This document shows, in pieces, positions 1 to 64,000 of a DNA stretch of 64,000 bases. Made by a program: the position numbers and the translations under genes. Position 1 is the stretch's first letter. Each line of letters begins with the position of its first letter. Source of the DNA: Desulfosporosinus sp. FKB (lineage in GTDB: Bacteria > Bacillota > Desulfitobacteriia > Desulfitobacteriales > Desulfitobacteriaceae); contig NZ_NADJ01000012.1 in assembly GCF_002196705.1 (NCBI RefSeq), positions 1-64,000 of the forward strand, read 5' to 3'. A model generated the notes under the pieces. The model had not been told where the DNA came from. It was given only the letters and a program-made list of their open reading frames with translations, and searched no databases.

Positions 1-1
1 T

Positions 2-106
2 TTTGGTAGATTTGTACGCAATCAAATTATACCAAAACCCTGTGTTCATGCGGAATTTTTATATCTGTTTGACCCAATTAAGCCGGAATTAGAGCTGATT
101 TATTAG
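2..106 (+). CDS. C-terminal end of an unrecognised protein (partial)
   Basis: An open frame enters from the left edge and runs 34 codons to a TAG at 104-106, ending in ELELIY. Codon use looks natural and the frame contains PKPCVHAEFLYLFDP-like residues, but I do not recognise the family. It could be the tail of a real gene or chance; only sequence to the left can decide. Confidence 0.3.
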   Translation, partial: FGRFVRNQIIPKPCVHAEFLYLFDPIKPELELIY

Positions 107-395
107 GTGCGAAACTTCAGTAATTAATTATGGATACAAATCACTTTCATATTATATTATTACAATCACTATAACTCAATCACTTCTTAACAAAAAAAAC
201 CCTGTTTTCACTTTTATCGTGATACAGAGGTTTTAATTGACAAGACTAAAGGTTTTAAATTTTCACCATGAAAAGGTCCTTCATTTAATGATGGGAGAAA
301 TTGAATTTTGTTCATGAAGGGTGTTAGCAACTAGTGGTGTGGTGAATTAGAATAAAGCATATAATCGTGGGAATAATCAACTGCTTAAAGTAAGG
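107..395. other. Intergenic stretch, weak hairpin only
   Basis: No convincing gene. A weak AAAACC...GGTTTT inverted repeat near 193-235 could act as a transcription terminator between the left-edge frame and the convergent pentapeptide gene. Confidence 0.3.
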
Positions 396-998
396 TTATA
401 TAATTTTTACCCCTAAAATTTGTACTATATCAACTGCTTGCAAGGCGTTTATCTTTGCCCCCTTGAGTTCACTGAACGTATCGGATAACGTAATACCCTC
501 GATTATACAATCTGAAAGGTCAATTCCTTTTAGTGAAGTTTTAAAGAAATCTGCTCTCTGAAAATTAACCGCTTTGAGGTTAATCTTTTTGAACTTCACC
601 TCCGAAAGAAATGCTTCTTGAAAGTTACAATCACTAATCGTACAGCTTTCCCATACTGATAATGTGCAATTTGCGTAACGGAATGAAGAATTAGATAACA
701 CTGCCTCTTTAAAAAGACTTTGGTTAAAATTGCTTCCACTGCCTTTACATTCTGATATTTTCGCTTTCTTCCAATAGCTATCTTCAAAAATGCAATTTGA
801 AAAATCGGAATTCATAAAGGCTGCATCATAAAAGCTAGTACGTGAAAAATTGCAATTAATAAATTGACACTTAACAAACTGTACCGACTCAAATTCAATC
901 CTTGAGATATCAACATTTGTAAGAACATCATTTACAAAACTTACATTCTTTATATAATTATCATCTAACCTTGCATCTGAAATCGATTTTTCTAACAT
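396..998 (-). CDS. Pentapeptide repeat protein (Qnr/McbG-like fold)
   Basis: 200 aa. From about residue 25 to 180 the protein is a run of A(D/N)LxX-type pentapeptides with F, L or C at the central inward-facing position every five residues (for example VKCQFINCNFSRTSF and FKKINLKAVNFQRADF). This pattern folds into a right-handed quadrilateral beta-helix. Members of this size include Qnr and McbG, which bind DNA gyrase and relieve quinolone or microcin inhibition, but many others have no known role. The start ATG is close to the end of the ORF and no operon partner is visible. The fold is well supported; gyrase protection is only a possibility. Confidence 0.8.
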   Translation of the reverse strand: MLEKSISDARLDDNYIKNVSFVNDVLTNVDISRIEFESVQFVKCQFINCNFSRTSFYDAAFMNSDFSNCIFEDSYWKKAKISECKGSGSNFNQSLFKEAVLSNSSFRYANCTLSVWESCTISDCNFQEAFLSEVKFKKINLKAVNFQRADFFKTSLKGIDLSDCIIEGITLSDTFSELKGAKINALQAVDIVQILGVKII

Positions 999-1201
999 AA
1001 AAATTGCCTCTTATATCTTAATATCCTTAATGATAAATACTAATTCCACCGATATCCTGTATTTCCTGCATAAATCATCAAAAACCTCCCCAATCATACG
1101 CCAAAACGCTCCGCCGTTAATATTCCAATCTGCCTACCTGCCCATTTCGAAAAGAACCTTCTTTTAGAAGTGGCGACTTATAAACTCAGTACTTATATAT
1201 G

Positions 1202-1957
1202 CTAGTTCTTGGTTGCTAAAAGTTCATAACGATAAGTAGTTATATAGTCATTTCCAAAAGGATAGTTGATTTTGCATTCACTAGATAAATTATTAAGCAC
1301 CTTAAAGATCTCCTCTCTATTGCTTTGGTTTGTTTCCATCCTGTCAAACCAGACTGGTAACTTGTACTGTGATTGAAGCGGCGATGCATGAACTATTGTC
1401 AGCGGCAAATCCTGCAATAACTGGTTCCATAATCGCGGTGAATAAGAATACTGATGAGAACTGTCTCTTAATAACTCAATACGATTAATTTCTTTCTCAG
1501 ATTCATCGCCGTCAACAACTGAGCAATCAAGAATATATAACTTACCGCCATGCTTCAATACTCTGCACATTTCCTGAAGGGCACTTCGTACATCGGAAAA
1601 ATGATGTACTGCAAATCTCGAGGCAACAATATCAAATTGGCAGTCGGAAATATTTAGGTTGTGTACATTTTCTGTCCTAAAAGTTATATTATTTATACCA
1701 TTTTGAATTGAAGCTATTTTAGCTTCAGCTAACATCTCCGGGGTAATATCAATTGCAACCACTTTTTTTACAAATTTGGCCAAAGCGATCGCAGTATGAC
1801 CTCCTCCTGTAGCAACATCCAATACATCGTCATCAAAATTAGGATCAATAAGTCTAATCATTCTATCCAAATCTTCCGGATTACCGTGGGTAGAACTCAA
1901 TCGATATTCACATGCTCTTTGCCCAAAGTTTTTCTTAACCTCATTCGTATTATCCAT
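1202..1957 (-). CDS. Class I SAM-dependent methyltransferase
   Basis: 251 aa from the ATG at 1957, which has GGAGGT six bases upstream. The open frame continues 45 codons further but that part overlaps the upstream gene and has no homologous character. Motif I is DVATGGGHTAIAL (SAM binding), followed by the acidic loop VVAIDITPEM and a post-motif FDIVASRFAVHHF, the UbiE/Methyltransf_11 pattern. The methyl acceptor cannot be told from sequence. It lies 64 bp downstream of a second methyltransferase in the same direction and both follow an XRE-cupin regulator, so the three probably form one transcription unit. Confidence 0.85.
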   Translation of the reverse strand: MDNTNEVKKNFGQRACEYRLSSTHGNPEDLDRMIRLIDPNFDDDVLDVATGGGHTAIALAKFVKKVVAIDITPEMLAEAKIASIQNGINNITFRTENVHNLNISDCQFDIVASRFAVHHFSDVRSALQEMCRVLKHGGKLYILDCSVVDGDESEKEINRIELLRDSSHQYSYSPRLWNQLLQDLPLTIVHASPLQSQYKLPVWFDRMETNQSNREEIFKVLNNLSSECKINYPFGNDYITTYRYELLATKN

Positions 1958-2021
1958 ATAACCTCCATTCCGCCGCTGACAATGACGGCATAAATAATGA
2001 AAAATATTTGTTAACTTACTC

Positions 2022-2828
2022 TCACTTGTGAGCAACCAAATAAATGCGATTAAACACAATTGGCACCATGCCATCTTCCCTAGCCTGCTCACTGAGAGAT
2101 TCTCTAAAAAGCTCCCTGAACATCTCTACGTAATCCGACGATAACAGCACCTGATAATAATCCTGGTTTAAGTACCCATTTTCTGCTCCTGATTGATAAA
2201 TCTGAAATGCTTTGTCTACACTGTAAAGAGTTTTTTCCTGCACAATCTGACAATGACTAACTCTAAAACCATTACGTTCAAACAGTCGTGCATAGTCCTC
2301 AGCGTTTTCCAAGAAAAGCCAAGGACTTCTATAGTCTGAAAACACTCCACTTGTTACTGGGTTGCTCAGAATCTTCCCCTCCGCTGCCACAAAGTTGGAA
2401 CAAAAATTTCTGGTTGCAGGTGCCTGTATACCCATGCGACCACCTAACTTCAAGGCGTTAAAACATCGTTTTATAACAACATCAGGATCTCTAAACCATT
2501 GAAAAGCGGAATTAGAAAAAATTACGTCAAATTCAGAAATAAATTCAAAATCAGCAGCATCTCGCACAGCAAAAGTTACATTGCCAGATGCTGTTCCTCT
2601 TCGGCAGGCTCTCTCAATCATGCCCGGTGCTACATCGATTCCAAGCACTCGTCCCTTTGTCATCTTGGCTATCTTCATCGAAACATTGCCAGGCCCACAA
2701 CCCACATCAAGAACATCCTCACCATTTTTAATAGATAATAAATCCAGTAGAACTTCGGAAGCTGACTTTTGTACGAGAGCTGTTTTTTCATAAACACTTG
2801 CTACTTTACTAAAATTAATTTTAGACAT
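2022..2828 (-). CDS. Class I SAM-dependent methyltransferase (BioC/TAM-like)
   Basis: 268 aa. I take the ATG at 2828, preceded by AGGGGGG, rather than the ORF start 8 codons earlier. SAM motif I is DVLDVGCGPGNVSM, motif II follows at GRVLGIDVAPGM, and FDVIFSNSAFQWF corresponds to the motif seen in trans-aconitate and malonyl-ACP methyltransferases. The C-terminal half is helical, as in those families. Without biotin genes nearby, BioC activity is not supported and the acceptor is unknown. It is the middle gene of the XRE-cupin/methyltransferase/methyltransferase string. Confidence 0.85.
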   Translation of the reverse strand: MSKINFSKVASVYEKTALVQKSASEVLLDLLSIKNGEDVLDVGCGPGNVSMKIAKMTKGRVLGIDVAPGMIERACRRGTASGNVTFAVRDAADFEFISEFDVIFSNSAFQWFRDPDVVIKRCFNALKLGGRMGIQAPATRNFCSNFVAAEGKILSNPVTSGVFSDYRSPWLFLENAEDYARLFERNGFRVSHCQIVQEKTLYSVDKAFQIYQSGAENGYLNQDYYQVLLSSDYVEMFRELFRESLSEQAREDGMVPIVFNRIYLVAHK

Positions 2829-2950
2829 TTTATCCCCCCTAAGTAATATCAAATTATGAAACTTTGTTTACTGTAAGGAAACAAAGCAGACGAAAATAAT
2901 GTATAAATTCTCTTTCCAAACAGTATCCCATACTCCTGCTTATCAGATTA

Positions 2951-3499
2951 TCAGAGACTGAGAATCGAAATATAAGTTACCTTCTCCCCCTGCATCGGGA
3001 GTGCGCCATGTGGCACATCAGCATAAAAGTATAGCGAATCTCCTGCTTCAACGAAATATTCTTCATTTCCATATACATACTTCATTTTACCAGTTAGAAC
3101 ATAAATGAATTCTTGCCCCGGATGGTCATAGAGCTTAATCTCATGACTAGCTTGGTTATCTATGCTAACTAGTATTGGTTCAAATTTTTGCTGTGGAAAA
3201 CCCTGCACGAGACTTTCCATCATTTGCCCGTCAACTGTACTGCTTGGCCTTTGCGCTTTCTGATTCCCCCGCACAATTTCAATGCGACGCGCTTCAGCAG
3301 CTCTAAAAAGCTCACTTAAGGAAACATCAAGGGCACGGGTTATTCTCATCAAAGTACTGAGTGGCGGCGACACCTTATTATTCTCGATTTTTGACAATAG
3401 ACTTTTAGTAAAACCAGTGCGCTTTGCTAATTCGTCCAATGTCAACTGTTTTTCCAGCCGAACTTGTTTTAGTTGCTTGCTAATAATCAAATCTTCCAT
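2951..3499 (-). CDS. XRE-family regulator with C-terminal cupin sensor domain
   Basis: 182 aa from the ATG at 3499. A GTG three codons upstream sits only two bases from the AAGGA and is less likely. Residues about 8-62 are a lambda-repressor type HTH (QLTLDELAKRTGFTKSLLSKIE), and residues 110-180 are a cupin_2 barrel (HPGQEFIYVLTGKMKYVYGNEEYFVEAGDSLYF) of the PuuR type. Such proteins repress small catabolic or modification operons and release DNA when the cupin binds ligand. The two methyltransferase genes directly downstream are the likely targets. Confidence 0.88.
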   Translation of the reverse strand: MEDLIISKQLKQVRLEKQLTLDELAKRTGFTKSLLSKIENNKVSPPLSTLMRITRALDVSLSELFRAAEARRIEIVRGNQKAQRPSSTVDGQMMESLVQGFPQQKFEPILVSIDNQASHEIKLYDHPGQEFIYVLTGKMKYVYGNEEYFVEAGDSLYFYADVPHGALPMQGEKVTYISILSL

Positions 3500-3826
3500 A
3501 ACCGTCACTATCCTTAAAATGTCTCTAAATCAAGATTTGTATAACTATATCATTTGTTTACCTTGTGGAAACATTATATCCCCTCAGTCAACTCATTGTC
3601 AATAAATTATCACAAATAGGATAATTGACTAAGACTGTAATCACCACAAAATATTATAAACAACAGCAATTTAGGGAAGGTTTTAAACTTATCTATATAC
3701 CGGTGTAAGCATTAGGCATGCTATGGTTAATCTCGATTGCTAATATTGTTATTCTATGCAGCTTCTTTGTAACTCAAAGATAAATTTTTAGGTTCGAAGT
3801 AAATTTTACTTTACTCTTTTCAAGTA
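3500..3826. other. Intergenic region, A/T-rich
   Basis: Contains the presumed promoter of the XRE-cupin gene (minus strand). No coding frame was recognised. The part next to 3827 is the 3' flank of the hydrolase gene and shows no clear terminator. Confidence 0.4.
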
Positions 3827-4522
3827 TTAATGGGGTTTATAGTTCTGCCTTTCTAGTTCTTGGAGAAAACGACACAGCTCAGCACCGATTTTATCACCGG
3901 CTTCACTCTGAAAAACGACATGTCCCCCTGTAGGATAAGTTTTTAAGACCTTCAGTCCGGCAATTCTAGAATTTAGATAATTAGCGCTCTTTGGCTTAAC
4001 TGTGTCATCGTCAAGGGTTTGAATGATCATTGAAGTACATTTAATGTTTGCTAAGAGTGATTTAGTTTTATGAAGTAAAATTACAAATTGGATTAAAGCT
4101 GGAAGAGGGGGTACATTGGCACTTGAACTTAGATATTTTCTAACATAAAATCTAAAATCACATCTTAAATTGAGAATTACTCGTTTCATATTCCCATAAA
4201 ATATCGGCGTATTGATTAGCACCAAAGCTTGGATCTTATGTACTTGGCAAAGTTGAATCCCAAGCAAGCCACCCATTGAAAATCCGATAACTACTACATT
4301 ATTGCAACGCTTTTCTAAATCAGCATAGGAAGCCAAGACAGATTGAATCCAATCAGTGTATTTAGTTCTGGCTAGATCCCTGCGAGTTGATTCATGTCCT
4401 GCAAGCAGAGGTACCGCAGTTGGTAGCCCACATTCATCGAGTTTAGTAACAAGAGAATCAATCTCACGGCGGCTTCCTGCAAAACCGTGAATTAGCAAGC
4501 ATCCTATATTATGTTTCATCAT
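3827..4522 (-). CDS. Alpha/beta hydrolase (carboxylesterase / monoacylglycerol-lipase-like)
   Basis: 231 aa. The double ATG at 4522/4519 follows GAGGAG at a proper distance and lies inside the 3' end of the upstream regulator gene, so the two are translationally coupled. Visible elements are the oxyanion HGFAG near the N-terminus, the nucleophile elbow GFSMGG around residue 90, an acid in QTLDDDTVKP and the catalytic His in PTGGHVVF near the end. This matches Est30/YvaK-type carboxylesterases, which cleave short- to medium-chain esters in the cytoplasm. Substrate unknown. Probably controlled by the overlapping XRE repressor. Confidence 0.85.
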   Translation of the reverse strand: MMKHNIGCLLIHGFAGSRREIDSLVTKLDECGLPTAVPLLAGHESTRRDLARTKYTDWIQSVLASYADLEKRCNNVVVIGFSMGGLLGIQLCQVHKIQALVLINTPIFYGNMKRVILNLRCDFRFYVRKYLSSSANVPPLPALIQFVILLHKTKSLLANIKCTSMIIQTLDDDTVKPKSANYLNSRIAGLKVLKTYPTGGHVVFQSEAGDKIGAELCRFLQELERQNYKPH

Positions 4523-4970
4523 TACGAGCAAGCTCCTCAAAGCGTTTTTTTATATGGTCAAATTCAAAGGAAGCACAAATTCGCCTTTCCTGGCTGTCGA
4601 GGATTCGATAATGCTGGGAGATTAGGTTTTTTTGTATCTTATAGCCAAAAGAAGTTTCAATCTCTTCCCACCATACTTTACCGCCAAGAGTTTTAGGATA
4701 GTCCCGTTCGGTGCTGTCAAAGGCAAGCGCCATAATTACTTCATTGGGCTGGCCGCCAAACAATATAGATAGAATTTCACTCTTTGCAAAAATCGCGCAG
4801 AGTGTTACTGCACCCATCCAACCGAGTGTCGACCTGCCTTTTTCAATCTGTACGAGCGTTTTTTTAGACATACCAAGTACTTCTGCCATTTTATCCTGTG
4901 AATAATCAAACTCTGTACGAACTAATTTTAGTTTTTGGTCCAGTTTTATTACAAATTCATCTTTTGTCAT
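4509..4970 (-). CDS. XRE-family transcriptional regulator
   Basis: 153 aa. An N-terminal HTH (residues about 12-60; DYSQDKMAEVLGMSKKTLVQ) is followed by a unique C-terminal half with two aromatic patches (GGKVWWEEIE, FGYKIQKNLISQHYRI). The last 14 bases overlap the start of the hydrolase gene. A 40-bp palindrome begins 5 bp upstream of the ATG, so autorepression is likely. Some small Firmicute XRE proteins with this layout regulate their own operon; no ligand is suggested by the sequence. Confidence 0.85.
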   Translation of the reverse strand: MTKDEFVIKLDQKLKLVRTEFDYSQDKMAEVLGMSKKTLVQIEKGRSTLGWMGAVTLCAIFAKSEILSILFGGQPNEVIMALAFDSTERDYPKTLGGKVWWEEIETSFGYKIQKNLISQHYRILDSQERRICASFEFDHIKKRFEELARNDET

Positions 4971-4975
4971 CTAAA

Positions 4976-5015
4976 CAACTCCCATATGATGTAATATTAC
5001 ACTATATGGGAGTTG
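4976..5015. promoter_or_regulatory. 40-bp palindromic operator of the XRE/hydrolase operon
   Basis: Outer arms CAACTCCCATAT and ATATGGGAGTTG are perfect inverted repeats, and the inner part (GATGTAAT/ATTACACT) is nearly symmetric about 4995/4996. It sits immediately before the start codon of the XRE gene and covers its ribosome binding site. The outer CTCCCATA/TATGGGAG ends recur in the palindrome at 35590-35640. Confidence 0.75.
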
Positions 5016-5082
5016 TGGTCAATGATTAATGTATCCCCTTGATTCCCTTACCCCCTACCATCGCAGTCTTTTGAACTGAAGC

Positions 5083-5200
5083 AACTGTTTGAAGCCTGAT
5101 CCTACAAACCGACTTCGAAGGACCTACCCTTCATTTCGGATACAGCACCGTGCTCTTCGAGCACGTTCTTGGGGCATCTCCAACTCCACACCACGCATGA
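5083..5200. repeat. Dispersed repeat, copy 1
   Basis: About 100 bp closely match 19866-19985 in the same orientation: CTGTTTGAAGC, TCCTACAAACCG, CCCTTCAT and GTGCTCTTCGAGCA blocks are shared with a few substitutions. GTGCTCTTCGAGCAC is itself a small hairpin. Read on the minus strand both copies keep a short frame with KN(V/M)LEEH...EMKG, so the repeat may derive from a lost coding sequence. Confidence 0.6.
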
Positions 5201-5667
5201 AAGTTTCACGTCACAACCCCGCCCAGGCAAAAATAAACGCCCTCCCTATGTCAATCAACATAAAGAGAGCTGATTTATATTATTAGGCCACAAATTACCA
5301 CATTAATTTCCGCAAATCGCATATCACCTAATTTCACAGTCACAGCCCCCGTTACACTATGACCTCATTTTATAACGCTTTTAAGCCTTTATTTGGTTCA
5401 ATGCTGAATATTTACAAACCATAAAACCAGCGCCACAGGCTGGTTTAGAGTGTCTGTTTTCTTAAACAAACCACGGTCTCCACGTGCGTTGATGTTACTT
5501 TATTGTATGTATACTTGTTATAGGTTTCTAGAAGTAATTTTTAAAGGAAAAATGCTACTAAATGTATTAATATTGATCTTGGAAAGGTAAAAACTCCTTA
5601 CCTCCAAGAAAAGTAGTGGAAATACTTGATTTTCCGAATAGCCGGTATAATACTTTTCAAACACGCT
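5201..5667. other. Non-coding stretch after repeat copy 1
   Basis: No gene recognised. The short hairpin ACCAGCGCCACAGGCTGGT near 5427-5445 could be a terminator remnant. The rest is A/T-rich with no conserved frame. Confidence 0.3.
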
Positions 5668-5928
5668 CTAGTAAATCTTCAACTCCCTGTGCAAATCATG
5701 CATCATCTTCCCAAGCGGCTTAGTTCTCATACGCTTTTTTGAAATTTCAGGACCAAAAATAATCTTTTTGATTTCTAAATCAGTCAGTTTAACTAGTGCA
5801 AGCACCTTTTTTAACTCTTCTTTCTTTGTGCTATTGTACATCTGTTCCTTTTCAATTAATTCTAAAACCTCAATGCCATGAATTTGATAGGCTTTATCAA
5901 TTTTCATTCCATTTATATTATTTTCCAA
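5668..5928 (-). CDS. Hypothetical protein, 79-86 aa
   Basis: A small, lysine-rich, helical protein (KKEELKKVLALVKLTDLEIKK). The ORF begins with TTG at 5928 close to AAGGGGAC; an ATG lies 7 codons inside at 5907 (MKIDKAYQIHG). No domain recognised and no signal peptide. It lies downstream of the orphan jetD in the same direction, separated by about 285 bp with a hairpin, so a link to it is not implied. It could be the surviving end of a longer gene. Confidence 0.4.
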   Translation of the reverse strand: MENNINGMKIDKAYQIHGIEVLELIEKEQMYNSTKKEELKKVLALVKLTDLEIKKIIFGPEISKKRMRTKPLGKMMHDLHRELKIY

Positions 5929-6014
5929 GTCCCCTTTTCTTTTTATAATTACCTCAATATCTTCTAAAGCTATTCTTCTATAAGAAAATGAAATGTCTTT
6001 CTCCCAGTTATTTG

Positions 6015-6050
6015 GTTTTTAACCCCGCTCTAACAGGTGGGGGATTTTTA
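6015..6050. terminator. Possible hairpin terminator
   Basis: A CCCC/GGGG stem flanked by T-rich sequence on both sides, in the gap after jetD. The stem is short, so this is weak. The remaining bases from 5929 to 6212 show nothing else. Confidence 0.3.
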
Positions 6051-6212
6051 ATCTACTTTTTAGTCTTCACATTGCATAGTTTAAGTTGAGGTAATTTTGT
6101 CGGACTAATTCTACTTTCATTCTGTACTTCCTGTGTTGCCTTAAGTTACCCTGTTTATCGTAAAATTCCGGGAAGGACCCAGATCCCTAGCGAGTGAGCA
6201 GCGAACACAGTA

Positions 6213-7463
6213 TTAAACCTCTTCTCGGATAAAGGCTTCCTGTTCCAATTTGACTTTGTTTAAAGCAATATATTTGATTGTATCATAGCATTCTTTGAGC
6301 TCAGGCTGTTTGAGTAATAGCAAAATTTTGTTAGCATATTTCTCATCAATATCGATAAGAAAATTTCTATTATTTTTAAGATCTACTATCCCCATGTTAT
6401 AAGGAATTAGATCGGCTATAATATTCTTTTTTAGACGGGCAAATATTTTAAATCCTCCCAAATCCATATCTCCCCAATGATAAAATCTGACCGAACTCTT
6501 ATTACATACAGAAAATAACTTTTCAAAAAACAAACCCTTCACCGGACTATAAAATCCTCCATGTAGAATTACCAAATCATCTGATCCCTTATGGTTTAAG
6601 ATATAATCCAAATAGTTTGCCTTGTTTTCAATAAAAAGCACCCTAGTAATATTCTCTCCAATAATTAAGTTACAGTTTCTGATGTCAAACGAATTAATTG
6701 TTGCTCCGAATTTAAGCGGGGAGTAATCTACCTTTCCCGTATTAAAGCAAACAGTTAAATTACCGCAAAACTCCACCACCTCAGGGGCTTTGATAATACC
6801 AACTTTCCTAAGAACTTCTTCATCGCTAAGTTCATTATCAGGATCGTCAATATAATTCTTCCGTATAATCGTGACAACACGCTTTTTAATGTATTTCTCA
6901 AATCGTTTAGAATCGCCGAAACAACGCACTGAGAAAACCCGTTCTAAAACTTCGTTTTCATCTATTGAATCAATCTGCTTAATTGCGTAAAGAACATCTC
7001 GGGCTAATTCATTATTATCAGGCAACGCAACAGTGATCGATCGTTTCTTTTCAATAATGGCGCATATATTATTAAATAATTCTTCAATCCATTTATGTTT
7101 CACGTCGCTTGAATTTTCTCTAATATAATTAACTATTGCTTCGACTTTATCTAACTTTGGTTGGCGGCCAGCAATCATATAAGCATTATTAACTTTTTCT
7201 GGCAATAACCAAACCTGGGAAATTATATTACCGATTTCGTATTTCAGCCATTCAAAGTCAACTATATCATCTTTTTTAAGCTCTTCTATTGCTTTATTAA
7301 ATGACTCCTTCTCTTCACTGTTTTCGATGTTATATGAACGCAGGTCTGAGCGGCCATTATCATAAAGCTTGATCATAATACGGCGTGCCCCCTCTTTATA
7401 TGCCTTACTTCTTTCGTATTTGTCAATTAGAGCATCTAAAATTTGCTTCTTGCTACTCATCAT
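6213..7463 (-). CDS. jetD: Wadjet defence nuclease subunit JetD (DUF3322/DUF2220), orphan
   Basis: 416 aa from the ATG at 7463 (GGAAGG eight bases upstream). The C-terminal third has the Toprim-like DUF2220 signature: FIENKANYLDYIL supplies the metal-binding Glu, and FYHWGDMDLGGFKIF the DxD motif. The N-terminal half is the helical DUF3322 region. In Wadjet systems JetD cleaves small circular plasmids after the SMC-like JetABC complex extrudes them. Here jetD looks complete, with all visible metal ligands, but jetA and jetB are absent and only the last 80-90 codons of jetC remain, overlapping the jetD start as in intact operons. It is therefore an orphan, probably non-functional in plasmid restriction. 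Confidence 0.8.
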   Translation of the reverse strand: MMSSKKQILDALIDKYERSKAYKEGARRIMIKLYDNGRSDLRSYNIENSEEKESFNKAIEELKKDDIVDFEWLKYEIGNIISQVWLLPEKVNNAYMIAGRQPKLDKVEAIVNYIRENSSDVKHKWIEELFNNICAIIEKKRSITVALPDNNELARDVLYAIKQIDSIDENEVLERVFSVRCFGDSKRFEKYIKKRVVTIIRKNYIDDPDNELSDEEVLRKVGIIKAPEVVEFCGNLTVCFNTGKVDYSPLKFGATINSFDIRNCNLIIGENITRVLFIENKANYLDYILNHKGSDDLVILHGGFYSPVKGLFFEKLFSVCNKSSVRFYHWGDMDLGGFKIFARLKKNIIADLIPYNMGIVDLKNNRNFLIDIDEKYANKILLLLKQPELKECYDTIKYIALNKVKLEQEAFIREEV

Positions 7464-7720
7464 CAACAATACCTTCCAATTGCTTCGGATCAAAGGCCTT
7501 TACAAATGAACGTTTATCTTTCCTTAGTACACATAAATTCCGGTCAACCAGTGTCGCAATATCACCAATTTTTTCTGGGGGTGCGGACAAAATAACTTGA
7601 AAATTAAATTTACGCAATAAACGAATACTCTCACTAATACGTTCTCCGTCCATTTTAAAAATGCTTCGTCGAAGATTATTAATCTAATTGTCCCAGAATC
7701 GTTACCCTTAGTAAACGATG
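7453..7720 (-). pseudogene. jetC: 3' stub of jetC (SMC-like ATPase), frameshifted
   Basis: Residues KMDGERISESIRLLRKF...RNLCVL are the D-loop and post-Walker B end of a condensin-like ATPase. The preceding Walker B segment TIRLIIFDEAFLK is present at about 7655-7700 but one base out of frame: the run TTTTTAAAATGG lacks one nucleotide. Homology stops near 7720, just before a hairpin. Walker A, the coiled coils and the hinge are gone, so no ATPase can be made. The stub overlaps the jetD start, which identifies the locus as a decayed Wadjet operon. Confidence 0.75.
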
Positions 7721-7742
7721 CTCAATCTGCCCTAAACAGCCG

Positions 7743-7767
7743 AAAAGCCCAGCATTGCTGGACTTTT
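7743..7767. terminator. Hairpin terminator at the edge of the Wadjet remnant
   Basis: AAAGCCCAGCATTGCTGGACTTTTT forms a stem with one mismatch followed by a T-run on the plus strand and preceded by A-run, so it can act in either direction. It marks the deletion edge of jetC. Confidence 0.55.
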
Positions 7768-7970
7768 TATGTTCATTGATTGTATCAATTATTGAGTACC
7801 TAGTTGTCTAATAACTCAATCTTTGATACAAATTAACGATGCACCCACTCTTTTTTCAAAAGGGGTGCATTTTGAAGAAGGTGCAAATATGGGAATTATC
7901 AGTAAATGTTCAAGCTATTTTTAATATTTTCCTTCCTATTCATATTAAGCAATAAGAAACATCTAGTATT

Positions 7971-8834
7971 TCAATCTTTTAACTCTAAATATACTGCTGC
8001 CATGTCCAATTTTGCTTTTCCATTCATTCTAGCAGTATAGAAAGTATCATTTGCAGTTTCTGCAAGTGGTAGTTTTGTACTCATCTGATCTGCTGCTGTT
8101 TTTACAAGTCCCAAATCCTTAGACATAAGTTCTAGCATAAATGCCGATGGGAACTCCTCTGTTGCATAGGACTCTTTTTTAGCTTGGAAGAGACCACTAT
8201 TTAATGCAGATTTTGAAATAAGTTCTATAATCTGAGCTTTACCTAAGCCTAACTTCTCTCCAAAAACAATAGCTTCTCCAAATCCTTGCATCATTATACC
8301 CAGCAGCATATTAATTGTTAATTTGGCTGATGTTCCCATACCAGTAGAGCCAAAATAAATGGTCTCTTTACCTAACACATTAAAGAAAGGCTGACAAAGA
8401 TTTACTGTTTCTTTTGGGCCTCCGGCTAAAATTAACAATTGACTCATGATTGCAGCACCTACGGAACCTGAAACTGGAGCATCAATATACTCACCGCCTT
8501 TTTCCATTACTAATTTCGCAAATGCGGATGATTCTTGTGGCGAAATTGTACTCATATCAACTACTACTTTTCCTTGTGTAATTGCCCCAAGTACACCATT
8601 TTCCTGTGTTAATACAGATTGTATTGCATTCGCATCTGATAACATTATGAAATTAATATCTGATTGCTCTACTACTTCTTTTGGTGAATTTGCTTTCTTT
8701 GCTCCTAATTCTACTAAAGTAATTGTTCTATCCTCCGAACGATTATAGACAATTACTTTGTAACCCGCTTTTAAAAGATTAGTCGCCATAGGTGTTCCCA
8801 TGTGTCCTAATCCAATCCAACCTAATGTTTGCAT
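7971..8834 (-). CDS. NAD(P)-dependent beta-hydroxyacid dehydrogenase (3-hydroxyisobutyrate dehydrogenase family)
   Basis: 287 aa, full length for the family. The N-terminal Rossmann loop is GWIGLGHMGTPMATNL. Substrate-binding motif DAPVSGSVGAA and the catalytic Lys in KLTINMLLG (about residue 170) are in place. The family reduces or oxidises small hydroxyacids or semialdehydes (3-hydroxyisobutyrate, tartronate semialdehyde, GHB, imines). Together with the START-like gene upstream and the divergent HxlR regulator it forms a small aldehyde or stress-responsive unit. Precise substrate unknown. Confidence 0.88.
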   Translation of the reverse strand: MQTLGWIGLGHMGTPMATNLLKAGYKVIVYNRSEDRTITLVELGAKKANSPKEVVEQSDINFIMLSDANAIQSVLTQENGVLGAITQGKVVVDMSTISPQESSAFAKLVMEKGGEYIDAPVSGSVGAAIMSQLLILAGGPKETVNLCQPFFNVLGKETIYFGSTGMGTSAKLTINMLLGIMMQGFGEAIVFGEKLGLGKAQIIELISKSALNSGLFQAKKESYATEEFPSAFMLELMSKDLGLVKTAADQMSTKLPLAETANDTFYTARMNGKAKLDMAAVYLELKD

Positions 8835-8910
8835 TTATAGGCCACCTTTCAAACATTTTATAACCGCTAATTTTCCCTCTATCCTGTTAAATATTTTTGG
8901 TTAATAAATG

Positions 8911-8943
8911 AAAGCCCACCACCTCTTGTTAAGTGATGGGCTT
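8911..8943. terminator. Intergenic hairpin, probable terminator
   Basis: AAAGCCCACCAC pairs with GTGATGGGCTTT with one G-T type mismatch, followed by TTTTC on the plus strand. It lies between two minus-strand genes and may attenuate transcription from the START-like gene into the dehydrogenase. Confidence 0.55.
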
Positions 8944-8966
8944 TTTCTACATTTTCTTAAAATGAA

Positions 8967-9470
8967 TTATTTCGTTGCAGCTTTCGCCAATCCTTCGATC
9001 CACTCTTGATGAGCATTAATCATTGGGTTTGGTTTTTGCACTGCCATATCTTTAGCTGGTTTTCCAATTTGCGATTCTTGTGTAAGGATTCGCACTCTTC
9101 CTCCAGAAAGGTTTTCGAATAACCATGCATGATGAACATTTAACTTTTTATCTTCTGAACCTTCACACCATCCATGCCATGCTACACGAGCCGGTTCTCC
9201 ATTTGCTGGAGGCACATATTCTGTCACTTCTGCTTCTACAATTAAACCAAAGGTAGTAAAACGAAAACGAGCTCCTTCAAATAATTCAGGCCCTGGTCCA
9301 TTGTAGAAATGTAGGTCAGATGCATTGCTGTAGTATTTGGGCCATTCTGAAGTGTTACTAATATATGGCCATATTTGCTCTGCAGTTAGACCTGCTATAA
9401 TAATTTCATTTGATGCATAGTGATCTGTTGTTCCTGGTAAATAACCCTCTGGCCAGTAAATATAATTCAC
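8967..9470 (-). CDS. SRPBCC/START-like domain protein (polyketide cyclase/dehydrase family)
   Basis: 167 aa. The N-terminal ASNEIIIAGLTAEQIWPYISNTSEWPKYY followed by FEGARFRFTTFGLIVEAEVTEY is the helix-grip START fold with its usual beta-strand order. These proteins bind hydrophobic ligands; some act as cyclases or hydrolases, but no catalytic residues can be assigned. Divergent from the HxlR gene with a 299-bp intergenic region, and upstream of the dehydrogenase in the same direction. Likely controlled by that regulator. Confidence 0.78.
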   Translation of the reverse strand: MNYIYWPEGYLPGTTDHYASNEIIIAGLTAEQIWPYISNTSEWPKYYSNASDLHFYNGPGPELFEGARFRFTTFGLIVEAEVTEYVPPANGEPARVAWHGWCEGSEDKKLNVHHAWLFENLSGGRVRILTQESQIGKPAKDMAVQKPNPMINAHQEWIEGLAKAATK

Positions 9471-9769
9471 TAATTTTTCCTCCCTGATTTTGTTTACATG
9501 TTAGTTTTTGACTACACCGATATAATAATTTATATCAGATAATTATACAAGTACTTACTTTTTTATCATGTACTATCATTTTTTATAGTGTCGAACTCAT
9601 TAGCATCTGCAATTCTCCAATCCACATCTTCCTGACTGGTAAATATTTTTCCCTTTGCATTTTTTTCAACCTACTGATATATTGATATCAACACTACAAT
9701 TAGATGTGTACTCTCCTTTTTATAGTATACAGTTATTTTCAATAGTTTAAGTATTAACTGGAGGTTAAT
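9471..9769. promoter_or_regulatory. Divergent intergenic region between START-like gene and hxlR-type regulator
   Basis: Contains the perfect 10-bp palindrome TTGATATCAA at about 9678-9687 and two GTACT-containing repeats separated by about 17 bp near 9550-9577 (AAGTACTTACT, CATGTACTATC). Either could be the binding site of the HxlR protein. The start of the regulator is preceded by GGAGG at 9760-9764. Confidence 0.4.
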
Positions 9770-10120
9770 ATGGCAAATGTACAAAGCAACTATGGTTGTG
9801 CACTTGAACTAACCGTAGATTTAATCGGTGGAAAGTGGAAATTAATCATACTTTGGCATCTTCTTAATGGTTCTAAACGCTTTAATGAATTAGATAAATT
9901 AATGCCGACAATTACTCAAAAAATGCTAACAATACAACTAAGAGAGTTAGAAGAAAAAGGATTGGTTCATCGAAAAGTTTATCCTGTTGTTCCGCCAAAA
10001 GTAGAATATTCGCTTACAGAATATGGACGTAGTCTAGATAATATATTAAACAATCTGTATACTTGGTCTAATACTTATGCAAATAACCATAACATACATA
10101 TATCTTGCGAAGATAAATAG
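9770..10120 (+). CDS. HxlR-family transcriptional regulator
   Basis: 116 aa, a winged-helix (MarR-like) dimeric regulator. Signature [24 protein letters not shown] and the wing region LTEYGRSL are complete. Cys10 in NYGCALELT corresponds to the conserved N-terminal Cys of HypR/YodB-type members, which sense quinones, diamide or hypochlorite by disulphide formation. Start ATG has GGAGG upstream. The divergent START-like and dehydrogenase genes are the natural targets. Redox sensing is inferred from the Cys position. Confidence 0.88.
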
Positions 10121-10343
10121 TAAAATTTACTAACTCTCAATTCATCAGATCAGACTCAGTCAATAGGCCCTCCTTTTGGGAAAGCGGGAGGATTGGTATT
10201 TAATGACCACTGCGGATAAGGTACATGAGGGCTTGTGGTACGTTAGTTAAACATTCAAGGATAAAAGCGTAACCTTGGCAGAGGAAAGTTCAGGGATTAT
10301 TACCGCCAATATTATCGGCCTTTGAGGTGGAATTGATAATAGG
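10121..10343. other. Convergent intergenic region
   Basis: Between the converging regulator and oxidoreductase genes. A CCTCC...GGGAGG hairpin at about 10167-10192 may serve as terminator. No coding frame recognised. Confidence 0.4.
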
Positions 10344-12590
10344 CTAATCCTGACGTTCCACCACTTCAACCCGGCACGGCACATATCTGTGCAGCGGCGT
10401 AGCCACAAATTTATCACGGTGGGTGTTCTTAGTCAAGCGGTTAACATTAACTCCGTATATTTCCCCATTGTATTCCAAACCAAAGCCATGCGGTATTATA
10501 ACCTGTCCCGGCCTGGCATCATCGGTGATTTCAACCTCAATCTCAGCACTTCCTGCTTCAGTCGTAATCAGCGCCATTGAGCCATCGCTCAATCCAAGTT
10601 TTTCCCCATCCAGTGGATTCAATGCCAAGGTACAGGCTCTCTTCCCTTCATTCCAAGCTGGATTTCGCATTATTGTATTAGCGTTTGTAGATGTGTGCCT
10701 TCCTGCCATTAAAATCATGGGGTATCGATCATCAGCTTGCAGAGCGACAGCTTCCTTTTCAGGAGTTACCTCCAGCATCCATTCAGCCATTTCCGGAATC
10801 CATAGGTTAATCTTGCCGTCCTCTGTCTTTAAAAACTTGAAATTTTCTTCAGGGTTGATTTGTCCAAGCCAAATTCCTTCTGGGTGATCTAGTAGGGCTT
10901 GGAAGATCTCTTCACCCATAAACGGACCTTTTTTAAAACCTGCTCGGACAGCGTTTTCACGGCTTTCTTTGGGCATTCTCTGTAACAATCCCCACAAAGT
11001 GGCTAGATTAGTGGAACCCAAGGCTGGACCTAACGTTTTACCTAAAATGAAGGGTATCAAGTCTGTTGACTGCGGGTTGGCCTGCAGGTATTGCATGAGC
11101 TCTAACCCATATTCCAGCCTGTTTCCAGCTTTCTCGTAGAGAGCAACGGGCAATTCGGGTATGATCCCCAGAGCATCGGCTATCCGCAGATGAATTTCGG
11201 ATGCCTCCAGGGCCTCTCCTTCTTGCCTAATGAGCGGACGTCTCATCTGGAAAAATACACCGGGCAGCGTCCATGTAAAGAAAGAGCTGTCCCATGATTC
11301 AAAAACAGACCGTGATGGCAAAACATAGTGAGAAATAGCCGCCGTTTCGGTCATGGCCAATTCACAGGTCACTAACAAATCAAGCCGCTGGAATGCTTCT
11401 TCGTATGCACTAGTATCAGCATACGAACGAAGAGGATTGGATTGGAAGCATAGCACAGCACGAATGCGCTCTGGGTGATCTGATATGATTTCCTCGGGCA
11501 GTACATTAGGTGGGAAATACCCCAAAATACTGGGGAATCCGGTTGTAACTGTTTTCCAATTACTATCTTTGCGTTCATCGCTATGGGCTCCCATTGGCAT
11601 AAAATGGCCTGGTATTAGGTTTGTGCCGGGTAACCCAATCTGTCCGCAAATCCCCTGCAAAACCATAACCAGGCAGGAGACCAAGGTGCTATGTCGGTTC
11701 ATCAACACCCCCAAGTCAGTGTGTACTCCAGTTTTTCGAGTAGCCATCAAGTAGGCAAAATCTTTTACCTGCTGGTAATCCAGTTCGCATATTTTTAGGG
11801 CCGCCTCTATGTCAAAACTGATAAAAATCGGCTTAATTTGCTCAAAACCACTAACATGCTCGTCAAGATAAGCCTGGTTTTGCCAACCTTCTTGAATAAT
11901 CATTGCAATGATAGCTTGGAGGAGCAGTGCGTCGGTTCCCGGGCGTACTGCAAGATGGATATCGGCAATCCTTGCTGTTTCTGATTTGCGCGGGTCAATA
12001 ACTGCCAAAATCTTGTTGGGATTTTTGGAAAACTCCCGTAACACCTGAGGCGCTCTGGGCATCTGATGGCTAACCATTCCGTTCCAGCCAATCGATACCA
12101 GCATTTCGGCATGCTCCTCATCTGGCACCGTGCCCAGATACTGACGACCCAAGCAACGACCCTGAGCCCAGTGATATCCTGTCAGTTCCTGGGCAAGGGC
12201 ACCATAATGATAACGTGAACCCAGCGCCCGTAGCAAACGAACACCGAAAGCAGCTTCAAAATGGGAGGATTGCCCACCACCTCCCATATAGGCTATGGAA
12301 CGCGGGCTATGTTCAGTTTGGATCTCACTTAGTTTGGCTGCAATTTCTGAAATTGCTTGATCCCATGATATTCGTACAAATTCACCATTTAATTTTTTTA
12401 AAGGATATTTCAGGCGTTGGTCATGGTGCTGGTAATAAGCCAAATTCATGCCTTTACGGCAAATATAACCCTGGCTTTTGGGGTTGCTTTTATCACCTCG
12501 CACCTGAATAATATGGTTGTTTTCAATTAATAATTCCACACCACAATTCTGAGCACATAGCGCACATCCTGACTTAAACCATTCTTTCAT
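10344..12590 (-). CDS. Cytoplasmic molybdopterin oxidoreductase (DMSO reductase superfamily)
   Basis: 748 aa. The ATG at 12590 follows GAGGGGG; the earlier ORF start has no SD. The N-terminal [4Fe-4S] site is C9-x2-C12-x3-C16-x27-C44, followed by RKGMNLAYYQHHDQRL. The middle carries the typical MGD-binding blocks (VIDPRKSETARIADIHLAVRPGTDALLL) and the C-terminal dinucleotide-binding domain (LALNPLDGEKLGLSDG, ITDDARPGQVIIPHG). There is no twin-arginine leader, so it stays in the cytoplasm. The Mo ligand residue cannot be assigned safely. No electron-transfer or membrane subunit adjoins it, so it is a single-gene enzyme; substrate unknown. Confidence 0.9.
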   Translation of the reverse strand: MKEWFKSGCALCAQNCGVELLIENNHIIQVRGDKSNPKSQGYICRKGMNLAYYQHHDQRLKYPLKKLNGEFVRISWDQAISEIAAKLSEIQTEHSPRSIAYMGGGGQSSHFEAAFGVRLLRALGSRYHYGALAQELTGYHWAQGRCLGRQYLGTVPDEEHAEMLVSIGWNGMVSHQMPRAPQVLREFSKNPNKILAVIDPRKSETARIADIHLAVRPGTDALLLQAIIAMIIQEGWQNQAYLDEHVSGFEQIKPIFISFDIEAALKICELDYQQVKDFAYLMATRKTGVHTDLGVLMNRHSTLVSCLVMVLQGICGQIGLPGTNLIPGHFMPMGAHSDERKDSNWKTVTTGFPSILGYFPPNVLPEEIISDHPERIRAVLCFQSNPLRSYADTSAYEEAFQRLDLLVTCELAMTETAAISHYVLPSRSVFESWDSSFFTWTLPGVFFQMRRPLIRQEGEALEASEIHLRIADALGIIPELPVALYEKAGNRLEYGLELMQYLQANPQSTDLIPFILGKTLGPALGSTNLATLWGLLQRMPKESRENAVRAGFKKGPFMGEEIFQALLDHPEGIWLGQINPEENFKFLKTEDGKINLWIPEMAEWMLEVTPEKEAVALQADDRYPMILMAGRHTSTNANTIMRNPAWNEGKRACTLALNPLDGEKLGLSDGSMALITTEAGSAEIEVEITDDARPGQVIIPHGFGLEYNGEIYGVNVNRLTKNTHRDKFVATPLHRYVPCRVEVVERQD

Positions 12591-12599
12591 ACTCAAATC

Positions 12600-12950
12600 C
12601 CCCTCTTTTTTAATAAAACAACTCCTCAATACATCCGAAAGCTAGACGCAATACGGTGTTATTCAGGAAAATCTAAGGCCCAGTGCTTGGAGGAGCAGTA
12701 CATCAAACTTAATCCGAAGCAATTAAATTGAAGTTTATAAAAGATTCTGGTTGTTTGTTAAGGGGCCGTCCTCAGTATTCCAGACATTTATATCAAAATT
12801 CCCTACGAGACCTTGATCCAAAAGGAAAACTCATACTAGGCAACGTTTTTTACTCATTGAGGCCATTGCAGCCACTTATGAGAAACAGGCTGTTGAGGAT
12901 AGCGTGATCCTTCCTGAGGAAAAATACCCGTTAACCTTCAAGAATGTGTA
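12600..12950. other. Gap upstream of the molybdoenzyme with a short coding relic
   Basis: Most of this stretch holds nothing recognisable. From about 12814 to 12954 on the plus strand an open frame encodes FLLIEAIAATYEKQ...EEKYPLTFKNVY and then stops. It has protein-like composition but no start and no recognised family, so I read it as the tail of a deleted gene. Confidence 0.35.
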
Positions 12951-12969
12951 TTGAGAACGTTCGTTCTAG
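12951..12969. promoter_or_regulatory. TetR-type operator copy O1
   Basis: TTGAGAACGTTCGTTCTAG matches the operator-like sequence before the Old Yellow Enzyme gene (14671-14689) at all but two positions. It belongs to a decayed duplicate of that locus. Confidence 0.6.
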
Positions 12970-13002
12970 TTTCAATAAAAAAAATTCATTTGTTTTCTCT
13001 AC

Positions 13003-13099
13003 TAAGTCATTCATAGATATCTTTTTATAGCCTTATTTTCAAATAATTCCATGGCTTTCTATAGAACAACACTTTCTTCAAATTCCTTGCTACGTCCCA
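13003..13099 (-). pseudogene. Decayed 5' end of a second tetR copy
   Basis: About 100 bp align with the start of the tetR gene at 15181-15286. Translated it reads as the same N-terminus (GRSKEFEESVVL) but the start codon is TTG instead of ATG, Gln14 has become a TAG stop, and a frameshift follows within the HTH. The middle and end of the gene are missing. The ribosome binding site (AGGAGG) and the operator upstream remain. This is a partial tandem duplication that has decayed. Confidence 0.75.
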
Positions 13100-13131
13100 A
13101 TATTTTCCTCCTGTTATTAGCAATAGTAACA

Positions 13132-13152
13132 TTTCAAGAACGATCGGTCAAG
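13132..13152. promoter_or_regulatory. TetR-type operator copy O2
   Basis: TTTCAAGAACGATCGGTCAAG is identical over 16 bases (AAGAACGATCGGTCAAG region) to the operator upstream of the intact tetR gene at 15321-15338, apart from the first flank. It is in the same position relative to the decayed tetR start. Confidence 0.65.
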
Positions 13153-13365
13153 AATTATTTTTTCATAGTTCCTAGTTGGATATTACCAGAACCCATCAAG
13201 AACACTGAAATCTTTTAGTATTAATAAACCCATAGGCAGTTTTTTCGTCTCTTAATTAAAGAGGGCCTACCTAGCATGACAAGCAGGTGGTTTTCGGGTA
13301 GAAAAATACTCGCAAGGTCGGCAAAGTTCAGCCAGCCTTGCGATTTCATGGTTATCTATAGGATA

Positions 13366-13425
13366 TTAACTCTTGATTTCAGTACCATCCCTAAAGGTAA
13401 ACAGTACGTCCGCTATTCCAGCCTG
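13366..13425 (-). pseudogene. C-terminal relic of a large serine recombinase
   Basis: The frame ADVLFTFRDGTEIKS ending in TAA matches the end of the recombinase at 17400 (DNIQFTFRDGTVVKS). The bases following it on the minus strand also resemble the terminator hairpin of that gene. Nothing else of the gene is left. The nearby bases from 13153 to 13467 show no other feature. Confidence 0.65.
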
Positions 13426-13467
13426 GCCCTAATTCCTATAAGATGCATTTTGTTTATTAAGAAAGCA

Positions 13468-14565
13468 TCAATTAGATTGTATTTTAGCATTAAAAATACA
13501 GACTGTTCCAGCACCGGTGAAGCATTTACTACAAGAGATGCACTTTGCTGGAACGGCAGCATCTTCCGACCAGCGCTTGACTAAATCACTTTCACGAATA
13601 AATGGTCTGCAAAGAGCAATATACTCAATTGCAGTACTATTTAAAACTTCTGTTAGACCTTTTACATCCCGATTACCGCCTACTAATATGACCGGTATCT
13701 TGGTTTCTTGCGCGATTTCATCGGCATATTTTTTAAAGTAGGATTCTTGTTCAGTTGAAACTCGGCGGGAGAAGCCCTCGTTCGGACGCGATGCAGGATT
13801 GCCACCGCTGATTTCAATCCCGTTTATTCCTAATTCTGCCAACCTGTGGCATACATACTTGCAATCCGAAAAAGTCATTCCCTGCTCAAAAAAATCCTCG
13901 CTGTTGATTTTTATAAACACTGGATAATCCGGACCAACCCTGTCCCTTATTGCTTCATAAATTTCCAGCACCATTCTTGACCGATTTTCTTGATTACCAC
14001 CATATTCGTCTGTCCGGCGGTTATAATAAGGTGTCAAAAATCTATTTAATAAATAGCCATGTGCCACGTGCATCTGGATACCATCAAACCCGGATTTCTT
14101 AGCTCTATCTGCCGCATCAGCGAACGCTCTTTGTACAAATGCAATATCTTCCTTTGTCATTTCCTGCGGCGTAATTTTATAAGCAAGGTCTTCCACAGCA
14201 CTTGGCCCCCACACTACCTTACCACTATTTGCGGCAACCGAGGCTTGTGAACCGTTGCTTACAAGTTGCATAATGATTTTGGCATCATATCGGTGAACCA
14301 TCTCGGTCAGCTTTTGATACTCATTGATAAATGTATCATCATAGATCCCTTCCTGTCCTGGATAAACACTCTCTAAATCACTTACAAAAGTAAGCCCCGT
14401 GATAATTGTGCCTACTCCCCCTTTTGCTAAATCTTCATAGATTTCATACACCTTTTCTGTCATATGACCATTTTCATCAGCAAATCCGTCATAGGTTGCT
14501 GAGCGGATAAATCTGTTTTTCAGCCTCATACCTGCCAGTTCCGTTTTGTCAAACAAAGATTTCAT
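13468..14565 (-). CDS. NADH:flavin oxidoreductase, Old Yellow Enzyme family
   Basis: 365 aa FMN-dependent TIM barrel. Visible motifs: N-terminal LKNRFIRSATYDG, substrate-binding GIQMHVAHGYLLNRFLTP, the family signature YGGNQENRSRM, and C-terminal phosphate-binding VGGNRDVKG. It ends with CISCSKCFTGAGTVC, four cysteines as in the Fe-S containing 2,4-dienoyl-CoA reductase type, but it lacks the further C-terminal flavodoxin and FAD domains of those enzymes. Likely an ene-reductase acting on enones or nitro compounds. An operator-like site at 14671-14689 and the divergent-sense-sharing tetR gene immediately upstream suggest induction by electrophiles. Confidence 0.9.
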   Translation of the reverse strand: MKSLFDKTELAGMRLKNRFIRSATYDGFADENGHMTEKVYEIYEDLAKGGVGTIITGLTFVSDLESVYPGQEGIYDDTFINEYQKLTEMVHRYDAKIIMQLVSNGSQASVAANSGKVVWGPSAVEDLAYKITPQEMTKEDIAFVQRAFADAADRAKKSGFDGIQMHVAHGYLLNRFLTPYYNRRTDEYGGNQENRSRMVLEIYEAIRDRVGPDYPVFIKINSEDFFEQGMTFSDCKYVCHRLAELGINGIEISGGNPASRPNEGFSRRVSTEQESYFKKYADEIAQETKIPVILVGGNRDVKGLTEVLNSTAIEYIALCRPFIRESDLVKRWSEDAAVPAKCISCSKCFTGAGTVCIFNAKIQSN

Positions 14566-14670
14566 TGAATTTTACTCCTTTTAAAATATTTTTATATATG
14601 AAGTTCACACAAAACATCCCCTGCAAAACCCTTGATACAATGTACATCATAATTTTCCATAGAGAGCATT

Positions 14671-14689
14671 ATGAGAACGTTCATTCTAG
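14671..14689. promoter_or_regulatory. TetR-type operator O3, upstream of the Old Yellow Enzyme gene
   Basis: ATGAGAACGTTCATTCTAG shares the pattern TGAGAACGwTCrkTCwAG with the site upstream of tetR. It lies about 110 bp upstream of the oxidoreductase start, between that gene and the tetR stop. Confidence 0.6.
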
Positions 14690-14707
14690 TTTTAACAAAA
14701 AAAAAAT

Positions 14708-15286
14708 TTATTTATTCAGCAGTGCTAAAGAAAAATCTGCAATACGATGTAATTTATCTTTACTCGCTGTGGTTCTTGCAAGTAGCCGAATCCCCAGCAA
14801 AGTATTGTGCAAACTTTCCGCCAAAACTTCTGCATCATAATCACACGAAAATTCACCTGTTTGCTGTCCTTTGCGAATAAGATCCTCAAGAAGATGCTCT
14901 GTTCGAATAAATGCTTTTTCTGTCTTTTCGTTTACCTCCATATCTCGGAGAGCCAGCTCAGCTGCAGAATTCACAAATAGGCAGCCCCAGTGGCTATCTC
15001 CAGCTCCTTCGATCATGAGATCAAAGATAAACTGTATAGATTGTTTTGCTGTTTCTGCATGTGAAGTTTCAGACTTTAGTTTGGCATTCATAAATTCTGC
15101 AAAGTAATCTAGCGCTTTCAAAAATAATGTATGCTTATCACCAAAGGTATCATATAAACTTCTACGATGGATTCCCATATGCTCTACCAGGTCACTCATA
15201 GATGTCTTTTCGTAGCCTTGTTCCCAAAATAATTCCATGGCTTTCTGGAGAACTACACTTTCCTCAAATTCCTTGCTGCGTCCCAT
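14708..15286 (-). CDS. TetR-family transcriptional repressor
   Basis: 192 aa from the ATG at 15286, which has GGAGGG upstream; the longer ORF start lies inside the operator region. The HTH is GYEKTSMSDLVEHMGIHRRSLYDTFGDKHTLF (residues about 25-60), followed by a C-terminal helical domain of the TetR_C type containing SHWGCLFVNSAAELA. This matches regulators of YxaF/AcrR type adjoining flavin reductases. It probably represses itself and the downstream Old Yellow Enzyme gene through the two matching operator sites. Confidence 0.9.
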   Translation of the reverse strand: MGRSKEFEESVVLQKAMELFWEQGYEKTSMSDLVEHMGIHRRSLYDTFGDKHTLFLKALDYFAEFMNAKLKSETSHAETAKQSIQFIFDLMIEGAGDSHWGCLFVNSAAELALRDMEVNEKTEKAFIRTEHLLEDLIRKGQQTGEFSCDYDAEVLAESLHNTLLGIRLLARTTASKDKLHRIADFSLALLNK

Positions 15287-15320
15287 TACTTTCCCTCCTG
15301 TTGTTGTAATAGTAGCATTT

Positions 15321-15338
15321 TGAGAACGATCGGTCAAG
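15321..15338. promoter_or_regulatory. TetR-type operator O4, upstream of tetR
   Basis: TGAGAACGATCGGTCAAG contains the imperfect dyad GAACGATCGGTC, the commonest layout of TetR-family operators. It lies 35 bp upstream of the tetR start codon. Confidence 0.65.
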
Positions 15339-15401
15339 AATTATTTTTATAGAAAAATCGCTGATCGAATATCACCTCAACCCCGATCGGCATTACATTT
15401 A

Positions 15402-15735
15402 TTAAAGTACCTCCCTTACCTCAACACCCACTTTAAACACAACGTCACCTCCGCCATCGATTGGATCATTACCTTTTCCACAAACCTCCGAAATATCACA
15501 TCGTCAAACTTGTCAATCCCACTCTCCTGCGCCATCAAATAATTCCGTAATTCCTCCAGCGTTTCTCCCGCATCGCCCGAACAAAAGCCTTTTCTTTAAC
15601 GGCTTTTTGGTCACAAGCCGAATCGCCGTTCATCTGATGGCTGATGCAAATCCAAACGTGCTTCTTATTTTTACCGGAGCCCCAGGCTGATCTTCTATGC
15701 GTCCGATAACGAAGCTTACGTCAAGTGAATATCAC
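15402..15735 (-). pseudogene. Decayed C-terminal domain of a serine recombinase
   Basis: Stitched over at least two frameshifts, the minus strand reads WGSGKNKKHVWICISHQMNG (zinc-ribbon part), DQKAVKEKAFVRAM, then ETLEELRNYLMAQESGIDKF and DDVIFRRFVEKVMIQSMAEV, ending with VFKVGVEVREVL and a stop. This is the zinc-ribbon and coiled-coil end of a large serine recombinase, a different lineage from the one at 17400. The catalytic domain is gone. Confidence 0.65.
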
Positions 15736-16010
15736 ACCGAAACCTCAAAAAACACCAAATTCAGGCTTGAGGGGCCGATTTTGGTGTTTCAAACCAAAGC
15801 GTTTTAGTGTTTTTTGATTAAACCTAAGATCTTCCAAATACTCGTGATTCCTTCAATTCTCTATGCTGTTCTATAGTTCAATATTAGCAGTTTAAGAGCC
15901 TTGTCCATTACAGACGGACTTCAATATGTGTTGTTTCTTTTGCCTTTAGCACAATTATACTGATATAATCTTGCTATATTATAAAAATATTTAAAAGGCA
16001 GGGTCACAGC
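15736..16010. other. Intergenic region with hairpin and Fe-S flavoprotein promoter
   Basis: AACACCAAA/TTTGGTGTT arms at 15751-15759 and 15780-15788 form a hairpin with a T-run on the minus strand. A TATAAT-like element lies at about 15961-15966 upstream of the plus-strand flavoprotein. No other gene. Confidence 0.4.
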
Positions 16011-16571
16011 ATGAGTAAAATTGTTGCATTTATCGGTAGTCCAAGAAAAAACGGATATACCTCTAAACTAATTCAGGAAGTAATCAAAGGAGCTCAATCA
16101 AAAGGCGCTGAAGTAAAAGTCTACGACCTTAATGATGAAGGTATCAAGGGCTGTCAAGGCTGTTTCTATTGTAGGAGTCATGAGGGCTGCGCTACTAAAG
16201 ATTATTTACAACCAATGTATGAGGATATAAAAAATGCTGACGGTGTTATTTTTGGCTCACCCATCTATTTCATGCAAATCTCAGGACAATCCAAGCAGTG
16301 GCTTGATAGAATGTACCCTATGCTTGAAGGTACTGGATTCCCATTCCAAGCCCGTTATCCTGGAAAAAAAGCAGTTACAATTTTCTCACAAGGAAACGCG
16401 AATAAAGATGCGTTTCAAGCTACTATCCAGTTCGTCAATGGCGCCTTCTCCGCGTTCGGTTGGGAGCTAACAGATAGCTTGCTTTGTTCACATACAGGTT
16501 CGCCCAATTTCAAGCTAACGGATGAATTATTAGAACAGGCATATACTGCAGGAGAGTTACTTACTAAATAA
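16011..16571 (+). CDS. Iron-sulfur flavoprotein (flavodoxin-fold, NADPH-dependent FMN reductase family)
   Basis: 186 aa. The N-terminal GSPRKNGYTSKL is the FMN phosphate loop. The compact motif C48-x2-C51-x2-C54-x5-C60 is the unusual [4Fe-4S] site of the Isf family described from methanogens and clostridia, where it passes electrons from ferredoxin to FMN. GSPIYFMQISGQSKQWLDR is the typical FMN-ring loop. The natural acceptor is unknown; oxygen, peroxide or quinone detoxification is usual. Single-gene transcript ending at a strong terminator. Confidence 0.88.
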   Translation: MSKIVAFIGSPRKNGYTSKLIQEVIKGAQSKGAEVKVYDLNDEGIKGCQGCFYCRSHEGCATKDYLQPMYEDIKNADGVIFGSPIYFMQISGQSKQWLDRMYPMLEGTGFPFQARYPGKKAVTIFSQGNANKDAFQATIQFVNGAFSAFGWELTDSLLCSHTGSPNFKLTDELLEQAYTAGELLTK

Positions 16572-16617
16572 GGGATACATTCCTAGTAAATTTTCATTTC
16601 TACTTAAAACCAATTCC

Positions 16618-16664
16618 ATCACCGAAATTAGATTCAGATCTTAATCTAATTTCGGTGGTTTTTT
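16618..16664 (+). terminator. Rho-independent terminator of the Fe-S flavoprotein gene
   Basis: Perfect 15-bp arms CACCGAAATTAGATT and AATCTAATTTCGGTG with an 8-base loop, followed by GTTTTTTT. Confidence 0.92.
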
Positions 16665-16737
16665 TGAATGTCCCTAACCGGCGGTATGCTAAGATGTAGA
16701 ATGAAAGCTCTGGTGTTTACAAGGTTTCAACATTCAT

Positions 16738-16986
16738 TCAAATCTTATACAAGAACCACTTACAACTACTCAATTCGTACTTCAGCTGAAATTGCTTCAT
16801 CAGCCCGTGAACCTCGCTCTGACACTCATAGACCTTCATACGATTTCCTGCAAGCTTTTCTTCAGAGATTCTAATAATCATCTCAACTTTAACGACTTTG
16901 CCTTCATGCCGGAAGCGAATCGGACGTGGTGTACCGGGGATATCAAACCATGCTATCATTTCGATGGGAGCCATAACGACTTTCAT
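16738..16986 (-). CDS. Conserved small protein of unknown function, SOS-cassette partner
   Basis: 82 aa from the ATG at 16986, one base after the stop of the upstream Cys-rich gene, so the two are translationally coupled. Sequence is beta-rich (IAWFDIPGTPRPIRFRHEG, VVKVEMIIRI, FQLKYELSSCKWFLYKI), suggesting a small barrel of the type that may bind nucleic acid. I recall similar short proteins in Peptococcaceae but cannot name a family. A LexA-like box lies upstream of the pair. Its function is unknown. Confidence 0.65.
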   Translation of the reverse strand: MKVVMAPIEMIAWFDIPGTPRPIRFRHEGKVVKVEMIIRISEEKLAGNRMKVYECQSEVHGLMKQFQLKYELSSCKWFLYKI

Positions 16987-16987
16987 C

Positions 16988-17149
16988 TCAGCCACACTTC
17001 GCCCAATCACCTGTGATACACTCGGTGCATCCTCCGATATGTAACAGTTTGTTCCGGCACACTGGGCATTGATCGTGGGAAATTAACCATTCTTCGCAGT
17101 GTTCCATGCAATACGATTTTCGCCCGCAGTCTTTACAAACGTCTCTCAT
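16988..17149 (-). CDS. 53-aa cysteine-rich zinc-ribbon protein
   Basis: Found by direct translation; too short for ordinary ORF cut-offs. ATG at 17149 has GAGGGGC eight bases upstream. It carries CKDCGRKSYC, EHC, QCPVCRNKLL and GGCTEC, i.e. several CxxC pairs able to hold two zinc ions. The stop codon is one base before the ATG of the next gene. A CGAACTTATGTTCT box lies 37 bp upstream of the start. Likely a DNA- or protein-binding accessory expressed with its partner after DNA damage (inference). Confidence 0.65.
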   Translation of the reverse strand: MRDVCKDCGRKSYCMEHCEEWLISHDQCPVCRNKLLHIGGCTECITGDWAKCG

Positions 17150-17185
17150 AGCTATCGCCCCTCAGTACATGTATTTGGTGTTTAT

Positions 17186-17199
17186 CGAACTTATGTTCT
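17186..17199. promoter_or_regulatory. LexA/SOS-box-like operator
   Basis: CGAACTTATGTTCT agrees with the Gram-positive LexA consensus CGAACrnryGTTyG at all but the last base. Its position just upstream of the two-gene cassette fits a promoter operator. Confidence 0.6.
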
Positions 17200-17352
17200 A
17201 TTATATCCATATACTGAAGGAATATCAATGGAAAAATCTTTATACTATAATTTTATCAACTCTCGAAGACAAAACGTTGCAGGCTGAACTGACACTTTTG
17301 TACCGTTGGTATCATTATTGACATGGTGACTCATTTAAGCATAAAAATTAAA

Positions 17353-17384
17353 CGCTCGCAAGGTAGCAACCAACCCTGCGAGCG
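17353..17384 (-). terminator. Terminator of the truncated recombinase
   Basis: CGCTCGCA/TGCGAGCG stem immediately after the recombinase stop, followed on the minus strand by TTTAATTTTT. A similar hairpin follows the recombinase relic near 13310-13345. Confidence 0.65.
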
Positions 17385-17399
17385 CTTTGTAGGTAGATT

Positions 17400-18530
17400 T
17401 TATGACTTCACTACCGTACCATCCCTAAAGGTAAATTGAATATTATCGGAAGCATAGATTGTAACCTTATCTAGGACCGCATACCATAGGGTTTCATCAA
17501 ACTCCGTCAAAATAGAATCCTGCTGTAACACCGTATCAAGAAAGGTATCCAATTGTTCTCGTTTTACTCGACGGGCTTGGCGTTGATCCTCGATCTTTTT
17601 AATTTCATCCTTGGCCTTCTCGTATCGCATTACTAGTCCCATATAGCGTTGTTGGTATTCCAATTGGTCTAAGCCTATGCGCGAGTTCTCCTCAACACAT
17701 TGCCGAATCAGCTCAGTAACCAGGGTAAGCTCGTGCTGCAAATCTTCAGTTTGAACATTCAAAGAAGTGGTATCCGTCAGCACATGCTTTATCATTTTAC
17801 AGTTCTCTATAATCTCATCTTTATTGCTAATCAATTGGTTCATGGAATTCAAAAATAATTGCTTTAGGGTGTCTTCATAAACATGTGGGGTACCACAATT
17901 ATTGGGGCCTTTAAATTTATGGTTACATTGCCAAATCGTTCGCCGGTAGTTGCTGGTGGAGTGCCAAACCTTTGAGCCGAAGAAACTTCCGCACTCCCCG
18001 CAAACAATTTTACTAGAGAAACAGTTTGCCCCACTGTGATGTCCACCGTTTTCTTTTCGCCGTTTCATCTCAAATTGAACCATATCGTATACATCCGGCT
18101 CGACAATCGCCGGATGACTGTTTTCTACATAATACTTGGGGATCTCTCCCTCGTTCACTTTTTTCTGTTTTGTGAGAAAGTCTACTGTAAAGGTCTTTTG
18201 AAGGAGCGCATCTCCTCTGTATTTCTCGTTGGTAAGAATACTTTCGACCGTACTGACCTGCCATTTCTGTTTACCTGATGGTGTTGGAATTTCATTTTTA
18301 GTGAGGTGATTTGCAATGCCCGACGGAGTCTTCCCTTCAAGAAAAAGCCGATAAATTAGCCTTACAGTAGCAGCTTCTGATTCCACAATCTTTGGCAGAC
18401 CATCGTTACCCTTTTCGTAACCAAGGAACTGCTTATAGGGAAGACTGACCTTCCCGTCGGCAAAACGCTTTCTTTGACCCCACGTTACGTTTTCAGAAAT
18501 ACTTCGGCTTTCCTCTTGGCAGAGACGAGG
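17400..18530 (-). pseudogene. Large serine recombinase lacking its catalytic domain
   Basis: The open frame from 18386 gives 328 aa, but coding similarity continues upstream to about 18530 (QEESRSISENVTWGQRKRF, PYKQFLGYEKG) where it breaks off. Present are the end of the resolvase domain, the recombinase domain (VRLIYRLFLEGKTPSGIANHL), the zinc ribbon (CGECGSFFGS...WQCNHK...C) and the C-terminal coiled coil. The N-terminal segment with the catalytic serine is deleted, so it cannot cut DNA. Such enzymes integrate ICEs, Tn4451-like elements and phages. A truncated protein might still bind att sites. Confidence 0.85.
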
Positions 18531-18752
18531 GGACCTGCACCCCCGGATAGAGGAGCTACCGCAAAAGCATACCGCTTAGGTCTATGTTAGTTTATGTGAT
18601 ACAATACGGGTTATAATATCTTTTATAATATTTTTGAAAAATATTTTTTTCATTTGATTTGATAGTAGCTCGAAATGAGGCAAGGTTAGAATATTTCACG
18701 CAAATTCTTTAAGTTGCAAATATAGAAAATAGTCTTCGGAGATGTAAGTAAT
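18531..18752. other. Junction and promoter region
   Basis: Contains the breakpoint of the recombinase and the promoter of the plus-strand glycosidase gene. The GC-rich block CCCCCGGATAGAGGAGC next to the breakpoint is unlike the A/T-rich remainder and may be imported. No gene seen. Confidence 0.35.
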
Positions 18753-19793
18753 ATGGGTAGTACTGGAATCCCTAAATCCTCAAATTCGACGATGCAACCA
18801 CGACCCGAAAAGAAACCTTTTGCGGTCTACCATTATAAACATAAAAAAAGGTTATTCCCCCGCCTCATGGCATGGTCTTTTAGTATATTCCTTTTGCTCT
18901 TTTTGGGGTTTCTTTATTGCCCTCTTCAACCTTTTGAAACGCTGCGTAATTTCTGGGTGGAAAGTGCAATGACGTCAATGAGTCATCAGTATTTAGCAGA
19001 ATGGCTTTTTAGTGATGCCGAGATTCAAAAAATACTGGACAGCGACCAAGCTAAAGATTTGGGAAACTCCGATCCGACCTTAATTAATACGCGCGGTACG
19101 AATAAGAATAATAGCACCGAGCTTATTGACATTAATCAAAATGGGTTTACTGGATACTTACTTAAGGTTAGTAATCCTGGACGCGTGAGAGTGGCAGCAA
19201 CGCGTTATCTAGGGAAAATGGGCGAAAGAGCTGAGGACATAGCCGCGGTTACTGGGGCTGTAGCAGTCATTAATGGTGGAGCTTTTAATGATCCACAGGG
19301 CAACGGAAGCGGTGGGCACCCACAGGGTATCCTTATTTCGCGCGGTAGACTTTTATACAAGGATTCTGGAGTTTCAACCTACGATATCATTGGAATGAAC
19401 CAAAGAAATGTTCTTGTACTAGGTCGTTATACCTTAGCTAACATCAAACGGATGGGGATACGTGATGCAGTTACATTTGGTCCTTTTCTTGTTGTCAATG
19501 GTAAACCTGCCATAACCCATGGAGATGGAGCATGGGGGATTGCTCCAAGAACAGCCATAGGGCAAACAAAGGACGGCACAATTTTAATGCTGGTCATCGA
19601 CGGACGCCAGATTGGGTCACTAGGAGCTACTCTAAAAGACGTTCAGGATATCATGCTTAAATATGGCGCCTACAACGTAGCCAATCTTGACGGCGGGGCA
19701 TCAACTGTCCTCTATTATCACGGCCAGATTGTAAATCACCCATCCAGTCCATACGGTGAACGCCATGCGCCATCCTTTTTTATAGTGAAATAG
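18753..19793 (+). CDS. Membrane-anchored phosphodiester glycosidase (NAGPA domain)
   Basis: 346 aa. One transmembrane helix at residues about 37-58 (LMAWSFSIFLLLFLGFLYC) after a basic N-terminus puts the rest outside the cell. The C-terminal 200 residues are a NAGPA/DUF2233 domain: INGGAFNDPQGNGSGGHPQG, FGPFLVVNGKPA, APRTAIGQTKDG, VIDGRQIGS and NLDGGASTVLYYHG are all conserved blocks. The family hydrolyses sugar-phosphodiester bonds, and bacterial members are often near exopolysaccharide or cell-wall genes. Substrate unknown; no adjacent partner gene. Full length. Confidence 0.88.
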   Translation: MGSTGIPKSSNSTMQPRPEKKPFAVYHYKHKKRLFPRLMAWSFSIFLLLFLGFLYCPLQPFETLRNFWVESAMTSMSHQYLAEWLFSDAEIQKILDSDQAKDLGNSDPTLINTRGTNKNNSTELIDINQNGFTGYLLKVSNPGRVRVAATRYLGKMGERAEDIAAVTGAVAVINGGAFNDPQGNGSGGHPQGILISRGRLLYKDSGVSTYDIIGMNQRNVLVLGRYTLANIKRMGIRDAVTFGPFLVVNGKPAITHGDGAWGIAPRTAIGQTKDGTILMLVIDGRQIGSLGATLKDVQDIMLKYGAYNVANLDGGASTVLYYHGQIVNHPSSPYGERHAPSFFIVK

Positions 19794-19865
19794 ATAGACA
19801 AAAATATGTAAGAAGTCCATGAGCGGTTTATTACACCACCGCATAATTTTTGGATGATCAGCTTA

Positions 19866-19985
19866 CGTCTGTTTGAAGCTTCTCCTACAAACCGGCTTTG
19901 AAGGGACTCCCTTCATCTCAGGTACAACATCGTGCTCTTCGAGCATGTTCTTGGCACAACCCAACGCCCCCGGCTGGGCCAATAC
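19866..19985. repeat. Dispersed repeat, copy 2
   Basis: Matches 5083-5200 over about 100 bp in the same orientation. On the minus strand it keeps an open frame of some 40 codons containing GCAKNMLEEHDVVPEMKG and ending in CRRSFKQT. The other copy is interrupted. The rest of the 19794-20126 gap contains nothing else clear. Confidence 0.6.
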
Positions 19986-20126
19986 CACCGATTTGGTGTG
20001 TCCGAATGCGCCCACCCAACGCTCCTGGCGTGAAGATTATACTGGTTCAATGCTAACAAAACTACTTGAAATGGTCTGGGATTTAAAGAGACATTAACCT
20101 TAAATATTGTAAGTTACCGTTTATTC

Positions 20127-20681
20127 TCAATATTTTTTCAAAAATGCCGCTCGGCTCAAAATTATCTTTGGCTGCTCAATAACTTCATATCCCAATTTTT
20201 CTAATAACCCCATAGTCTCCTGAAATGATTGTTTAGAAACATGGAATTTTGGTTCAACGATTAATAATTTTCCGCCAGATTTTAATATTGACTTTATTTC
20301 TTTGAAAAGATTCTCTTGATTTGGAACTTCATGAACCATATAAAAAGCTAAAATCACATCAACTTTTTCAGAAACACCTATCTTACTCTCTTCACACTTA
20401 TGAAGCTTGATTCTTTTCTCTAGCTCAATATTTGTGATCTTTTCTTTTAATCTTGATAGCATCCCTTCTTGTAAATCAACTGCTATAACTTTACCCTTTG
20501 TCCCAATTATTTCAGCTGCTGGAATAGTAAAAAAACCTGGCCCACACCCAAGATCAAGCATTGTTATTCCTGGTTGAAGATAAGGTTTTAATATTTTTAT
20601 TGGGTTTTGAAATATTCTCCGAATACGGTTATCTAAACCTCCAGCATGTTCGACAGGGCATACTCGTCGATTATCCGTCAT
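20127..20681 (-). CDS. Class I SAM-dependent methyltransferase
   Basis: 184 aa. Motif I is LDLGCGPGFFTIPAAEI, motif II KVIAVDLQEGML and motif III VDVILAFYMVHEV. The N-terminal CPVEHAGGLDNRIRR is typical of a small family found in clostridia and methanogens, sometimes next to metalloid or corrinoid genes. The methyl acceptor is unknown. It stands alone, and the ATG is preceded by GAGGAGG (minus strand). Confidence 0.85.
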   Translation of the reverse strand: MTDNRRVCPVEHAGGLDNRIRRIFQNPIKILKPYLQPGITMLDLGCGPGFFTIPAAEIIGTKGKVIAVDLQEGMLSRLKEKITNIELEKRIKLHKCEESKIGVSEKVDVILAFYMVHEVPNQENLFKEIKSILKSGGKLLIVEPKFHVSKQSFQETMGLLEKLGYEVIEQPKIILSRAAFLKKY

Positions 20682-20896
20682 TTATTGACCTCCTCTACTG
20701 AAAATTGGATAAAAAATGATGCAGCTAAGCTAAATATCCTTTAATAAAATGTTACTTGTAGCATAACGAGCATCAATTCCATAGTTTTTTGCCCTTTGTT
20801 TCATTTAGTAAAACCCTCCCCTAAAAAGCATTAACAGGGACATTATAGAAGAAGTTTTTAAACTGGTTATAAACATTTCCTAAAGATTATATCAAT

Positions 20897-21028
20897 TTAT
20901 ACTTTGGCTATTTGCGCCAGCCCATAACGCTCTTCGAATAGAAAGGCCACCTCCGGTGACCGCACACTCAAGACAAAGCACTTGACTGCTGGATAGGCTT
21001 TATGAAGACGTGTTATTTCAAACCGCAT
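20897..21028 (-). CDS. Small ORF overlapping the helicase end (43 aa)
   Basis: ATG at 21028 overlaps the helicase stop by 11 bp. The product MRFEITRLHKAYPAVKCFVL... with VRSPEVAFLFEERYGLAQI has good protein composition and a basic-aromatic pattern. It may be a coupled partner, or the displaced C-terminus of an ancestral longer helicase. No family recognised. Confidence 0.4.
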   Translation of the reverse strand: MRFEITRLHKAYPAVKCFVLSVRSPEVAFLFEERYGLAQIAKV

Positions 21029-22352
21029 GTTCTTCTTGAACTTGGCAAGGCGAAACCGGTGGGTGAGTTAGTATCGCATTTGCAGCTTCAAATGGCTTAC
21101 TGTCACTTTTGGCTGAATATCCTATGGCGGCATATCCTTTAAGCCTCTTTTGGTACATCCGCTCAAGTACACCAACCTGGATATCCACGTAATCATAAAT
21201 CTGCACTTCATTCTTGTTTTGATACACCCTATGAAGACGTCCGGCATATTGCTGAACTGTCCCTTTCCAGGCAACAGGCATTGCTAGAAATAGTGTAACT
21301 AACCTCGGTTCGTCAAATCCCTCACCAACAAATCTACCCGTGGCAACAATAACAATATTACTATCATGAGGAATACTTGATAGCATTTCCAGCTTGGCTT
21401 TTCTTTCTTTAGTCGTCATTCTGCCAGTTAACTCAATAACATTGGGAATAGATTTCGCTAATTCCTCTGCAATCAGTTCAACATGCGCTTTCCTCTCAGT
21501 CAATATAATAGGGTTCCGTCCTTCTTTTACACATCTAATTACATCATCAATAATTAATTGATTGCGAATTTGGCTAGTACTGATTTCAGAATATATTTCC
21601 CCAATAGACCATTCCTTTTCGTCTTGGCTAACCGGTTTTCTAAATGACGTAAAGCGTGGAATGATATACTGCTCAAAAGGTCTTTTTTCAGCTTGCTTTC
21701 TGGCATCCACCTTATATCGAACCGGACCGCAGTGCATGAATATTATGGGATGATGCCCATCCTGCCTCACAGGAGTCGCTGTAAGCTCGTAAATATATTT
21801 TGCCGAGACGTTTTTAAGTATCTGTTCAAAGCTGAACGCAGGTACGTGGTGGCATTCATCAACAATAACCATGCCATAATCCCGGACAACATCTTTTACT
21901 TCGTCACCTTTTACCAATGACTGCATAACCGCAATATCGATAATCCCACTTAAATTCTTCCTGCCTCCGCCAAACTGTCCAATAATACTACGAACCTTTT
22001 TCCTGCCTCTTCTTGTAACAGGATCTGCGGGCAACTCTTCATCTATTATCAAGAATTGGGTCAACCGCTCTTTCCATTGCTCCAATAGCTGCTGCGTATG
22101 AACAAGTACAAGCGTGTTGACTTTTCTTTCAGCTATTAGTTTTGCCCCTATTACAGTCTTTCCCAAAGCAGTTGTTGCAGATAAAACCCCATTATTGTGT
22201 TGCAACATATGACTTACGGCATCTACCTGTTCGTCGCGAAGCTGACCATTAAATTTAACCTTTATGGTTTTGCCCAAAAAGGTTTCGTCTTCCCATTTGA
22301 TATCGGCTCTCAATGGTTCAAATAAATTTGTTAAATTAATCTCACAACCTCT
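21018..22352 (-). CDS. Superfamily II helicase of a TOTE conflict system, primase domain deleted
   Basis: Coding similarity starts near 22352 (RGCEINLTNLFEPL) although the first usable start is a TTG at 22313. Motif I is TTALGKTVIGAKLI, motif II VDECHHV, motif III ELTATPVR, and motif VI QYAGRLHRVY, with the C-terminal block VLERMYQKRLKGYAAIGY. This is the helicase of the TOTE primase-helicase proteins (about 900-1000 aa). There the N-terminal coiled coil and an archaeo-eukaryotic primase precede it. Here the coiled coil survives as a separate frame at 22342-22458 and about 400 codons in between are missing. The usual C-terminal extension is also absent. Translation initiation is uncertain. 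Confidence 0.75.
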   Translation of the reverse strand, partial: RGCEINLTNLFEPLRADIKWEDETFLGKTIKVKFNGQLRDEQVDAVSHMLQHNNGVLSATTALGKTVIGAKLIAERKVNTLVLVHTQQLLEQWKERLTQFLIIDEELPADPVTRRGRKKVRSIIGQFGGGRKNLSGIIDIAVMQSLVKGDEVKDVVRDYGMVIVDECHHVPAFSFEQILKNVSAKYIYELTATPVRQDGHHPIIFMHCGPVRYKVDARKQAEKRPFEQYIIPRFTSFRKPVSQDEKEWSIGEIYSEISTSQIRNQLIIDDVIRCVKEGRNPIILTERKAHVELIAEELAKSIPNVIELTGRMTTKERKAKLEMLSSIPHDSNIVIVATGRFVGEGFDEPRLVTLFLAMPVAWKGTVQQYAGRLHRVYQNKNEVQIYDYVDIQVGVLERMYQKRLKGYAAIGYSAKSDSKPFEAANAILTHPPVSPCQVQEEHAV

Positions 22353-22458
22353 TCAATGCCAAACCAAGCCGAATTTTGAAATTTTCATTTTCAACCTTCA
22401 GTCTTTTATTCTCTTCCAGCAGCTTTTGATATTTTCCATAAAGTTCTTCGTAATTCAT
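22342..22458 (-). pseudogene. N-terminal coiled-coil stub of the TOTE primase-helicase
   Basis: MNYEELYGKYQKLLEENKRL, then KVENENFKIRLGLALKR, is the usual beginning of TOTE primase-helicases. It ends in TGA at 22342-22344 where it runs into the helicase in another frame. So an internal deletion removed the primase and shifted the frame. Confidence 0.7.
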
Positions 22459-22539
22459 TGTTTTACGTATCCCTATAGAAATTTGGGAAAATTTGTAGAT
22501 ATAACTTTATTAGTTGGGTCCAAAAAATACTAAGATATA

Positions 22540-22668
22540 TCAAAAGCAGATTTCAGCCTGCCCTCCACTTTTATAGCAAGCTTCACAGCCTTTTTTCCCC
22601 CAACGTTTAACTGCCAAATCACAGTAGACAGTAGCGAGATCAATATCAAAACAACATCCTTCTGAAGG
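22540..22668 (-). pseudogene. Possible C-terminal relic of a DNA methyltransferase
   Basis: A frame without start reads CCFDIDLATVYCDLAVKRWG and ends with a stop at 22540. The string (ID..YCDLAVKRW) resembles the last helix of N4/N6 DNA methylases found on mobile elements. Only about 40 codons remain, so this is tentative. Confidence 0.35.
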
Positions 22669-22689
22669 GTTTAATTTCCGTGTCTTTAG

Positions 22690-23016
22690 TTACTGATTAA
22701 TCCTTTTCATCTGTTTATTGATGTCCCTTCTTTCATACATAATACGGATAACGATAACTATTTCATCATCAGCATTTGGAATATAAAATACAATGAAATT
22801 ATCTACTTGCATCTGTCGTAGTCCTCTACTGTACCATGGTTCTTTTTCAAAGACTCGAAATCGCTCAGGCATTTCATTCAAGCTCAGTATTCCTTTTTCA
22901 ATTCTTTCCAATTGTCTAACTGCTGTCTCAGGCTCAAGCAAAGTAAACGCAATATATTCATAGATGGCTCTCAAATCAGTATCGGCTTGTTTTGTTAATA
23001 TAATCTTGTATGTCAT
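22690..23016 (-). CDS. RelE/ParE-family toxin
   Basis: 108 aa. YKIILTKQADTDLRAIYEYIAF is the standard N-terminal strand-helix of the family, and the C-terminal VDNFIVFYIPN...VIRIMYERRDI gives the basic/aromatic patch of RelE-type folds. RelE proteins cut mRNA in the ribosome; ParE proteins poison gyrase; sequence alone does not separate them here. The gene overlaps the antitoxin gene by 4 bp. Complete and probably active. Confidence 0.88.
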   Translation of the reverse strand: MTYKIILTKQADTDLRAIYEYIAFTLLEPETAVRQLERIEKGILSLNEMPERFRVFEKEPWYSRGLRQMQVDNFIVFYIPNADDEIVIVIRIMYERRDINKQMKRINQ

Positions 23017-23318
23017 ATGCCGTAATCTCTATGGATATCCGAAAAAACCTTCTCTGCAGATTTTGTATTTCCTTGAGTGAAATCAGTATATCCTTTTTCC
23101 AATTCTTCATTAATCTCTTTCTCAGTTAAGTCTGAAAGTGCTGCATGTTGTATAGGAGGAAGCTTAACATCAAAAGGAATTCCTCTCTGCATAACAACCT
23201 GTTTTAAAAATATATTTACTGCATTAGATACCGGAATACCCAATTGCCCTAAAACTGATTCTGCCTGTTCCTTAAGCCCTGGTTCAAGCCTTACATAGAG
23301 ATTTGTTGTTTTGGCCAT
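23013..23318 (-). CDS. RelB/DinJ-family antitoxin
   Basis: 101 aa. N-terminal ribbon-helix-helix (TTNLYVRLEPGLKEQAESVLGQLGI) followed by VSNAVNIFLKQVV, the DinJ signature, and an acidic C-terminus (LTEKEINEELEKGY) that would wrap the toxin. The operon probably represses itself; the AT-rich repeat (TATA)n at 23337-23349 lies at the promoter. Confidence 0.88.
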   Translation of the reverse strand: MAKTTNLYVRLEPGLKEQAESVLGQLGIPVSNAVNIFLKQVVMQRGIPFDVKLPPIQHAALSDLTEKEINEELEKGYTDFTQGNTKSAEKVFSDIHRDYGI

Positions 23319-23969
23319 GGCGAATCACTCCTTTCATATATATATATATTATGCTATTGTATATACAGAAGCAATACACTTACCAGAATTAATGGTTGGT
23401 TCAAAATATTTTTTCTTAGCTTTATACTCTTACACAAAGACTCCTTGTTCCCCCACCTAGTACCCGCTATTTTTACGTATTTATGGACCCCTGAGTCGTA
23501 AATCCATAAAACTATCCACTGAAACCTATTTACCCTAAAAACTTTCAATGAAGTAACGTCAACGTGCGTCGGGTGCTTGATTTGTCGGTTTAGATAACAC
23601 ACCGACCAAACAATTCAATAATTTAACGGCCAAGAGGTTAATACCTTACTCGTCATCTTCTGACTTACCTTACTCTTATGTTTTCACCAGGAAAGATCAG
23701 ATGAGGTCGATACTTTAAATGTGGGTTTCTATGAAGTAAACGGTGAACTGTGGTGCCGTCACGTCACCACCCGATCGTTTTGAACATCTCATCACTATAT
23801 ATACCAAACCTCCCATAGTCTCGTAAAGGTAGATCCCAAAAACCTAGGGGGGCGTTATCTTACAAGAGATCATTAGATTCAAGAACATTTTTGATAGCCG
23901 GATGCAAATCCTCTAACTTTTTTTGTATTCGTTTAGTCCTGAGTATAAGTACGGCCCTATAAGAAAAAT
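23319..23969. other. Gap with two decayed gene ends (LysM and unknown)
   Basis: On the minus strand at about 23665-23760, VHRLLHRNPHLKYRPHLIFP then GENIRVR and a stop resembles the end of a LysM domain (NPHL...LIFPGE). At about 23860-23966, VLILRTKRIQKKLEDLHPAI is another open tail of unknown family. Neither has a start. A frame on the minus strand at 23354-23602 has no SD or family and is doubtful. Confidence 0.35.
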
Positions 23970-23995
23970 TTCCCCCAAACTATCAGTTTGAGGGA
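23970..23995 (-). terminator. Terminator of the acyl-CoA ligase gene
   Basis: TCCCTCAAAC/GTTTGGGGGA stem with a 5-base loop, followed on the minus strand by AATTTTTC. It lies 24 bp after the ligase stop. Confidence 0.85.
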
Positions 23996-24018
23996 ACATA
24001 TTTTATCCTTACTAATCA

Positions 24019-25494
24019 CTACATTTTAAGCATTCTTTTCAATATTTTACCTGAGCTGTTTTTAGGAAGCTCAGATACAAATTCGATTTTTCGAGGTATT
24101 TTATAACCGGCAAGATGTTCTTTCAAATATCCAAATACTTCCTTAGAAGTGCATTCTTCATTATCTTTAAGAACAATAAAAGCTTTCACAGACTCGCCTC
24201 GCAATTTGTCCGTAATTCCGACAACCGCTGCCTCTTTCACCTTCGAATAGTGATATATAACTTCCTCAACGTCCCTAGGATATACATTCAAGCCACCAGC
24301 AATGATCAAGTCTTTTTTCCTGTCTACGATATAAATATATCCTTCTTCATCTTTCTTCGCAAGGTCCCCGGTATGCAGCCAACCATTCTTCATTGCCTCT
24401 TCTGTTTCTTTCTCCTTATTGAAGTATCCTAACATTACATTGTCACCGATGGTTATCAGTTCACCGACATCACCAGCCGGTAGTTCCATATCGCTATCAT
24501 CAACAATCTTGCATTCAACACCACTAAGAGGCAGACCTATAGAGCCTGCCTTCTGTATTCCATCCAAAGGATTGAAGCATACTACAGGAGACGCTTCTGT
24601 CAAACCGTATCCCTCAACAACTGGGAGCTTCAGGATATCTTTGGCCTGTCTTAGTACTTCTACAGGCAGTGCTGCTCCCCCGGAAATTGCTAAGCGAAGT
24701 TTAGGGAAAGTAACGGTATTCTTGCAGGCCTCTAACAATAATACATACATAGTTGGAACTCCCGCAAAAACAGTAACTTCATCATTTAATAAAGATTCTA
24801 TAACTTCTTTTGGATGAAACTTTTCTAATATCGTAACTGTTGCACCGCTCCATAAAGGGTTAAGAACACAGACTGTAAATCCAAAAACATGGAACATCGG
24901 AAGCACGCACAAATAGTTATCATTTACAGTCCCACCAAACGCAATCCGTGACTGTTCAGCATTTGTAACTAGATTTTTATGGGTAAGCATTGCGGCCTTT
25001 GGGTTTCCTGTAGTACCGGAGGTATATAAAAACGTGGATACGGCATTCTCATCTGTAAAATCCTCAACTACTTCAACCGAGATTTCAGAAATAGTTCTCT
25101 GAAACTCCTCATTCAGAACAATAATCTTAATGTCCAAAAGCTCTTGGAGCGATTCTTTGCTTCGCTTTATTGTTTGAAGAATTGCAGGGTGCATAATCAT
25201 AAAACTAGCTCCGGAATCGTTAACCAAATATGTAATTTCATCCAGGGTAAGCTGCATATTCATTGGAACAATAATTGCTCCATTTTTTACCACACTTAAA
25301 TAGGAATAGATATATTCAGGTGAGTTCGGGCAACTCAGTAGTACTCTTTCTTCTGCCTTAACTCCCAGTTTCAATAGTAGACTTGAATACTGACTAACTG
25401 TTTTATCAAGCTGTTCATAGGTGATACTATTTCCCTTAAATTTTATCGCGATAGAATTGGGATTATATTCTTTCTTATAAATTTTTCCTACCAT
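24019..25494 (-). CDS. AMP-forming acyl-CoA synthetase (long-chain fatty acid--CoA ligase family)
   Basis: 491 aa, from the ATG at 25494 which follows GGGGGTC; an ATG four codons upstream overlaps that SD. The adenylation core is complete: TSGTTGNPKAAMLTH (P-loop), GYGLTEASPV, LHTGDLAKKDEEGYIYIVDRK (split below family limits: TGDLAKKDEEGY and VDRKKDLIIAGG) and the C-terminal catalytic Lys in PKNSSGKILKR. The enzyme activates a carboxylic acid with ATP to an acyl-AMP and then the CoA thioester in the cytoplasm. Chain length cannot be told. Stand-alone gene with its own terminator. Confidence 0.9.
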   Translation of the reverse strand: MVGKIYKKEYNPNSIAIKFKGNSITYEQLDKTVSQYSSLLLKLGVKAEERVLLSCPNSPEYIYSYLSVVKNGAIIVPMNMQLTLDEITYLVNDSGASFMIMHPAILQTIKRSKESLQELLDIKIIVLNEEFQRTISEISVEVVEDFTDENAVSTFLYTSGTTGNPKAAMLTHKNLVTNAEQSRIAFGGTVNDNYLCVLPMFHVFGFTVCVLNPLWSGATVTILEKFHPKEVIESLLNDEVTVFAGVPTMYVLLLEACKNTVTFPKLRLAISGGAALPVEVLRQAKDILKLPVVEGYGLTEASPVVCFNPLDGIQKAGSIGLPLSGVECKIVDDSDMELPAGDVGELITIGDNVMLGYFNKEKETEEAMKNGWLHTGDLAKKDEEGYIYIVDRKKDLIIAGGLNVYPRDVEEVIYHYSKVKEAAVVGITDKLRGESVKAFIVLKDNEECTSKEVFGYLKEHLAGYKIPRKIEFVSELPKNSSGKILKRMLKM

Positions 25495-26048
25495 AATGAC
25501 CCCCATAAAATACTAGAACTTGATAGATTTAATAAAAAAACAACACAAATATAGCAATCGTATTATACTATACATCGCTTCGTATTAATACGAAATTGTA
25601 ATTTCTTTGTTAAATCAAAATTCTGCGCCCCCCCATACAAAATAATGCCCTCTTCTTTGAGTAGGGCTTTTCGCAAAAATATATGTACAAACAAAAATAT
25701 AAATCAATATCGAGATTGGAACTGATAACAAATAATCATCTCCTTTGCCATCATACACCCTCTTTACATTTGCTTATCCACAAATCGACTTCCCATCCAA
25801 TCCATCCCCATCACCTTCCCGTATCCACTAGCTAAGCACATCCCATCCTGCGGGATTGAAGGAGTTCGGTGGTTTGACGGGTGGCTAGGTTTTATACGAG
25901 GTGGCTATTTCTTCTTGAGGTTAGCTGGGGCGCGGGAGAGAATACCGTCAGTTATAGATCAAAAAATATACTTTAGAAAGAAACTCCTTGACCCTAACAC
26001 TGATGTCATACTTTATAATTAGGTATACAAAAAAGTAGGAGGATTACT
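25495..26048. other. Divergent intergenic region
   Basis: Between the divergent ligase and MerR genes. A GCCCT...AGGGC hairpin with TTTT lies at 25647-25671. The block 25780-25940 is GC-richer than its surroundings (GGGGCGCGGGAG) and looks inserted, but it holds no recognised gene. Confidence 0.4.
25988..26019 (+). promoter_or_regulatory. MerR-type promoter with 20-bp spacer
   Basis: TTGACC at 25988-25993 and TATAAT at 26014-26019 are separated by 20 bp, longer than the usual 17, as in promoters that MerR-family activators twist into shape. SD AGGAGG lies before the TTG start at 26049. Confidence 0.6.
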
Positions 26049-26432
26049 TTGAATATAAGCACTTTATCAAAGAAGACCGGTGTAAGTGTTCGTTCCCTAC
26101 GTTACTATGAAAGCAAAAATCTTCTCCAGTCACGACGATTAGAGAACGGTTATCGGGATTACGATGAAATAGCTGTGCAACGAGTTAAAATTATCCAACT
26201 TTATTTGGGGCTTGGGTTAAATACAGACGAAATTGAACGTGTTATTGAATGCCCAATCAATTGGCCTAATGAACAACCACTCTGTGAGAAAGCGTACAAG
26301 CTTTATCATGCTAAACTGACGGAAGTAAATAAGCAAATAGAGTTATTAGAAATGTTGAAATCACGCCTGCAACAAGGAATATCAATCTTTGAAAATACAA
26401 TTGCAAGAAAGGACAGTAATAATGATAATTGA
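26049..26432 (+). CDS. MerR-family transcriptional regulator
   Basis: 127 aa, TTG start with AGGAGG seven bases upstream. N-terminal winged HTH: ISTLSKKTGVSVRSLRYYES, then KNLLQSRRLENGYRDYDE, followed by a dimerisation helix. The Cys in IECPINWPN and the CEKA motif are too few to call a metal sensor. The last 11 bp overlap the amidohydrolase gene, making a two-gene operon. Probably autoregulated through the long-spacer promoter. Confidence 0.9.
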   Translation: MNISTLSKKTGVSVRSLRYYESKNLLQSRRLENGYRDYDEIAVQRVKIIQLYLGLGLNTDEIERVIECPINWPNEQPLCEKAYKLYHAKLTEVNKQIELLEMLKSRLQQGISIFENTIARKDSNNDN

Positions 26433-27207
26433 TAGTCACCAACACGTTTTACTACCCAATGAAAAACAACTGGAAATAATGACCGAGGCTGGACTTGATC
26501 TAGTAATACTATTTTGTACAACAATTCACCCTGAAACCGCTATTGACATGGAATCATTCACAAGAGAAATATATACTCTTTCTGAAATTCTTAATGGTAA
26601 TCGCAATGCCCAAGAGGCTAGAATCCAATCACTTAAAGAACAATTAAGTGTCATTAAAGAATACCCCAATAAATTTATTGGTTTTGGAATGGTTCCGTTG
26701 GGTTTATCTGAAGAGTCAACTGCCGAAATGATCAAGGAAAATGTAATTAAAAATGATTTTCGTGGTCTTGGTGAATTCACTCTAGCCCCTGGACAAATGC
26801 GCCAGTTAGACCCGATTTTTTCAGCAGCAACAGCATTTAATAACCTGCCATTATGGATTCACACATTTGCGCCTTTAACTTTAGACGATATTAAAGATAT
26901 TAATAAGCTATCAAAAAAGTACCCACGCATTCCTGTTATTTTGGGTCATCTTGGTGGCACAAACTGGCTAGACACCATAAAACTAGCTAAAGAAAATCCA
27001 AGCCTTTATCTAGACTTATCAGCAACATTTGCAACAATTGCCGTTTCATTTGCGATTAAGGAATTACCTGATCGTACACTTTTCAGTTCGGATGCACCTT
27101 ATGGCGATCCAGTATTAGCTAGAAATACTATCGAAAGGGTTGCCGCCGATAATTACATTCGTGATCGAGTATTGGGTGAAAATATATCAGAGTTACTCAA
27201 TCTATAA
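26422..27207 (+). CDS. Metal-dependent amidohydrolase (amidohydrolase-2 / ACMSD-like TIM barrel)
   Basis: 261 aa from the ATG at 26422 inside the MerR 3' end. Metal ligands: IDSHQHVLL near the N-terminus, HTFAPL in the middle, GHLGGTNW at about residue 180 and the terminal Asp in FSSDAPYGDP. This is the ACMSD/TatD-like arrangement; members decarboxylate or hydrolyse small aromatic or lactone substrates. Substrate unknown. Coupled to and likely controlled by the MerR regulator. Confidence 0.82.
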   Translation: MIIDSHQHVLLPNEKQLEIMTEAGLDLVILFCTTIHPETAIDMESFTREIYTLSEILNGNRNAQEARIQSLKEQLSVIKEYPNKFIGFGMVPLGLSEESTAEMIKENVIKNDFRGLGEFTLAPGQMRQLDPIFSAATAFNNLPLWIHTFAPLTLDDIKDINKLSKKYPRIPVILGHLGGTNWLDTIKLAKENPSLYLDLSATFATIAVSFAIKELPDRTLFSSDAPYGDPVLARNTIERVAADNYIRDRVLGENISELLNL

Positions 27208-27530
27208 GTATTTCTAGGTCAACCTTTATACCTACCGAGTCGCCGAAGGAATTTCACCTTGTGCGGAACCTGTTGAGGCGAATTCCCAGCACCTAGCTCA
27301 TTCACCCCATCACGATGTGACGCATCACTCATCCCTTCAGTTTGGTGAGCGTCTTTGGGATAGGTAATGGCATCCCGCAGCAATGGCAGTTAGGGATAAC
27401 TGGGTTTTGTGGAGTTAGAGGAGTTGGTATTAACTGTGCAACCGAAGATCATGTCAAGCCAAATAATCTGATTCATATGGATATTTAGACGCAACTCTCC
27501 ATCCAACCCATCCCCCATCCTCCACCTTCA
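27208..27530. other. Intergenic stretch before the IS remnant
   Basis: No coding frame recognised. The part 27240-27420 is GC-richer with several short inverted repeats, for example CATCACGATGTGACG. The block adjoining 27480-27530 is foreign to the transposase. Confidence 0.35.
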
Positions 27531-28361
27531 TTGTCCATAGTAAATGTTGATTCGTAGACTTCAACTTTCTCGAATCCTCTTTCATCTTCCCAAACATCAA
27601 CTGCTACTGACTTATTTGTCTTGGCTAACCGTAAACTCTTATTATTATTGTTTTTTGCTCTGACAATTGTATCAATACCGAGATTTCTACAGTGGTTAAC
27701 CAAATTGAATTACAGGCAAGAGCATCATAAACTACAACATCAATTAAGTTCTTATGACTCTTAACTACGTTTGAGATAAGTCTCTTCCCTTCGTTTAGTT
27801 CTCCTTTATCCTTTGTAGCAGCATCTTGTCCGGGCTTGTGCATCTCAAAGCCAATAACAAGTTTTGGTCCATTCCCTACTGTTGACATTACAGCGCCACT
27901 GTGAAAGGAATGAATCTTTTTCCCCTTGGTGTTTTTCAAGCATTTCGGACAACTTTTCTTATTGCTCCCGAAAAACTTTGTTCCATCAATTGCAGCCACA
28001 GTATATCCGTCGATTGTTCCATCATTAAAACCTTATTCTCAACTGACTTTTTTACAATGTGATAATTAATTTGGTTTAATCTGTTTATATCAATTACCTT
28101 GAGTGTGTCCCTGATCGCATCAATCTGCGGCAACTTTGTTCCTCGGTGAAACAGTTTACTAAACTCGTTGTTCTTTATCATGAAATTAAGCTCATTAAAG
28201 CTTTTTATCCTAAGCAAAAAACCAAATAGCACAGGCAGAATTACTTGGCCTGTGCTATAAGTGGGGTTAACTCTCCCGTCAGTCAGCTTATTCATGCCGT
28301 GATCAATTTGATAAACATTCTTCATGTAGTTTACCAATTTTACAAAGTAGTTCTTTCTCAT
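27531..28361 (-). mobile_element. DDE transposase remnant, copy 1 (N-terminal and central parts)
   Basis: Three overlapping frames together encode an IS4-superfamily-like transposase. The N-terminus is intact (YMKNVYQIDHGMNKLTDGRV), there is a frameshift near 28015 at VLMMEQ/TIDGYTVAAIDGTKFF, a second one near 27700, and the protein is cut off after STFTMDN at 27531. The acidic residue in VAAIDGTKFFGS and in VVVYDALACNS would be the first two DDE positions. The C-terminal Glu is missing. No terminal inverted repeats were located. Confidence 0.75.
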
Positions 28362-28800
28362 TACAACCTCTTTTCTCCACTGATTTTATCAGATAGAGAA
28401 GTCTGACAGAAGGTAAAAAAACTCGGAATTTGATACACTTTTGAAAAAGGTCATGATGCGTAATATCAATGGATAGACATAGTTGAGGCTAAAGTGCTGA
28501 ACTAAATGAGTTAGGTGGACAGATCACTATCCACCTATTATTTTCTTAAAGCCTTTACGGTGTTCTGATTTTAATAGCACAACGGTTTGTTGTAGTATAA
28601 AACAACGAATCATTGTTTGAAAAAGTGGTGGGAATAACATAGTCTTGTCATAAGAAATAACATTCATCTATCCGAGTGAGTCGATAGTATCAATGTTTAA
28701 GCAAAGTGAAGAGTATGCGGAAGGATTTACAAGGTGTTATGATTATTTCTTGGACAGCGTTTATACTGAAGTAAACCACAGACCGTAGGAGTGATTCCAA
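28362..28800. other. Region upstream of the transposase remnant and chemoreceptor
   Basis: Holds the left flank of the IS remnant and the promoter of the plus-strand chemoreceptor gene. Nothing else recognised. Confidence 0.35.
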
Positions 28801-29664
28801 ATGAAAACGAAATATCTTCCGAAGTTCATAGAGATTATGCCTATACTTGCGGAAATAACTCGAGAGAATATGACTATCGTTGTACATGATCTCGTTAAAG
28901 AAACAATTCTTGCCTGTGAAACGGCGAAAACTCTGCCATCAACAGCCTTTAAGATTGGGGATTCTTTTAAACTTGAGGATCGTCCGGCATTCCGCAAAGT
29001 TAAAAAAGAGAATAAACAAATTGCGGCGATGGTTCCAAATAATTTTTTTGGGGTTCCCATCAAGCTGATACTTACCCCTGTTGAGGATGAGACGGGAGCA
29101 GTTGTTGCAGCGATTGCCATTTATAAAGGTATAGAAAAGGAAGAAAAAATTAATGGCATTTCTTCTATACTCCATACTTCTATCGAACAATTAAGTGCCG
29201 GAATAGAGGAAATTGCATCCAATTCGCAGGAGCTTGCATCCTTTATCAAAGAAATCGTTGATTTCAGTTCCCAAACTCAAAATAATATTGGTGGAATCAG
29301 CAATATCGTCAGGGGTATTAAAAACATTTCTTCTCAATCGAATCTTCTGACACTAAATGCCTCAATTGAGGCAGCGAGGGCCGGAGATGCTGGAAGAGGA
29401 TTTAGTGTAGTGGCTAAAGAAATGGGTAAACTTTCTAATCTGAGCAAAGATTCTTCGGATAAGGTAGAGAAATCTCTCCTAAATGTAAAAGAAGCTATTG
29501 AAACGATTGCGCGACAAATTGTCAAAACAAGCCTTGCTTCCGATAATCAAGCCGCTACTACAGAACAAATTGCGGCAACAATCGATGACATTTTAGGCGT
29601 TACCAAACAGCTTTCTGATATGGCAAGGATTGACACTATGGGAGAGGCTTTAGGAGAAGGATAA
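28801..29664 (+). CDS. Soluble methyl-accepting chemotaxis protein with N-terminal sensor
   Basis: 287 aa without any transmembrane segment. Residues 1-115 form a PAS-like sensor (YheO-type beginning [20 protein letters not shown], ending [18 protein letters not shown]). The remainder is a short signalling coiled coil with the conserved hairpin tip [20 protein letters not shown] and GFSVVAKEM. It is shorter than membrane chemoreceptors. It probably signals to CheA/CheW from the cytoplasm, or controls another output. The paralogue at 51854 has the same plan. Confidence 0.85.
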
Positions 29665-29941
29665 GGCCCATTAACCCATTTCTAGCAGTATGCCAGGATA
29701 AAATAAAATAGGCCGGGCATTATGCCCTGGCACTGCAGCAATTTAGCTTTTGTTATTATTCTCGCAGGTCATTATTGATTTAATTTCAATTGTAATGTAT
29801 TTTTTCTCCATCAGTTACTTAATATGGTCATAAAACGAGACACCTTCCCCTACCCCGATATTAGCCTCTTTATTTGAATGTCAAATCTCTATGCACTGCT
29901 CAAAATTAATTCGTCTTTATACTTCAGCAGATATAGACCTT
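29665..29941. other. Intergenic region after the chemoreceptor
   Basis: GCCGGGCATTATGCCCTGGC at about 29713-29732 gives a GGGCAT/ATGCCC hairpin that may end the chemoreceptor transcript. Nothing else recognised. Confidence 0.4.
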
Positions 29942-30712
29942 TTAATAAAGCCTCACTAATTCCCGCTGGGTTTTAACGTGCTTTTTCAGTCGTCTTAATA
30001 AAAATAATTGTATGATGTTTGATGCGATAAATATCAAATATAGGACTGCTTCTACGGCCTTCCCGCCATGCACAAAGCAATGCTCTAAGCCACACTCACT
30101 TTTCAAGTTCTTGAAGATTGAGTTCTCAATATCCCATCGCGCTCTAATTATTCTAAACAATGTTTTAAGCGACATATCCATACAGGTAGTTACAATCATA
30201 ATTTGTGAGTGCTTCTTATCCTTAGGTATCATTGCGAATTTAATAAAACGCAATGCCTGCTTTATGTTGTCCATAGTAAATGTTGAGTCATAAACTTCAA
30301 CTTTCTCAAACCCTTTTTCATCTTCCCAGACATCAACAGCCTTCGATTTATTTGTTCTCTTTTTGGCCAACCGCAAACTCTTATTATTATTGTTTTTTTA
30401 TTATTGTTTTTTGCTCTGACAATTGTATCAATACCAAGATTTATACAGTGGTTAATCCAAACGGAATTACAGGCCAGAGCATCATAAACAACAACATCAA
30501 TTAAGTTTTTATGACTCTTAATTACGTTTGAGATAAGTCTCTTCCCTACGTTCAGTTCTCCTTCATCCTTTGAAGCAGCATCCCGTCCGGGATTGTACAT
30601 CTCAAAGCCAATAACTAGTTTAGGTCCATTCCCTACTGTTGACATTACAGCGCCACTATGAAAGGAATGGGTCTTATCGCCTTTAGTGTTTTTCAAGCAT
30701 TCTGGACAGCTT
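29942..30712 (-). mobile_element. DDE transposase remnant, copy 2 (central and C-terminal parts)
   Basis: The same transposase as at 27531-28361, here preserving the part missing there: after STFTMDN it continues with IKQALRFIKFAMIPKDKKHS and RIIRARWDIENSIFKNLK, the latter holding the catalytic Glu, to the end. A small duplication (TATTATTGTTTTTT repeated near 30385-30410) shifts the frame, and the N-terminus is cut at about 30712. No inverted repeats seen. Confidence 0.75.
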
Positions 30713-30818
30713 TTCGGCAGCTCATTGAAAGAGGCATTTTCTTGTGCTATAATGCACTTGCAGTTTATGTCAAAAGCGATAAAAAATACATCATATGGTT
30801 TTGAAAGGGTTCGGCTTA

Positions 30819-32009
30819 ATGGAAAGTAAACATATTGACGGTGATCGGGACTTCAACCTATTTTTACTGGCAGGGTTGTTCGCTGGGATCGGTGCAGGCA
30901 TTAATACATCGATATTCAACAACTATTTAAACGACATATTCCGGCTGTCCGAGAATCTCAGAGGTTTCCTTGAAGTACCGCGGGAAGCGCCGGGTTTCTT
31001 TATCATGCTAATTTTGGCGGTTTTAAGTTTTTGCGGTGATGTACGAATTGCTATGCTCGGTATGGCAGCGGCAGGATTGGGGATGCTTGGCCTCGGCCTG
31101 TTGTCGCCGACCTTCGCGGTTATGATTATCTGGATGATGATGTACAGCCTCGGGACACACATGGTCATGCCCGTCACGCCATCCATCGGCATGTCCCTGT
31201 CCAAGCAGAATTCTTTCGGCGCCAGGCTTGGAACGGTTAGCGCTTTCGGTCTGTTCGGCAGTATTGCTGCCTATGTTTTTGTCTTCCTGAGCTTTCACTT
31301 CCTGCATATGACCTATCAGATTGCCTTTATCGTAGGTGCTGTTTTCTATGTGTTCGCAGCTTTAGCGGTGGGGCTGATGAAGAAAGGTGAACCGAAAGCC
31401 AGGAAAGTCAGATTTGTTTTTCGCAAACGCTATACGCTCTACTATGTACTGGCCGGCGTTAGCGGTGCACGGGCACAGATTTTTCTGACGTTTGCGCCAT
31501 GGGTGCTGATTAAAGTGTTCGGTGTGCAGCCCCAAATGTTTGCCATCCTGGGAATGATTGTCGCCTTGGTGAGTATCGGCACACGTAAGATGATTGGCAG
31601 ACTGATAGACGTCCGGGGCGAGCGATTCGTTCTGACTTTGGAGGCCGCTTTATTGTTCGCCATCTGTCTTGGATATACGTTCTCTGCCGCTATTTTTCCC
31701 GTTGGCATCGCTGCGGTGATTATCGCCGGCTGCTATGTCATCGACAATTCCATGGCTGCAGTCGAAATGGCACGGTCAACTTATTTACGGAAGATTGCCG
31801 TCGATCTTGCTGACGTGACCCCAACACTATCGACAGGTGTGAGCCTGCAGCACGTCGCTTCAATGATGATTCCCGTTTTTGGCGGGCTTTTGTGGTCGGC
31901 TTTTGGATATCAAGCTGTATTTATGGGTGCAGCCGTTATCGCTTTACTCAACTTTATACTTTCACGCAGAATTAAGATTGAGGTTGATCCCGCCATTAAA
32001 GCGAAGTGA
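30819..32009 (+). CDS. Major facilitator superfamily transporter
   Basis: 396 aa from the ATG at 30819 (AAAGGG upstream). About twelve hydrophobic segments are visible, beginning FNLFLLAGLFAGIGAGINTS. The cytoplasmic loop after helix 6 is GLMKKGEPKARKVRFVFRKRY. The gene is clearly GC-richer than its neighbours, suggesting recent transfer. Substrate is unknown; no binding motif distinguishes drug efflux from sugar transport. Its 5' end lies just after the broken edge of transposase copy 2. Confidence 0.82.
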   Translation: MESKHIDGDRDFNLFLLAGLFAGIGAGINTSIFNNYLNDIFRLSENLRGFLEVPREAPGFFIMLILAVLSFCGDVRIAMLGMAAAGLGMLGLGLLSPTFAVMIIWMMMYSLGTHMVMPVTPSIGMSLSKQNSFGARLGTVSAFGLFGSIAAYVFVFLSFHFLHMTYQIAFIVGAVFYVFAALAVGLMKKGEPKARKVRFVFRKRYTLYYVLAGVSGARAQIFLTFAPWVLIKVFGVQPQMFAILGMIVALVSIGTRKMIGRLIDVRGERFVLTLEAALLFAICLGYTFSAAIFPVGIAAVIIAGCYVIDNSMAAVEMARSTYLRKIAVDLADVTPTLSTGVSLQHVASMMIPVFGGLLWSAFGYQAVFMGAAVIALLNFILSRRIKIEVDPAIKAK

Positions 32010-32208
32010 ATAAAACATATTCGGCCGGAAAGTACATACATATATAATTAATATGCCTTGAATTACGTATGATTATCGTATCTCAAGGTCTTAATTTTTG
32101 AGCGATTTCTTGACAATAGTATCAACTAATTCATTTCTACCGTAATTTTTACTAACCGCTTGATATAATTCTTCATATACAAAATCTTAACAAACTCCTA
32201 TAAAGACC
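32010..32208. terminator. Convergent intergenic region with hairpin and a coding relic
   Basis: CCTTGAATTACG/CGTATCTCAAGG arms at 32056-32088 form an imperfect hairpin followed by TCTTAATTTTTG on the plus strand, a probable terminator for the transporter gene. On the minus strand about 32097-32190 an open tail reads LYQAVSKNYGRNELVDTIVK, of unknown origin. Confidence 0.45.
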
Positions 32209-33186
32209 CTATCGTTTTCCAATACTGTTGTATACGGCTAAGGCATCGGTAATATTATACTGTTCCGTTTGGTGATCTCCTTTCGCGCCAGCTGAAATCA
32301 GAATATATTCCTGGTTACCTACTTTGGCGAGACTCGCAAGACATAGACCGGCTTCATCGGTATATCCAGTTTTTCCTCCTAAAATTTCCCCACCAATAAT
32401 ATTTTGATCGTTGAGTTCTTCAAACGTGGTACTGTAAAAGGTTATCCCCCGAGGGTGCTTATTCGTGGGTGGTGTTGAATGACGGGATGAAGTGAAAATT
32501 TCCCGGAAAGTATCATTTTGTAAAGCATAGCTGAGAAGAATAGCCAGGTCTTTGACTGTTGTGTAGTGATTTTCGTTGTGAAGTCCGGTAGAATTTTCAA
32601 AATGGGTATTTTCCATACCAAGTTCTGCAGCCTTTTGATTCATTAAGTTTACAAAATTCTGTTCTGATCCCGCAATCTGATCAGCGAGTCCAATACAGCA
32701 CTCCGCACCGCTCGGCAGCATTACCCCGTATAACAGATCGATTGCCCTGACTTGCTCACCCGGTAGAAAGCCGGCCATCGATGCATCTGCTCCGTACAAC
32801 CCCTGAAACGTAGAATTGGTCAGTTTGATTTCTTTCTTCAGATTAGGTAAATTTTCTATTGCAATAATGGCTGTCATCATTTTAGTCAAAGAAGCAGGAT
32901 AGATTTTTTCTTCACTATTTTTCTGCATCAGGATGGTATAATCATTTAACCGGATCAGAATCGCATTAGGACTGTTCAGCTTGTCCAAGGATATAGAAGC
33001 AGAGGGATCAGGTGTTGTCTTTAAAGAAGAATATGACGAGGTTATATTGTCATATTCATTCTCAAAGATGTGCGGGTATCCAGGAATAATGATAGATTTA
33101 TAAACAAAAGCAGCAATTCCAACCATCAACAGAAATGATACAATGATGCGCATTCCTGACTTTTTCCTTTTTACTTTTCGTACCAT
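32209..33186 (-). CDS. D-alanyl-D-alanine carboxypeptidase (peptidase S11, PBP5-like)
   Basis: 325 aa. A single N-terminal membrane helix (residues about 12-35, MRIIVSFLLMVGIAAFVY) exports the enzyme. The catalytic triad motifs are S99-L-T-K102, S159-G-A and KTGYTDEAG. It removes terminal D-Ala from peptidoglycan stem peptides, lowering the amount of the vancomycin target. It lies directly after the VanS-like kinase and a three-repeat VanR-type box (33256-33285) precedes it, so it is an expected target of that system. Remains of two further copies occur at 43902 and about 46080. Confidence 0.88.
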   Translation of the reverse strand: MVRKVKRKKSGMRIIVSFLLMVGIAAFVYKSIIIPGYPHIFENEYDNITSSYSSLKTTPDPSASISLDKLNSPNAILIRLNDYTILMQKNSEEKIYPASLTKMMTAIIAIENLPNLKKEIKLTNSTFQGLYGADASMAGFLPGEQVRAIDLLYGVMLPSGAECCIGLADQIAGSEQNFVNLMNQKAAELGMENTHFENSTGLHNENHYTTVKDLAILLSYALQNDTFREIFTSSRHSTPPTNKHPRGITFYSTTFEELNDQNIIGGEILGGKTGYTDEAGLCLASLAKVGNQEYILISAGAKGDHQTEQYNITDALAVYNSIGKR

Positions 33187-33255
33187 TATAAAACAGCTCC
33201 TTATTCTATGCTGATATTATTCAACCACAGAACAAGGGGCTATGTTGGAATTCCA

Positions 33256-33285
33256 TCTTATGAACTTCTTAAGTTTTTCTTATGA
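33256..33285 (-). promoter_or_regulatory. VanR-type box upstream of the carboxypeptidase gene (site 1)
   Basis: On the minus strand CATAAGAAAAAC, TTAAGAAGTTC and ATAAGATG follow each other with 11-bp spacing, the geometry of OmpR-family response regulator sites. It overlaps the end of the kinase gene. Confidence 0.65.
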
Positions 33286-34422
33286 CGGAAGCGTTACTGT
33301 AAATGTCGTATTTTCTGTGTTGCTTTCCACAGAGATTGTTCCATCGTGAGCCGTGACAATTTCTTGGGCGATCGCCAAGCCTAACCCTGCTCCACCGGTG
33401 TTTGAGGAACGAGCGGAATCTAAGCGGTAAAATTTTTCGAAAATAGTTTCAAGCTTTGCCTGCGGGATTGGCTTTCCCTGATTAGTAAACGTTATAACAA
33501 TAGTTTTGTCCTGTTGTTTAACAGAAATGTCAATAACGTTGTTCTCATAACTATAGGCTATCGCATTTTTCAAAATGTTATTGAACACACGGGCCAGTTT
33601 GTCAGCATCTCCCAACAGAGTGAGTTCGTCAGGCACATTGACTGACACTCGTTTTCCTTGTGGAGTCAGCATTGGATAGAATTCATCGGCCATCTGCTGG
33701 AGCATGAACTGTAATTTGATTTTTTCTTTATTCAAAACAATTGTTTGTAGATTAAATCTTGTAATCTCGAAAAACTCATTGATAAGCTGCTCTAAGCGAT
33801 AAGCTTTTTCCAAAGTAATCCCGACATATTTGGTCTTCTGTTCAGGAGGCATATCAGGAGCTTCATCCAGAAGACTTAAGTAACCTATAACGGAGGTCAA
33901 AGGTGTCTTTATATCATGAGCCAAGTAAACGACTAAATCATTTTTGCGCTGCTCGGCATCAAGAGCAGCTTTTTTTTGCTTTTCCAAGATGGTTTTTACC
34001 TGATTAAGCTTATTTTCCATAAAGTCCAATTCCGGTGATAAAGTAATTTCAGCATCGAATTTCGCAACAAGCTTATCCATTCCAGCACTGACTTCATCGA
34101 AATAATTTGTGAACCAAGAAACAGAAAATAGAAAAAGTAATATAACTAAAACTATTAGGATTACAACAAAAAGGATCGTATCCATATTGTTGCGTATCAC
34201 CAACTGATAGATTTGCTGTGCGTCCGAATTATTAAATCTAAAAGCGCTGACTAATAATCGAACGATACGATCTCCGACATGTCCACGCAGGATAGAGCGC
34301 AATAGATAAACAGTCACAGCGGCGGCAACTGTAATCAGAAGCATTTGAAGAAATACTTTCCTTTTTAATATTGAATAATCATTCCTTCTTTTATCTATCT
34401 TACTTTTCAATTTTATAGCCAA
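33280..34422 (-). CDS. VanS-like sensor histidine kinase
   Basis: 380 aa, TTG start at 34422 inside the C-terminal coding end of the regulator relic, as in vanRS operons where the genes overlap. Two transmembrane helices (about 24-45 and 82-104) enclose a short external loop. Next come a HAMP-like linker, an H-box with His169 in VYLAHDIKTPLTSVIG, and the ATPase motifs N (FNNILKNAIAYS), G1/G2 (GTG region: AGLGLAIAQEIV). It would sense envelope damage or glycopeptides and phosphorylate a VanR-type partner. Its own partner gene is deleted to 21 codons; an intact candidate lies at 46145-46843. Confidence 0.9.
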   Translation of the reverse strand: MAIKLKSKIDKRRNDYSILKRKVFLQMLLITVAAAVTVYLLRSILRGHVGDRIVRLLVSAFRFNNSDAQQIYQLVIRNNMDTILFVVILIVLVILLFLFSVSWFTNYFDEVSAGMDKLVAKFDAEITLSPELDFMENKLNQVKTILEKQKKAALDAEQRKNDLVVYLAHDIKTPLTSVIGYLSLLDEAPDMPPEQKTKYVGITLEKAYRLEQLINEFFEITRFNLQTIVLNKEKIKLQFMLQQMADEFYPMLTPQGKRVSVNVPDELTLLGDADKLARVFNNILKNAIAYSYENNVIDISVKQQDKTIVITFTNQGKPIPQAKLETIFEKFYRLDSARSSNTGGAGLGLAIAQEIVTAHDGTISVESNTENTTFTVTLPS

Positions 34423-34465
34423 CTCCCCACACCGTTTTGGTAGACAACCTAAATATGATACTCAT
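34400..34465 (-). pseudogene. VanR-like response regulator reduced to its two ends
   Basis: An ORF of 21 codons reads MSI-IFRLS-TKTVWGVGYKIEK. The first three residues match the start and the last twelve match the end of the regulator at 46145 (MSINILIVDDE...IKTVWGVGYKIEE). An internal deletion of about 650 bp removed the receiver and most of the winged helix while keeping the frame and the overlap with the kinase. Confidence 0.8.
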
Positions 34466-34497
34466 TAGTTTATCACTTCTTTCTGATTAAACACTCA

Positions 34498-34640
34498 TTA
34501 TTTTTCAAATCTTAAGGCATCAATAGGATCCAGTCTCGATGATTTTTGGGGTCTGCCTAAAACAAAGTAAAGTATCCCTGCAATCCCGGCAGCCACAATA
34601 ATTCCAAACAAGACTTTATTCTTCTTTAAAATGTCTTTAA
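34498..34640 (-). pseudogene. C-terminal relic of an ABC transporter permease (MacB/FtsX type)
   Basis: FGIIVAAGIAGILYFVLGRP followed by QKSSRLDPIDALRFEK is the last transmembrane helix and the conserved end (AARLDPIDALR-type) of FtsX/MacB permeases. The upstream part of the gene is gone and the relic is joined directly to promoter cassette A. A start codon in the cassette would allow a 65-aa product. Confidence 0.65.
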
Positions 34641-34667
34641 TCTCCGGGGCCCCCTTTCTGAAATTAT

Positions 34668-34760
34668 AAAAGCCTATCCGATTCGATAACTTCATTCTAC
34701 CGAAGAGGAATAGGCTTTCTTTAAATAATTTCTTATTAATTTCTTAAGTTTTCCTTATGA
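34668..34760 (-). promoter_or_regulatory. VanR-type promoter cassette A (site 2)
   Basis: Minus strand: three repeats CATAAGGAAAAC-TTAAGAAATTA-ATAAGAA (34731-34760), then a conserved TAGAAT-like -10 region (GGTAGAATGAAG) inside an AAAGCCTAT...ATAGGCTTT hairpin (34668-34718). The same layout recurs at 43833-43927, 45963-46057 and 47534-47625. Confidence 0.65.
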
Positions 34761-34993
34761 ATGCCATATTTAATTTCACCAAGTTACATAAACTGATCAC
34801 TCGGTGTAACCGTGGAAAACGAACCCATTCCGCATAACGCCTCAACCAAGCAAGAAGAAGCTGTGTCATTCTCCAGTCGGCTCTTGAGACGACGGACAAG
34901 AAGTGTTTAAGAATTATGGGAACCTAATTTGTGACGCTATATAAGAATGATGTGACCTATGAACCACCTTGGATAATGTTCATAATAGTAACA

Positions 34994-35203
34994 CTACTCA
35001 AAAATAAAAATCTCCTCAATTGGTGTTTTTACAACTCGTGAAATATCAATAGCTAATTTAAGTGATGGATTGTACTTGCCTGCTTCCAGTCTAATGATAG
35101 TTTCTCTCCGTACTCCAACTAATTGGGCAAGTTCATCTTGAGTCAACTCAATAAGTTGACGATATTTCTTTAAATTACAAGTAAACTTTTCGATGAAACT
35201 CAC
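34994..35203 (-). CDS. Small XRE-family repressor
   Basis: 69 aa consisting only of an HTH ([20 protein letters not shown] at residues 20-39) and a short dimer tail ([10 protein letters not shown]). This is the YozG/Cro-like class usually found beside a small membrane protein gene. It starts 6 bp after the stop of the DUF3796 gene and is cotranscribed with it. The 51-bp palindrome upstream of that gene is its likely operator. Confidence 0.88.
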
Positions 35204-35209
35204 CCCCTT

Positions 35210-35581
35210 TTAATGTTTATCATAATACCAAAAAAGAAAAGCATAAGATATAAGCGTAACCGCCCATCCAAAAGCACAAGTTAAAATAATTAGTTCTTTT
35301 GTAACAAAAGGAAATCCCGAACAAAAACCAATAATAAACAAAGTGACTAAAGGAATGGCAGCAGTTTTCAGTTTTGCGTTTTTGCTGTTTTCAAAATAAC
35401 GCTCATCCTGCATTTCGTCAGCCATTTTTGCTATAAAGTAATAGGCAAAAAAACCAAAAAAACTAAACCAAAATAGCGATAACGGGTTACCCGTTTTAAA
35501 ATATGTGAAACCTTGAAATCCAAAAAAGCCAAAAAGCCACGCATATTTAATAGATTTTGGAGATGCACTCTTAATTTTCAT
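35210..35581 (-). CDS. DUF3796-family small membrane protein
   Basis: 123 aa from the ATG at 35581 (GGGAGG upstream, inside the palindrome). Four hydrophobic segments: YAWLFGFFGFQGFTYF, LFWFSFFGFFAYYFIA, AAIPLVTLFIIGFCSG and ELIILTCAFGWAVTLISYAF. A conserved DEMQDERY loop lies between. The family is known only as the neighbour of small XRE regulators in Firmicutes. Function unknown. Confidence 0.8.
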   Translation of the reverse strand: MKIKSASPKSIKYAWLFGFFGFQGFTYFKTGNPLSLFWFSFFGFFAYYFIAKMADEMQDERYFENSKNAKLKTAAIPLVTLFIIGFCSGFPFVTKELIILTCAFGWAVTLISYAFLFWYYDKH

Positions 35582-35589
35582 AATAAAGC

Positions 35590-35640
35590 CTCCCATAGTG
35601 ATATATTTGTAACTTTGTGACAAATATATCACTATGGGAG
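35590..35640. promoter_or_regulatory. Perfect 21-bp-arm palindrome, operator of the DUF3796/XRE operon
   Basis: Arms 35590-35610 and 35620-35640 (starting CTCCCATAGTGATATATTTG) are perfect inverted repeats around a 9-base centre. The proximal arm includes the ribosome binding site. Outer ends CTCCCATA/TATGGGAG match those of the operator at 4976-5015. Confidence 0.8.
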
Positions 35641-35707
35641 CAGGTCGTCAATACGTATAGTAAATAAACATCAGATTATGTTTATAGCCTAGCTAAAAGT
35701 TATTGAA

Positions 35708-35965
35708 TTAATCTTTCTTTCGCATTTTTCTACCTTCGCGGAATACATCAAATACACCAAGCGCGGAATCATACGTCCTTTTTTTAGCAAAGATTCCATC
35801 TTCCCCAGCCCCCAACTTGGTATAAAACTCTTTGACCTGGAGACTTGTAACGATCTCAAGCTTCTTAATCCCTGACGGTTGGCAGGTAAAATCAAGCAAA
35901 TGCTCTCATAATAACTTCCCATACCCCCGGGCATATTTCTGTTTTACATACAGTCACTCATTGGC
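35708..35965 (-). pseudogene. GNAT acetyltransferase pseudogene
   Basis: One frame reads LYVKQKYARGYGKLL, a stop, then EHLLDFTCQPSGIKKLEIVT and EFYTKLGAGEDGIF with the usual GNAT order (acetyl-CoA loop RGYGKLL, then FYxKLGA). In-frame stops at about 35905 and 35955 and a missing N-terminus show it is dead. Confidence 0.65.
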
Positions 35966-35985
35966 AGAAGTCCCCCAAAAGTTGT

Positions 35986-36777
35986 CTAGATAATATTGGC
36001 TGCGATCACAATCAGATAAGAGAAGGGAATCAGTAAAAAGACTGCCGCAAAAGTTCCCAGGGTTTTGCTCCCCACTAAGCCAATGACACATAACCTGAAG
36101 TCTTCCTCCGTACATTTCCCGTCAATGACATCGTCCGTCATGATGGATAATTTGGGATCAATCAAAATTGTCATTAAGATGGTGGCAATCCCATTCACAA
36201 TCGAGGATAAGGTAATGCAGGTCGCTCTCAAATCCGGTTCGATAGCTCCCGCGTAAATGGGAGCCAGGGACCCTATCGTAATCAGCGCAACCGCCGCCAC
36301 ATTGGCGACAATGATTCTCTTGGGCAATCTTCCATAACTTAGCTGTTTAACATGTTCTTTCCCCGGCACGGAAACACATTCTTTCATGTAGCGAATCCCC
36401 GCCTTGGAAAAGCTGTGTAAAATCAATTTCGACAATGACCTGTCTGCAGAGAAAGCCTCTACTCCCTTACAGAGAATTCTTTGAAAGGTGGGAATCAACA
36501 GGGCTCCAAAAACCGTCGCCACACCAGAAATTAGAATGATGGCATTAAAAAGGGCTAATAAATCGCCGCTTCCCGAAGTTCTTTCCACATATTTAGTGAG
36601 AATGGGAACCTGAAAAGTAACCGCAATCCTTGAGACCAGCATCAGGATATTGAAAAGAGCAAACGATACGGCGATCTTACCCGTCCGAATCCCCACTAAG
36701 CGGACGGAGTATGCCAGGGTTCCAATAATGGATATTAGAAAATTAAGCACAAAGACCAGGATGATTTGAATACTCAT
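35986..36777 (-). CDS. amj: Lipid II flippase, Amj family
   Basis: 263 aa. Six or more hydrophobic segments; conserved blocks GTLAYSVRLVGIRTGKIAVSFALFN (N-terminal), SRIAVTFQVPIL and DDVIDGKCTEEDF. These match the Amj/YdaH family (formerly DUF2837), the alternate lipid II flippase of Bacillus that backs up MurJ and is induced by envelope stress. It would move lipid-linked peptidoglycan precursor to the outer face. Its position among VanRS/VanZ/FemAB/carboxypeptidase genes supports an envelope role. No VanR-type box was noticed at its start. Confidence 0.82.
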   Translation of the reverse strand: MSIQIILVFVLNFLISIIGTLAYSVRLVGIRTGKIAVSFALFNILMLVSRIAVTFQVPILTKYVERTSGSGDLLALFNAIILISGVATVFGALLIPTFQRILCKGVEAFSADRSLSKLILHSFSKAGIRYMKECVSVPGKEHVKQLSYGRLPKRIIVANVAAVALITIGSLAPIYAGAIEPDLRATCITLSSIVNGIATILMTILIDPKLSIMTDDVIDGKCTEEDFRLCVIGLVGSKTLGTFAAVFLLIPFSYLIVIAANII

Positions 36778-37112
36778 AACGTCTCCTTCACGTATAATTC
36801 TTTATTAAGCAAAAAATGCTGGTAATTCCCTCTCCTTGAAGTCAAGTAGAAGCACTTCTCCCAGACCCTCTAAAAATAAAAGACCAACATTCTTGTCAGT
36901 CTCATGTTGATCAAAAATTAGCTTTGTATAGTTCTATGTAACATAACTCGATTCACTGACCGGGGTCTCCTCTCCGGCACTTTTGCTAATTATACCTCAA
37001 ATTACACTAAAATGGAAATCACTAGCCATTTTTAATCCAACTCTGCCTGACCCCGCCTGTTTAGTTTTTCTGCCCGTTCCTGACTTTACCCCTTGACCCC
37101 AATGACTTTGTA
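36778..37112. other. Intergenic region
   Basis: GACCAACAT...ATGTTGATC inverted repeat at about 36881-36910. No gene seen. The part next to 37113 continues the 3' flank of the DUF3102 pseudogene. Confidence 0.35.
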
Positions 37113-37982
37113 TTATTCCTTCATCTCCGAATCCGTTCTGTCTAATGCGGTGAGCATTTTCAGCAGCTCATCGAAAGCTTTGATCATGTTATCGCGGTTA
37201 ATGGTGAATTGTACTTCGGCCGTCATGACAGAGGATTTGGTTTCCGCGTCTTTGAGCTTTTTTTCTAATTCGGCAATTTTCTTGGCGGATGGAACCTCTT
37301 CTTTGACAGCCTCCAGCTCCTTTTGCTTTAACGTGACTTTTTCCTGCTCAGTGGAGTACTTCAACTTGTAGTCGTTCACCTGTTACTGCAGACTTTGGGC
37401 CTGAGTGGTTAATTGGGCGAGTTCACTGCTTTTTAAATCCTAGTCTTTTTGAAAACCTTTTTTTTCTTCAATGGCCTGGTCTCTGTCCTTGACAGCCTGC
37501 CGCAATTCCGAGTTGGTCATGCTCTCAACATCATGCTCCGCGATAAACTCCTCCCGCTCCTCTTCCGGAATCCCGAGGAGAATAAGCGCCTGGGTTTAGG
37601 TCAGATTCGTCACCAGTGACGAATCTGGATGGCTGTCACTGTCAGAGGAGACAAGCAGTTTCGTCCCGTACGTTTCACAGAGCTGTATTAACCTATCGGC
37701 CGTTCGCTGAGAGTAACAGACTGATTCCTTCAACCACTTGCCCCATTCTCCATAGGGAAGCAGGTCCTTAGCCTCCTTCAGGCGCCGGCCGATCACTATG
37801 GCGCTGGTAAGGAGGATTTTCCCGGCATAATGTCTGATTGTGTTTATTTCCGCCGCAATCACCAGCGGCGTACGTTCTGTGATCAAATCATTCATGAGAT
37901 TACCTGCCCATCCTATTACTTTATTCACAGAATATGGGGCCAGGCTTATGCGTGTGACAAACCTCTCATAAATAGCTGTCAA
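37113..37982 (-). pseudogene. DUF3102 protein pseudogene
   Basis: The 5' part (ERTPLVIAAEINTIRHYAGK, AIVIGRRLKEAKDLLPYGEW, YSQRTADRLIQLCE) is a clear DUF3102 domain, common on plasmids, phages and ICEs of Firmicutes. The frame continues through three in-frame stops (near 37597, 37440 and 37382, two looking like CAG/CAA to TAG/TAA changes) into a coiled coil ending LTALDRTDSEMKE. The stops split what was one protein of about 290 aa. Confidence 0.75.
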
Positions 37983-38048
37983 AGAATCGGAATCGGAAAC
38001 CTTACTTTTTTAAGTCGGCTACAAACTGTAACCTCCAGACAAGTAAGG

Positions 38049-38461
38049 TCATAAAATAAATGGACAGGCTGATTTTAAGGGGCCAGTCAATAGGTCGGAA
38101 AGGATGTGAGCCTCCTGAAATTCCTCACCTTCTGCTTCGATTTCACGAAAGATAAAGTCATTATAGAGGGTTTCCGGTACACTGATCAACTGTCCATTTA
38201 GCGTGGCCCGCAAAGGTGTGTTCTCCCTTTGAAGATCTTTCCAATGAGATGCACAGCTTTGGGGGTAACACTCTCCCACGCTAAGCGTGCCTTTTCCTTC
38301 GCTTTTCGTCGGGCAGCTTCAACTTCCTCTTTGGTTGGCTTACTTCCATCCTCGTGACTAACGATAACGCCAATACCCACACTTTGATATTTCCCCTCGC
38401 CATAGTGCTGTGCCACTTTGAGACTTCCACAAGCACTATCGCTAAACACTATTTCAATCAT
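38049..38461 (-). pseudogene. DUF1835/DUF3658 protein pseudogene with internal deletion
   Basis: MIEIVFSDSACGSLKVAQHY at the start is typical DUF1835, and ENTPLRATLNGQLISVPETL followed by EIEAEGEEFQEAHIL is typical DUF3658, normally the C-terminal half of the same protein. A deletion with frameshift near 38225 joins them and the last part is missing. Confidence 0.7.
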
Positions 38462-39711
38462 ATGATCGGTATGCCACCGCGATTCAAGTTGCCCAACAAG
38501 TCAATTCAAAGCCATCAACGTTGTTTGTGGTCACTGGCGAAGACTATCCTGATGCTTTATCGGTTGCATCCATTGCTTCTATGAAGCAAATTCCAATTAT
38601 TCTTGTACCACATGATTCTATGCCTGATAATGTTAAAAATTACATTTCAACTCTCAATGTCGGTAAAACCTATGTTGTTGGGGATTCGAATATTATTAGC
38701 GATCAAGTGGCTCAACAGTTCCCCAATATCGTACGGATCTTAGGGGCCGATAAATATGCCAGAAATATCCTCATAAATCAAACATTTATCACTGATTTTA
38801 ATTCAGACAGTATCTGTTTAGCTACAGGCGAAGGTTTTGCCGATGCCTTAGCAGGCACCGCCTATAGCGCTAAGATATCAGAACCTATAACCTTTGTTAA
38901 TAATAATTCTCCAGCAAATACGAGGAGTTACTATCAGCAAAGATTTGCCGATGCAAGTCATGTCTATGTATTTGGCGGAACGGGAATTATTCCTGACTCC
39001 GTAATAACTGATCTAAATTCGCCTAACGCAACAAATGTGGATACCCTAATTAAAAAATATGAGACTCTTAGGTTAAGCAATCTCGCAAAAGTTGAGACAA
39101 CTATTGCAACCTTTAAGTACCAGGTACTTGATGGAACGGGAAAAGACATTACGTCAAACGTCCCGGCTACCCAGTTATCGGCCGTTGCTTCAGTAAGGTC
39201 ATCAATTACCTTAGATCCGAGCAAAGGCATAGGTACGATAACTTATAATTCTTCTTCAGATATTGATAAACCGATTATTATTACGCTTGTTAACTTAACC
39301 ACCGGCATAGTTGTAAGCCTTGATTCTTCTTCCGGGTCAGAGTCTTCCAGTTATACCGCCCCCATTACTAATCCGACACTTGAAAGCCCAAGTCCTAGTC
39401 AAAATTCAGATCAAAAGGTCAGTAAAATTACGATAAACTCAACTAAATTGGTGGTAGTCCCATCTAATGGAACTGACAGGATAGGTTATACAACATATAT
39501 TGTGAATGATCAATACGGCGCTGATATTATAAAGTCATCTCTTGCAAATAATATTCAATTCGAATCAAATGTAGGTACAATTACAACAGAGCAAGGTATA
39601 CTCAAATTGAGATTTTACCCGAATATTAATCCTGAATCACTTGCAAAAGTTACAATAACCGGTGTTGACTTAAATAGTGGCGTTACAACAATTGAAACGT
39701 TAGCTCTATAG
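38461..39711 (+). pseudogene. 5'-truncated cell-wall-binding (CWB2) surface protein
   Basis: The coding frame begins abruptly at 38461 with YDRYATAIQVAQQVNSKPST, directly against the start codon of the DUF1835 pseudogene on the other strand. Three CWB2 units are visible: LFVVTGEDYPDALSVASIAS, ICLATGEGFADALAGTAYSA and SHVYVFGGTGIIPDSV. They are followed by about 200 residues of Ser/Thr-rich beta-sandwich sequence. CWB2 repeats attach proteins to secondary wall polymers. The signal peptide and first repeat are gone, so the protein could not be exported; an ATG at 38521 could start a cytosolic fragment of 396 aa. Confidence 0.75.
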
Positions 39712-39816
39712 AGAATATTTAATTTTTATATCCGTTAAGATTCATTTAACATAATTAAAGATCAGTAGATGTCACACAGATTCAACAATGATTCTTTCTC
39801 ATAATATACCGTTAAA

Positions 39817-40284
39817 TCAAATTGACAAATTCTTCTCAAAGCAAATGGAATTTACTCTCTCTGCGTATTTCCCGTAGTTTGGTATTTTCCTGTATCCATT
39901 TCGTTCATAAAATGATACCGCTTTAGCATTAATAATACGTGTTTCAAGGCGGAGGGTTTCATACCCAATATCATGCGCCCGATGCTCAAGATATGAAAGA
40001 ATCTTGTTGCCAATTCCCATACCTTTATCCTTTGCATACATTCTTTTAACTTCTGCTGTTGTTTCATCCATAGGTCGGAAAGCGCCACATCCAATTGCCT
40101 TGCCGCTTTGGTTCCTAGCAATTACAAATATAGCTCTATCGTTGCATACATCTTTAGCGTCAAATGAGTTCTTTCCGCTATCACCTGTAATGTCTTGAAG
40201 GCATTCCGAAAGATCATCCATTAAAGAAATGGCGTCGGAGGAAAATGGACTTTCTGCCGATATGATAACGTCTTTTAAATCCAC
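39817..40284 (-). CDS. GNAT-family N-acetyltransferase
   Basis: 155 aa, complete. Acetyl-CoA loop is VKRMYAKDKGMGIGNKILSYLE (short form KGMGIGNK), followed by LETRIINAKAVSFYERNGYRK. The N-terminal SDAISLMDDLSECLQDITGD is as in YobR/PaiA-like enzymes. Acceptor unknown. Stands alone on the minus strand. Confidence 0.85.
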   Translation of the reverse strand: MDLKDVIISAESPFSSDAISLMDDLSECLQDITGDSGKNSFDAKDVCNDRAIFVIARNQSGKAIGCGAFRPMDETTAEVKRMYAKDKGMGIGNKILSYLEHRAHDIGYETLRLETRIINAKAVSFYERNGYRKIPNYGKYAERVNSICFEKNLSI

Positions 40285-40623
40285 AATTATCAGTCCTTAT
40301 TATATAAATAGCCCACCACTTGAATAAATTCTGGGTAACTTCGCATTTTTAGCCATATCTGAAGTTTAAATCCATCCAAGTATACTACAACTGCGAAGCA
40401 ATACCCCAAAATTTTCACCCGCGCCATGGACGGCGCGGCCTTGCACGATATGTCGTAGAATGTTTGATCAATGAACCAGTTTCGTATAACCCTTGAAATC
40501 CGGAGTATCACTGAACATGTTCGTCTATTTTTACTATATATGTCTTCGTCCTATTAGAATTAATATCCTTCAAGGTCCTTGCGGAACGCTAAATGACTTC
40601 ATGACAATAAACATTCCTGAAAT
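40285..40623. other. Intergenic region between two acetyltransferase genes
   Basis: No conserved frame; GCGCGCCATGGACGGCGCGGC-like GC-rich spot near 40420-40440 gives a short hairpin. Nothing else seen. Confidence 0.35.
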
Positions 40624-41070
40624 TTATATGATTTCGGGATCTATAAATTTTCTAAATCCTTTAGCTTCGTCTTCTCCATATCCAAACGCTTCATAGAATT
40701 TATGTGCTTCTTTCCTTTGGTTTCCTGAAACCAAGATAATATAACTACATCCTCGTCTTTTAGCCCTAGTTTCTAATTCTAGTAGCATTTTTTTGCCTAC
40801 ACCATTTCCTCTATAGTTCTCATCTACAATTACGGCTTCCATCACCAAAAACTTTTTCAAATCGGCCACCATAGTAAGGCAAATTATACCCATGACAGTT
40901 CCAATAACCTTTCCGTTGTCTTCTGCCACTAATAATATATAGTTATCGCTATCATTCATTAAAGGAAAGGTTCTTAGTAAATTTTCGATATTACTTTTTT
41001 GTCCTAATAACTCTTCATACAATATAGCTATGTCATTTAAATCTTTTTCTTCCATGTCACGAATTATCAT
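40624..41070 (-). CDS. GNAT-family N-acetyltransferase
   Basis: 148 aa from the ATG at 41070 with GGAGGC upstream. MIIRDMEEKDLNDIAILYEE is a standard N-terminus; EAVIVDENYRGNGVGKKMLL is the acetyl-CoA motif and SGNQRKEAHKFYEAFGYG the C-terminal strand-helix. Not closely similar to the gene at 39817. Acceptor unknown. Confidence 0.87.
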   Translation of the reverse strand: MIIRDMEEKDLNDIAILYEELLGQKSNIENLLRTFPLMNDSDNYILLVAEDNGKVIGTVMGIICLTMVADLKKFLVMEAVIVDENYRGNGVGKKMLLELETRAKRRGCSYIILVSGNQRKEAHKFYEAFGYGEDEAKGFRKFIDPEII

Positions 41071-41115
41071 AGTCAGCCTCCATTTTGTTATTTCTGTCAT
41101 TGTCCATCCATAAAA

Positions 41116-41340
41116 ATTTTACGTGCAATAAGCTAAGGTACTTTTTACCGGAGACCTTTTCTATAATGGCCTTCTTTCCTCATTCCTCAATGATCCGAGG
41201 AATATTATCGCGAACAAGCTTATAGTAGACTTGTACATTCTGTGATCTGCTGACATGTACGCTCTTCTCATCCAGTACAGGTACAGTAATGAAACCATTC
41301 TTATCGTCGCCAAAAACCTTTCCGTCATTACTAGCGAGCT
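41116..41340 (-). pseudogene. Relic of a MazG-like/phosphoribosyl-ATP pyrophosphohydrolase gene
   Basis: The minus strand reads VYYKLVRDNIPRIIEE, a TGA, then GKKAIIEKVSGKKYLSL; KLVRDxIPxIIE is the hallmark start of the short MazG-like family. It is preceded in frame by FGDDKNGFITVPVLDEKS of unknown source. The in-frame stop and short length mark it as a remnant. Confidence 0.5.
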
Positions 41341-41838
41341 CTAAACACATAAAAAAGCATCCAACCTGTCCTCAAAGTTCTTAAACCTTTGCTGTGACAT
41401 AGCTTGGATGCTCAATAAATTATTGAAGAAATCTTCACCATTACGAACTGGGGAATTAAAGCCACTCATCCTTTTCAGGAGGTTGACCATTCGGCCCATC
41501 TCTATTTGGTTTGTTCCAAATTCAATCTTATGTTTAATTTTATAGGTCCAGGCCAAGTTGATTCCACTATAATGCACTTTCCTGTCATCCTCATCGCAAC
41601 AACAGTTTATACGAGTCTCAAGGGAGATTATCTCCTTCTCAAGCTGCATCTCTTCTGGCAAGATACCGGAGTTTTTAAGAATAATATAAGCTGCCCGTAG
41701 TTCTTCCGGGATGTGAGAAAGGTCTTCTAAGCTCAAAGGCTTCCCTTTTCCGGGCAGATTGTCAAGCTCACCATTTCGTATGGCTTCCCTTATTTTCTGC
41801 TCTGCAATAGACGCAATAGAGGATAATATATCTTGCAT
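41341..41838 (-). CDS. DUF1992 (DnaJ-homologue subfamily C member 28) domain protein
   Basis: 165 aa. MQDILSSIASIAEQKIREAI and NGELDNLPGKGKPLSLED are the diagnostic DUF1992 blocks, followed by IPEELRAAYIILKNSGILPE. The bacterial members (YhdN/YedF-like) are cytoplasmic and have no proven function. A Cys-rich NCCCDED loop is present. Complete; transcribed with, or just after, the methyltransferase upstream (13-bp gap). Confidence 0.85.
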   Translation of the reverse strand: MQDILSSIASIAEQKIREAIRNGELDNLPGKGKPLSLEDLSHIPEELRAAYIILKNSGILPEEMQLEKEIISLETRINCCCDEDDRKVHYSGINLAWTYKIKHKIEFGTNQIEMGRMVNLLKRMSGFNSPVRNGEDFFNNLLSIQAMSQQRFKNFEDRLDAFLCV

Positions 41839-41851
41839 AATAACACCATCC

Positions 41852-42526
41852 TTACCAAATAAGTGGAATTAGACGATAATTTGTCTTTAAACAATAATCC
41901 TGGTACCCCGGAAGGTCACGTAAAAGAGTTTCTTCTTCAATTTTTATCCTCCATACAGTCCAAGGTATTATGAGAAGAAAAGGTATTATCGCCCAATATG
42001 AACCAAGCGCCAGAGGAGTAAATAATGTCATGATTAACATCCCCAAGTACATTGGATGGCGAACTACGGCGTATGGGCCGGTTGTTATAACCATCTGTTC
42101 TTTCTCAACCTGGATGACAGTTGAAGCATAACTATTTTCCATAAATACAATGATAATAAATATATAGCCTAAGATAACAATAGCATTGGATGCAATTACA
42201 AGCCAAACAGGCACAGCTGACCAATGAAATCGAAAATCGAAGCCGGGAATGAAGTAACCGAGTAAAAACAATTTTAAGAAGGCGGGAGGCTGAGGCGTAT
42301 TTTCCTGATCTTTAGTTTTCATTCGTCTCAATAATAGGCCGGGATCTTTCTTCATAAAATAAACAGTAATAAAAAGCGTCAGGGCAGAGAATTCGAACAA
42401 ATAAGTCCATGCCTGCCAATACCTTAAAGAACCTGCGGGCAGAAATAAAACAAGTCCCATCACAACCATAATAATTACTGGTCCCCGATAAGCTTTTGAC
42501 GCAGTCAGATTACTTTTACTTTCCAT
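41852..42526 (-). CDS. Isoprenylcysteine carboxyl methyltransferase-family membrane protein
   Basis: 224 aa from the ATG at 42526, overlapping the MerR gene end by 11 bp. Five to six membrane helices and the C-terminal SAM-binding motif GPYAVVRHPMYLGMLIM plus EEETLLRDLPGYQDYC, the shared signature of ICMT and phospholipid methyltransferases. Bacterial substrates are mostly unknown (lipids or prenylated compounds). Regulated with the preceding MerR gene. Confidence 0.87.
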   Translation of the reverse strand: MESKSNLTASKAYRGPVIIMVVMGLVLFLPAGSLRYWQAWTYLFEFSALTLFITVYFMKKDPGLLLRRMKTKDQENTPQPPAFLKLFLLGYFIPGFDFRFHWSAVPVWLVIASNAIVILGYIFIIIVFMENSYASTVIQVEKEQMVITTGPYAVVRHPMYLGMLIMTLFTPLALGSYWAIIPFLLIIPWTVWRIKIEEETLLRDLPGYQDYCLKTNYRLIPLIW

Positions 42527-43337
42527 TGAGATCACTTCCTTCTCTTAAATATTGTTCAACAAGTTGCTTGTGCTTCATTCGGGCCGGTGAAAGAACACCA
42601 GAAACAATACTATTGAATAAGCTTTCCATAGCTTTACTCAATGACTGATTGACCCCTTCCGACAGTGGCATACTTTTCATAATTTTAACAGTATCCCTGG
42701 CCAAAGCTTCGACCTCCGGATCATCTTCAGACATTTGATCCAGCCTAGCTAAACGCTTTGCGCTATCCAAAGCCATTTGGAACTTATCTGGATGGGATTT
42801 AAAGTACTCGGCAAATGACAGAAACGTTTCCCGATAGTCCTGACCCCACTGAAAATCATCCAGGATACCAAACAATTTACGCTGCTGTTCATATACTTCA
42901 GGGCTGGTCTGGATATAATTGTCGATTTGCTCCTGTCCCAGTATATCCTTGACCATTTGAAAAGAAGGCGACTCGAAGGTATTTTCATCGAGATGAACTG
43001 TGTCTTGGCTCAATAACAACTCAATCTTCGCAACTCTTTCTTCAATCGTTTTTTTCTCGTTCATAAGTTCAGTTTTCAATGACTGAAGCACTTCGCTCAG
43101 GGTTCTCGAATCGTGTATATCTCCTAATATTTCCTTAATACGTTTTAAATCCAGACCCAGGGATTTTAAACGTTTAATTAACTGCATACGCGTCAGCTCC
43201 GCTGGCCCGTATAAACGGTACCCTCCCCGAGAACGCGCTGGTTCTTGCAGTAAACCGATATTTTGGTAGTAGATGATGGTTTTTAATGTACTACCGGTTA
43301 ATTTAGCGAAATCGCTGATCTTTATACGATTCTCCAA
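42516..43337 (-). CDS. MerR-family transcriptional regulator with long effector domain
   Basis: 273 aa. N-terminal HTH ISDFAKLTGSTLKTIIYYQN, then GGYRLYGPAELTRMQLIKRL and a coiled coil to about residue 115. The remaining 160 residues are helical, as in TipA-like or multidrug-binding members, with no recognised ligand domain. It is translationally coupled to the ICMT-like gene. Start ATG is preceded by GGAGGG. Confidence 0.88.
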   Translation of the reverse strand: MENRIKISDFAKLTGSTLKTIIYYQNIGLLQEPARSRGGYRLYGPAELTRMQLIKRLKSLGLDLKRIKEILGDIHDSRTLSEVLQSLKTELMNEKKTIEERVAKIELLLSQDTVHLDENTFESPSFQMVKDILGQEQIDNYIQTSPEVYEQQRKLFGILDDFQWGQDYRETFLSFAEYFKSHPDKFQMALDSAKRLARLDQMSEDDPEVEALARDTVKIMKSMPLSEGVNQSLSKAMESLFNSIVSGVLSPARMKHKQLVEQYLREGSDLNGK

Positions 43338-43431
43338 CGCTATCCCTCCTTGTATTTAGTATAAACCCCGCCCTAAGGGTCGAGTCAACTTAAACCTAAA
43401 TATTTGGTAAAGAATAAATTGATCTGAAAAT

Positions 43432-43465
43432 AGCCACGGTTTGATATCAAATTCAAACCGTGGCT
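43432..43465. terminator. Perfect 13-bp hairpin
   Basis: AGCCACGGTTTGA and TCAAACCGTGGCT with an 8-base loop (TATCAAAT). No long T-run follows, so it may be either a terminator of the adjacent relic or a regulatory stem. Confidence 0.5.
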
Positions 43466-43579
43466 TCTTAAAATCTGCATATGGCACTTTAGTTAATTTC
43501 TTAATTTTTCCTTGCATAACCATATTTTTAATTCACCTAATATAGTCGATTTGGCCGCCAAGGATTCTTGAAATTAATA

Positions 43580-43861
43580 TCAATTCATGACAGTTTCTTC
43601 CTGGAGCGGATACCCGACTTCACATACGTCCGTATAAAGCAGGTTTTCAGAAATAACTTGTTTGGATTTGATGTCTATCTTCTGCTGACAAACAGAAACT
43701 TGCTCATAGGTTTTCCCTTCTTTTTTGATATAGAAGAATAATTTTCTTTGTGTCCTGCGGAACGGCAATAAGAATGGAAACAACTGAGTAATTCTTTTTC
43801 TTTTCAATATCTGAAACCCCTTTTCAGGAATATAAAAGCCTGTCCGATTCGACAAGTTCAT
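43580..43861 (-). pseudogene. Relic of an envelope transport gene behind promoter cassette B
   Basis: The frame starts in cassette B (MNLSNRTGFY, the same spurious start as in cassette A), then changes to FYIKKEGKTYEQVSVCQQKI and ends YTDVCEVGYPLQEETVMN. The last part resembles the beta-barrel end of MacA/HlyD-type adaptor proteins (Kxx-x-V-x-G-x-G repeats are missing, so this is weak). Together with the permease relic at 34498 it suggests a MacAB-like exporter once belonged to the regulon. Confidence 0.35.
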
Positions 43862-43927
43862 CTTACCGAAATCAGGCAGGCGATGTCAGAATTTCTGCTT
43901 ATCAAAATCTTAAGAAGTGCTTACGAA
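43833..43927 (-). promoter_or_regulatory. VanR-type promoter cassette B (site 3)
   Basis: Minus strand: CGTAAGCACTTC-TTAAGATTTTG-ATAAGCA repeats (43897-43927), a GGTAAGATGAAC -10-like element and the GCCTG...CAGGC hairpin (TCGAATCGGACAGGCTTTTAT). Closely similar to cassettes A, C and D. Confidence 0.6.
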
Positions 43928-44063
43928 GCACTTCTTCTTTTTTTAAGCTCTTGTACACTGTCAACGCGCCGGTAATATTGTATTGCTCGGATTTGATTTC
44001 TTTTGCCGTCGACTGTAACCAAAATGTATTCCCGACTTTTTCTTTTCTTACTTTTCGTACCAT
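43902..44063 (-). pseudogene. Carboxypeptidase gene reduced to its two ends
   Basis: From the ATG at 44063 the frame reads MVRKVRKEK, then jumps to VGNTFWLQSTAKEIKSEQYN and ITGALTVYKSLKK. These match the first ten and last thirty residues of the carboxypeptidase at 32209 (MVRKVKRKK...GNQEYILISAGAKG..EQYNITDALAVYNS). The catalytic core is deleted. Just upstream (44064-44185) the promoter region and about 30 bp of the kinase gene are also conserved. Confidence 0.75.
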
Positions 44064-44190
44064 AAGAAAACAGCTCCTTATTCTGTGCTGATATTTATTC
44101 AGCCACAGAACAAGGAGCAATGTTGGAATTCCATCTTATGTTAGAATTCATCGGCCATCTGCTGGCGTATACCGTTTCATGTTCACCACC

Positions 44191-45321
44191 CTACCGCCGT
44201 TTTAAATACAGCTGGAAAGCCCGGTGTAATAAAGGCTGCAGGGGATAGTCCCAAGCACCAATCATTTCACAGGCCTCGCCTCCAAAGCCCAATTTAAATC
44301 GCAGCAACCCAAACAGGTGGTCAGATTCATCCAGGGTAGGGCTGATGCCTCTAAAATCATAAGTGTAGGCATTAAGCTGATAAGCATCTTGAATCATACG
44401 CCACTGGATAGCGTGATTAGGGGCCTTCTCCCGTTTTACATTGCTGCTGGCCCCGTAAAGATACCATGAGTGGAAGTTGGAATGGACGGCTAAGGTAGCA
44501 GACAATAATTCCTCTTCGTCTTCCGCCAGATAAAGAGCAATACGGTCTGCTGCTTCGGCCTTTAATGACTGGTACATATTAGAAAAGTAAGAGAAACTGC
44601 GCACCTTAAATTGATCCCGTTCTGAAGTTACCTTCAGCAACTCATAAAAAGCCGGTAAATCCTGTTCTGTCCCGACTCGGACCTTGACACCTAAACGATC
44701 AGCCTTTTTAACGTTGCGCCTCCAGTTGGTATGAAAACAGGCGAAGACCTCATCCAAGCTGCGCCCCTTTAAAGGCAAACGGTAAACATATTCGGGTTGG
44801 GACGCGGCGAAACCCGTATCACCTTGCTGCTTCTGCCAACCGATTTGCCGTAATTGCGGCTGCACCTGTTTGGCAGTTGCGTAATTCTCATCAGGCGGCA
44901 AATCACGCAAAACTTTACCAGAGCTGCCCTGTTCGCGAGCTTGCTCTAAAAACTTTTTAATTGTTGGAGTATACCACTTTGCCTGTACCACAGGCGGGTC
45001 GATTTTGACACTGAAAACGTGCTTGCTTTTCAAATAAGCAAAAAAAGGTTCAAACCATTCCTTGAGCTTAGGGCTCTGCCAGTCAATAATCGGGCCGCGG
45101 GGACAATAAGCCAGGTACCGGTTAAGGTACGGCATTTTCCGGTATAAAACTAAACCACACCCCGCCAATTTGTTATCTGAGGTGAACCATCCTAATAAAT
45201 CGCTGGTCCACTCAGTTTTGACCTTGGCCCAGGAAGGATACTGCATAAAATTGCCTAAATCTGCTTGAGAAATAAACGAATAATAGGTTTCTTCACTTAT
45301 TTTGTCTACTTTCAACATCAA
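44191..45321 (-). CDS. FemAB/FemX-family peptidyltransferase (peptidoglycan bridge formation)
   Basis: 376 aa. Two GNAT-like domains: NFMQYPSWAKVKTEW and LAYCPRGPIIDW in the first, then FHTNWRRNVKKADRLGVKVR, HSNFHSWYLYGASSNVKREK and AYTYDFRGISPTLDESDHLF in the second, all standard FemABX blocks. The family adds amino acids from aminoacyl-tRNA to the lysine or DAP branch of lipid II. VanK of actinomycete glycopeptide-resistance clusters is a member, and this gene sits between a vanX pseudogene and carboxypeptidase/VanRS relics. Confidence 0.9.
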   Translation of the reverse strand: MMLKVDKISEETYYSFISQADLGNFMQYPSWAKVKTEWTSDLLGWFTSDNKLAGCGLVLYRKMPYLNRYLAYCPRGPIIDWQSPKLKEWFEPFFAYLKSKHVFSVKIDPPVVQAKWYTPTIKKFLEQAREQGSSGKVLRDLPPDENYATAKQVQPQLRQIGWQKQQGDTGFAASQPEYVYRLPLKGRSLDEVFACFHTNWRRNVKKADRLGVKVRVGTEQDLPAFYELLKVTSERDQFKVRSFSYFSNMYQSLKAEAADRIALYLAEDEEELLSATLAVHSNFHSWYLYGASSNVKREKAPNHAIQWRMIQDAYQLNAYTYDFRGISPTLDESDHLFGLLRFKLGFGGEACEMIGAWDYPLQPLLHRAFQLYLKRR

Positions 45322-45599
45322 GAAAATTACACTCCATTATAAAAACACAAAGCCAAGGGTTACATATCTTTATCTATGCCTGTACCAACAGATACAGTAT
45401 TATGCGATTTACCCGTCGTAAAAAGGCTTTATATTTTTTAGTAAATTTGGCTATATAAAAGGTCAAAAATAACCGCATTAATCATTTTACCACAATTTTG
45501 ATGTTTAGGCTCCTAAAGCCTGTATTTTCATTTAGAAGCTTCGACTTATTTCATACAAAAAGGCAAAAACTCTCGCTTCCCCAGATGTGTCCGGCTCAA

Positions 45600-45930
45600 C
45601 TAGGCGATGAGAAAATCAAAATAAGTATTTGGATAAGGTTCGTGTTTTAGTGTGTAATGCCACCACTCGCAATCGTATAAAACGAAACCGCAGGGCTCCA
45701 TGATAGAACGAAGGTATCGACGGTTTCTCGCTTCGACTTGCATAATTCCTTTTGCTCCATGATGTGAGACTGAATCCATCAAATCAAAGTCGCCGCCCAT
45801 TGGAACAAGTGTACCTGTAGCTAAATGATAAAGCGTTAAGTCAATGGCGCTGCCCCGACCGTGGCCGACTTAGCAGCCACATATCCTTTTTCAACCATCG
45901 GAAGCTACGACCCGTACACCATTCATAAAG
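45600..45930 (-). pseudogene. vanX: VanX-type D-Ala-D-Ala dipeptidase pseudogene
   Basis: The stretch GHGRGSAIDLTLYHLATGTL and MGGDFDLMDSVSHHG, ending in CEWWHYTLKHEPYPNTYFDF, is the M15D zinc peptidase core: His and Asp of HxRGSAxD and the Glu/His of EWWHY are all present. However the region before it (EKGYVAAK) is in another frame, a TAA interrupts at about 45869, and the N-terminal half is missing. VanX destroys D-Ala-D-Ala in glycopeptide resistance. It lies downstream of promoter cassette C. Confidence 0.78.
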
Positions 45931-45962
45931 CATCTCATGTCTGAGACCCCCTTTCAAAACTA

Positions 45963-46057
45963 TAAAAGCCTGTCCGATTCGACAATTTTATCTTATCGAA
46001 TTAAGACAGGCTAAATTGGAATTTTTGCTTATCAAGATCTTAATAAATTCTTACGAA
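45963..46057 (-). promoter_or_regulatory. VanR-type promoter cassette C (site 4)
   Basis: Minus strand: CGTAAGAATTTA-TTAAGATCTTG-ATAAGCA repeats (46027-46057), a CGATAAGATAAAA -10-like element and AGCCTGTC...GACAGGCTT hairpin (45963-46013). It points towards the vanX pseudogene. Confidence 0.6.
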
Positions 46058-46062
46058 GGCCT

Positions 46063-46153
46063 TATTATTTTTCTATACTGTTGTCTACCGCATTGCTCAC
46101 GCTTGCTGATTAAAAAACGCAGGAGGATAACCCTTTTACCTCTCTTACTCTTC
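46063..46153 (-). pseudogene. Fused ends of a kinase and a carboxypeptidase gene
   Basis: The start (LVIKLKSKRGKR) matches the first residues of the kinase at 33280 (LAIKLKSKIDKR) and overlaps the regulator's end in the same way. The far end (AVDNSIEK, stop) matches the last residues of the carboxypeptidase (AVYNSIGKR). Everything between, some 2 kb in copy A, is gone. Confidence 0.6.
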
Positions 46154-46843
46154 AATTTTATAACCAACTCCCCATACCGTTTTGATATATTTAGGATGTT
46201 CCGCGCTGTCACGCATTTTTTCCCTTAAATGCCTGATATGAACCATTACCGTATTATTGCTATTGGTGAAATACTTGTCTCCCCATACCTCATGGAACAA
46301 TTCTTCCGAACTGACCACACGTCCGAGATTGGTACTAAGGACCCAAAGAATAGAAAATTCTGTAGGAGTGAGAGATAGCCTTTTTTCATTCAGCGTACAT
46401 TCATGGGTCTTCATGTCTAATACCAAGCCCGAAAAGGCAATCAAGTGTTCTTCCTGGTTAGGCACCGCAGAATTATATTTGGTAAATCTCCGGAGCTGTG
46501 CCTTTACACGGGCAACCAGTTCCAAGGGGCGAAACGGTTTAGTGATATAATCGTCTGCACCTAATGTCAGCCCGGTAATCTTATCGATTTCTTCTTCTTT
46601 AGCTGTCAGCATGATAACCGGAAAATTATGTTTTTCTCTAATTTTTTGACAGAGAGTAAAGCCATCAATATCCGGCAGCAGGACATCAAGTATTGCAAGC
46701 TCTAACTGTTCCGACTCAACACACCGGAACGCATCTTGACCATTATAAAATTTGTATACTGTAAAACCTTCATTTCTTAAATAAACTTCAATTAGATCCG
46801 CTATGGACTGTTCATCGTCTACAATTAAAATATTGATGCTCAT
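46145..46843 (-). CDS. VanR-like OmpR-family response regulator
   Basis: 232 aa from the ATG at 46843 (AAGGGAT upstream). Receiver domain with DD at 9-10, phospho-acceptor Asp53 in LAILDVLLPDIDGF and Lys in MLTAKEEE. C-terminal winged helix ends YIKTVWGVGYKIEE. It follows its own three-repeat box (46909-46938), so it should be autoregulated. The cognate kinase normally overlapping its end is deleted to a stub; the intact kinase at 33280-34422, whose own regulator is deleted, is the natural partner. Confidence 0.9.
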   Translation of the reverse strand: MSINILIVDDEQSIADLIEVYLRNEGFTVYKFYNGQDAFRCVESEQLELAILDVLLPDIDGFTLCQKIREKHNFPVIMLTAKEEEIDKITGLTLGADDYITKPFRPLELVARVKAQLRRFTKYNSAVPNQEEHLIAFSGLVLDMKTHECTLNEKRLSLTPTEFSILWVLSTNLGRVVSSEELFHEVWGDKYFTNSNNTVMVHIRHLREKMRDSAEHPKYIKTVWGVGYKIEE

Positions 46844-46908
46844 AAGTTCTATCCCTTCTTCCTGGACAAACACTCATTATTATAGTACAACAAAGCAAAA
46901 ATTTGTAT

Positions 46909-46938
46909 CATGATAAATTCCTTATGAAAACCTTAAGG
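46909..46938 (-). promoter_or_regulatory. VanR-type box upstream of the response regulator (site 5)
   Basis: Minus strand: CCTTAAGGTTTTC-ATAAGGAATTT-ATCATG, 11-bp spacing like the other sites, 66 bp before the start codon. Confidence 0.6.
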
Positions 46939-46947
46939 TTTAATTAA

Positions 46948-47499
46948 TTAGTATTTTAGTACCAGTATATGAATACGGATATAGAGCAGTAATACGAGCA
47001 AAAGTGCACCAACAAAAATAATGACTCTATCTAATAGTTTAGTATTAATATACTTATTGCTTAAACCATATAATTTCAGTCCAAGAAGGCCCCCAACAGT
47101 ATTTGTAATTACATCTATTATGTCTGTCGCTCCAATAGCGAAGATAAATTGAATCAATTCACATGTAAGGCTAAAAACCAGTATTAAAGCAAACTTAGGT
47201 AAAAATCCAACTTTTTTAAAATTGACATCCAAAAGCAAGCCAAAAGGAATAAAGATTATAACATTATCTTTCATCTCTCCAAAATTAATTCTTCCATTTA
47301 CATTTAAAGGAGCAGCAAATGGATTCAAGTTAAGGCTTCTATGATGATAATTAAATACTGACAAAATATTGTATTGTAATTTGAATAACACTAACCAAAT
47401 TAGTATCACTAAATATAAAACTAGCAACCCTCTAGATAACATTTTTCCTCTAATTTTTTTTTGTGTATTTTCTCCAGTTGATTGATTGCATGCTGTCAT
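46948..47499 (-). CDS. vanZ: VanZ-family membrane protein
   Basis: 183 aa with four to five transmembrane helices. The VanZ core is NLNPFAAPLN, MKDNVIIFIPFGLLL, FSLTCELIQFIFAIGATDII and DVITNTVGGLLG. VanZ confers low-level teicoplanin resistance by an unknown mechanism that reduces surface binding of lipoglycopeptides. AGGAGT lies before the ATG. Promoter cassette D upstream places it in the VanR-type regulon. The start could be the internal ATG at residue 20 but the first has the SD. Confidence 0.88.
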   Translation of the reverse strand: MTACNQSTGENTQKKIRGKMLSRGLLVLYLVILIWLVLFKLQYNILSVFNYHHRSLNLNPFAAPLNVNGRINFGEMKDNVIIFIPFGLLLDVNFKKVGFLPKFALILVFSLTCELIQFIFAIGATDIIDVITNTVGGLLGLKLYGLSNKYINTKLLDRVIIFVGALLLVLLLYIRIHILVLKY

Positions 47500-47533
47500 T
47501 TTATCTAAACTCCTTTAGTTTTTGTAAATTACG

Positions 47534-47625
47534 AAAGCCTATCCATTTCGATAACTTCATTCTACCAAAATGGCATAGGCTTTTTTTAAATAAGTACTTA
47601 TAAATTCCTTAAGTTTTCCTTATGA
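47534..47625 (-). promoter_or_regulatory. VanR-type promoter cassette D (site 6) before vanZ
   Basis: Minus strand: CATAAGGAAAAC-TTAAGGAATTT-ATAAGTA repeats (47597-47625), GGTAGAATGAAG -10-like element, and AAAGCCTATGCC...GGATAGGCTTT hairpin (47534-47587). Nearly identical to cassette A. Confidence 0.7.
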
Positions 47626-47690
47626 TATCAAATATGTTTTCTCAGTGAAGGTATACACCTTTTCTTTTCTGAGAAAACATATTTGATATC
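47624..47690. repeat. Perfect 22-bp inverted repeat
   Basis: Arms 47624-47645 and 47669-47690 begin GATATCAAATATGTTTTCTC and are perfect complements, separated by 23 bases that themselves contain AAGGTATACACCTT. No T-run follows. It abuts the VanR-type repeats of cassette D. Confidence 0.8.
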
Positions 47691-47740
47691 TCTTTAAAGC
47701 CGGTGTCGGCAACACTTTGAAGTTATTCTCTTCTTTGCTT

Positions 47741-48769
47741 TCATTTTATAATTCCGAATTTAATCATACTATTGATCGAAGCAAGAATAGTTTCTTCATT
47801 ATTTGCAATCGGCTTCCAACCCAAAATTCTTTTGGCCTTTTCATTACTTACATTGCGGCTCATCCTTAAAAATAGGGCTGCCTCATTCGCTTGCTTATTA
47901 AATAAAGCTGCTATATAAATAACCCAATTGGGTATTTTTATTGAAGAAATTTTTTTCGCAACGTTGGGTTTTTTATTTTTTAACAGTGCTGCAATTTCGA
48001 GCATAGATATTTGACCATCTGCCGAGGCTATAAAACGTTGTCCATTTGCGTCAGGATTTGTCATTGCACGAATGTGTAAATCAGCCACGTCTCGAACATC
48101 AACAATATTTAAAGGGAGATTGGGAATTGGATCGCCGCTTAATAAAAGTTTAAAAAGTCCAAAACTACCTGAGATGTGTGCGCTTAAAGCAGGTCCCCAA
48201 ATAGCAACAGGATTAATGGTAGCAAATTCTAAATTGCCTCCTTCTTTCTTAATGAAATCCCAAGCGGCATGTTCCGCCAAGAGTTTTGACTTTTCGTAAA
48301 CCGATAAACCTTTTTCTTTTGGGTCTGTCCAATCTGCCTCCGTGGTAGGGGTATCCGGATTTTTATTGCTGAATCCAACAGCACCAAAATTAGAAGTCAT
48401 GACCACACGTTTAACACTTGCATTTCGAGCTGCTTTTAGTATGCGAACGATGCCTTCCACTGCAGGCCGTATCGCTTCATTTTCATCTTTTGGTATCGTC
48501 ATAAAGACAGGTGAAGCCACACTTAATACGTAGTCACAACCTTTCATAGCTTCGTCCCAATTATCATCTTTTGATAAATCTGCTTCAACAAATGCAAGGT
48601 TGTCAAAGGTCGAGATACCGTTAGATTTTAGAGTATCAATTACTTTGTTTTTACTACTTATTGAGCGAAGCGTGGTTTTCACATTGTAACCTTTTTGTAA
48701 TAATTGAAGAATTATTTGTGCGCCTACAAAGCCTGTACCACCTGTTACCAAAACATTTTCCGACATATC
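47741..48769 (-). CDS. NAD(P)-dependent SDR (dihydroflavonol-reductase-like aldehyde/ketone reductase)
   Basis: 342 aa from the ATG at 48769. Rossmann loop VTGGTGFVGAQIILQLL, the extended-SDR catalytic pair Tyr-x3-Lys in VYEKSKLLAEHA, and the substrate region INPVAIWGPALS. It resembles the yeast Gre2/dihydroflavonol-4-reductase group that reduces methylglyoxal and other aldehydes. Divergent from a MerR regulator (127 bp between), which is the usual aldehyde-stress arrangement. Physiological substrate unknown. Confidence 0.88.
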   Translation of the reverse strand, partial: DMSENVLVTGGTGFVGAQIILQLLQKGYNVKTTLRSISSKNKVIDTLKSNGISTFDNLAFVEADLSKDDNWDEAMKGCDYVLSVASPVFMTIPKDENEAIRPAVEGIVRILKAARNASVKRVVMTSNFGAVGFSNKNPDTPTTEADWTDPKEKGLSVYEKSKLLAEHAAWDFIKKEGGNLEFATINPVAIWGPALSAHISGSFGLFKLLLSGDPIPNLPLNIVDVRDVADLHIRAMTNPDANGQRFIASADGQISMLEIAALLKNKKPNVAKKISSIKIPNWVIYIAALFNKQANEAALFLRMSRNVSNEKAKRILGWKPIANNEETILASINSMIKFGIIK

Positions 48770-48896
48770 GTATACCTCCAATACATATTCATAACCACTT
48801 GTAAATTAATCTCTCATGTTTTATGCTCATGTTATTACCTAGAGTTATATCTAGGTCAAGTGTTTTAAACATATATTTTTAAAGGAGTGTTTAAAA

Positions 48897-49340
48897 TTGA
48901 CTTATACAATAAAAGATGTAGCTAAAATAACAAAGCTGTCCATATTTACAATTCGTTATTATGATAAAGAAGGACTTCTACCGTTTGTTTCCAGAAACAA
49001 ATCAGGAATTAGAGTGTTTACCGAATCAGATATTAATCAGATTATGACAATTTGTTGTCTAAAGAATACAGGTATGCAAATTAAAGATATAAAAAAATAT
49101 ATTGATTATTGTATGGAAGGTGCCGGTACTATTGATTCCAGAAAAGAATTATTTGTAGCTCACCGAAATGAAATTATTAACCAAATAAATTCCCTTAATG
49201 AAAATCTCAAGCTAATTGATTCGAAACTCAAAATTTACAGTTCTCCCAATGCTGCAGAAATCATTAATGAGCTAAGAAGGATAGTTTTTGATGAAAAGCG
49301 CGAGAATGGCTTGCCAAGCTGTTATACCCAAATCAATTAA
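48897..49340 (+). CDS. MerR-family transcriptional regulator
   Basis: 147 aa, TTG start with GGAGTG upstream. N-terminal HTH YTIKDVAKITKLSIFTIRYY, DKEGLLPFVSRNKSGIRVF, then a dimer coiled coil. It resembles the AdhR/NmlR-like subgroup regulating aldehyde reductases. Target is probably the divergent SDR gene. Confidence 0.9.
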   Translation: MTYTIKDVAKITKLSIFTIRYYDKEGLLPFVSRNKSGIRVFTESDINQIMTICCLKNTGMQIKDIKKYIDYCMEGAGTIDSRKELFVAHRNEIINQINSLNENLKLIDSKLKIYSSPNAAEIINELRRIVFDEKRENGLPSCYTQIN

Positions 49341-49438
49341 TAGTGAAAAATAGCTGCACCATTTTTCTTTACGAAGGCAGATGGCATTGGCGTGTGGAAT
49401 ACAGATTGTTGGTGTATGCTTTGTCATCTATAAAAACG

Positions 49439-49489
49439 TGAGCAAAACTCGGGCCGAAAAGCGCACTTTTCCGGCCCGAGTTTTGCTCA
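49439..49489. terminator. Long bidirectional terminator
   Basis: GAGCAAAACTCGGGCCG and CGGCCCGAGTTTTGCTC pair over 17 bp, extended by GAAAAG/CTTTTC with one unpaired base, and the stem is followed by ATTTTT on the plus strand and AAAAC-flank on the minus. It lies between converging genes. The whole hairpin is further enclosed by 11-base inverted repeats TAGTGAAAAAT/ATTTTTCACTA at 49341-49351 and 49489-49499. Confidence 0.85.
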
Positions 49490-49522
49490 TTTTTCACTAC
49501 CACAACATATTGTGGTCCACCT

Positions 49523-50443
49523 CTACTTTTTGTCCTCCAAACTACATGTCGTCATCAGAACTATAGTTCCTTCAATGTCAGCGACCAGTGAAGGTCTCGT
49601 CGGTTTCCAACCCAGCCACTTCCGTGTCAATGCATTCGATGTTGGATTGTCACTTAAGACAAACTGGGCAAGCCATCCGAAGTGCTGATATGCATCTTCA
49701 GGGGAAATACTAACCACCGGCAGGTTCTGACGACGTCCTATTGCTTCAGCGATGTCCAGAAATGCTACTTCTTCTTCTCCGACACCATGCAAGCATGAAC
49801 CAGCAGGAGCAGATTCCAACGCTAATCGGAATAAATTTGCCGCATCAAGTCGATGAACAGCTGGCCAGCGGTTTAATCCATCGCCGACGTATGCCGAAAC
49901 ACCTTTTTCATGAGCAAGATCAGCCAGACGAGTGGCGAATCCCTGACGGTTTGCATCATGTACGCAGGGTGCAAGCCGTACCACAGATACACGCACACCT
50001 TGCGCAGCCATTGAAAGGGCAGCCTCCTCCGAAGCGATACGGAGTGCCCCCGCGGAATCAGGATCAGTTGCATCTTTTTCCGTTCCAAGGTGCCCTGACC
50101 TAAGAACTGTAATTACCGAAGTAGTAACGAAAGGTCGATTAGATCCTTTGAGCGCCCTGCCCATTGTCTCGATGGCACAACGGTCTTTTTCGCATGCACC
50201 GGCAAGATCTGAGAAGTCGTGGGCAAAGCCAGCATGGATTACACCGTCCGCAGCTTCCGCTCCTCTGCGCAGGCTATCAAGATCATCAAGAGAGCCGCGA
50301 TGTACCTCGGCACCGGCAACCACCAACGCTTCGGCGGACTTATCCGAGCGGGCGAGCCCGAGCACCTGATGACCTGAACCGATCAGTTCACGAACGATAG
50401 CGGAACCGATAAAACCAGTAGCACCTGTAACAAAAACACGCAT
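49523..50443 (-). CDS. NAD(P)-dependent SDR-family oxidoreductase
   Basis: 306 aa from the second ATG at 50443, eight bases after AGGAGG. Extended SDR: VTGATGFIGSAIVRELIGSG loop, VIHAGFAHDF, then EEAALSMAAQGVRVSVVRLA where the usual YxxxK is replaced by a variant (SEEAAL), as in several atypical SDRs. The gene is much GC-richer than its surroundings and its codon use fits a proteobacterial or actinobacterial donor. Probably controlled by the AraC regulator upstream in the same direction. Confidence 0.8.
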   Translation of the reverse strand: MRVFVTGATGFIGSAIVRELIGSGHQVLGLARSDKSAEALVVAGAEVHRGSLDDLDSLRRGAEAADGVIHAGFAHDFSDLAGACEKDRCAIETMGRALKGSNRPFVTTSVITVLRSGHLGTEKDATDPDSAGALRIASEEAALSMAAQGVRVSVVRLAPCVHDANRQGFATRLADLAHEKGVSAYVGDGLNRWPAVHRLDAANLFRLALESAPAGSCLHGVGEEEVAFLDIAEAIGRRQNLPVVSISPEDAYQHFGWLAQFVLSDNPTSNALTRKWLGWKPTRPSLVADIEGTIVLMTTCSLEDKK

Positions 50444-50620
50444 CATAAAATCCTCCTGAGACTATTTAGTAATAGAGTTAGCCCCTTTTCTTGGCATGCA
50501 TGAACAGTCAGTGCAGCCGGATGAAACACTCTGAGCGTATTATAGCCTAAATCTCAACAAGATCATTGCCTGTTCCACGCGACTCATTGCCTGATTCTCC
50601 TATAGTGAAAGTAGATACTT

Positions 50621-51598
50621 TCAGTCAATAGCATTTGCTTCGTTTGATTTTTGAGCCTGCTGATGCAATTTAGCAATGTCTCTTCGCGGCGGATTTCCAA
50701 AATAGCTGCTGTAATCCCTGCTGAATTGGGAGGCGCTTGCATACCCTACCATCTGACATGCAGTCATTGCATCCATTTGCCGGGACAACATGAGGTGCCT
50801 GGCTTCTTGCAGACGCAGTGCTTTTTGGTATTGCAGCGGGCTCATGGAAGTGACCTCCTTAAAATGCTTGTGGAAAACAGAGACACTCATATGAGCAAGC
50901 CTTGCCAGATCTGAAACTTCCATTGGCTGGTTGAAGTTGTTGCGAAGCCAACCGATTGCCTTTGCGACATGTTGCACACCTGAGTCCGCAAAACCCATTT
51001 CGGCAATGTGAACACCGATTGGGCTGCGCAAAAGCCGCATTAAAAGTTCATCCTTAACAATTGGAGCAAGTAATTCCGTGTCACTGGGATTGTGCAAGCA
51101 TTCCACCAGCCTCGTCACCGCATTGATAATACCTTTGTCAGCATCTGTGATATAACCTACGCTCCGCGTTTGCACAGGGAGCAGCCCCTGTGGATAAACT
51201 TTGGGGACAAACTCCGCAATTTTCTCCGGGTCGAGGGTCAATCCGATGCCGAGAAATGGTTCTAGAGAGCTGGCCTGTATAGTCTTCAGAGCAACTGGTA
51301 ATGCAACGGGAATCATGAGCATATGCGACCTGCCGACCTCAAAGGTTTCCTGTCCCAGCCTGACAGCCTTTACTCCCTGCGCAACAATTAACACAGAGGG
51401 CAGATAAAAGGATTTCACCCAATCGGTTCCTGTTTTGGAATAGCGTCTGATATGCAGTCCGGGAATGCGTTGGCTGAAGATACCATCATACGGAGAATGA
51501 TTACAAATCAAATGTGACAGTTTTGCCATCTCTGAATCGATTGATTCCTCAATGCCCTCTCCTGGTGTCAGTTCTAAGTGCTTATCCGTTTTACTCAT
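50621..51598 (-). CDS. AraC-family transcriptional regulator
   Basis: 325 aa from the ATG at 51598 (GGGAGAC upstream). N-terminal AraC_N cupin-like domain (SVLIVAQGVKAVRLGQETFE) and C-terminal double HTH: PMEVSDLARLAHMSVSVFHK and MVGYASASQFSRDYSSYFG. This is the YqhC-like class that regulates aldehyde reductases and oxidoreductases. The SDR gene 180 bp downstream is the probable target. GC content is also raised, so the pair may have arrived together. Confidence 0.88.
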   Translation of the reverse strand: MSKTDKHLELTPGEGIEESIDSEMAKLSHLICNHSPYDGIFSQRIPGLHIRRYSKTGTDWVKSFYLPSVLIVAQGVKAVRLGQETFEVGRSHMLMIPVALPVALKTIQASSLEPFLGIGLTLDPEKIAEFVPKVYPQGLLPVQTRSVGYITDADKGIINAVTRLVECLHNPSDTELLAPIVKDELLMRLLRSPIGVHIAEMGFADSGVQHVAKAIGWLRNNFNQPMEVSDLARLAHMSVSVFHKHFKEVTSMSPLQYQKALRLQEARHLMLSRQMDAMTACQMVGYASASQFSRDYSSYFGNPPRRDIAKLHQQAQKSNEANAID

Positions 51599-51853
51599 GG
51601 TTAAGTCTCCCATAAATAAGTAATTTCAGTACTATTTTTCTATGATATCGTAATAATATCAAATCCAGTAACAGGATTAATAATTCCATCTTAAAGTTAT
51701 CCAGCTAAAATTGGCCTCTGCAATATCTGGAACATCGTCACCGGATAGAAATTACAGACTCTAACATTATTAACTTTTTTGCATTTCCAAAGCAGGAAAC
51801 ACTCGATAGTCGTCGAATACCCTCCACTATCTGCTTTGAAAGGACAAGATTAT

Positions 51854-52690
51854 ATGAATAATGACGCACTAGATCGAATATTGACGGCCTTTGATACTTT
51901 TAAACCATACTTTTTAGATCTTTTTGCTGAAGATGTTATTATTTCAATTATCGACCATCAAAAATTTCTAAAAACGATTCCTAACCCTAACTTCCCCATA
52001 GCTATCAAAGATGGAGATCCATTTACCCAAAGACATCGTGGTATCATCAACGCAATGAACTCCGGAAAGATAACGAACCAGATTATCCCCAAAGAATCCT
52101 TCGGCTTTCCTTGTAGGTCTATTGTAATTCCACTTAAGGACGAACATGGGACAATTATTGGCGCAATCACAGTATTAAGCAGTTTAGAAAAACAGGCTGA
52201 AATATTAGATGTATCCAACGAATTAGCCAATACTTCAAGTCAAATTACAAATGCCTTACTTCAATTAACCAAAGCGTCCCAATCCTTAGCAGCAAGCAAT
52301 TCAAATATTTTGGACAACGCAAATGCAACAGCGGAAGAAACTAAGAAAACGGACCATGTGATCCAATTTATTAAAAACATCGCCACCCAAACAAACCTCC
52401 TGGGATTGAATGCTTCTATTGAATCGGCTAGGGCTGGAGAAAACGGCCGAGGTTTCGGAGTGGTCGCGGATGAAATTCGGAAACTATCGATTTCCAGTAG
52501 TGAGTCGATTAAAAAAGTAGAAGATGTTCTCATTAACATCCAAAGCTCTGTGCTAAAGATTGATAAAAGTATCGAAGAGTCAAATGCAGTTTCTGAAGAA
52601 CAAACGGCTATGTTAGAAGAGATTGACGCCGCAATGGAAAATTTAAACACGACAGCTAAGAAATTAGCCGAGATGTCAAGCCGTTTCTAA
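51854..52690 (+). CDS. Soluble methyl-accepting chemotaxis protein
   Basis: 278 aa from the ATG at 51854, which has AAAGGAC upstream; the longer frame start lacks an SD. No membrane helix. The N-terminal 120 residues form a PAS-like sensor ([40 protein letters not shown]). The signalling tip is [20 protein letters not shown] then [12 protein letters not shown]. Same design as the protein at 28801. Ends just before a terminator. Confidence 0.87.
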
Positions 52691-52723
52691 TAGGAGGGCG
52701 CTATCCAACGCCATAATTAATGC

Positions 52724-52754
52724 AAAAGCACCGTCAGCGCTCGGTGCTCTTTTC
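52724..52754. terminator. Terminator between converging genes
   Basis: AAAAGCACCG/CGGTGCTCTTTT stem with 8-base loop; T-rich on both strands. Confidence 0.85.
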
Positions 52755-52764
52755 TTTGTCCGGT

Positions 52765-53523
52765 TCATCCACCATTTGCTTTAATAATCTCTTTTAAGGT
52801 TACATTTTCATTTATAAATCGTGCATTCGGATTACTTTCTTTCTTTAATCGGATCGCTTTCTGTGGACAAAGATTTATGCAGGCAAGGCAAAATTCACAA
52901 TTTCCTCCATAAACCGGTTTCAATCCGTCGAGTTTTATATTGTCACGGGGACAAACCTTTACACAAGTCCCACAACGATTACAATTAGTACCAATTTCAA
53001 AATCTTTATCCGTATTAAAGTTTGGGTTTACTTTGTAAAGGTATTGAATAACTTTTGTCAATAGCGAATCAGATAATGTTTCTCTTCGTATATATAGCTT
53101 TCCTTGATTGACGTCGCTTAATAAACGGCATAAATTCTCTTCAATATTTTTCTTTTTCATCTTCTGTTTATCAATATTAAATAACGGCAAATAGTTATCA
53201 ACCATTAGTAAACCATCTGCATATTGAACATTTATATTATTCTCTTCTGCAAAACGCACAAACCAATTGACACCGCCTGCAAGCTTATTCCCATAGGTCA
53301 TAATAACAAAAATATAGGGGCTCTCGAGGGTGATTTTCTCGACAAATTCGCGAACTATTTTGGGAGCAGCAAATCCATAACAAGGAAATACTAGTCCTAT
53401 TTTTTCATCTTCAAAATGTAGTTGATTGCTTTTTAGTACTTTTGGTATCGAAAAAAGTTCTCCTCCAAATCTTTTTGCGACATCCAAACAGTTTCCAGTC
53501 GCGGTGAAATAAAACACTTTCAT
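52765..53523 (-). CDS. EFR1-family ferredoxin-flavodoxin fusion protein
   Basis: 252 aa. N-terminal flavodoxin-like domain starting VFYFTATGNCLDVAKRFGG, C-terminal pair of [4Fe-4S] sites: CNRCGTCVKVCP and CEFCLACINLCPQKA. EFR1 proteins are common in anaerobic Firmicutes and are thought to move electrons between ferredoxin and unknown partners. The ArsR-type gene upstream in the same direction may control it. Confidence 0.88.
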   Translation of the reverse strand: MKVFYFTATGNCLDVAKRFGGELFSIPKVLKSNQLHFEDEKIGLVFPCYGFAAPKIVREFVEKITLESPYIFVIMTYGNKLAGGVNWFVRFAEENNINVQYADGLLMVDNYLPLFNIDKQKMKKKNIEENLCRLLSDVNQGKLYIRRETLSDSLLTKVIQYLYKVNPNFNTDKDFEIGTNCNRCGTCVKVCPRDNIKLDGLKPVYGGNCEFCLACINLCPQKAIRLKKESNPNARFINENVTLKEIIKANGG

Positions 53524-53651
53524 TTAAGTACCTCCATCAATTCTGTCTTTCACAAAAGCTTTATCATTTTGCGTTATAAGAATCAAATGACGTTTCTACA
53601 ATATTACAATTTTATAACCATCGAATTGTTAATCGTAATCTAGTAACTAAA

Positions 53652-53948
53652 TTATTTATGCTTTAATGATAACAAGGTTCTCACTTCCTCAACTAATTCT
53701 TCATTCACTCTGCAAAGAAGAAATTTACCTTTTTTTTCTGTATAAATCAAATCAGCATTCACCAATTCTTTGATGTGATGTGAAATAGTAGGAGCTCCGA
53801 TATTCAAAGAACTAATAATATCTGAAACAAAGCATTCACTTTCAGTTTGAAAACTAGATTCTTGCATCTCGGCAATTTTAAAATACAATTCTAATCTGTT
53901 GGGATGCGATAGTGCTTTAAAGATCTTGGCAGCTTTTTTAGTATCCAT
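53652..53948 (-). CDS. ArsR-family transcriptional regulator
   Basis: 98 aa. Winged HTH: AAKIFKALSHPNRLELYFKI, then CFVSDIISSLNIGAPTISHH and IKELVNADLIYTEKKGKFLL. One Cys in SECFVSD sits at the position of the metal-binding ELCVCDL motif but the pair is incomplete, so it may sense something other than arsenic or respond to redox state. It lies 128 bp upstream of the EFR1 gene. Confidence 0.88.
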   Translation of the reverse strand: MDTKKAAKIFKALSHPNRLELYFKIAEMQESSFQTESECFVSDIISSLNIGAPTISHHIKELVNADLIYTEKKGKFLLCRVNEELVEEVRTLLSLKHK

Positions 53949-54201
53949 ATTTCACTCCACATCATCATTATAAAGTTTCGATAACTATCGAATTAATTGT
54001 AACTGTAAGATACATCTCTGTCAATACTGAACTAGACGAAGCTTTTGTTTTGATTCATATTTTGCAAATCTCCTTAAGAAAGCATCAGTTTAAAGAAAAC
54101 TTCTTTTTGTCACTGAAAATCAGAAACCTTTTATTCCACCATTATAGCATTATCAGTAGCCTAAACATTTATGTCACATTGCCTGCATAAAAACTAAAAA
54201 G

Positions 54202-54231
54202 CCTTCCTAGGTATTAAAACCCAGAAAGGCC
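54202..54231 (-). terminator. Terminator of the zinc-ribbon gene
   Basis: GCCTTTCTGGGT/ACCTAGGAAGGC with two mismatches and a T-run (TTTTTAGTTTTT) on the minus strand. The region 53949-54200 shows nothing else. Confidence 0.7.
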
Positions 54232-54247
54232 TCCGTCGATTAGAAAA

Positions 54248-54550
54248 TTACCAATTATTTCGCGTACGTGGTTGAAAACAATCACGGCAATATACTGGTT
54301 TATCTCCTGTGGGTTGGAAAGGTACTGTTGTCTCTTTCCCACAACTAGCACAAATAGCGGGAAACATTTCTCTTTGTGGACGAGAGTACCTGCTGTTGGT
54401 TCTGCCTTGCGCCTTTTTGGCGGAACGGCAACTTGGACACCGGCCAGGTTCGTTGGTAAATCCCTTTTCTGCGTAGAATTCTTGTTCGGAAGCAGAGAAG
54501 GTAAACTCACTGCCACAATCCTTACATGTTAAAATTTTGTCTTCAAACAT
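54248..54550 (-). CDS. Zinc-ribbon domain protein (zf-CxxC type)
   Basis: 100 aa. Three CxxC sites: CKDCGSEF with CPSC, then CASCGKE with CRDC, giving two complete zinc sites. ASEQEFYAEKGFTNEPGRCP is a well-known conserved segment of this bacterial family, whose role is unknown (possibly nucleic-acid binding or ribosome associated). Start ATG has GGAGG upstream. Confidence 0.85.
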   Translation of the reverse strand: MFEDKILTCKDCGSEFTFSASEQEFYAEKGFTNEPGRCPSCRSAKKAQGRTNSRYSRPQREMFPAICASCGKETTVPFQPTGDKPVYCRDCFQPRTRNNW

Positions 54551-54707
54551 AAAAAAACCTCCAAAAATTTATTACCCGCTACATGGGAAGTATTTATTGC
54601 TTCCTATAGCTTTAGGCAATAGAGGAAGGTTTTCGTAAATCCACAAATACTAACGAGCTTTTTAAGTATAACTACAATGTAGATATAAGTCAAACATTTT
54701 AGTGAAC

Positions 54708-54838
54708 CGCCCCCACCTGCACTTCTCGTTAAGAACGAAAACACTGTTTTTGCCGAAGGATGGGGGCTTCCGGCAAGCCTAAAACGTATGCTTAACAGAA
54801 TCTTGGTTGAAGATCCCCCATCCGATTGCGTGAATAAA
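54708..54838 (-). mobile_element. Probable right-end relic of an IS200/IS605-family element
   Basis: Minus strand: a block GGATCTTCAACCAAGATTCT, then TTAGGCTTGCCGGAAGCCCC, CATCCTTCGGC and finally GTGGGGGCGGTTCAC. This order (imperfect GGAAGCCCCC...GGTGGGGG stem ending in GTTCAC) is the look of the 3' ends of clostridial IS605 elements, which also encode the guide-RNA scaffold of TnpB. No tnpB coding remains. Confidence 0.4.
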
Positions 54839-54846
54839 TCATCTCT

Positions 54847-55335
54847 CTAGGAATTCAACACTTCGTCCAATAAACGAATAGCTTGTTCTTCTCGTAAGCC
54901 CTTGACCTCCATAACCTCACTAACAAAAACCTGACGTGCATTATTCAACATGTTTGTATCATTTGCATCAAGCTTATTTATTTGGCCCTTACGTGTTAAA
55001 TCACGGATTATTTCCGCACCTTTATAAATGTCACCACTTTTAAATTTCTTTTTATTAATATCTTTGCACCATCGTTGATTTTCAAAGATAATTGGGTCAG
55101 TAGTTCCAAGGTTAATACCACTGAGTACATTTTCTAATATTTCAGGTTTAACCACCTGACGTATCCCTATATTGACAGCCTTGTCCATAGGAATCATAAC
55201 ATGCAATTTTTCCTGAGGAATATTCAAAATGTAGCAGAGTTTTTTTTCACCTAAAATCTCTTTTTCTTCAACTGCTTCTATAACGCAAGTTCCATGAACT
55301 GGATATACAATCTTGTCGCCAACATTAAATATCAT
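54847..55335 (-). CDS. CarD-family transcriptional regulator
   Basis: 162 aa. N-terminal RNA-polymerase-interacting Tudor-like domain: FNVGDKIVYPVHGTCVIEAV; middle MIPMDKAVNIGIRQVV; C-terminal helical DNA-binding part ending VKGLREEQAIRLLDEVL. CarD proteins bind the RNAP beta subunit and stabilise open promoter complexes; clostridia often carry several. Complete, single gene with GGTAGGTG before the ATG. Confidence 0.88.
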   Translation of the reverse strand: MIFNVGDKIVYPVHGTCVIEAVEEKEILGEKKLCYILNIPQEKLHVMIPMDKAVNIGIRQVVKPEILENVLSGINLGTTDPIIFENQRWCKDINKKKFKSGDIYKGAEIIRDLTRKGQINKLDANDTNMLNNARQVFVSEVMEVKGLREEQAIRLLDEVLNS

Positions 55336-55686
55336 TACACCTACCTCCAGACTATCCTCTTAAGTATATCATGAAATTGGAGGAAGTGGAAATAATTATT
55401 CTACCATATTACATTTATTTGTGTCAATAATTTGGTGAAAAAGATAATTATCTTCTTAAACTTAGAAGTACAATGGGTGGTGTGTTGACTGAGCTCGATG
55501 GTTGATCCGTCCATCCGCCAAGTATTTGTACAACATAATTTTGACCCAGAGGAGTCCGTTTACCAGTCTTCTCAGACCAATAATCCATTCATATAAATTA
55601 ATTCAAAAGCCAGAGAGTAAACTCTCTGGCTATGACCTCCCTAACTATTTTCTAAATCAATAACAGTCTCAACGTGCTGCTTCGTC
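55336..55686. other. Intergenic region with PFOR terminator
   Basis: AGCCAGAGAGT/ACTCTCTGGCT at 55609-55632 is a strong stem located 54 bp after the PFOR stop, with TTTTGAATTAATT on the minus side. The remainder holds no gene. Confidence 0.6.
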
Positions 55687-58600
55687 CTATTGACCCGCTA
55701 ATCTCCGGTAGCTTTCCAGTCTTTCAGCCGAATCCTTTTCGGTTTTTTCAAATATAGCCTCGGCTACCTCAGGGAATTTCTTTTTCAGGGAAGAATAACG
55801 CACTTCTCCCATCAGGAATTCCTGTAAGTTCAGCGTTGGTTCTTTGGAATCCAACGCAAATGCCTTTTTGCCCGCATCCTTCAATTGAGGATTGTAGCGA
55901 TACAGTGACCAATAACCGCTTTCCACGGCCCGCTTAGCTTCCAACTGACTACATCCCATACCCACCTTTAGCCCATGATTGATACAAGGTGCGTAAGCAA
56001 TAATCAAGGATGGTCCCGGATAAGCTTCTGCTTCAGCGATGGCTTTAAGAGTTTGATTCTTATCAGCGCCCATAGAAATTTGTGCGACATAGACATGTCC
56101 ATAACTCATGGCCATCATGCCAAGATCCTTTTTCTTAGTACGTTTACCGCTCGCGGCTAATTTAGCCATCGCCGCCGTGGGCGTAGATTTGGAGGACTGA
56201 CCCCCTGTATTGGAATAGACTTCGGTATCAAAAACCAGAACATTCACATCTTGACCAGATGCCAGGACATGATCTAAGCCGCCAAAGCCAATATCATAAG
56301 CCCAGCCATCCCCACCAAAGATCCATTGGGATCTCTTGACCATAAAATCTTTATTCTTGTAAATTTGATTAAGCAGAGGATTATTACCTTTATTTTTTTC
56401 CAGTAGGGCGATGAGTTTATTTGCTCTGCCACGGGTGTCTTCACCTTGATCAATATTTTCCAACCACTCTTCACAGGCAGCGTTGAATTCAGTTCCAATA
56501 TTTAATTTAACCGCTTCTTTGATGTCCTGGGCTAATTTCGCCCTGACTTGATTTAGACCAAGTAACATGCCTAGCCCATATTCGGCGTTATCTTCAAATA
56601 ACGAATTACCCCAGGCTGGTCCATGCCCGCTATGATTTTTGGTATAAGGCATAGATGGTGCACTAGCGCCCCAAACGGAAGAACAACCCGTAGCATTGGC
56701 AATCATCATCCTGTCACCAAACAATTGAGTCACGAGTTTAGCATACGGAGTTTCGCCACACCCTGCGCAAGCACCAGAAAATTCAAGGAGTGGTTGCTCA
56801 AATTGACTACCTTTTACAGTGAGCGTATTTGAAGGATTGACTTTTGGCGATACAGCCAGAGCATAATTCCACAGCTCAGCTTGCTCAAGTTGGGTTTCAA
56901 GGGGCTTCATTTCTAAGGATTTTTGTTTGGCTGGACAAATCTGGGCACAGTTTCCACAGCCTGTACAATCATAGACTGAAAGGACCATGCGAAAGTTCAA
57001 GCCTTTCGCACCACTGGCGGCAATACTTACGAAACCAGCAGGAGCGTTTTTCATTTCTTCTTCATTGATTAATGCAGGTCTGATAGCAGCATGGGGACAT
57101 ACATAGGAGCATTGATTACACTGAATACAATTTTCTGGTATCCAGCAAGGAACATTAACGGCAATACCGCGTTTTTCATAAGCCGCGGTACCCATTGGGA
57201 AGGTGCCGTCTTCCATACCAACAAAAGCACTAACCGGCAATTGATCTCCTTCTTGCCTGTTCATGGGAATCAAAATGTTTTTAATAAACGTCGGCACGTT
57301 ATCCTCAGTCCAACTTTTATCTTGTGCCTTTTCCCAGGAAGCGGGAATACTAATCTTCACGATGCCTTGCACACCTTTATCGATGGCATCATGGTTCATC
57401 TTGACAACTTTTTCACCTTTAGCGCCATAGGATTTTACGACAGCATCTTTCAAGTATTTCACTGCATCTTCCACGGGAATAATATTGGCAATCTTGAAAA
57501 AGGCAGCTTGCATGATCATATTAATTCTTCCACCCAGACCAATTTTTTGAGCGATACCAATGGCATCTAAAGTATAAAAATTAATATATTTCTTGAAAAT
57601 ATAACGCTTCATAGCAGCCGGTAGATTCTCATCCAGTTCTTGCACCGTCCAATTACAATTCAAAAGGAAATTTCCGCCCTGCTTTAGGCCTTCCAATACG
57701 TTATATTTATCGACATATGACTGGTTATGACAAGCGATGAAATTTGCTTTATTGATCAAGTAAGGTGATTTTATGGGGTTTTTACCAAAGCGCAAATGGG
57801 AAATGGTAACACCACCGGATTTCTTAGAATCATAAGCAAAATACGCTTGGGCATACATATCGGTATGATCGCCAATAATGGCAATAGCACTTTTGTTAGC
57901 GCCAACTGTTCCATCCGAACCGAGTCCCCAGAATTTACAAGCCGTCGTTCCAAGCGCAGTGGTATCGATATCTTCACCAAACGGCAAGGAGGTATTCGTA
58001 ACATCGTCCACAATACCCACGGTGAAATTGTCCTTGGGCTGCTGTTGGTTCAGATTTTCAAAAATCCCTTGAATGTGGCCAGGAACTACATCTTTGCCAC
58101 CAACGCCACAGCGACCGCCAACGATTGTCGGCTGCCATTCTCTACCATAAAATGCTGCTTTAACATCCAAATACAGCGGTTCTGCAAAAGCCCCCGGCTC
58201 TTTCGTTCTGTCCAAAACCGCAATCTTTTTCACAGTTTTAGGAATGTACTTTAAGAAATGCTCTAGGGAAAAAGGTCTGTACAAATGAACCGTCAATAGA
58301 CCTACTTTCTCGCCATGAGCGTTCAAATAATCAACAGTTTCCTCTATAGCTTCACATACCGAACCCATAGCTATAATCATTCTTTCAGCATCAGGGGCAC
58401 CATAGAAATTGAAAAGATGATAATCCCGACCTGTAAGTTTATTGATCTCAGCCATATAGTTTTCCACTATCTCAGGAAGAGCTTGGTAATACCGATTGGA
58501 AACTTCCCGTTGCTGAAAATAGATATCCGAGTTCTGGACTGTCCCTTTTATAACCGGATGATCAGGATTTAGTGCTCTTCTTCTAAATTCATCGACAGCA

Positions 58601-59193
58601 TTCTGATCGATTAGTTGAGCCAATTCATCATAGTCAAGGACTTCTATTTTTTGCATTTCATGCGACGTCCGAAATCCATCGAAAAAGTTCAAAAACGGGA
58701 CTCGTCCTTTAATGGCAGACAAATGAGCTACTGCTGCCAAATCCATGACTTGCTGCACACTGCTTTCTGCGAGCAAAGCAAAGCCAGTTTGGCGAGTGGC
58801 CATTACATCTTGATGATCACCAAAGATAGAGATTGCATTTGCCCCAAGCGCTCGAGAACTGACATGAAACACCGCTGGCAAAAGTTCACCCGCGATTTTA
58901 TACATGTTGGGGATCATTAACAACAGACCTTGGGATGAAGTATACGTGGTCGTTAACGCCCCGGCATGCAAGGAACCATGTACGGCTCCCGCTGCACCTG
59001 CTTCTGACTGCATTTCAACAAGTTTTAACGTTTGGCCAAAAATGTTTTTACGACCTTGGGCGGACCATTCATCTGCATGCTCTGCCATATTTGTTGATGG
59101 GGTAATGGGGTATATGGCCGCTACATCGGTAAAAGCATAAGATATGTGAGCCGCAGCTGTATTCCCGTCCATCGTTTGCATCTTTCTTGTCAT
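55687..59193 (-). CDS. nifJ: Pyruvate (2-oxoacid):ferredoxin oxidoreductase, single-chain
   Basis: 1168 aa from the ATG at 59193 (GAAGGAC upstream); the longer frame has no SD. Domains in order: pyrimidine-binding (YPITPSTNMAEHADEW), C-terminal transketolase-like domain, gamma domain, 2[4Fe-4S] ferredoxin (CIQCNQCSYVCPHAA and CTGCGNCAQICPA), then TPP-binding (CAGCGETPYAKL proximal cluster; GGDGWAYDIGFGGLDHVL). It oxidatively decarboxylates pyruvate, and usually also 2-oxobutyrate, to the acyl-CoA with reduced ferredoxin. Here it closes an operon with threonine deaminase, so 2-oxobutyrate to propionyl-CoA is a likely task. Confidence 0.93.
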   Translation of the reverse strand: MTRKMQTMDGNTAAAHISYAFTDVAAIYPITPSTNMAEHADEWSAQGRKNIFGQTLKLVEMQSEAGAAGAVHGSLHAGALTTTYTSSQGLLLMIPNMYKIAGELLPAVFHVSSRALGANAISIFGDHQDVMATRQTGFALLAESSVQQVMDLAAVAHLSAIKGRVPFLNFFDGFRTSHEMQKIEVLDYDELAQLIDQNAVDEFRRRALNPDHPVIKGTVQNSDIYFQQREVSNRYYQALPEIVENYMAEINKLTGRDYHLFNFYGAPDAERMIIAMGSVCEAIEETVDYLNAHGEKVGLLTVHLYRPFSLEHFLKYIPKTVKKIAVLDRTKEPGAFAEPLYLDVKAAFYGREWQPTIVGGRCGVGGKDVVPGHIQGIFENLNQQQPKDNFTVGIVDDVTNTSLPFGEDIDTTALGTTACKFWGLGSDGTVGANKSAIAIIGDHTDMYAQAYFAYDSKKSGGVTISHLRFGKNPIKSPYLINKANFIACHNQSYVDKYNVLEGLKQGGNFLLNCNWTVQELDENLPAAMKRYIFKKYINFYTLDAIGIAQKIGLGGRINMIMQAAFFKIANIIPVEDAVKYLKDAVVKSYGAKGEKVVKMNHDAIDKGVQGIVKISIPASWEKAQDKSWTEDNVPTFIKNILIPMNRQEGDQLPVSAFVGMEDGTFPMGTAAYEKRGIAVNVPCWIPENCIQCNQCSYVCPHAAIRPALINEEEMKNAPAGFVSIAASGAKGLNFRMVLSVYDCTGCGNCAQICPAKQKSLEMKPLETQLEQAELWNYALAVSPKVNPSNTLTVKGSQFEQPLLEFSGACAGCGETPYAKLVTQLFGDRMMIANATGCSSVWGASAPSMPYTKNHSGHGPAWGNSLFEDNAEYGLGMLLGLNQVRAKLAQDIKEAVKLNIGTEFNAACEEWLENIDQGEDTRGRANKLIALLEKNKGNNPLLNQIYKNKDFMVKRSQWIFGGDGWAYDIGFGGLDHVLASGQDVNVLVFDTEVYSNTGGQSSKSTPTAAMAKLAASGKRTKKKDLGMMAMSYGHVYVAQISMGADKNQTLKAIAEAEAYPGPSLIIAYAPCINHGLKVGMGCSQLEAKRAVESGYWSLYRYNPQLKDAGKKAFALDSKEPTLNLQEFLMGEVRYSSLKKKFPEVAEAIFEKTEKDSAERLESYRRLAGQ

Positions 59194-59298
59194 GAAAATT
59201 TGTCCTTCTTTCGATTCTTTCTGATTTTGAAATAAAATAGAGGTTATGGATTGATTCATAACCTCTCTGGAAGATGTTAAATCACGACCATGAGAATT

Positions 59299-60693
59299 CT
59301 ATTTAGCAACCTCTTGTGTAGTCTCTAATTCTTGGTTTGTCTGTCTTTTTCCCATGCCAAAGGCATAATAACCCACAATGACAATCAGGAGAAATACTGC
59401 TCCCACAATTAATGATAAATGAGTATCAGGATTGAACCACATTCCAACCAAGACGAGTGCCAAAAATATAATGGTTATATAGTTGCTGATCGGAAATAAG
59501 GGAGACTTAAAGGGGTGATCATTGATTTCATTTTTCCATTTCTCCCTGAACTTAAATTGACTGAAAGCTAAGGCAAACCACGGAACCATTCCTGGAAGAA
59601 TACTGGCACTATAAATATAAATGAACAATTTTGAATTTGGAGCTATGACATTTAACAAAACTCCCAACAATAAACAGGCAATCGTCGTTGCAATACTATT
59701 TCTGGGCACACCACTTTTAGATACTTTACCAAAGAATTTAGGCGCTTGGCCATTACTAGCTAAGGTATAGAGCATTCTTGCCGCACTATAAATACCACTA
59801 TTACACCCTGACATAGCTGCTGTGAGGACAACAAAATTGATGATGCCGGCAGCGGCAACAATCCCTACTTTAGCAAAGGTCAACACAAAGGGACTGCCAA
59901 GTATACTTATTTGATTCCAAGGATAAATGGTAACAATGACAAAAATAGCACCCACATAAAAGATCAAAATACGCCAGATGATATTCTTAATGGCTTTTTG
60001 CAGCGTTCGTTTAGGATTTTCCGCTTCTCCTGCTGTAATCCCTACTAATTCTACGCCTTGGAAGGCTGCCGTTACGATACAGAGGGAAAATAAGAAACCG
60101 TTGAGCCCACCAGCGAAAAACCCGCCATGGTTCCAGAGATTTGAAAGACCAATGGGATGACCACCGTTACCTAACCCGAAAAAAATCACGCCTGTACCAA
60201 TAACCAGCATAAAGACGATTGCGATGACTTTGATCATAGCAAACCAAAATTCGAATTCTCCATAATATTTCACAGCAGCTAAATTTGCTGCCGCAACGAT
60301 TCCTACCCCGACCAAAGCCGGCAGCCAGTGGGGAATGCTCGGAAACCAATAGTTTACATAAATCCCGATTGCAGTAACTTCCGACATCCCCACCGTAACC
60401 CATAAGAACCAATAACTCCAAGCGGTCATAAATCCAGCCAATGGGCTTATATACTTATTCGCGAAGGTAGCAAAGGAACCTGTCACTGGTTCGAGGAACA
60501 GCATTTCTCCCATGATACGCATGACAAAAAACATAATGATCCCAGCCAAGGCATAGGCCAGTAACACAGAGGGTCCAGCCCATTTTATGGTACTCGCCGA
60601 CCCCATAAACAAACCAACGCCAATCGTGCCGCCGAGTGCAATCAATTCAATATGCCGAGCCTTAAGTCCTCTGGTTAATTGTTTTTCTTGCAT
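59299..60693 (-). CDS. Amino acid permease (APC superfamily, AAT family)
   Basis: 464 aa, twelve transmembrane helices. N-terminal [20 protein letters not shown] and [20 protein letters not shown] are the APC amino-acid binding region; [20 protein letters not shown] is the conserved loop after helix 6. Related to GabP, AnsP, ProY and threonine/serine permeases. It lies 15 bp after threonine deaminase and 106 bp before PFOR, which suggests threonine or serine import. Confidence 0.88.
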
Positions 60694-60708
60694 TATTACA
60701 CGTCCTTC

Positions 60709-61917
60709 TTATCGAATATTTACCTTATACTGACGTTGTTCCATTAATTGCTTTATAGTCTGAATTTGTTCCTCATCTGCAGTTTCCAGTTCCAACTCCA
60801 CTCTCGCACAACCCAAAGCCACATCTCTATTTTCCCGGCTATGTGTAACAGCAAGTACATTCGCGCCTGCATTAGCAACTAACTGCAACAATTGCCAGAG
60901 CACGCCCGGCTTGTCTGAAATAATGGTATCAAAAAACACCTTTCGTCCAGATTTAACGAGTCCCTTGTTAATGATGCGCGTCATAGTATTGACATCAATA
61001 TTCCCGCCACTGATTACGGCTGCTATCTTACGTTTCTTGTAGGCAGAAAGCCTATTCAGGACAGCGGCAATGCTTGCAGCACCAGCACCTTCAGCGACAG
61101 TCTTGACCTTTTCGAGTAACAATAAAATTGTACTCGCTAATTCTTCTTCATCGACCGTAACGATATCATCAACATAGCGCTGACAGATATCAAAGCTCAA
61201 ATCCCCGGGGGTTTTGACAGCGATGCCATCAGCGATGGTCGGGATTCCGTCAACAGTCACTACCTGCTTCTGGGCGATTGATTCCGCCATTCCAGGGCAA
61301 TTTTTAGTCTGTACTCCGATGATTTTTATTTTCGGGTTTAATTCTTTTATAGCCACAGCCATCCCGGAGATTAGTCCACCTCCACCGATTGGTACAACTA
61401 CCACTTCTACGTCGGGCAGATCCTCTAACAGTTCTAAGGCAATCGTTCCCTGCCCCGCCATGACCAGAGGATCATTAAAGGGGTGAACAAATGTGGCGTT
61501 TTCTTCTGCCTGAATTCGTTTGGCCTCTGCATAGGCATCATCGTAAACATCGCCATATAAGACAACGTTTGCTCCATACCCACGCGTAGCAATCACCTTG
61601 GACAACGGCGCATGCTTCGGCATAACAATGGTCGACTTGATACCGAACGTGGTTGCTGCAAGGGCTACCCCTTGGGCATGATTCCCTGCAGAAGAAGCGA
61701 TGACTCCGTTTTTCTTTTCAGATTCACTTAAATTCGCTATTTTGTTGTAGGCCCCCCTGACTTTAAACGAACCTGTACGTTGGAGATTCTCCATTTTTAG
61801 ATAAACACTATTGTCGCTCATCTCGCTGATAATATTGGAATATGCCAATCCCGTTCTACAAATCACGCCATTTAGTGTTTCTCGAGCTCTTTGTATTTCT
61901 TTCAATGAGGCTGACAT
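60709..61917 (-). CDS. Threonine ammonia-lyase, catabolic type with ACT domain
   Basis: 402 aa. PLP-binding Lys52 in TGSFKVRGAYNKI, the phosphate loop PIGGGGLISGMAV, and ASSAGNHAQGVALAA. C-terminal ACT-like domain (FFDTIISDKPGVLWQLLQLV) follows. Produces 2-oxobutyrate and ammonia from threonine (or pyruvate from serine). The single short ACT and length match the TdcB/IlvA-short group. The reactive enamine/imine intermediate is handled by RidA, encoded 12 bp upstream. Confidence 0.92.
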   Translation of the reverse strand: MSASLKEIQRARETLNGVICRTGLAYSNIISEMSDNSVYLKMENLQRTGSFKVRGAYNKIANLSESEKKNGVIASSAGNHAQGVALAATTFGIKSTIVMPKHAPLSKVIATRGYGANVVLYGDVYDDAYAEAKRIQAEENATFVHPFNDPLVMAGQGTIALELLEDLPDVEVVVVPIGGGGLISGMAVAIKELNPKIKIIGVQTKNCPGMAESIAQKQVVTVDGIPTIADGIAVKTPGDLSFDICQRYVDDIVTVDEEELASTILLLLEKVKTVAEGAGAASIAAVLNRLSAYKKRKIAAVISGGNIDVNTMTRIINKGLVKSGRKVFFDTIISDKPGVLWQLLQLVANAGANVLAVTHSRENRDVALGCARVELELETADEEQIQTIKQLMEQRQYKVNIR

Positions 61918-61929
61918 TTCATCACGTCC

Positions 61930-62316
61930 TTATTTGTTATGGCAGTATGCAACAAGTTCAATTTCTACCAAAGCCCCTTTCGGCAAGCTGGCGACGCCGA
62001 CACAAGAGCGAGCTGGTAAAGTCTTCGTAAAGTATTGTTCATAGACTTTATTAACAGCAGCGAAATCTCCCATATCGAGAATAAAAATAGTGGTTTTTAT
62101 AACATCATCAAAGTCTAGCCCTGCTTCTTGAATAACCTGTTTTAAGTTTTCCATGACCTGTTTTGTCTGAGCTTCAACTCCGCCCTCGACAAAAACACCC
62201 GTTTCAGGATCAATGGGGATCTGACCCGATGTGTAAAGATAACCTCCAGCCTTTATAGCTTGAGAATAGGCACCGACAGCCTTAGGAGCTTTCGCAGTTT
62301 TGATCACTTCGTTCAT
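61930..62316 (-). CDS. ridA: RidA-family enamine/imine deaminase
   Basis: 128 aa, full length trimeric YjgF/YER057c/UK114 fold. Conserved IKTAKAPKAVGAYSQAIKAG, SGQIPIDPETG, the arginine of PARSCVGVASLPKGALVEIE and the final Glu. RidA hydrolyses 2-aminoacrylate/2-aminocrotonate released by PLP dehydratases. Placement immediately before threonine deaminase is the classic functional link. Confidence 0.92.
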   Translation of the reverse strand: MNEVIKTAKAPKAVGAYSQAIKAGGYLYTSGQIPIDPETGVFVEGGVEAQTKQVMENLKQVIQEAGLDFDDVIKTTIFILDMGDFAAVNKVYEQYFTKTLPARSCVGVASLPKGALVEIELVAYCHNK

Positions 62317-62463
62317 AATAATTTCTCCTTGTCATTTATTTGTACCCTATAATCTATATTTCAATCAGAGTAACCGCTGCTTACAATGCCAGTGTTTTTC
62401 GTTACTACACTGCTGCAATCAAGGGCACCCCGAAAGGCAGCAAAAACCATTTAGATAAGGAAT

Positions 62464-63126
62464 TCAATTTGTTTTCATAGCTAAATATCGATAAATTGTG
62501 CTTTCTGAGGTCCTTAACGTTGCAGCCACCTTCGCAATCGCACCTTTTATCTTGAAAATTCCGTCTTCACGAAGTTCTTGAACAATCGCACTTTTTTCTT
62601 CGCTGGACATTCTTTCTGCAGAAATCTTGTACTTGGTTATTATGTTCTTTACCGCATCATCAACCACGCTATCCAAAGACGTGCTTAATGATTCTTTTAC
62701 TTCTTCAGTGTCATCCATACGGACTACATTACCCAACATTGCAGTTAATGGAAATTCAGTTGGAATTTTATTAATAAGATCATCGGTAGAATTTAAGATA
62801 TTCACGCAGAGCATTCCTATCAATTCACCTTTTGCATCTTTAATTTTATAGGTCGAAGATATTAAATTATCGCCGCTAGCAGTACGGCTTCGATAATTAA
62901 CAAGGGCATTTTGATTCAAAAAGGTCTTGTTTTGTAATAATTTAAATCCTAGATCTGTTAAAGGGCATCCTATATACCGCCCGCTGATATATCCATTACG
63001 AATTGCAATCACAGAGTTTTCCACATCTATAATATCGTGCAAAAGCACTTCGCAATGGGGGCCGATGATGTCTGCAATAAAATCCACGAGGGGAATATAT
63101 AAATTCAGCACCTCTTTGTAGTCCAT
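62464..63126 (-). CDS. YheO/DauR-like PAS transcriptional regulator
   Basis: 220 aa. N-terminal YheO-like PAS domain (YIPLVDFIADIIGPHCEVLL, HDIIDVENSVIAIRNGYISG) and C-terminal HTH_22 (GIFKIKGAIAKVAATLRTSE followed by STIYRYLAMK). DauR-type regulators control amino-acid catabolic genes and sit beside ridA in many genomes. It is the first gene of the string and probably controls ridA-deaminase-permease-PFOR from the 62317-62463 region. Confidence 0.85.
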   Translation of the reverse strand: MDYKEVLNLYIPLVDFIADIIGPHCEVLLHDIIDVENSVIAIRNGYISGRYIGCPLTDLGFKLLQNKTFLNQNALVNYRSRTASGDNLISSTYKIKDAKGELIGMLCVNILNSTDDLINKIPTEFPLTAMLGNVVRMDDTEEVKESLSTSLDSVVDDAVKNIITKYKISAERMSSEEKSAIVQELREDGIFKIKGAIAKVAATLRTSESTIYRYLAMKTN

Positions 63127-63612
63127 AAATTCATCTTCTTTCTGTATGATCTGTATATTTTATATATTCGCTATATAATAAGAATTTCCTCCTATAATAA
63201 TAATTTTTTATTATTTTTTCTTGCAGATTCACCTTCACTCCTTTCTTCTAAATAAAAGATAACGCGCATAAAGCGCTTATCTTACACCTGCTGCCCTTCT
63301 ATTGACAATAGAAAAACCGGGGCTGTGGCCTCGGTCCTTCTATTGTTCTTGGATATCTGAAAATTTGTATTCGTAACCTTGTATTCTTTGCACAAATTGT
63401 CTTAAAGTTTGGTTGCTATTTAGGTGGAGTACCACAGTCAATTTCCCCAATGCGAAGCAAAATTAACCCTTGCGGGGTCTTTGTTTCGGCATTTTGGTTT
63501 TAAATGAAACTATCCGAAGCAATTATATTTGACATATGACACAAACATCAAAGATAAGAATATAAATTAGTATATTCAAAATATTTAAAAAATAAGAAGA
63601 GGAGGAACTAAC
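63127..63612. other. Divergent promoter region with hairpin
   Basis: CAATAGAA/TTCTATTG arms at 63305-63312 and 63338-63345 enclose a CCGGGGC...GCCTCGG inner stem. It precedes the CBS gene, perhaps as terminator of something now absent or as leader structure. No riboswitch class recognised. TATAAT-like elements lie near 63170 for the minus-strand regulator. Confidence 0.45.
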
Positions 63613-64000
63613 TGTGCCTGAAACAAAAAAAGTTAAGGAGTTAATGGTTCCGGTTTCATCTTCATCTGAATATCCCATAGTCTATAATACCGATACCTTA
63701 AGAGACGCCATAAAAGTTTTTAAAAACTATTCAGGTGAGAGTAAAAAGCATCGTTCCATTATAGTCTTAAAACGAGAAGGAAATGAGGAGAAGCTTGCAG
63801 GTATTTTAACAGTACGAGATATACTCAATGCCATAAAAGCAAAAACACTGAATAATAATGATGACGCTGAGAATTTTCCAGCGTCTTGGGGAAACTTTTA
63901 TCGTAAGAGTTCCTTAGGTTATAGCGTTAATACTAAAGTTGGAGATGCAATACGTCCACTAGTAACTGAGTTTGTTCATTTAGAGCAAAATCTTTCTGAA
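63613..64000 (+). CDS. CBS-domain protein (partial, runs off the right edge)
   Basis: 129 codons visible from a GTG at 63613, which has AGGAGG seven bases upstream. MVPVSSSSEYPIVYNTDTLR, then DAIKVF, HRSIIVLKREGNEEKLAGIL and TVRDILNAIKAK form a first CBS motif pair; a second begins at VGDAIRPLVTEFVHLEQ. Proteins like this bind adenine nucleotides and regulate partner activities; the C-terminus is outside the window. Function unknown. Confidence 0.75.

Follow-up and report, generated by a model that had tools for sequence, protein, structure and literature searches.

The segment at 20,897-22,458 of the window (by which we mean the whole 64,000-nucleotide stretch of Desulfosporosinus sp. FKB DNA analyzed here) is very probably the decaying remnant of a primase-helicase-PLD gene of the AEP-TOTE family (PF22548), whose ancestor lay behind a serine recombinase gene, as its counterpart in the related genome G051 does. 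On this reading the ancestral gene was mobile and probably defensive. A single internal deletion took out the primase and broke the reading frame. A second rearrangement removed the nuclease-like PLD domain, where a group II intron-like fragment now stands, and the upstream recombinase gene is cut down to its tail. The ancestral protein would have acted against foreign DNA, in defence. Deprived of both primase and PLD and lacking a well-placed start for translation, the helicase frame would now be drifting, and it would still be open because the deletion is recent. Coordinates are collected in Table 1.

Table 1. Features of the remnant in the window, and extent of broken copies in other genomes of the order.
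Feature	Position	Strand	Basis or remark
Serine recombinase gene tail, about the last 11 codons	22540..22577	-	stop 22542-22540; homology to G051
N-terminal coiled-coil frame	22345..22458	-	38 codons, ATG 22458-22456, stop 22344-22342
Deletion junction, frame shifted	22353..22354	-	DNA homology on both sides
SF2 helicase region, homologous to AEP-TOTE-type primase-helicases	21073..22353	-	DNA and domain matches
Second breakpoint, C-terminal PLDc_2 absent beyond	21073..21078	-	end of homology
Dispersed fragment resembling the 5' portion of group II introns	20920..21070	-	copies in other genomes
Broken copy, G003	lacks 247-926		G002 numbering
Broken copy, G013	lacks 193-260		G002 numbering
Broken copy, G040	lacks 252-440		G002 numbering
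Broken copy, G017	622-987 only		G002 numbering; helicase end and PLD
Broken copy, G020			G002 numbering; 9 stops
Broken copy, G050	59-138 and 851-920 only		G051 numbering
Broken copy, G054	lacks 1-257		G051 numbering
Broken copy, G053	1-166 only		G051 numbering
Broken copies, G025, G030, G038			short fragments only

Both halves of the remnant trace back to the same kind of protein. Open frames of 989-991 codons in three genomes of the genus (G002, G009, G028) contain, in this order, the coiled coil, an AEP-TOTE primase, a helicase and a PLD domain; a closer intact relative, from the same order, is G051:C1 (968 aa from its ATG). Translated from 22458-22351(-), the coiled coil is 83% identical to residues 1-36 of the G051 protein (E 9e-11) and 42-49% identical to the first ~40 residues of the more distant same-genus proteins (E 0.025 to 3e-5). 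The helicase, from 22352-21063(-), matches the G051 protein at 82% over 430 aa and the three same-genus proteins at 58-60%, from their residues 425-429 on. At the DNA level its identity is 89% to L022 and 81% to G051 (79-89% across L022, G051 and G054) and 66% to G002; the nearest relative found is the locus L013/L022, at 88% protein identity. The helicase is homologous over its whole length to AEP-TOTE primase-helicase(-PLD) proteins, and their N-terminal coiled coil, which is in frame with the rest, has its homologue here, out of frame.

A first-pass annotation of this DNA had proposed that the coiled coil meets the helicase out of frame, at about 22352, with the archaeo-eukaryotic primase missing, and each of these points is borne out. 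On the 5' side DNA homology to G051 covers 22577-22354, and helicase homology to both L022 and G051 sets in at 22353. Between L113:5598 and 6705, 1106 nt of G051 (L113:5599-6704) are without counterpart in the window, and they contain the entire primase domain PF22548 (residues 69-296 of the G051 protein); alignment with full-length relatives, recommended in that annotation, defines the deletion. No separate primase gene was found elsewhere in the same genome: a protein search returned none, and neither did a PF22548 family search, which had hits in 26 of the order's 73 genomes. Nor does the helicase belong to a family that never had a primase, since a primase-region match lies upstream in all 67 informative loci, and the homology of the coiled coil to G051 disposes of the idea that the upstream frame is unrelated. 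As the two frames abut at the junction, one could envision frameshifting, programmed or by chance, that joins them into a single coiled coil-helicase. This is extremely unlikely: the coiled-coil frame meets a second stop at 22338-22336 after the one that closes it, a stop in the helicase frame spans the junction itself (22355-22353), and the junction is a deletion scar that none of the 67 informative loci carries.

The primase deletion must postdate the split from L013/L022, because in that copy the latter half of the primase survives and reads in frame into the helicase; pairwise dS between the two is 0.42. Among the sequences compared, the loss is private to the window lineage. The L013/L022 copy is found at the start of a contig and opens with 235 nt that align with no part of the gene; it, too, may be broken, in a manner of its own.

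The interval given in the annotation does hold the coiled coil and helicase, but its 20897-21072 portion is not helicase and includes an unrelated repeat. The helicase ORF ends at 21018, but homology stops at 21073 when compared with G051 and G054 and at 21078 with L022. What is missing beyond is the PLDc_2 domain, residues 843-967 of the G051 protein, which the close relatives L013-L017, L023-L028, L065, L068 and L083 possess. A PLD domain was found in 60 of the 77 loci whose downstream sequence extends to 500 nt or more, and is therefore usual, not universal; it is absent in the window. The dispersed fragment occupies its place, with edges that differ with the copy compared, and is matched in 11 of the 29 genomes examined in the genus, the window genome included. 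Seven of these loci were scanned for intron models: three copies (L135, L136, L137) overlap Rfam RF02005, a fourth (L011) sits immediately downstream of RF01999, and the remaining three returned no model. The window's own copy matched no intron model. The possibility that 20900-21064 encodes a true protein C-terminus was ruled out, as this stretch has no Pfam match and belongs to a dispersed repeat. Elsewhere in the window, two copies of a 46-nt repeat (5127-5172 and 19909-19954, 87% identical) resemble part of L011 by eye, and at 19818-19914(-) a group II intron model scores below threshold (E 0.14); these are perhaps further intron debris. Five dispersed copies of a 100-nt repeat between 33186 and 47625 (61-87% to the copy used as reference), together with several more repeat pairs, are perhaps duplicated gene neighbourhoods.

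DNA homology to G051 is continuous from 22577, in the recombinase tail, into the coiled coil; the tail itself reads YKSGGQAEICF against YKNGEQTKICF (64%, E 0.008 in a small search). In G051 and L068 the primase-helicase gene is flanked directly by a serine recombinase gene on its upstream side and by a RhuM-family gene on its downstream side. The same order is found in G054, where the recombinase is partial; G053 has a recombinase before its gene fragment, and L065 and G038 have recombinase pieces. The recombinase was not found in the other loci searched, including the intact same-genus copies in G002 and G028, so that its link with the gene is limited to one part of the family. The ancestor of the window gene belonged to that part, since its own 5' flank holds a recombinase tail. 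The module formed by serine recombinase, primase-helicase-PLD and RhuM genes (L113:2763-8152 in G051; also L068, and in part L114 of G054) could be an integrative element with a defence-like gene as cargo. Further along the window, 17400-18524(-) encodes a serine recombinase fragment with Recombinase and zinc ribbon domains, in which the N-terminal resolvase domain was not found and which is 38% identical to the G051 recombinase; it is another mobile DNA remnant near that of the helicase. A RelB-ParE toxin-antitoxin pair sits directly upstream of the remnant (22690-23318(-)), and in G002 an ORF pair that resembles a toxin-antitoxin by eye lies directly downstream of the intact gene (L128:8847-9420).

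The genome is a draft in 40 contigs, and an intact gene mis-joined during assembly might look broken in this way. The probability of such an error is very small: the remnant shows three separate truncations with different neighbouring sequence at each, the primase is not found elsewhere in the genome, and comparable breaks are seen elsewhere, among others in G050 and G054, whose genomes are each a single contig.

A more serious alternative is that the helicase lived on as a functional protein of its own once primase and PLD had been lost. The open frame runs from 22352 to 21018(-), stop included, with no stop over 444 codons, and contains the domains ResIII, DEAD and Helicase_C. Its first usual start codon, TTG 22313, would give 431 codons (22313-21018(-)) and lies 28 nt after the coiled-coil stop, a short distance for re-initiation. 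However, TTG 22313 has no Shine-Dalgarno-like sequence by eye; TTG 22277 has a distant GGGAAG, and the first ATG is codon 49. The helicase frame is without a well-placed start codon, and promoter-like matches are not above chance (6 found against 9.2 in shuffles).

The statement in the annotation that the helicase keeps every motif proved too strong. Three near-invariant residues are altered (F63L, G189E and D352V), at columns 99-100% conserved in the other rows of the alignment. F63L lies beside the Walker A lysine and G189E before TATP. At 89 near-invariant columns the window has 3 changes, whereas 11 of 13 close relatives have none and two have one (L016 and L027 look like the same gene); at least three changes are seen in 14 of the 85 sequences, window included. 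The 85 rows leave out L001, L010 and L022 (copies of the window or of L013), L002 and L003 (unrelated helicases), L072, L087 and L094 (internal stop), and matches not spanning query residues 14-399.

Maximum-likelihood analysis gave the window branch an omega (dN/dS) of 0.223 against 0.081 for the background (p 0.0006), the highest among nine terminal branches. These tests used 414 gap-free codons from 9 of 17 aligned sequences, distant or near-identical ones being omitted by choice. The branch test is noisy, because L068 and L023 also deviate (higher omega, p 0.03, and lower, p 0.0015, respectively) and short branches tend to be higher; a parsimony count was not significant (28 synonymous and 23 nonsynonymous changes vs 28 and 17, 51 ambiguous, p 0.54). 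An omega of 1 over the whole window branch was rejected (p 4e-5), so the helicase has been under selection for most of it. Taken together, these results indicate that selection was lost or weakened late on the branch after holding for most of it; if that late phase is neutral, it would need to span roughly 15% of the branch to account for the raised omega. That an omega of 1 is rejected for the branch as a whole speaks for a retained helicase, but recent loss accounts for it equally well. The altered residues and raised omega count against retention, as does the finding that none of the 67 informative loci has such a form, and we consider a working helicase re-initiated at TTG 22313 very unlikely. 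The fuller version of this idea, in which a defence primase-helicase was turned into a small stand-alone helicase by shedding its costly primase and PLD parts and re-initiating at that codon, is quite improbable. Were it true, the protein might keep DNA unwinding for repair, or pair with incoming full-length copies in a dominant-negative manner.

A decaying gene therefore remains the preferred reading. Between the two fates offered by the annotation, the "dying element" fits best with the lack of a good start, the raised omega, the altered residues and the absence of a shared form; the "recycled helicase" keeps in its favor the open frame and the rejection of whole-branch neutrality, but has little support, as recent loss explains these as well. 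The annotation was right about the internal primase deletion and overlooked the loss of PLD, the recombinase tail upstream and the three changed helicase residues.

The comparison with relatives bears on whether the short form is ever selected. A genome scan yielded 79 loci, of which 67, with 1350 nt or more upstream, are informative and 12 are not. A primase was scored as upstream when at least 60 residues matched coiled coil plus primase, so that a partial primase (L092) counts. The short form is common to none of the 67; the annotation had suggested that a form shared by relatives would argue for selection. Within the order, 28 of 73 genomes (one per species) bear a trace of the gene, namely the 26 with a PF22548 match, the window genome and G017. 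By our count, 11 of the 73 carry the gene as an open frame of 810-1042 codons that includes a complete primase domain, and 12, the window genome included, have copies broken inside a contig, each differently (G000, G003, G013, G040, G017, G020, G050, G054, G053, G025, G030, G038; Table 1). Copies in G005, G044 and G071 run to a contig end, and G010 and G019 have a distant primase only. Cut-offs in the helicase search were E <=1e-90 for the order and 1e-40 for the genus, at which small helicase fragments may be missed. As far as sequence comparison goes, differing internal breaks that are common in the order would fit a costly mobile gene and not a selected short form. A search for relatives in viral contigs gave ten pattern matches, none of them confirmed. 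Phage records gave 1377 matches, all below 60% (26-28% among the 15 matches listed), and plasmid records gave 275, two of them at 60% or more (45-49% among the 20 matches listed).

The closest known proteins are the AEP-TOTE primase-helicase-PLD proteins (PF22548, SF2 helicase and PLDc_2), such as G051:C1 and L068. The window shares with G051 the coiled coil, the helicase, the 5' flank and the upstream recombinase tail, and differs from it in lacking primase, PLD and the RhuM neighbour and in its broken frame. The nearest solved sequences to the helicase are XPB/Rad25-type helicases (PDB 6p4f and 5tnu, XPBII), but only helicase residues 20-216 align and the domains that accompany the helicase in the relatives are different ones. 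CRISPR-associated PrimPol (PADLOC PDLC01465) resembles two intact relatives in their primase part (E 6e-92 and 3e-92), a part that is missing in the window. TOTE systems are defined, in the excerpted text of PMC12458937, by TPR, OB, TBP and Effector genes, and the likeness to them lies in the Pfam name of the lost domain. No TBP gene was found in the window genome or 14 relatives (0 of 15), although 4 of 14 control genomes, all archaea, were positive. TPR, OB/CSD and TBP were not found among nine neighbour genes scanned in the loci of four relatives, nor TPR and OB/CSD in eight window frames scanned, neighbours included. Our literature searches found nothing on TOTE conflict systems with primase and helicase, nor on AEP-TOTE, and the excerpted text of PMC10910872 makes no mention of TOTE. 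The label "TOTE conflict system" used in the annotation is loose; we would call the gene a remnant of an AEP-TOTE-family primase-helicase-PLD gene.

The window gene itself is an ordinary relic. Of mild wider use is the finding that, by our count, broken and whole copies are about equally frequent in this order (12 against 11 of 73 genomes). This pattern would fit a costly, probably defensive mobile gene disabled by its hosts, because the breaks are common, the internal deletions differ and a serine recombinase adjoins the gene in some lineages. The breakpoints in the order form a natural set for asking which domain is the costly one. The existence of differently broken copies in related bacteria suggests ordinary decay of a mobile gene, not a new function.
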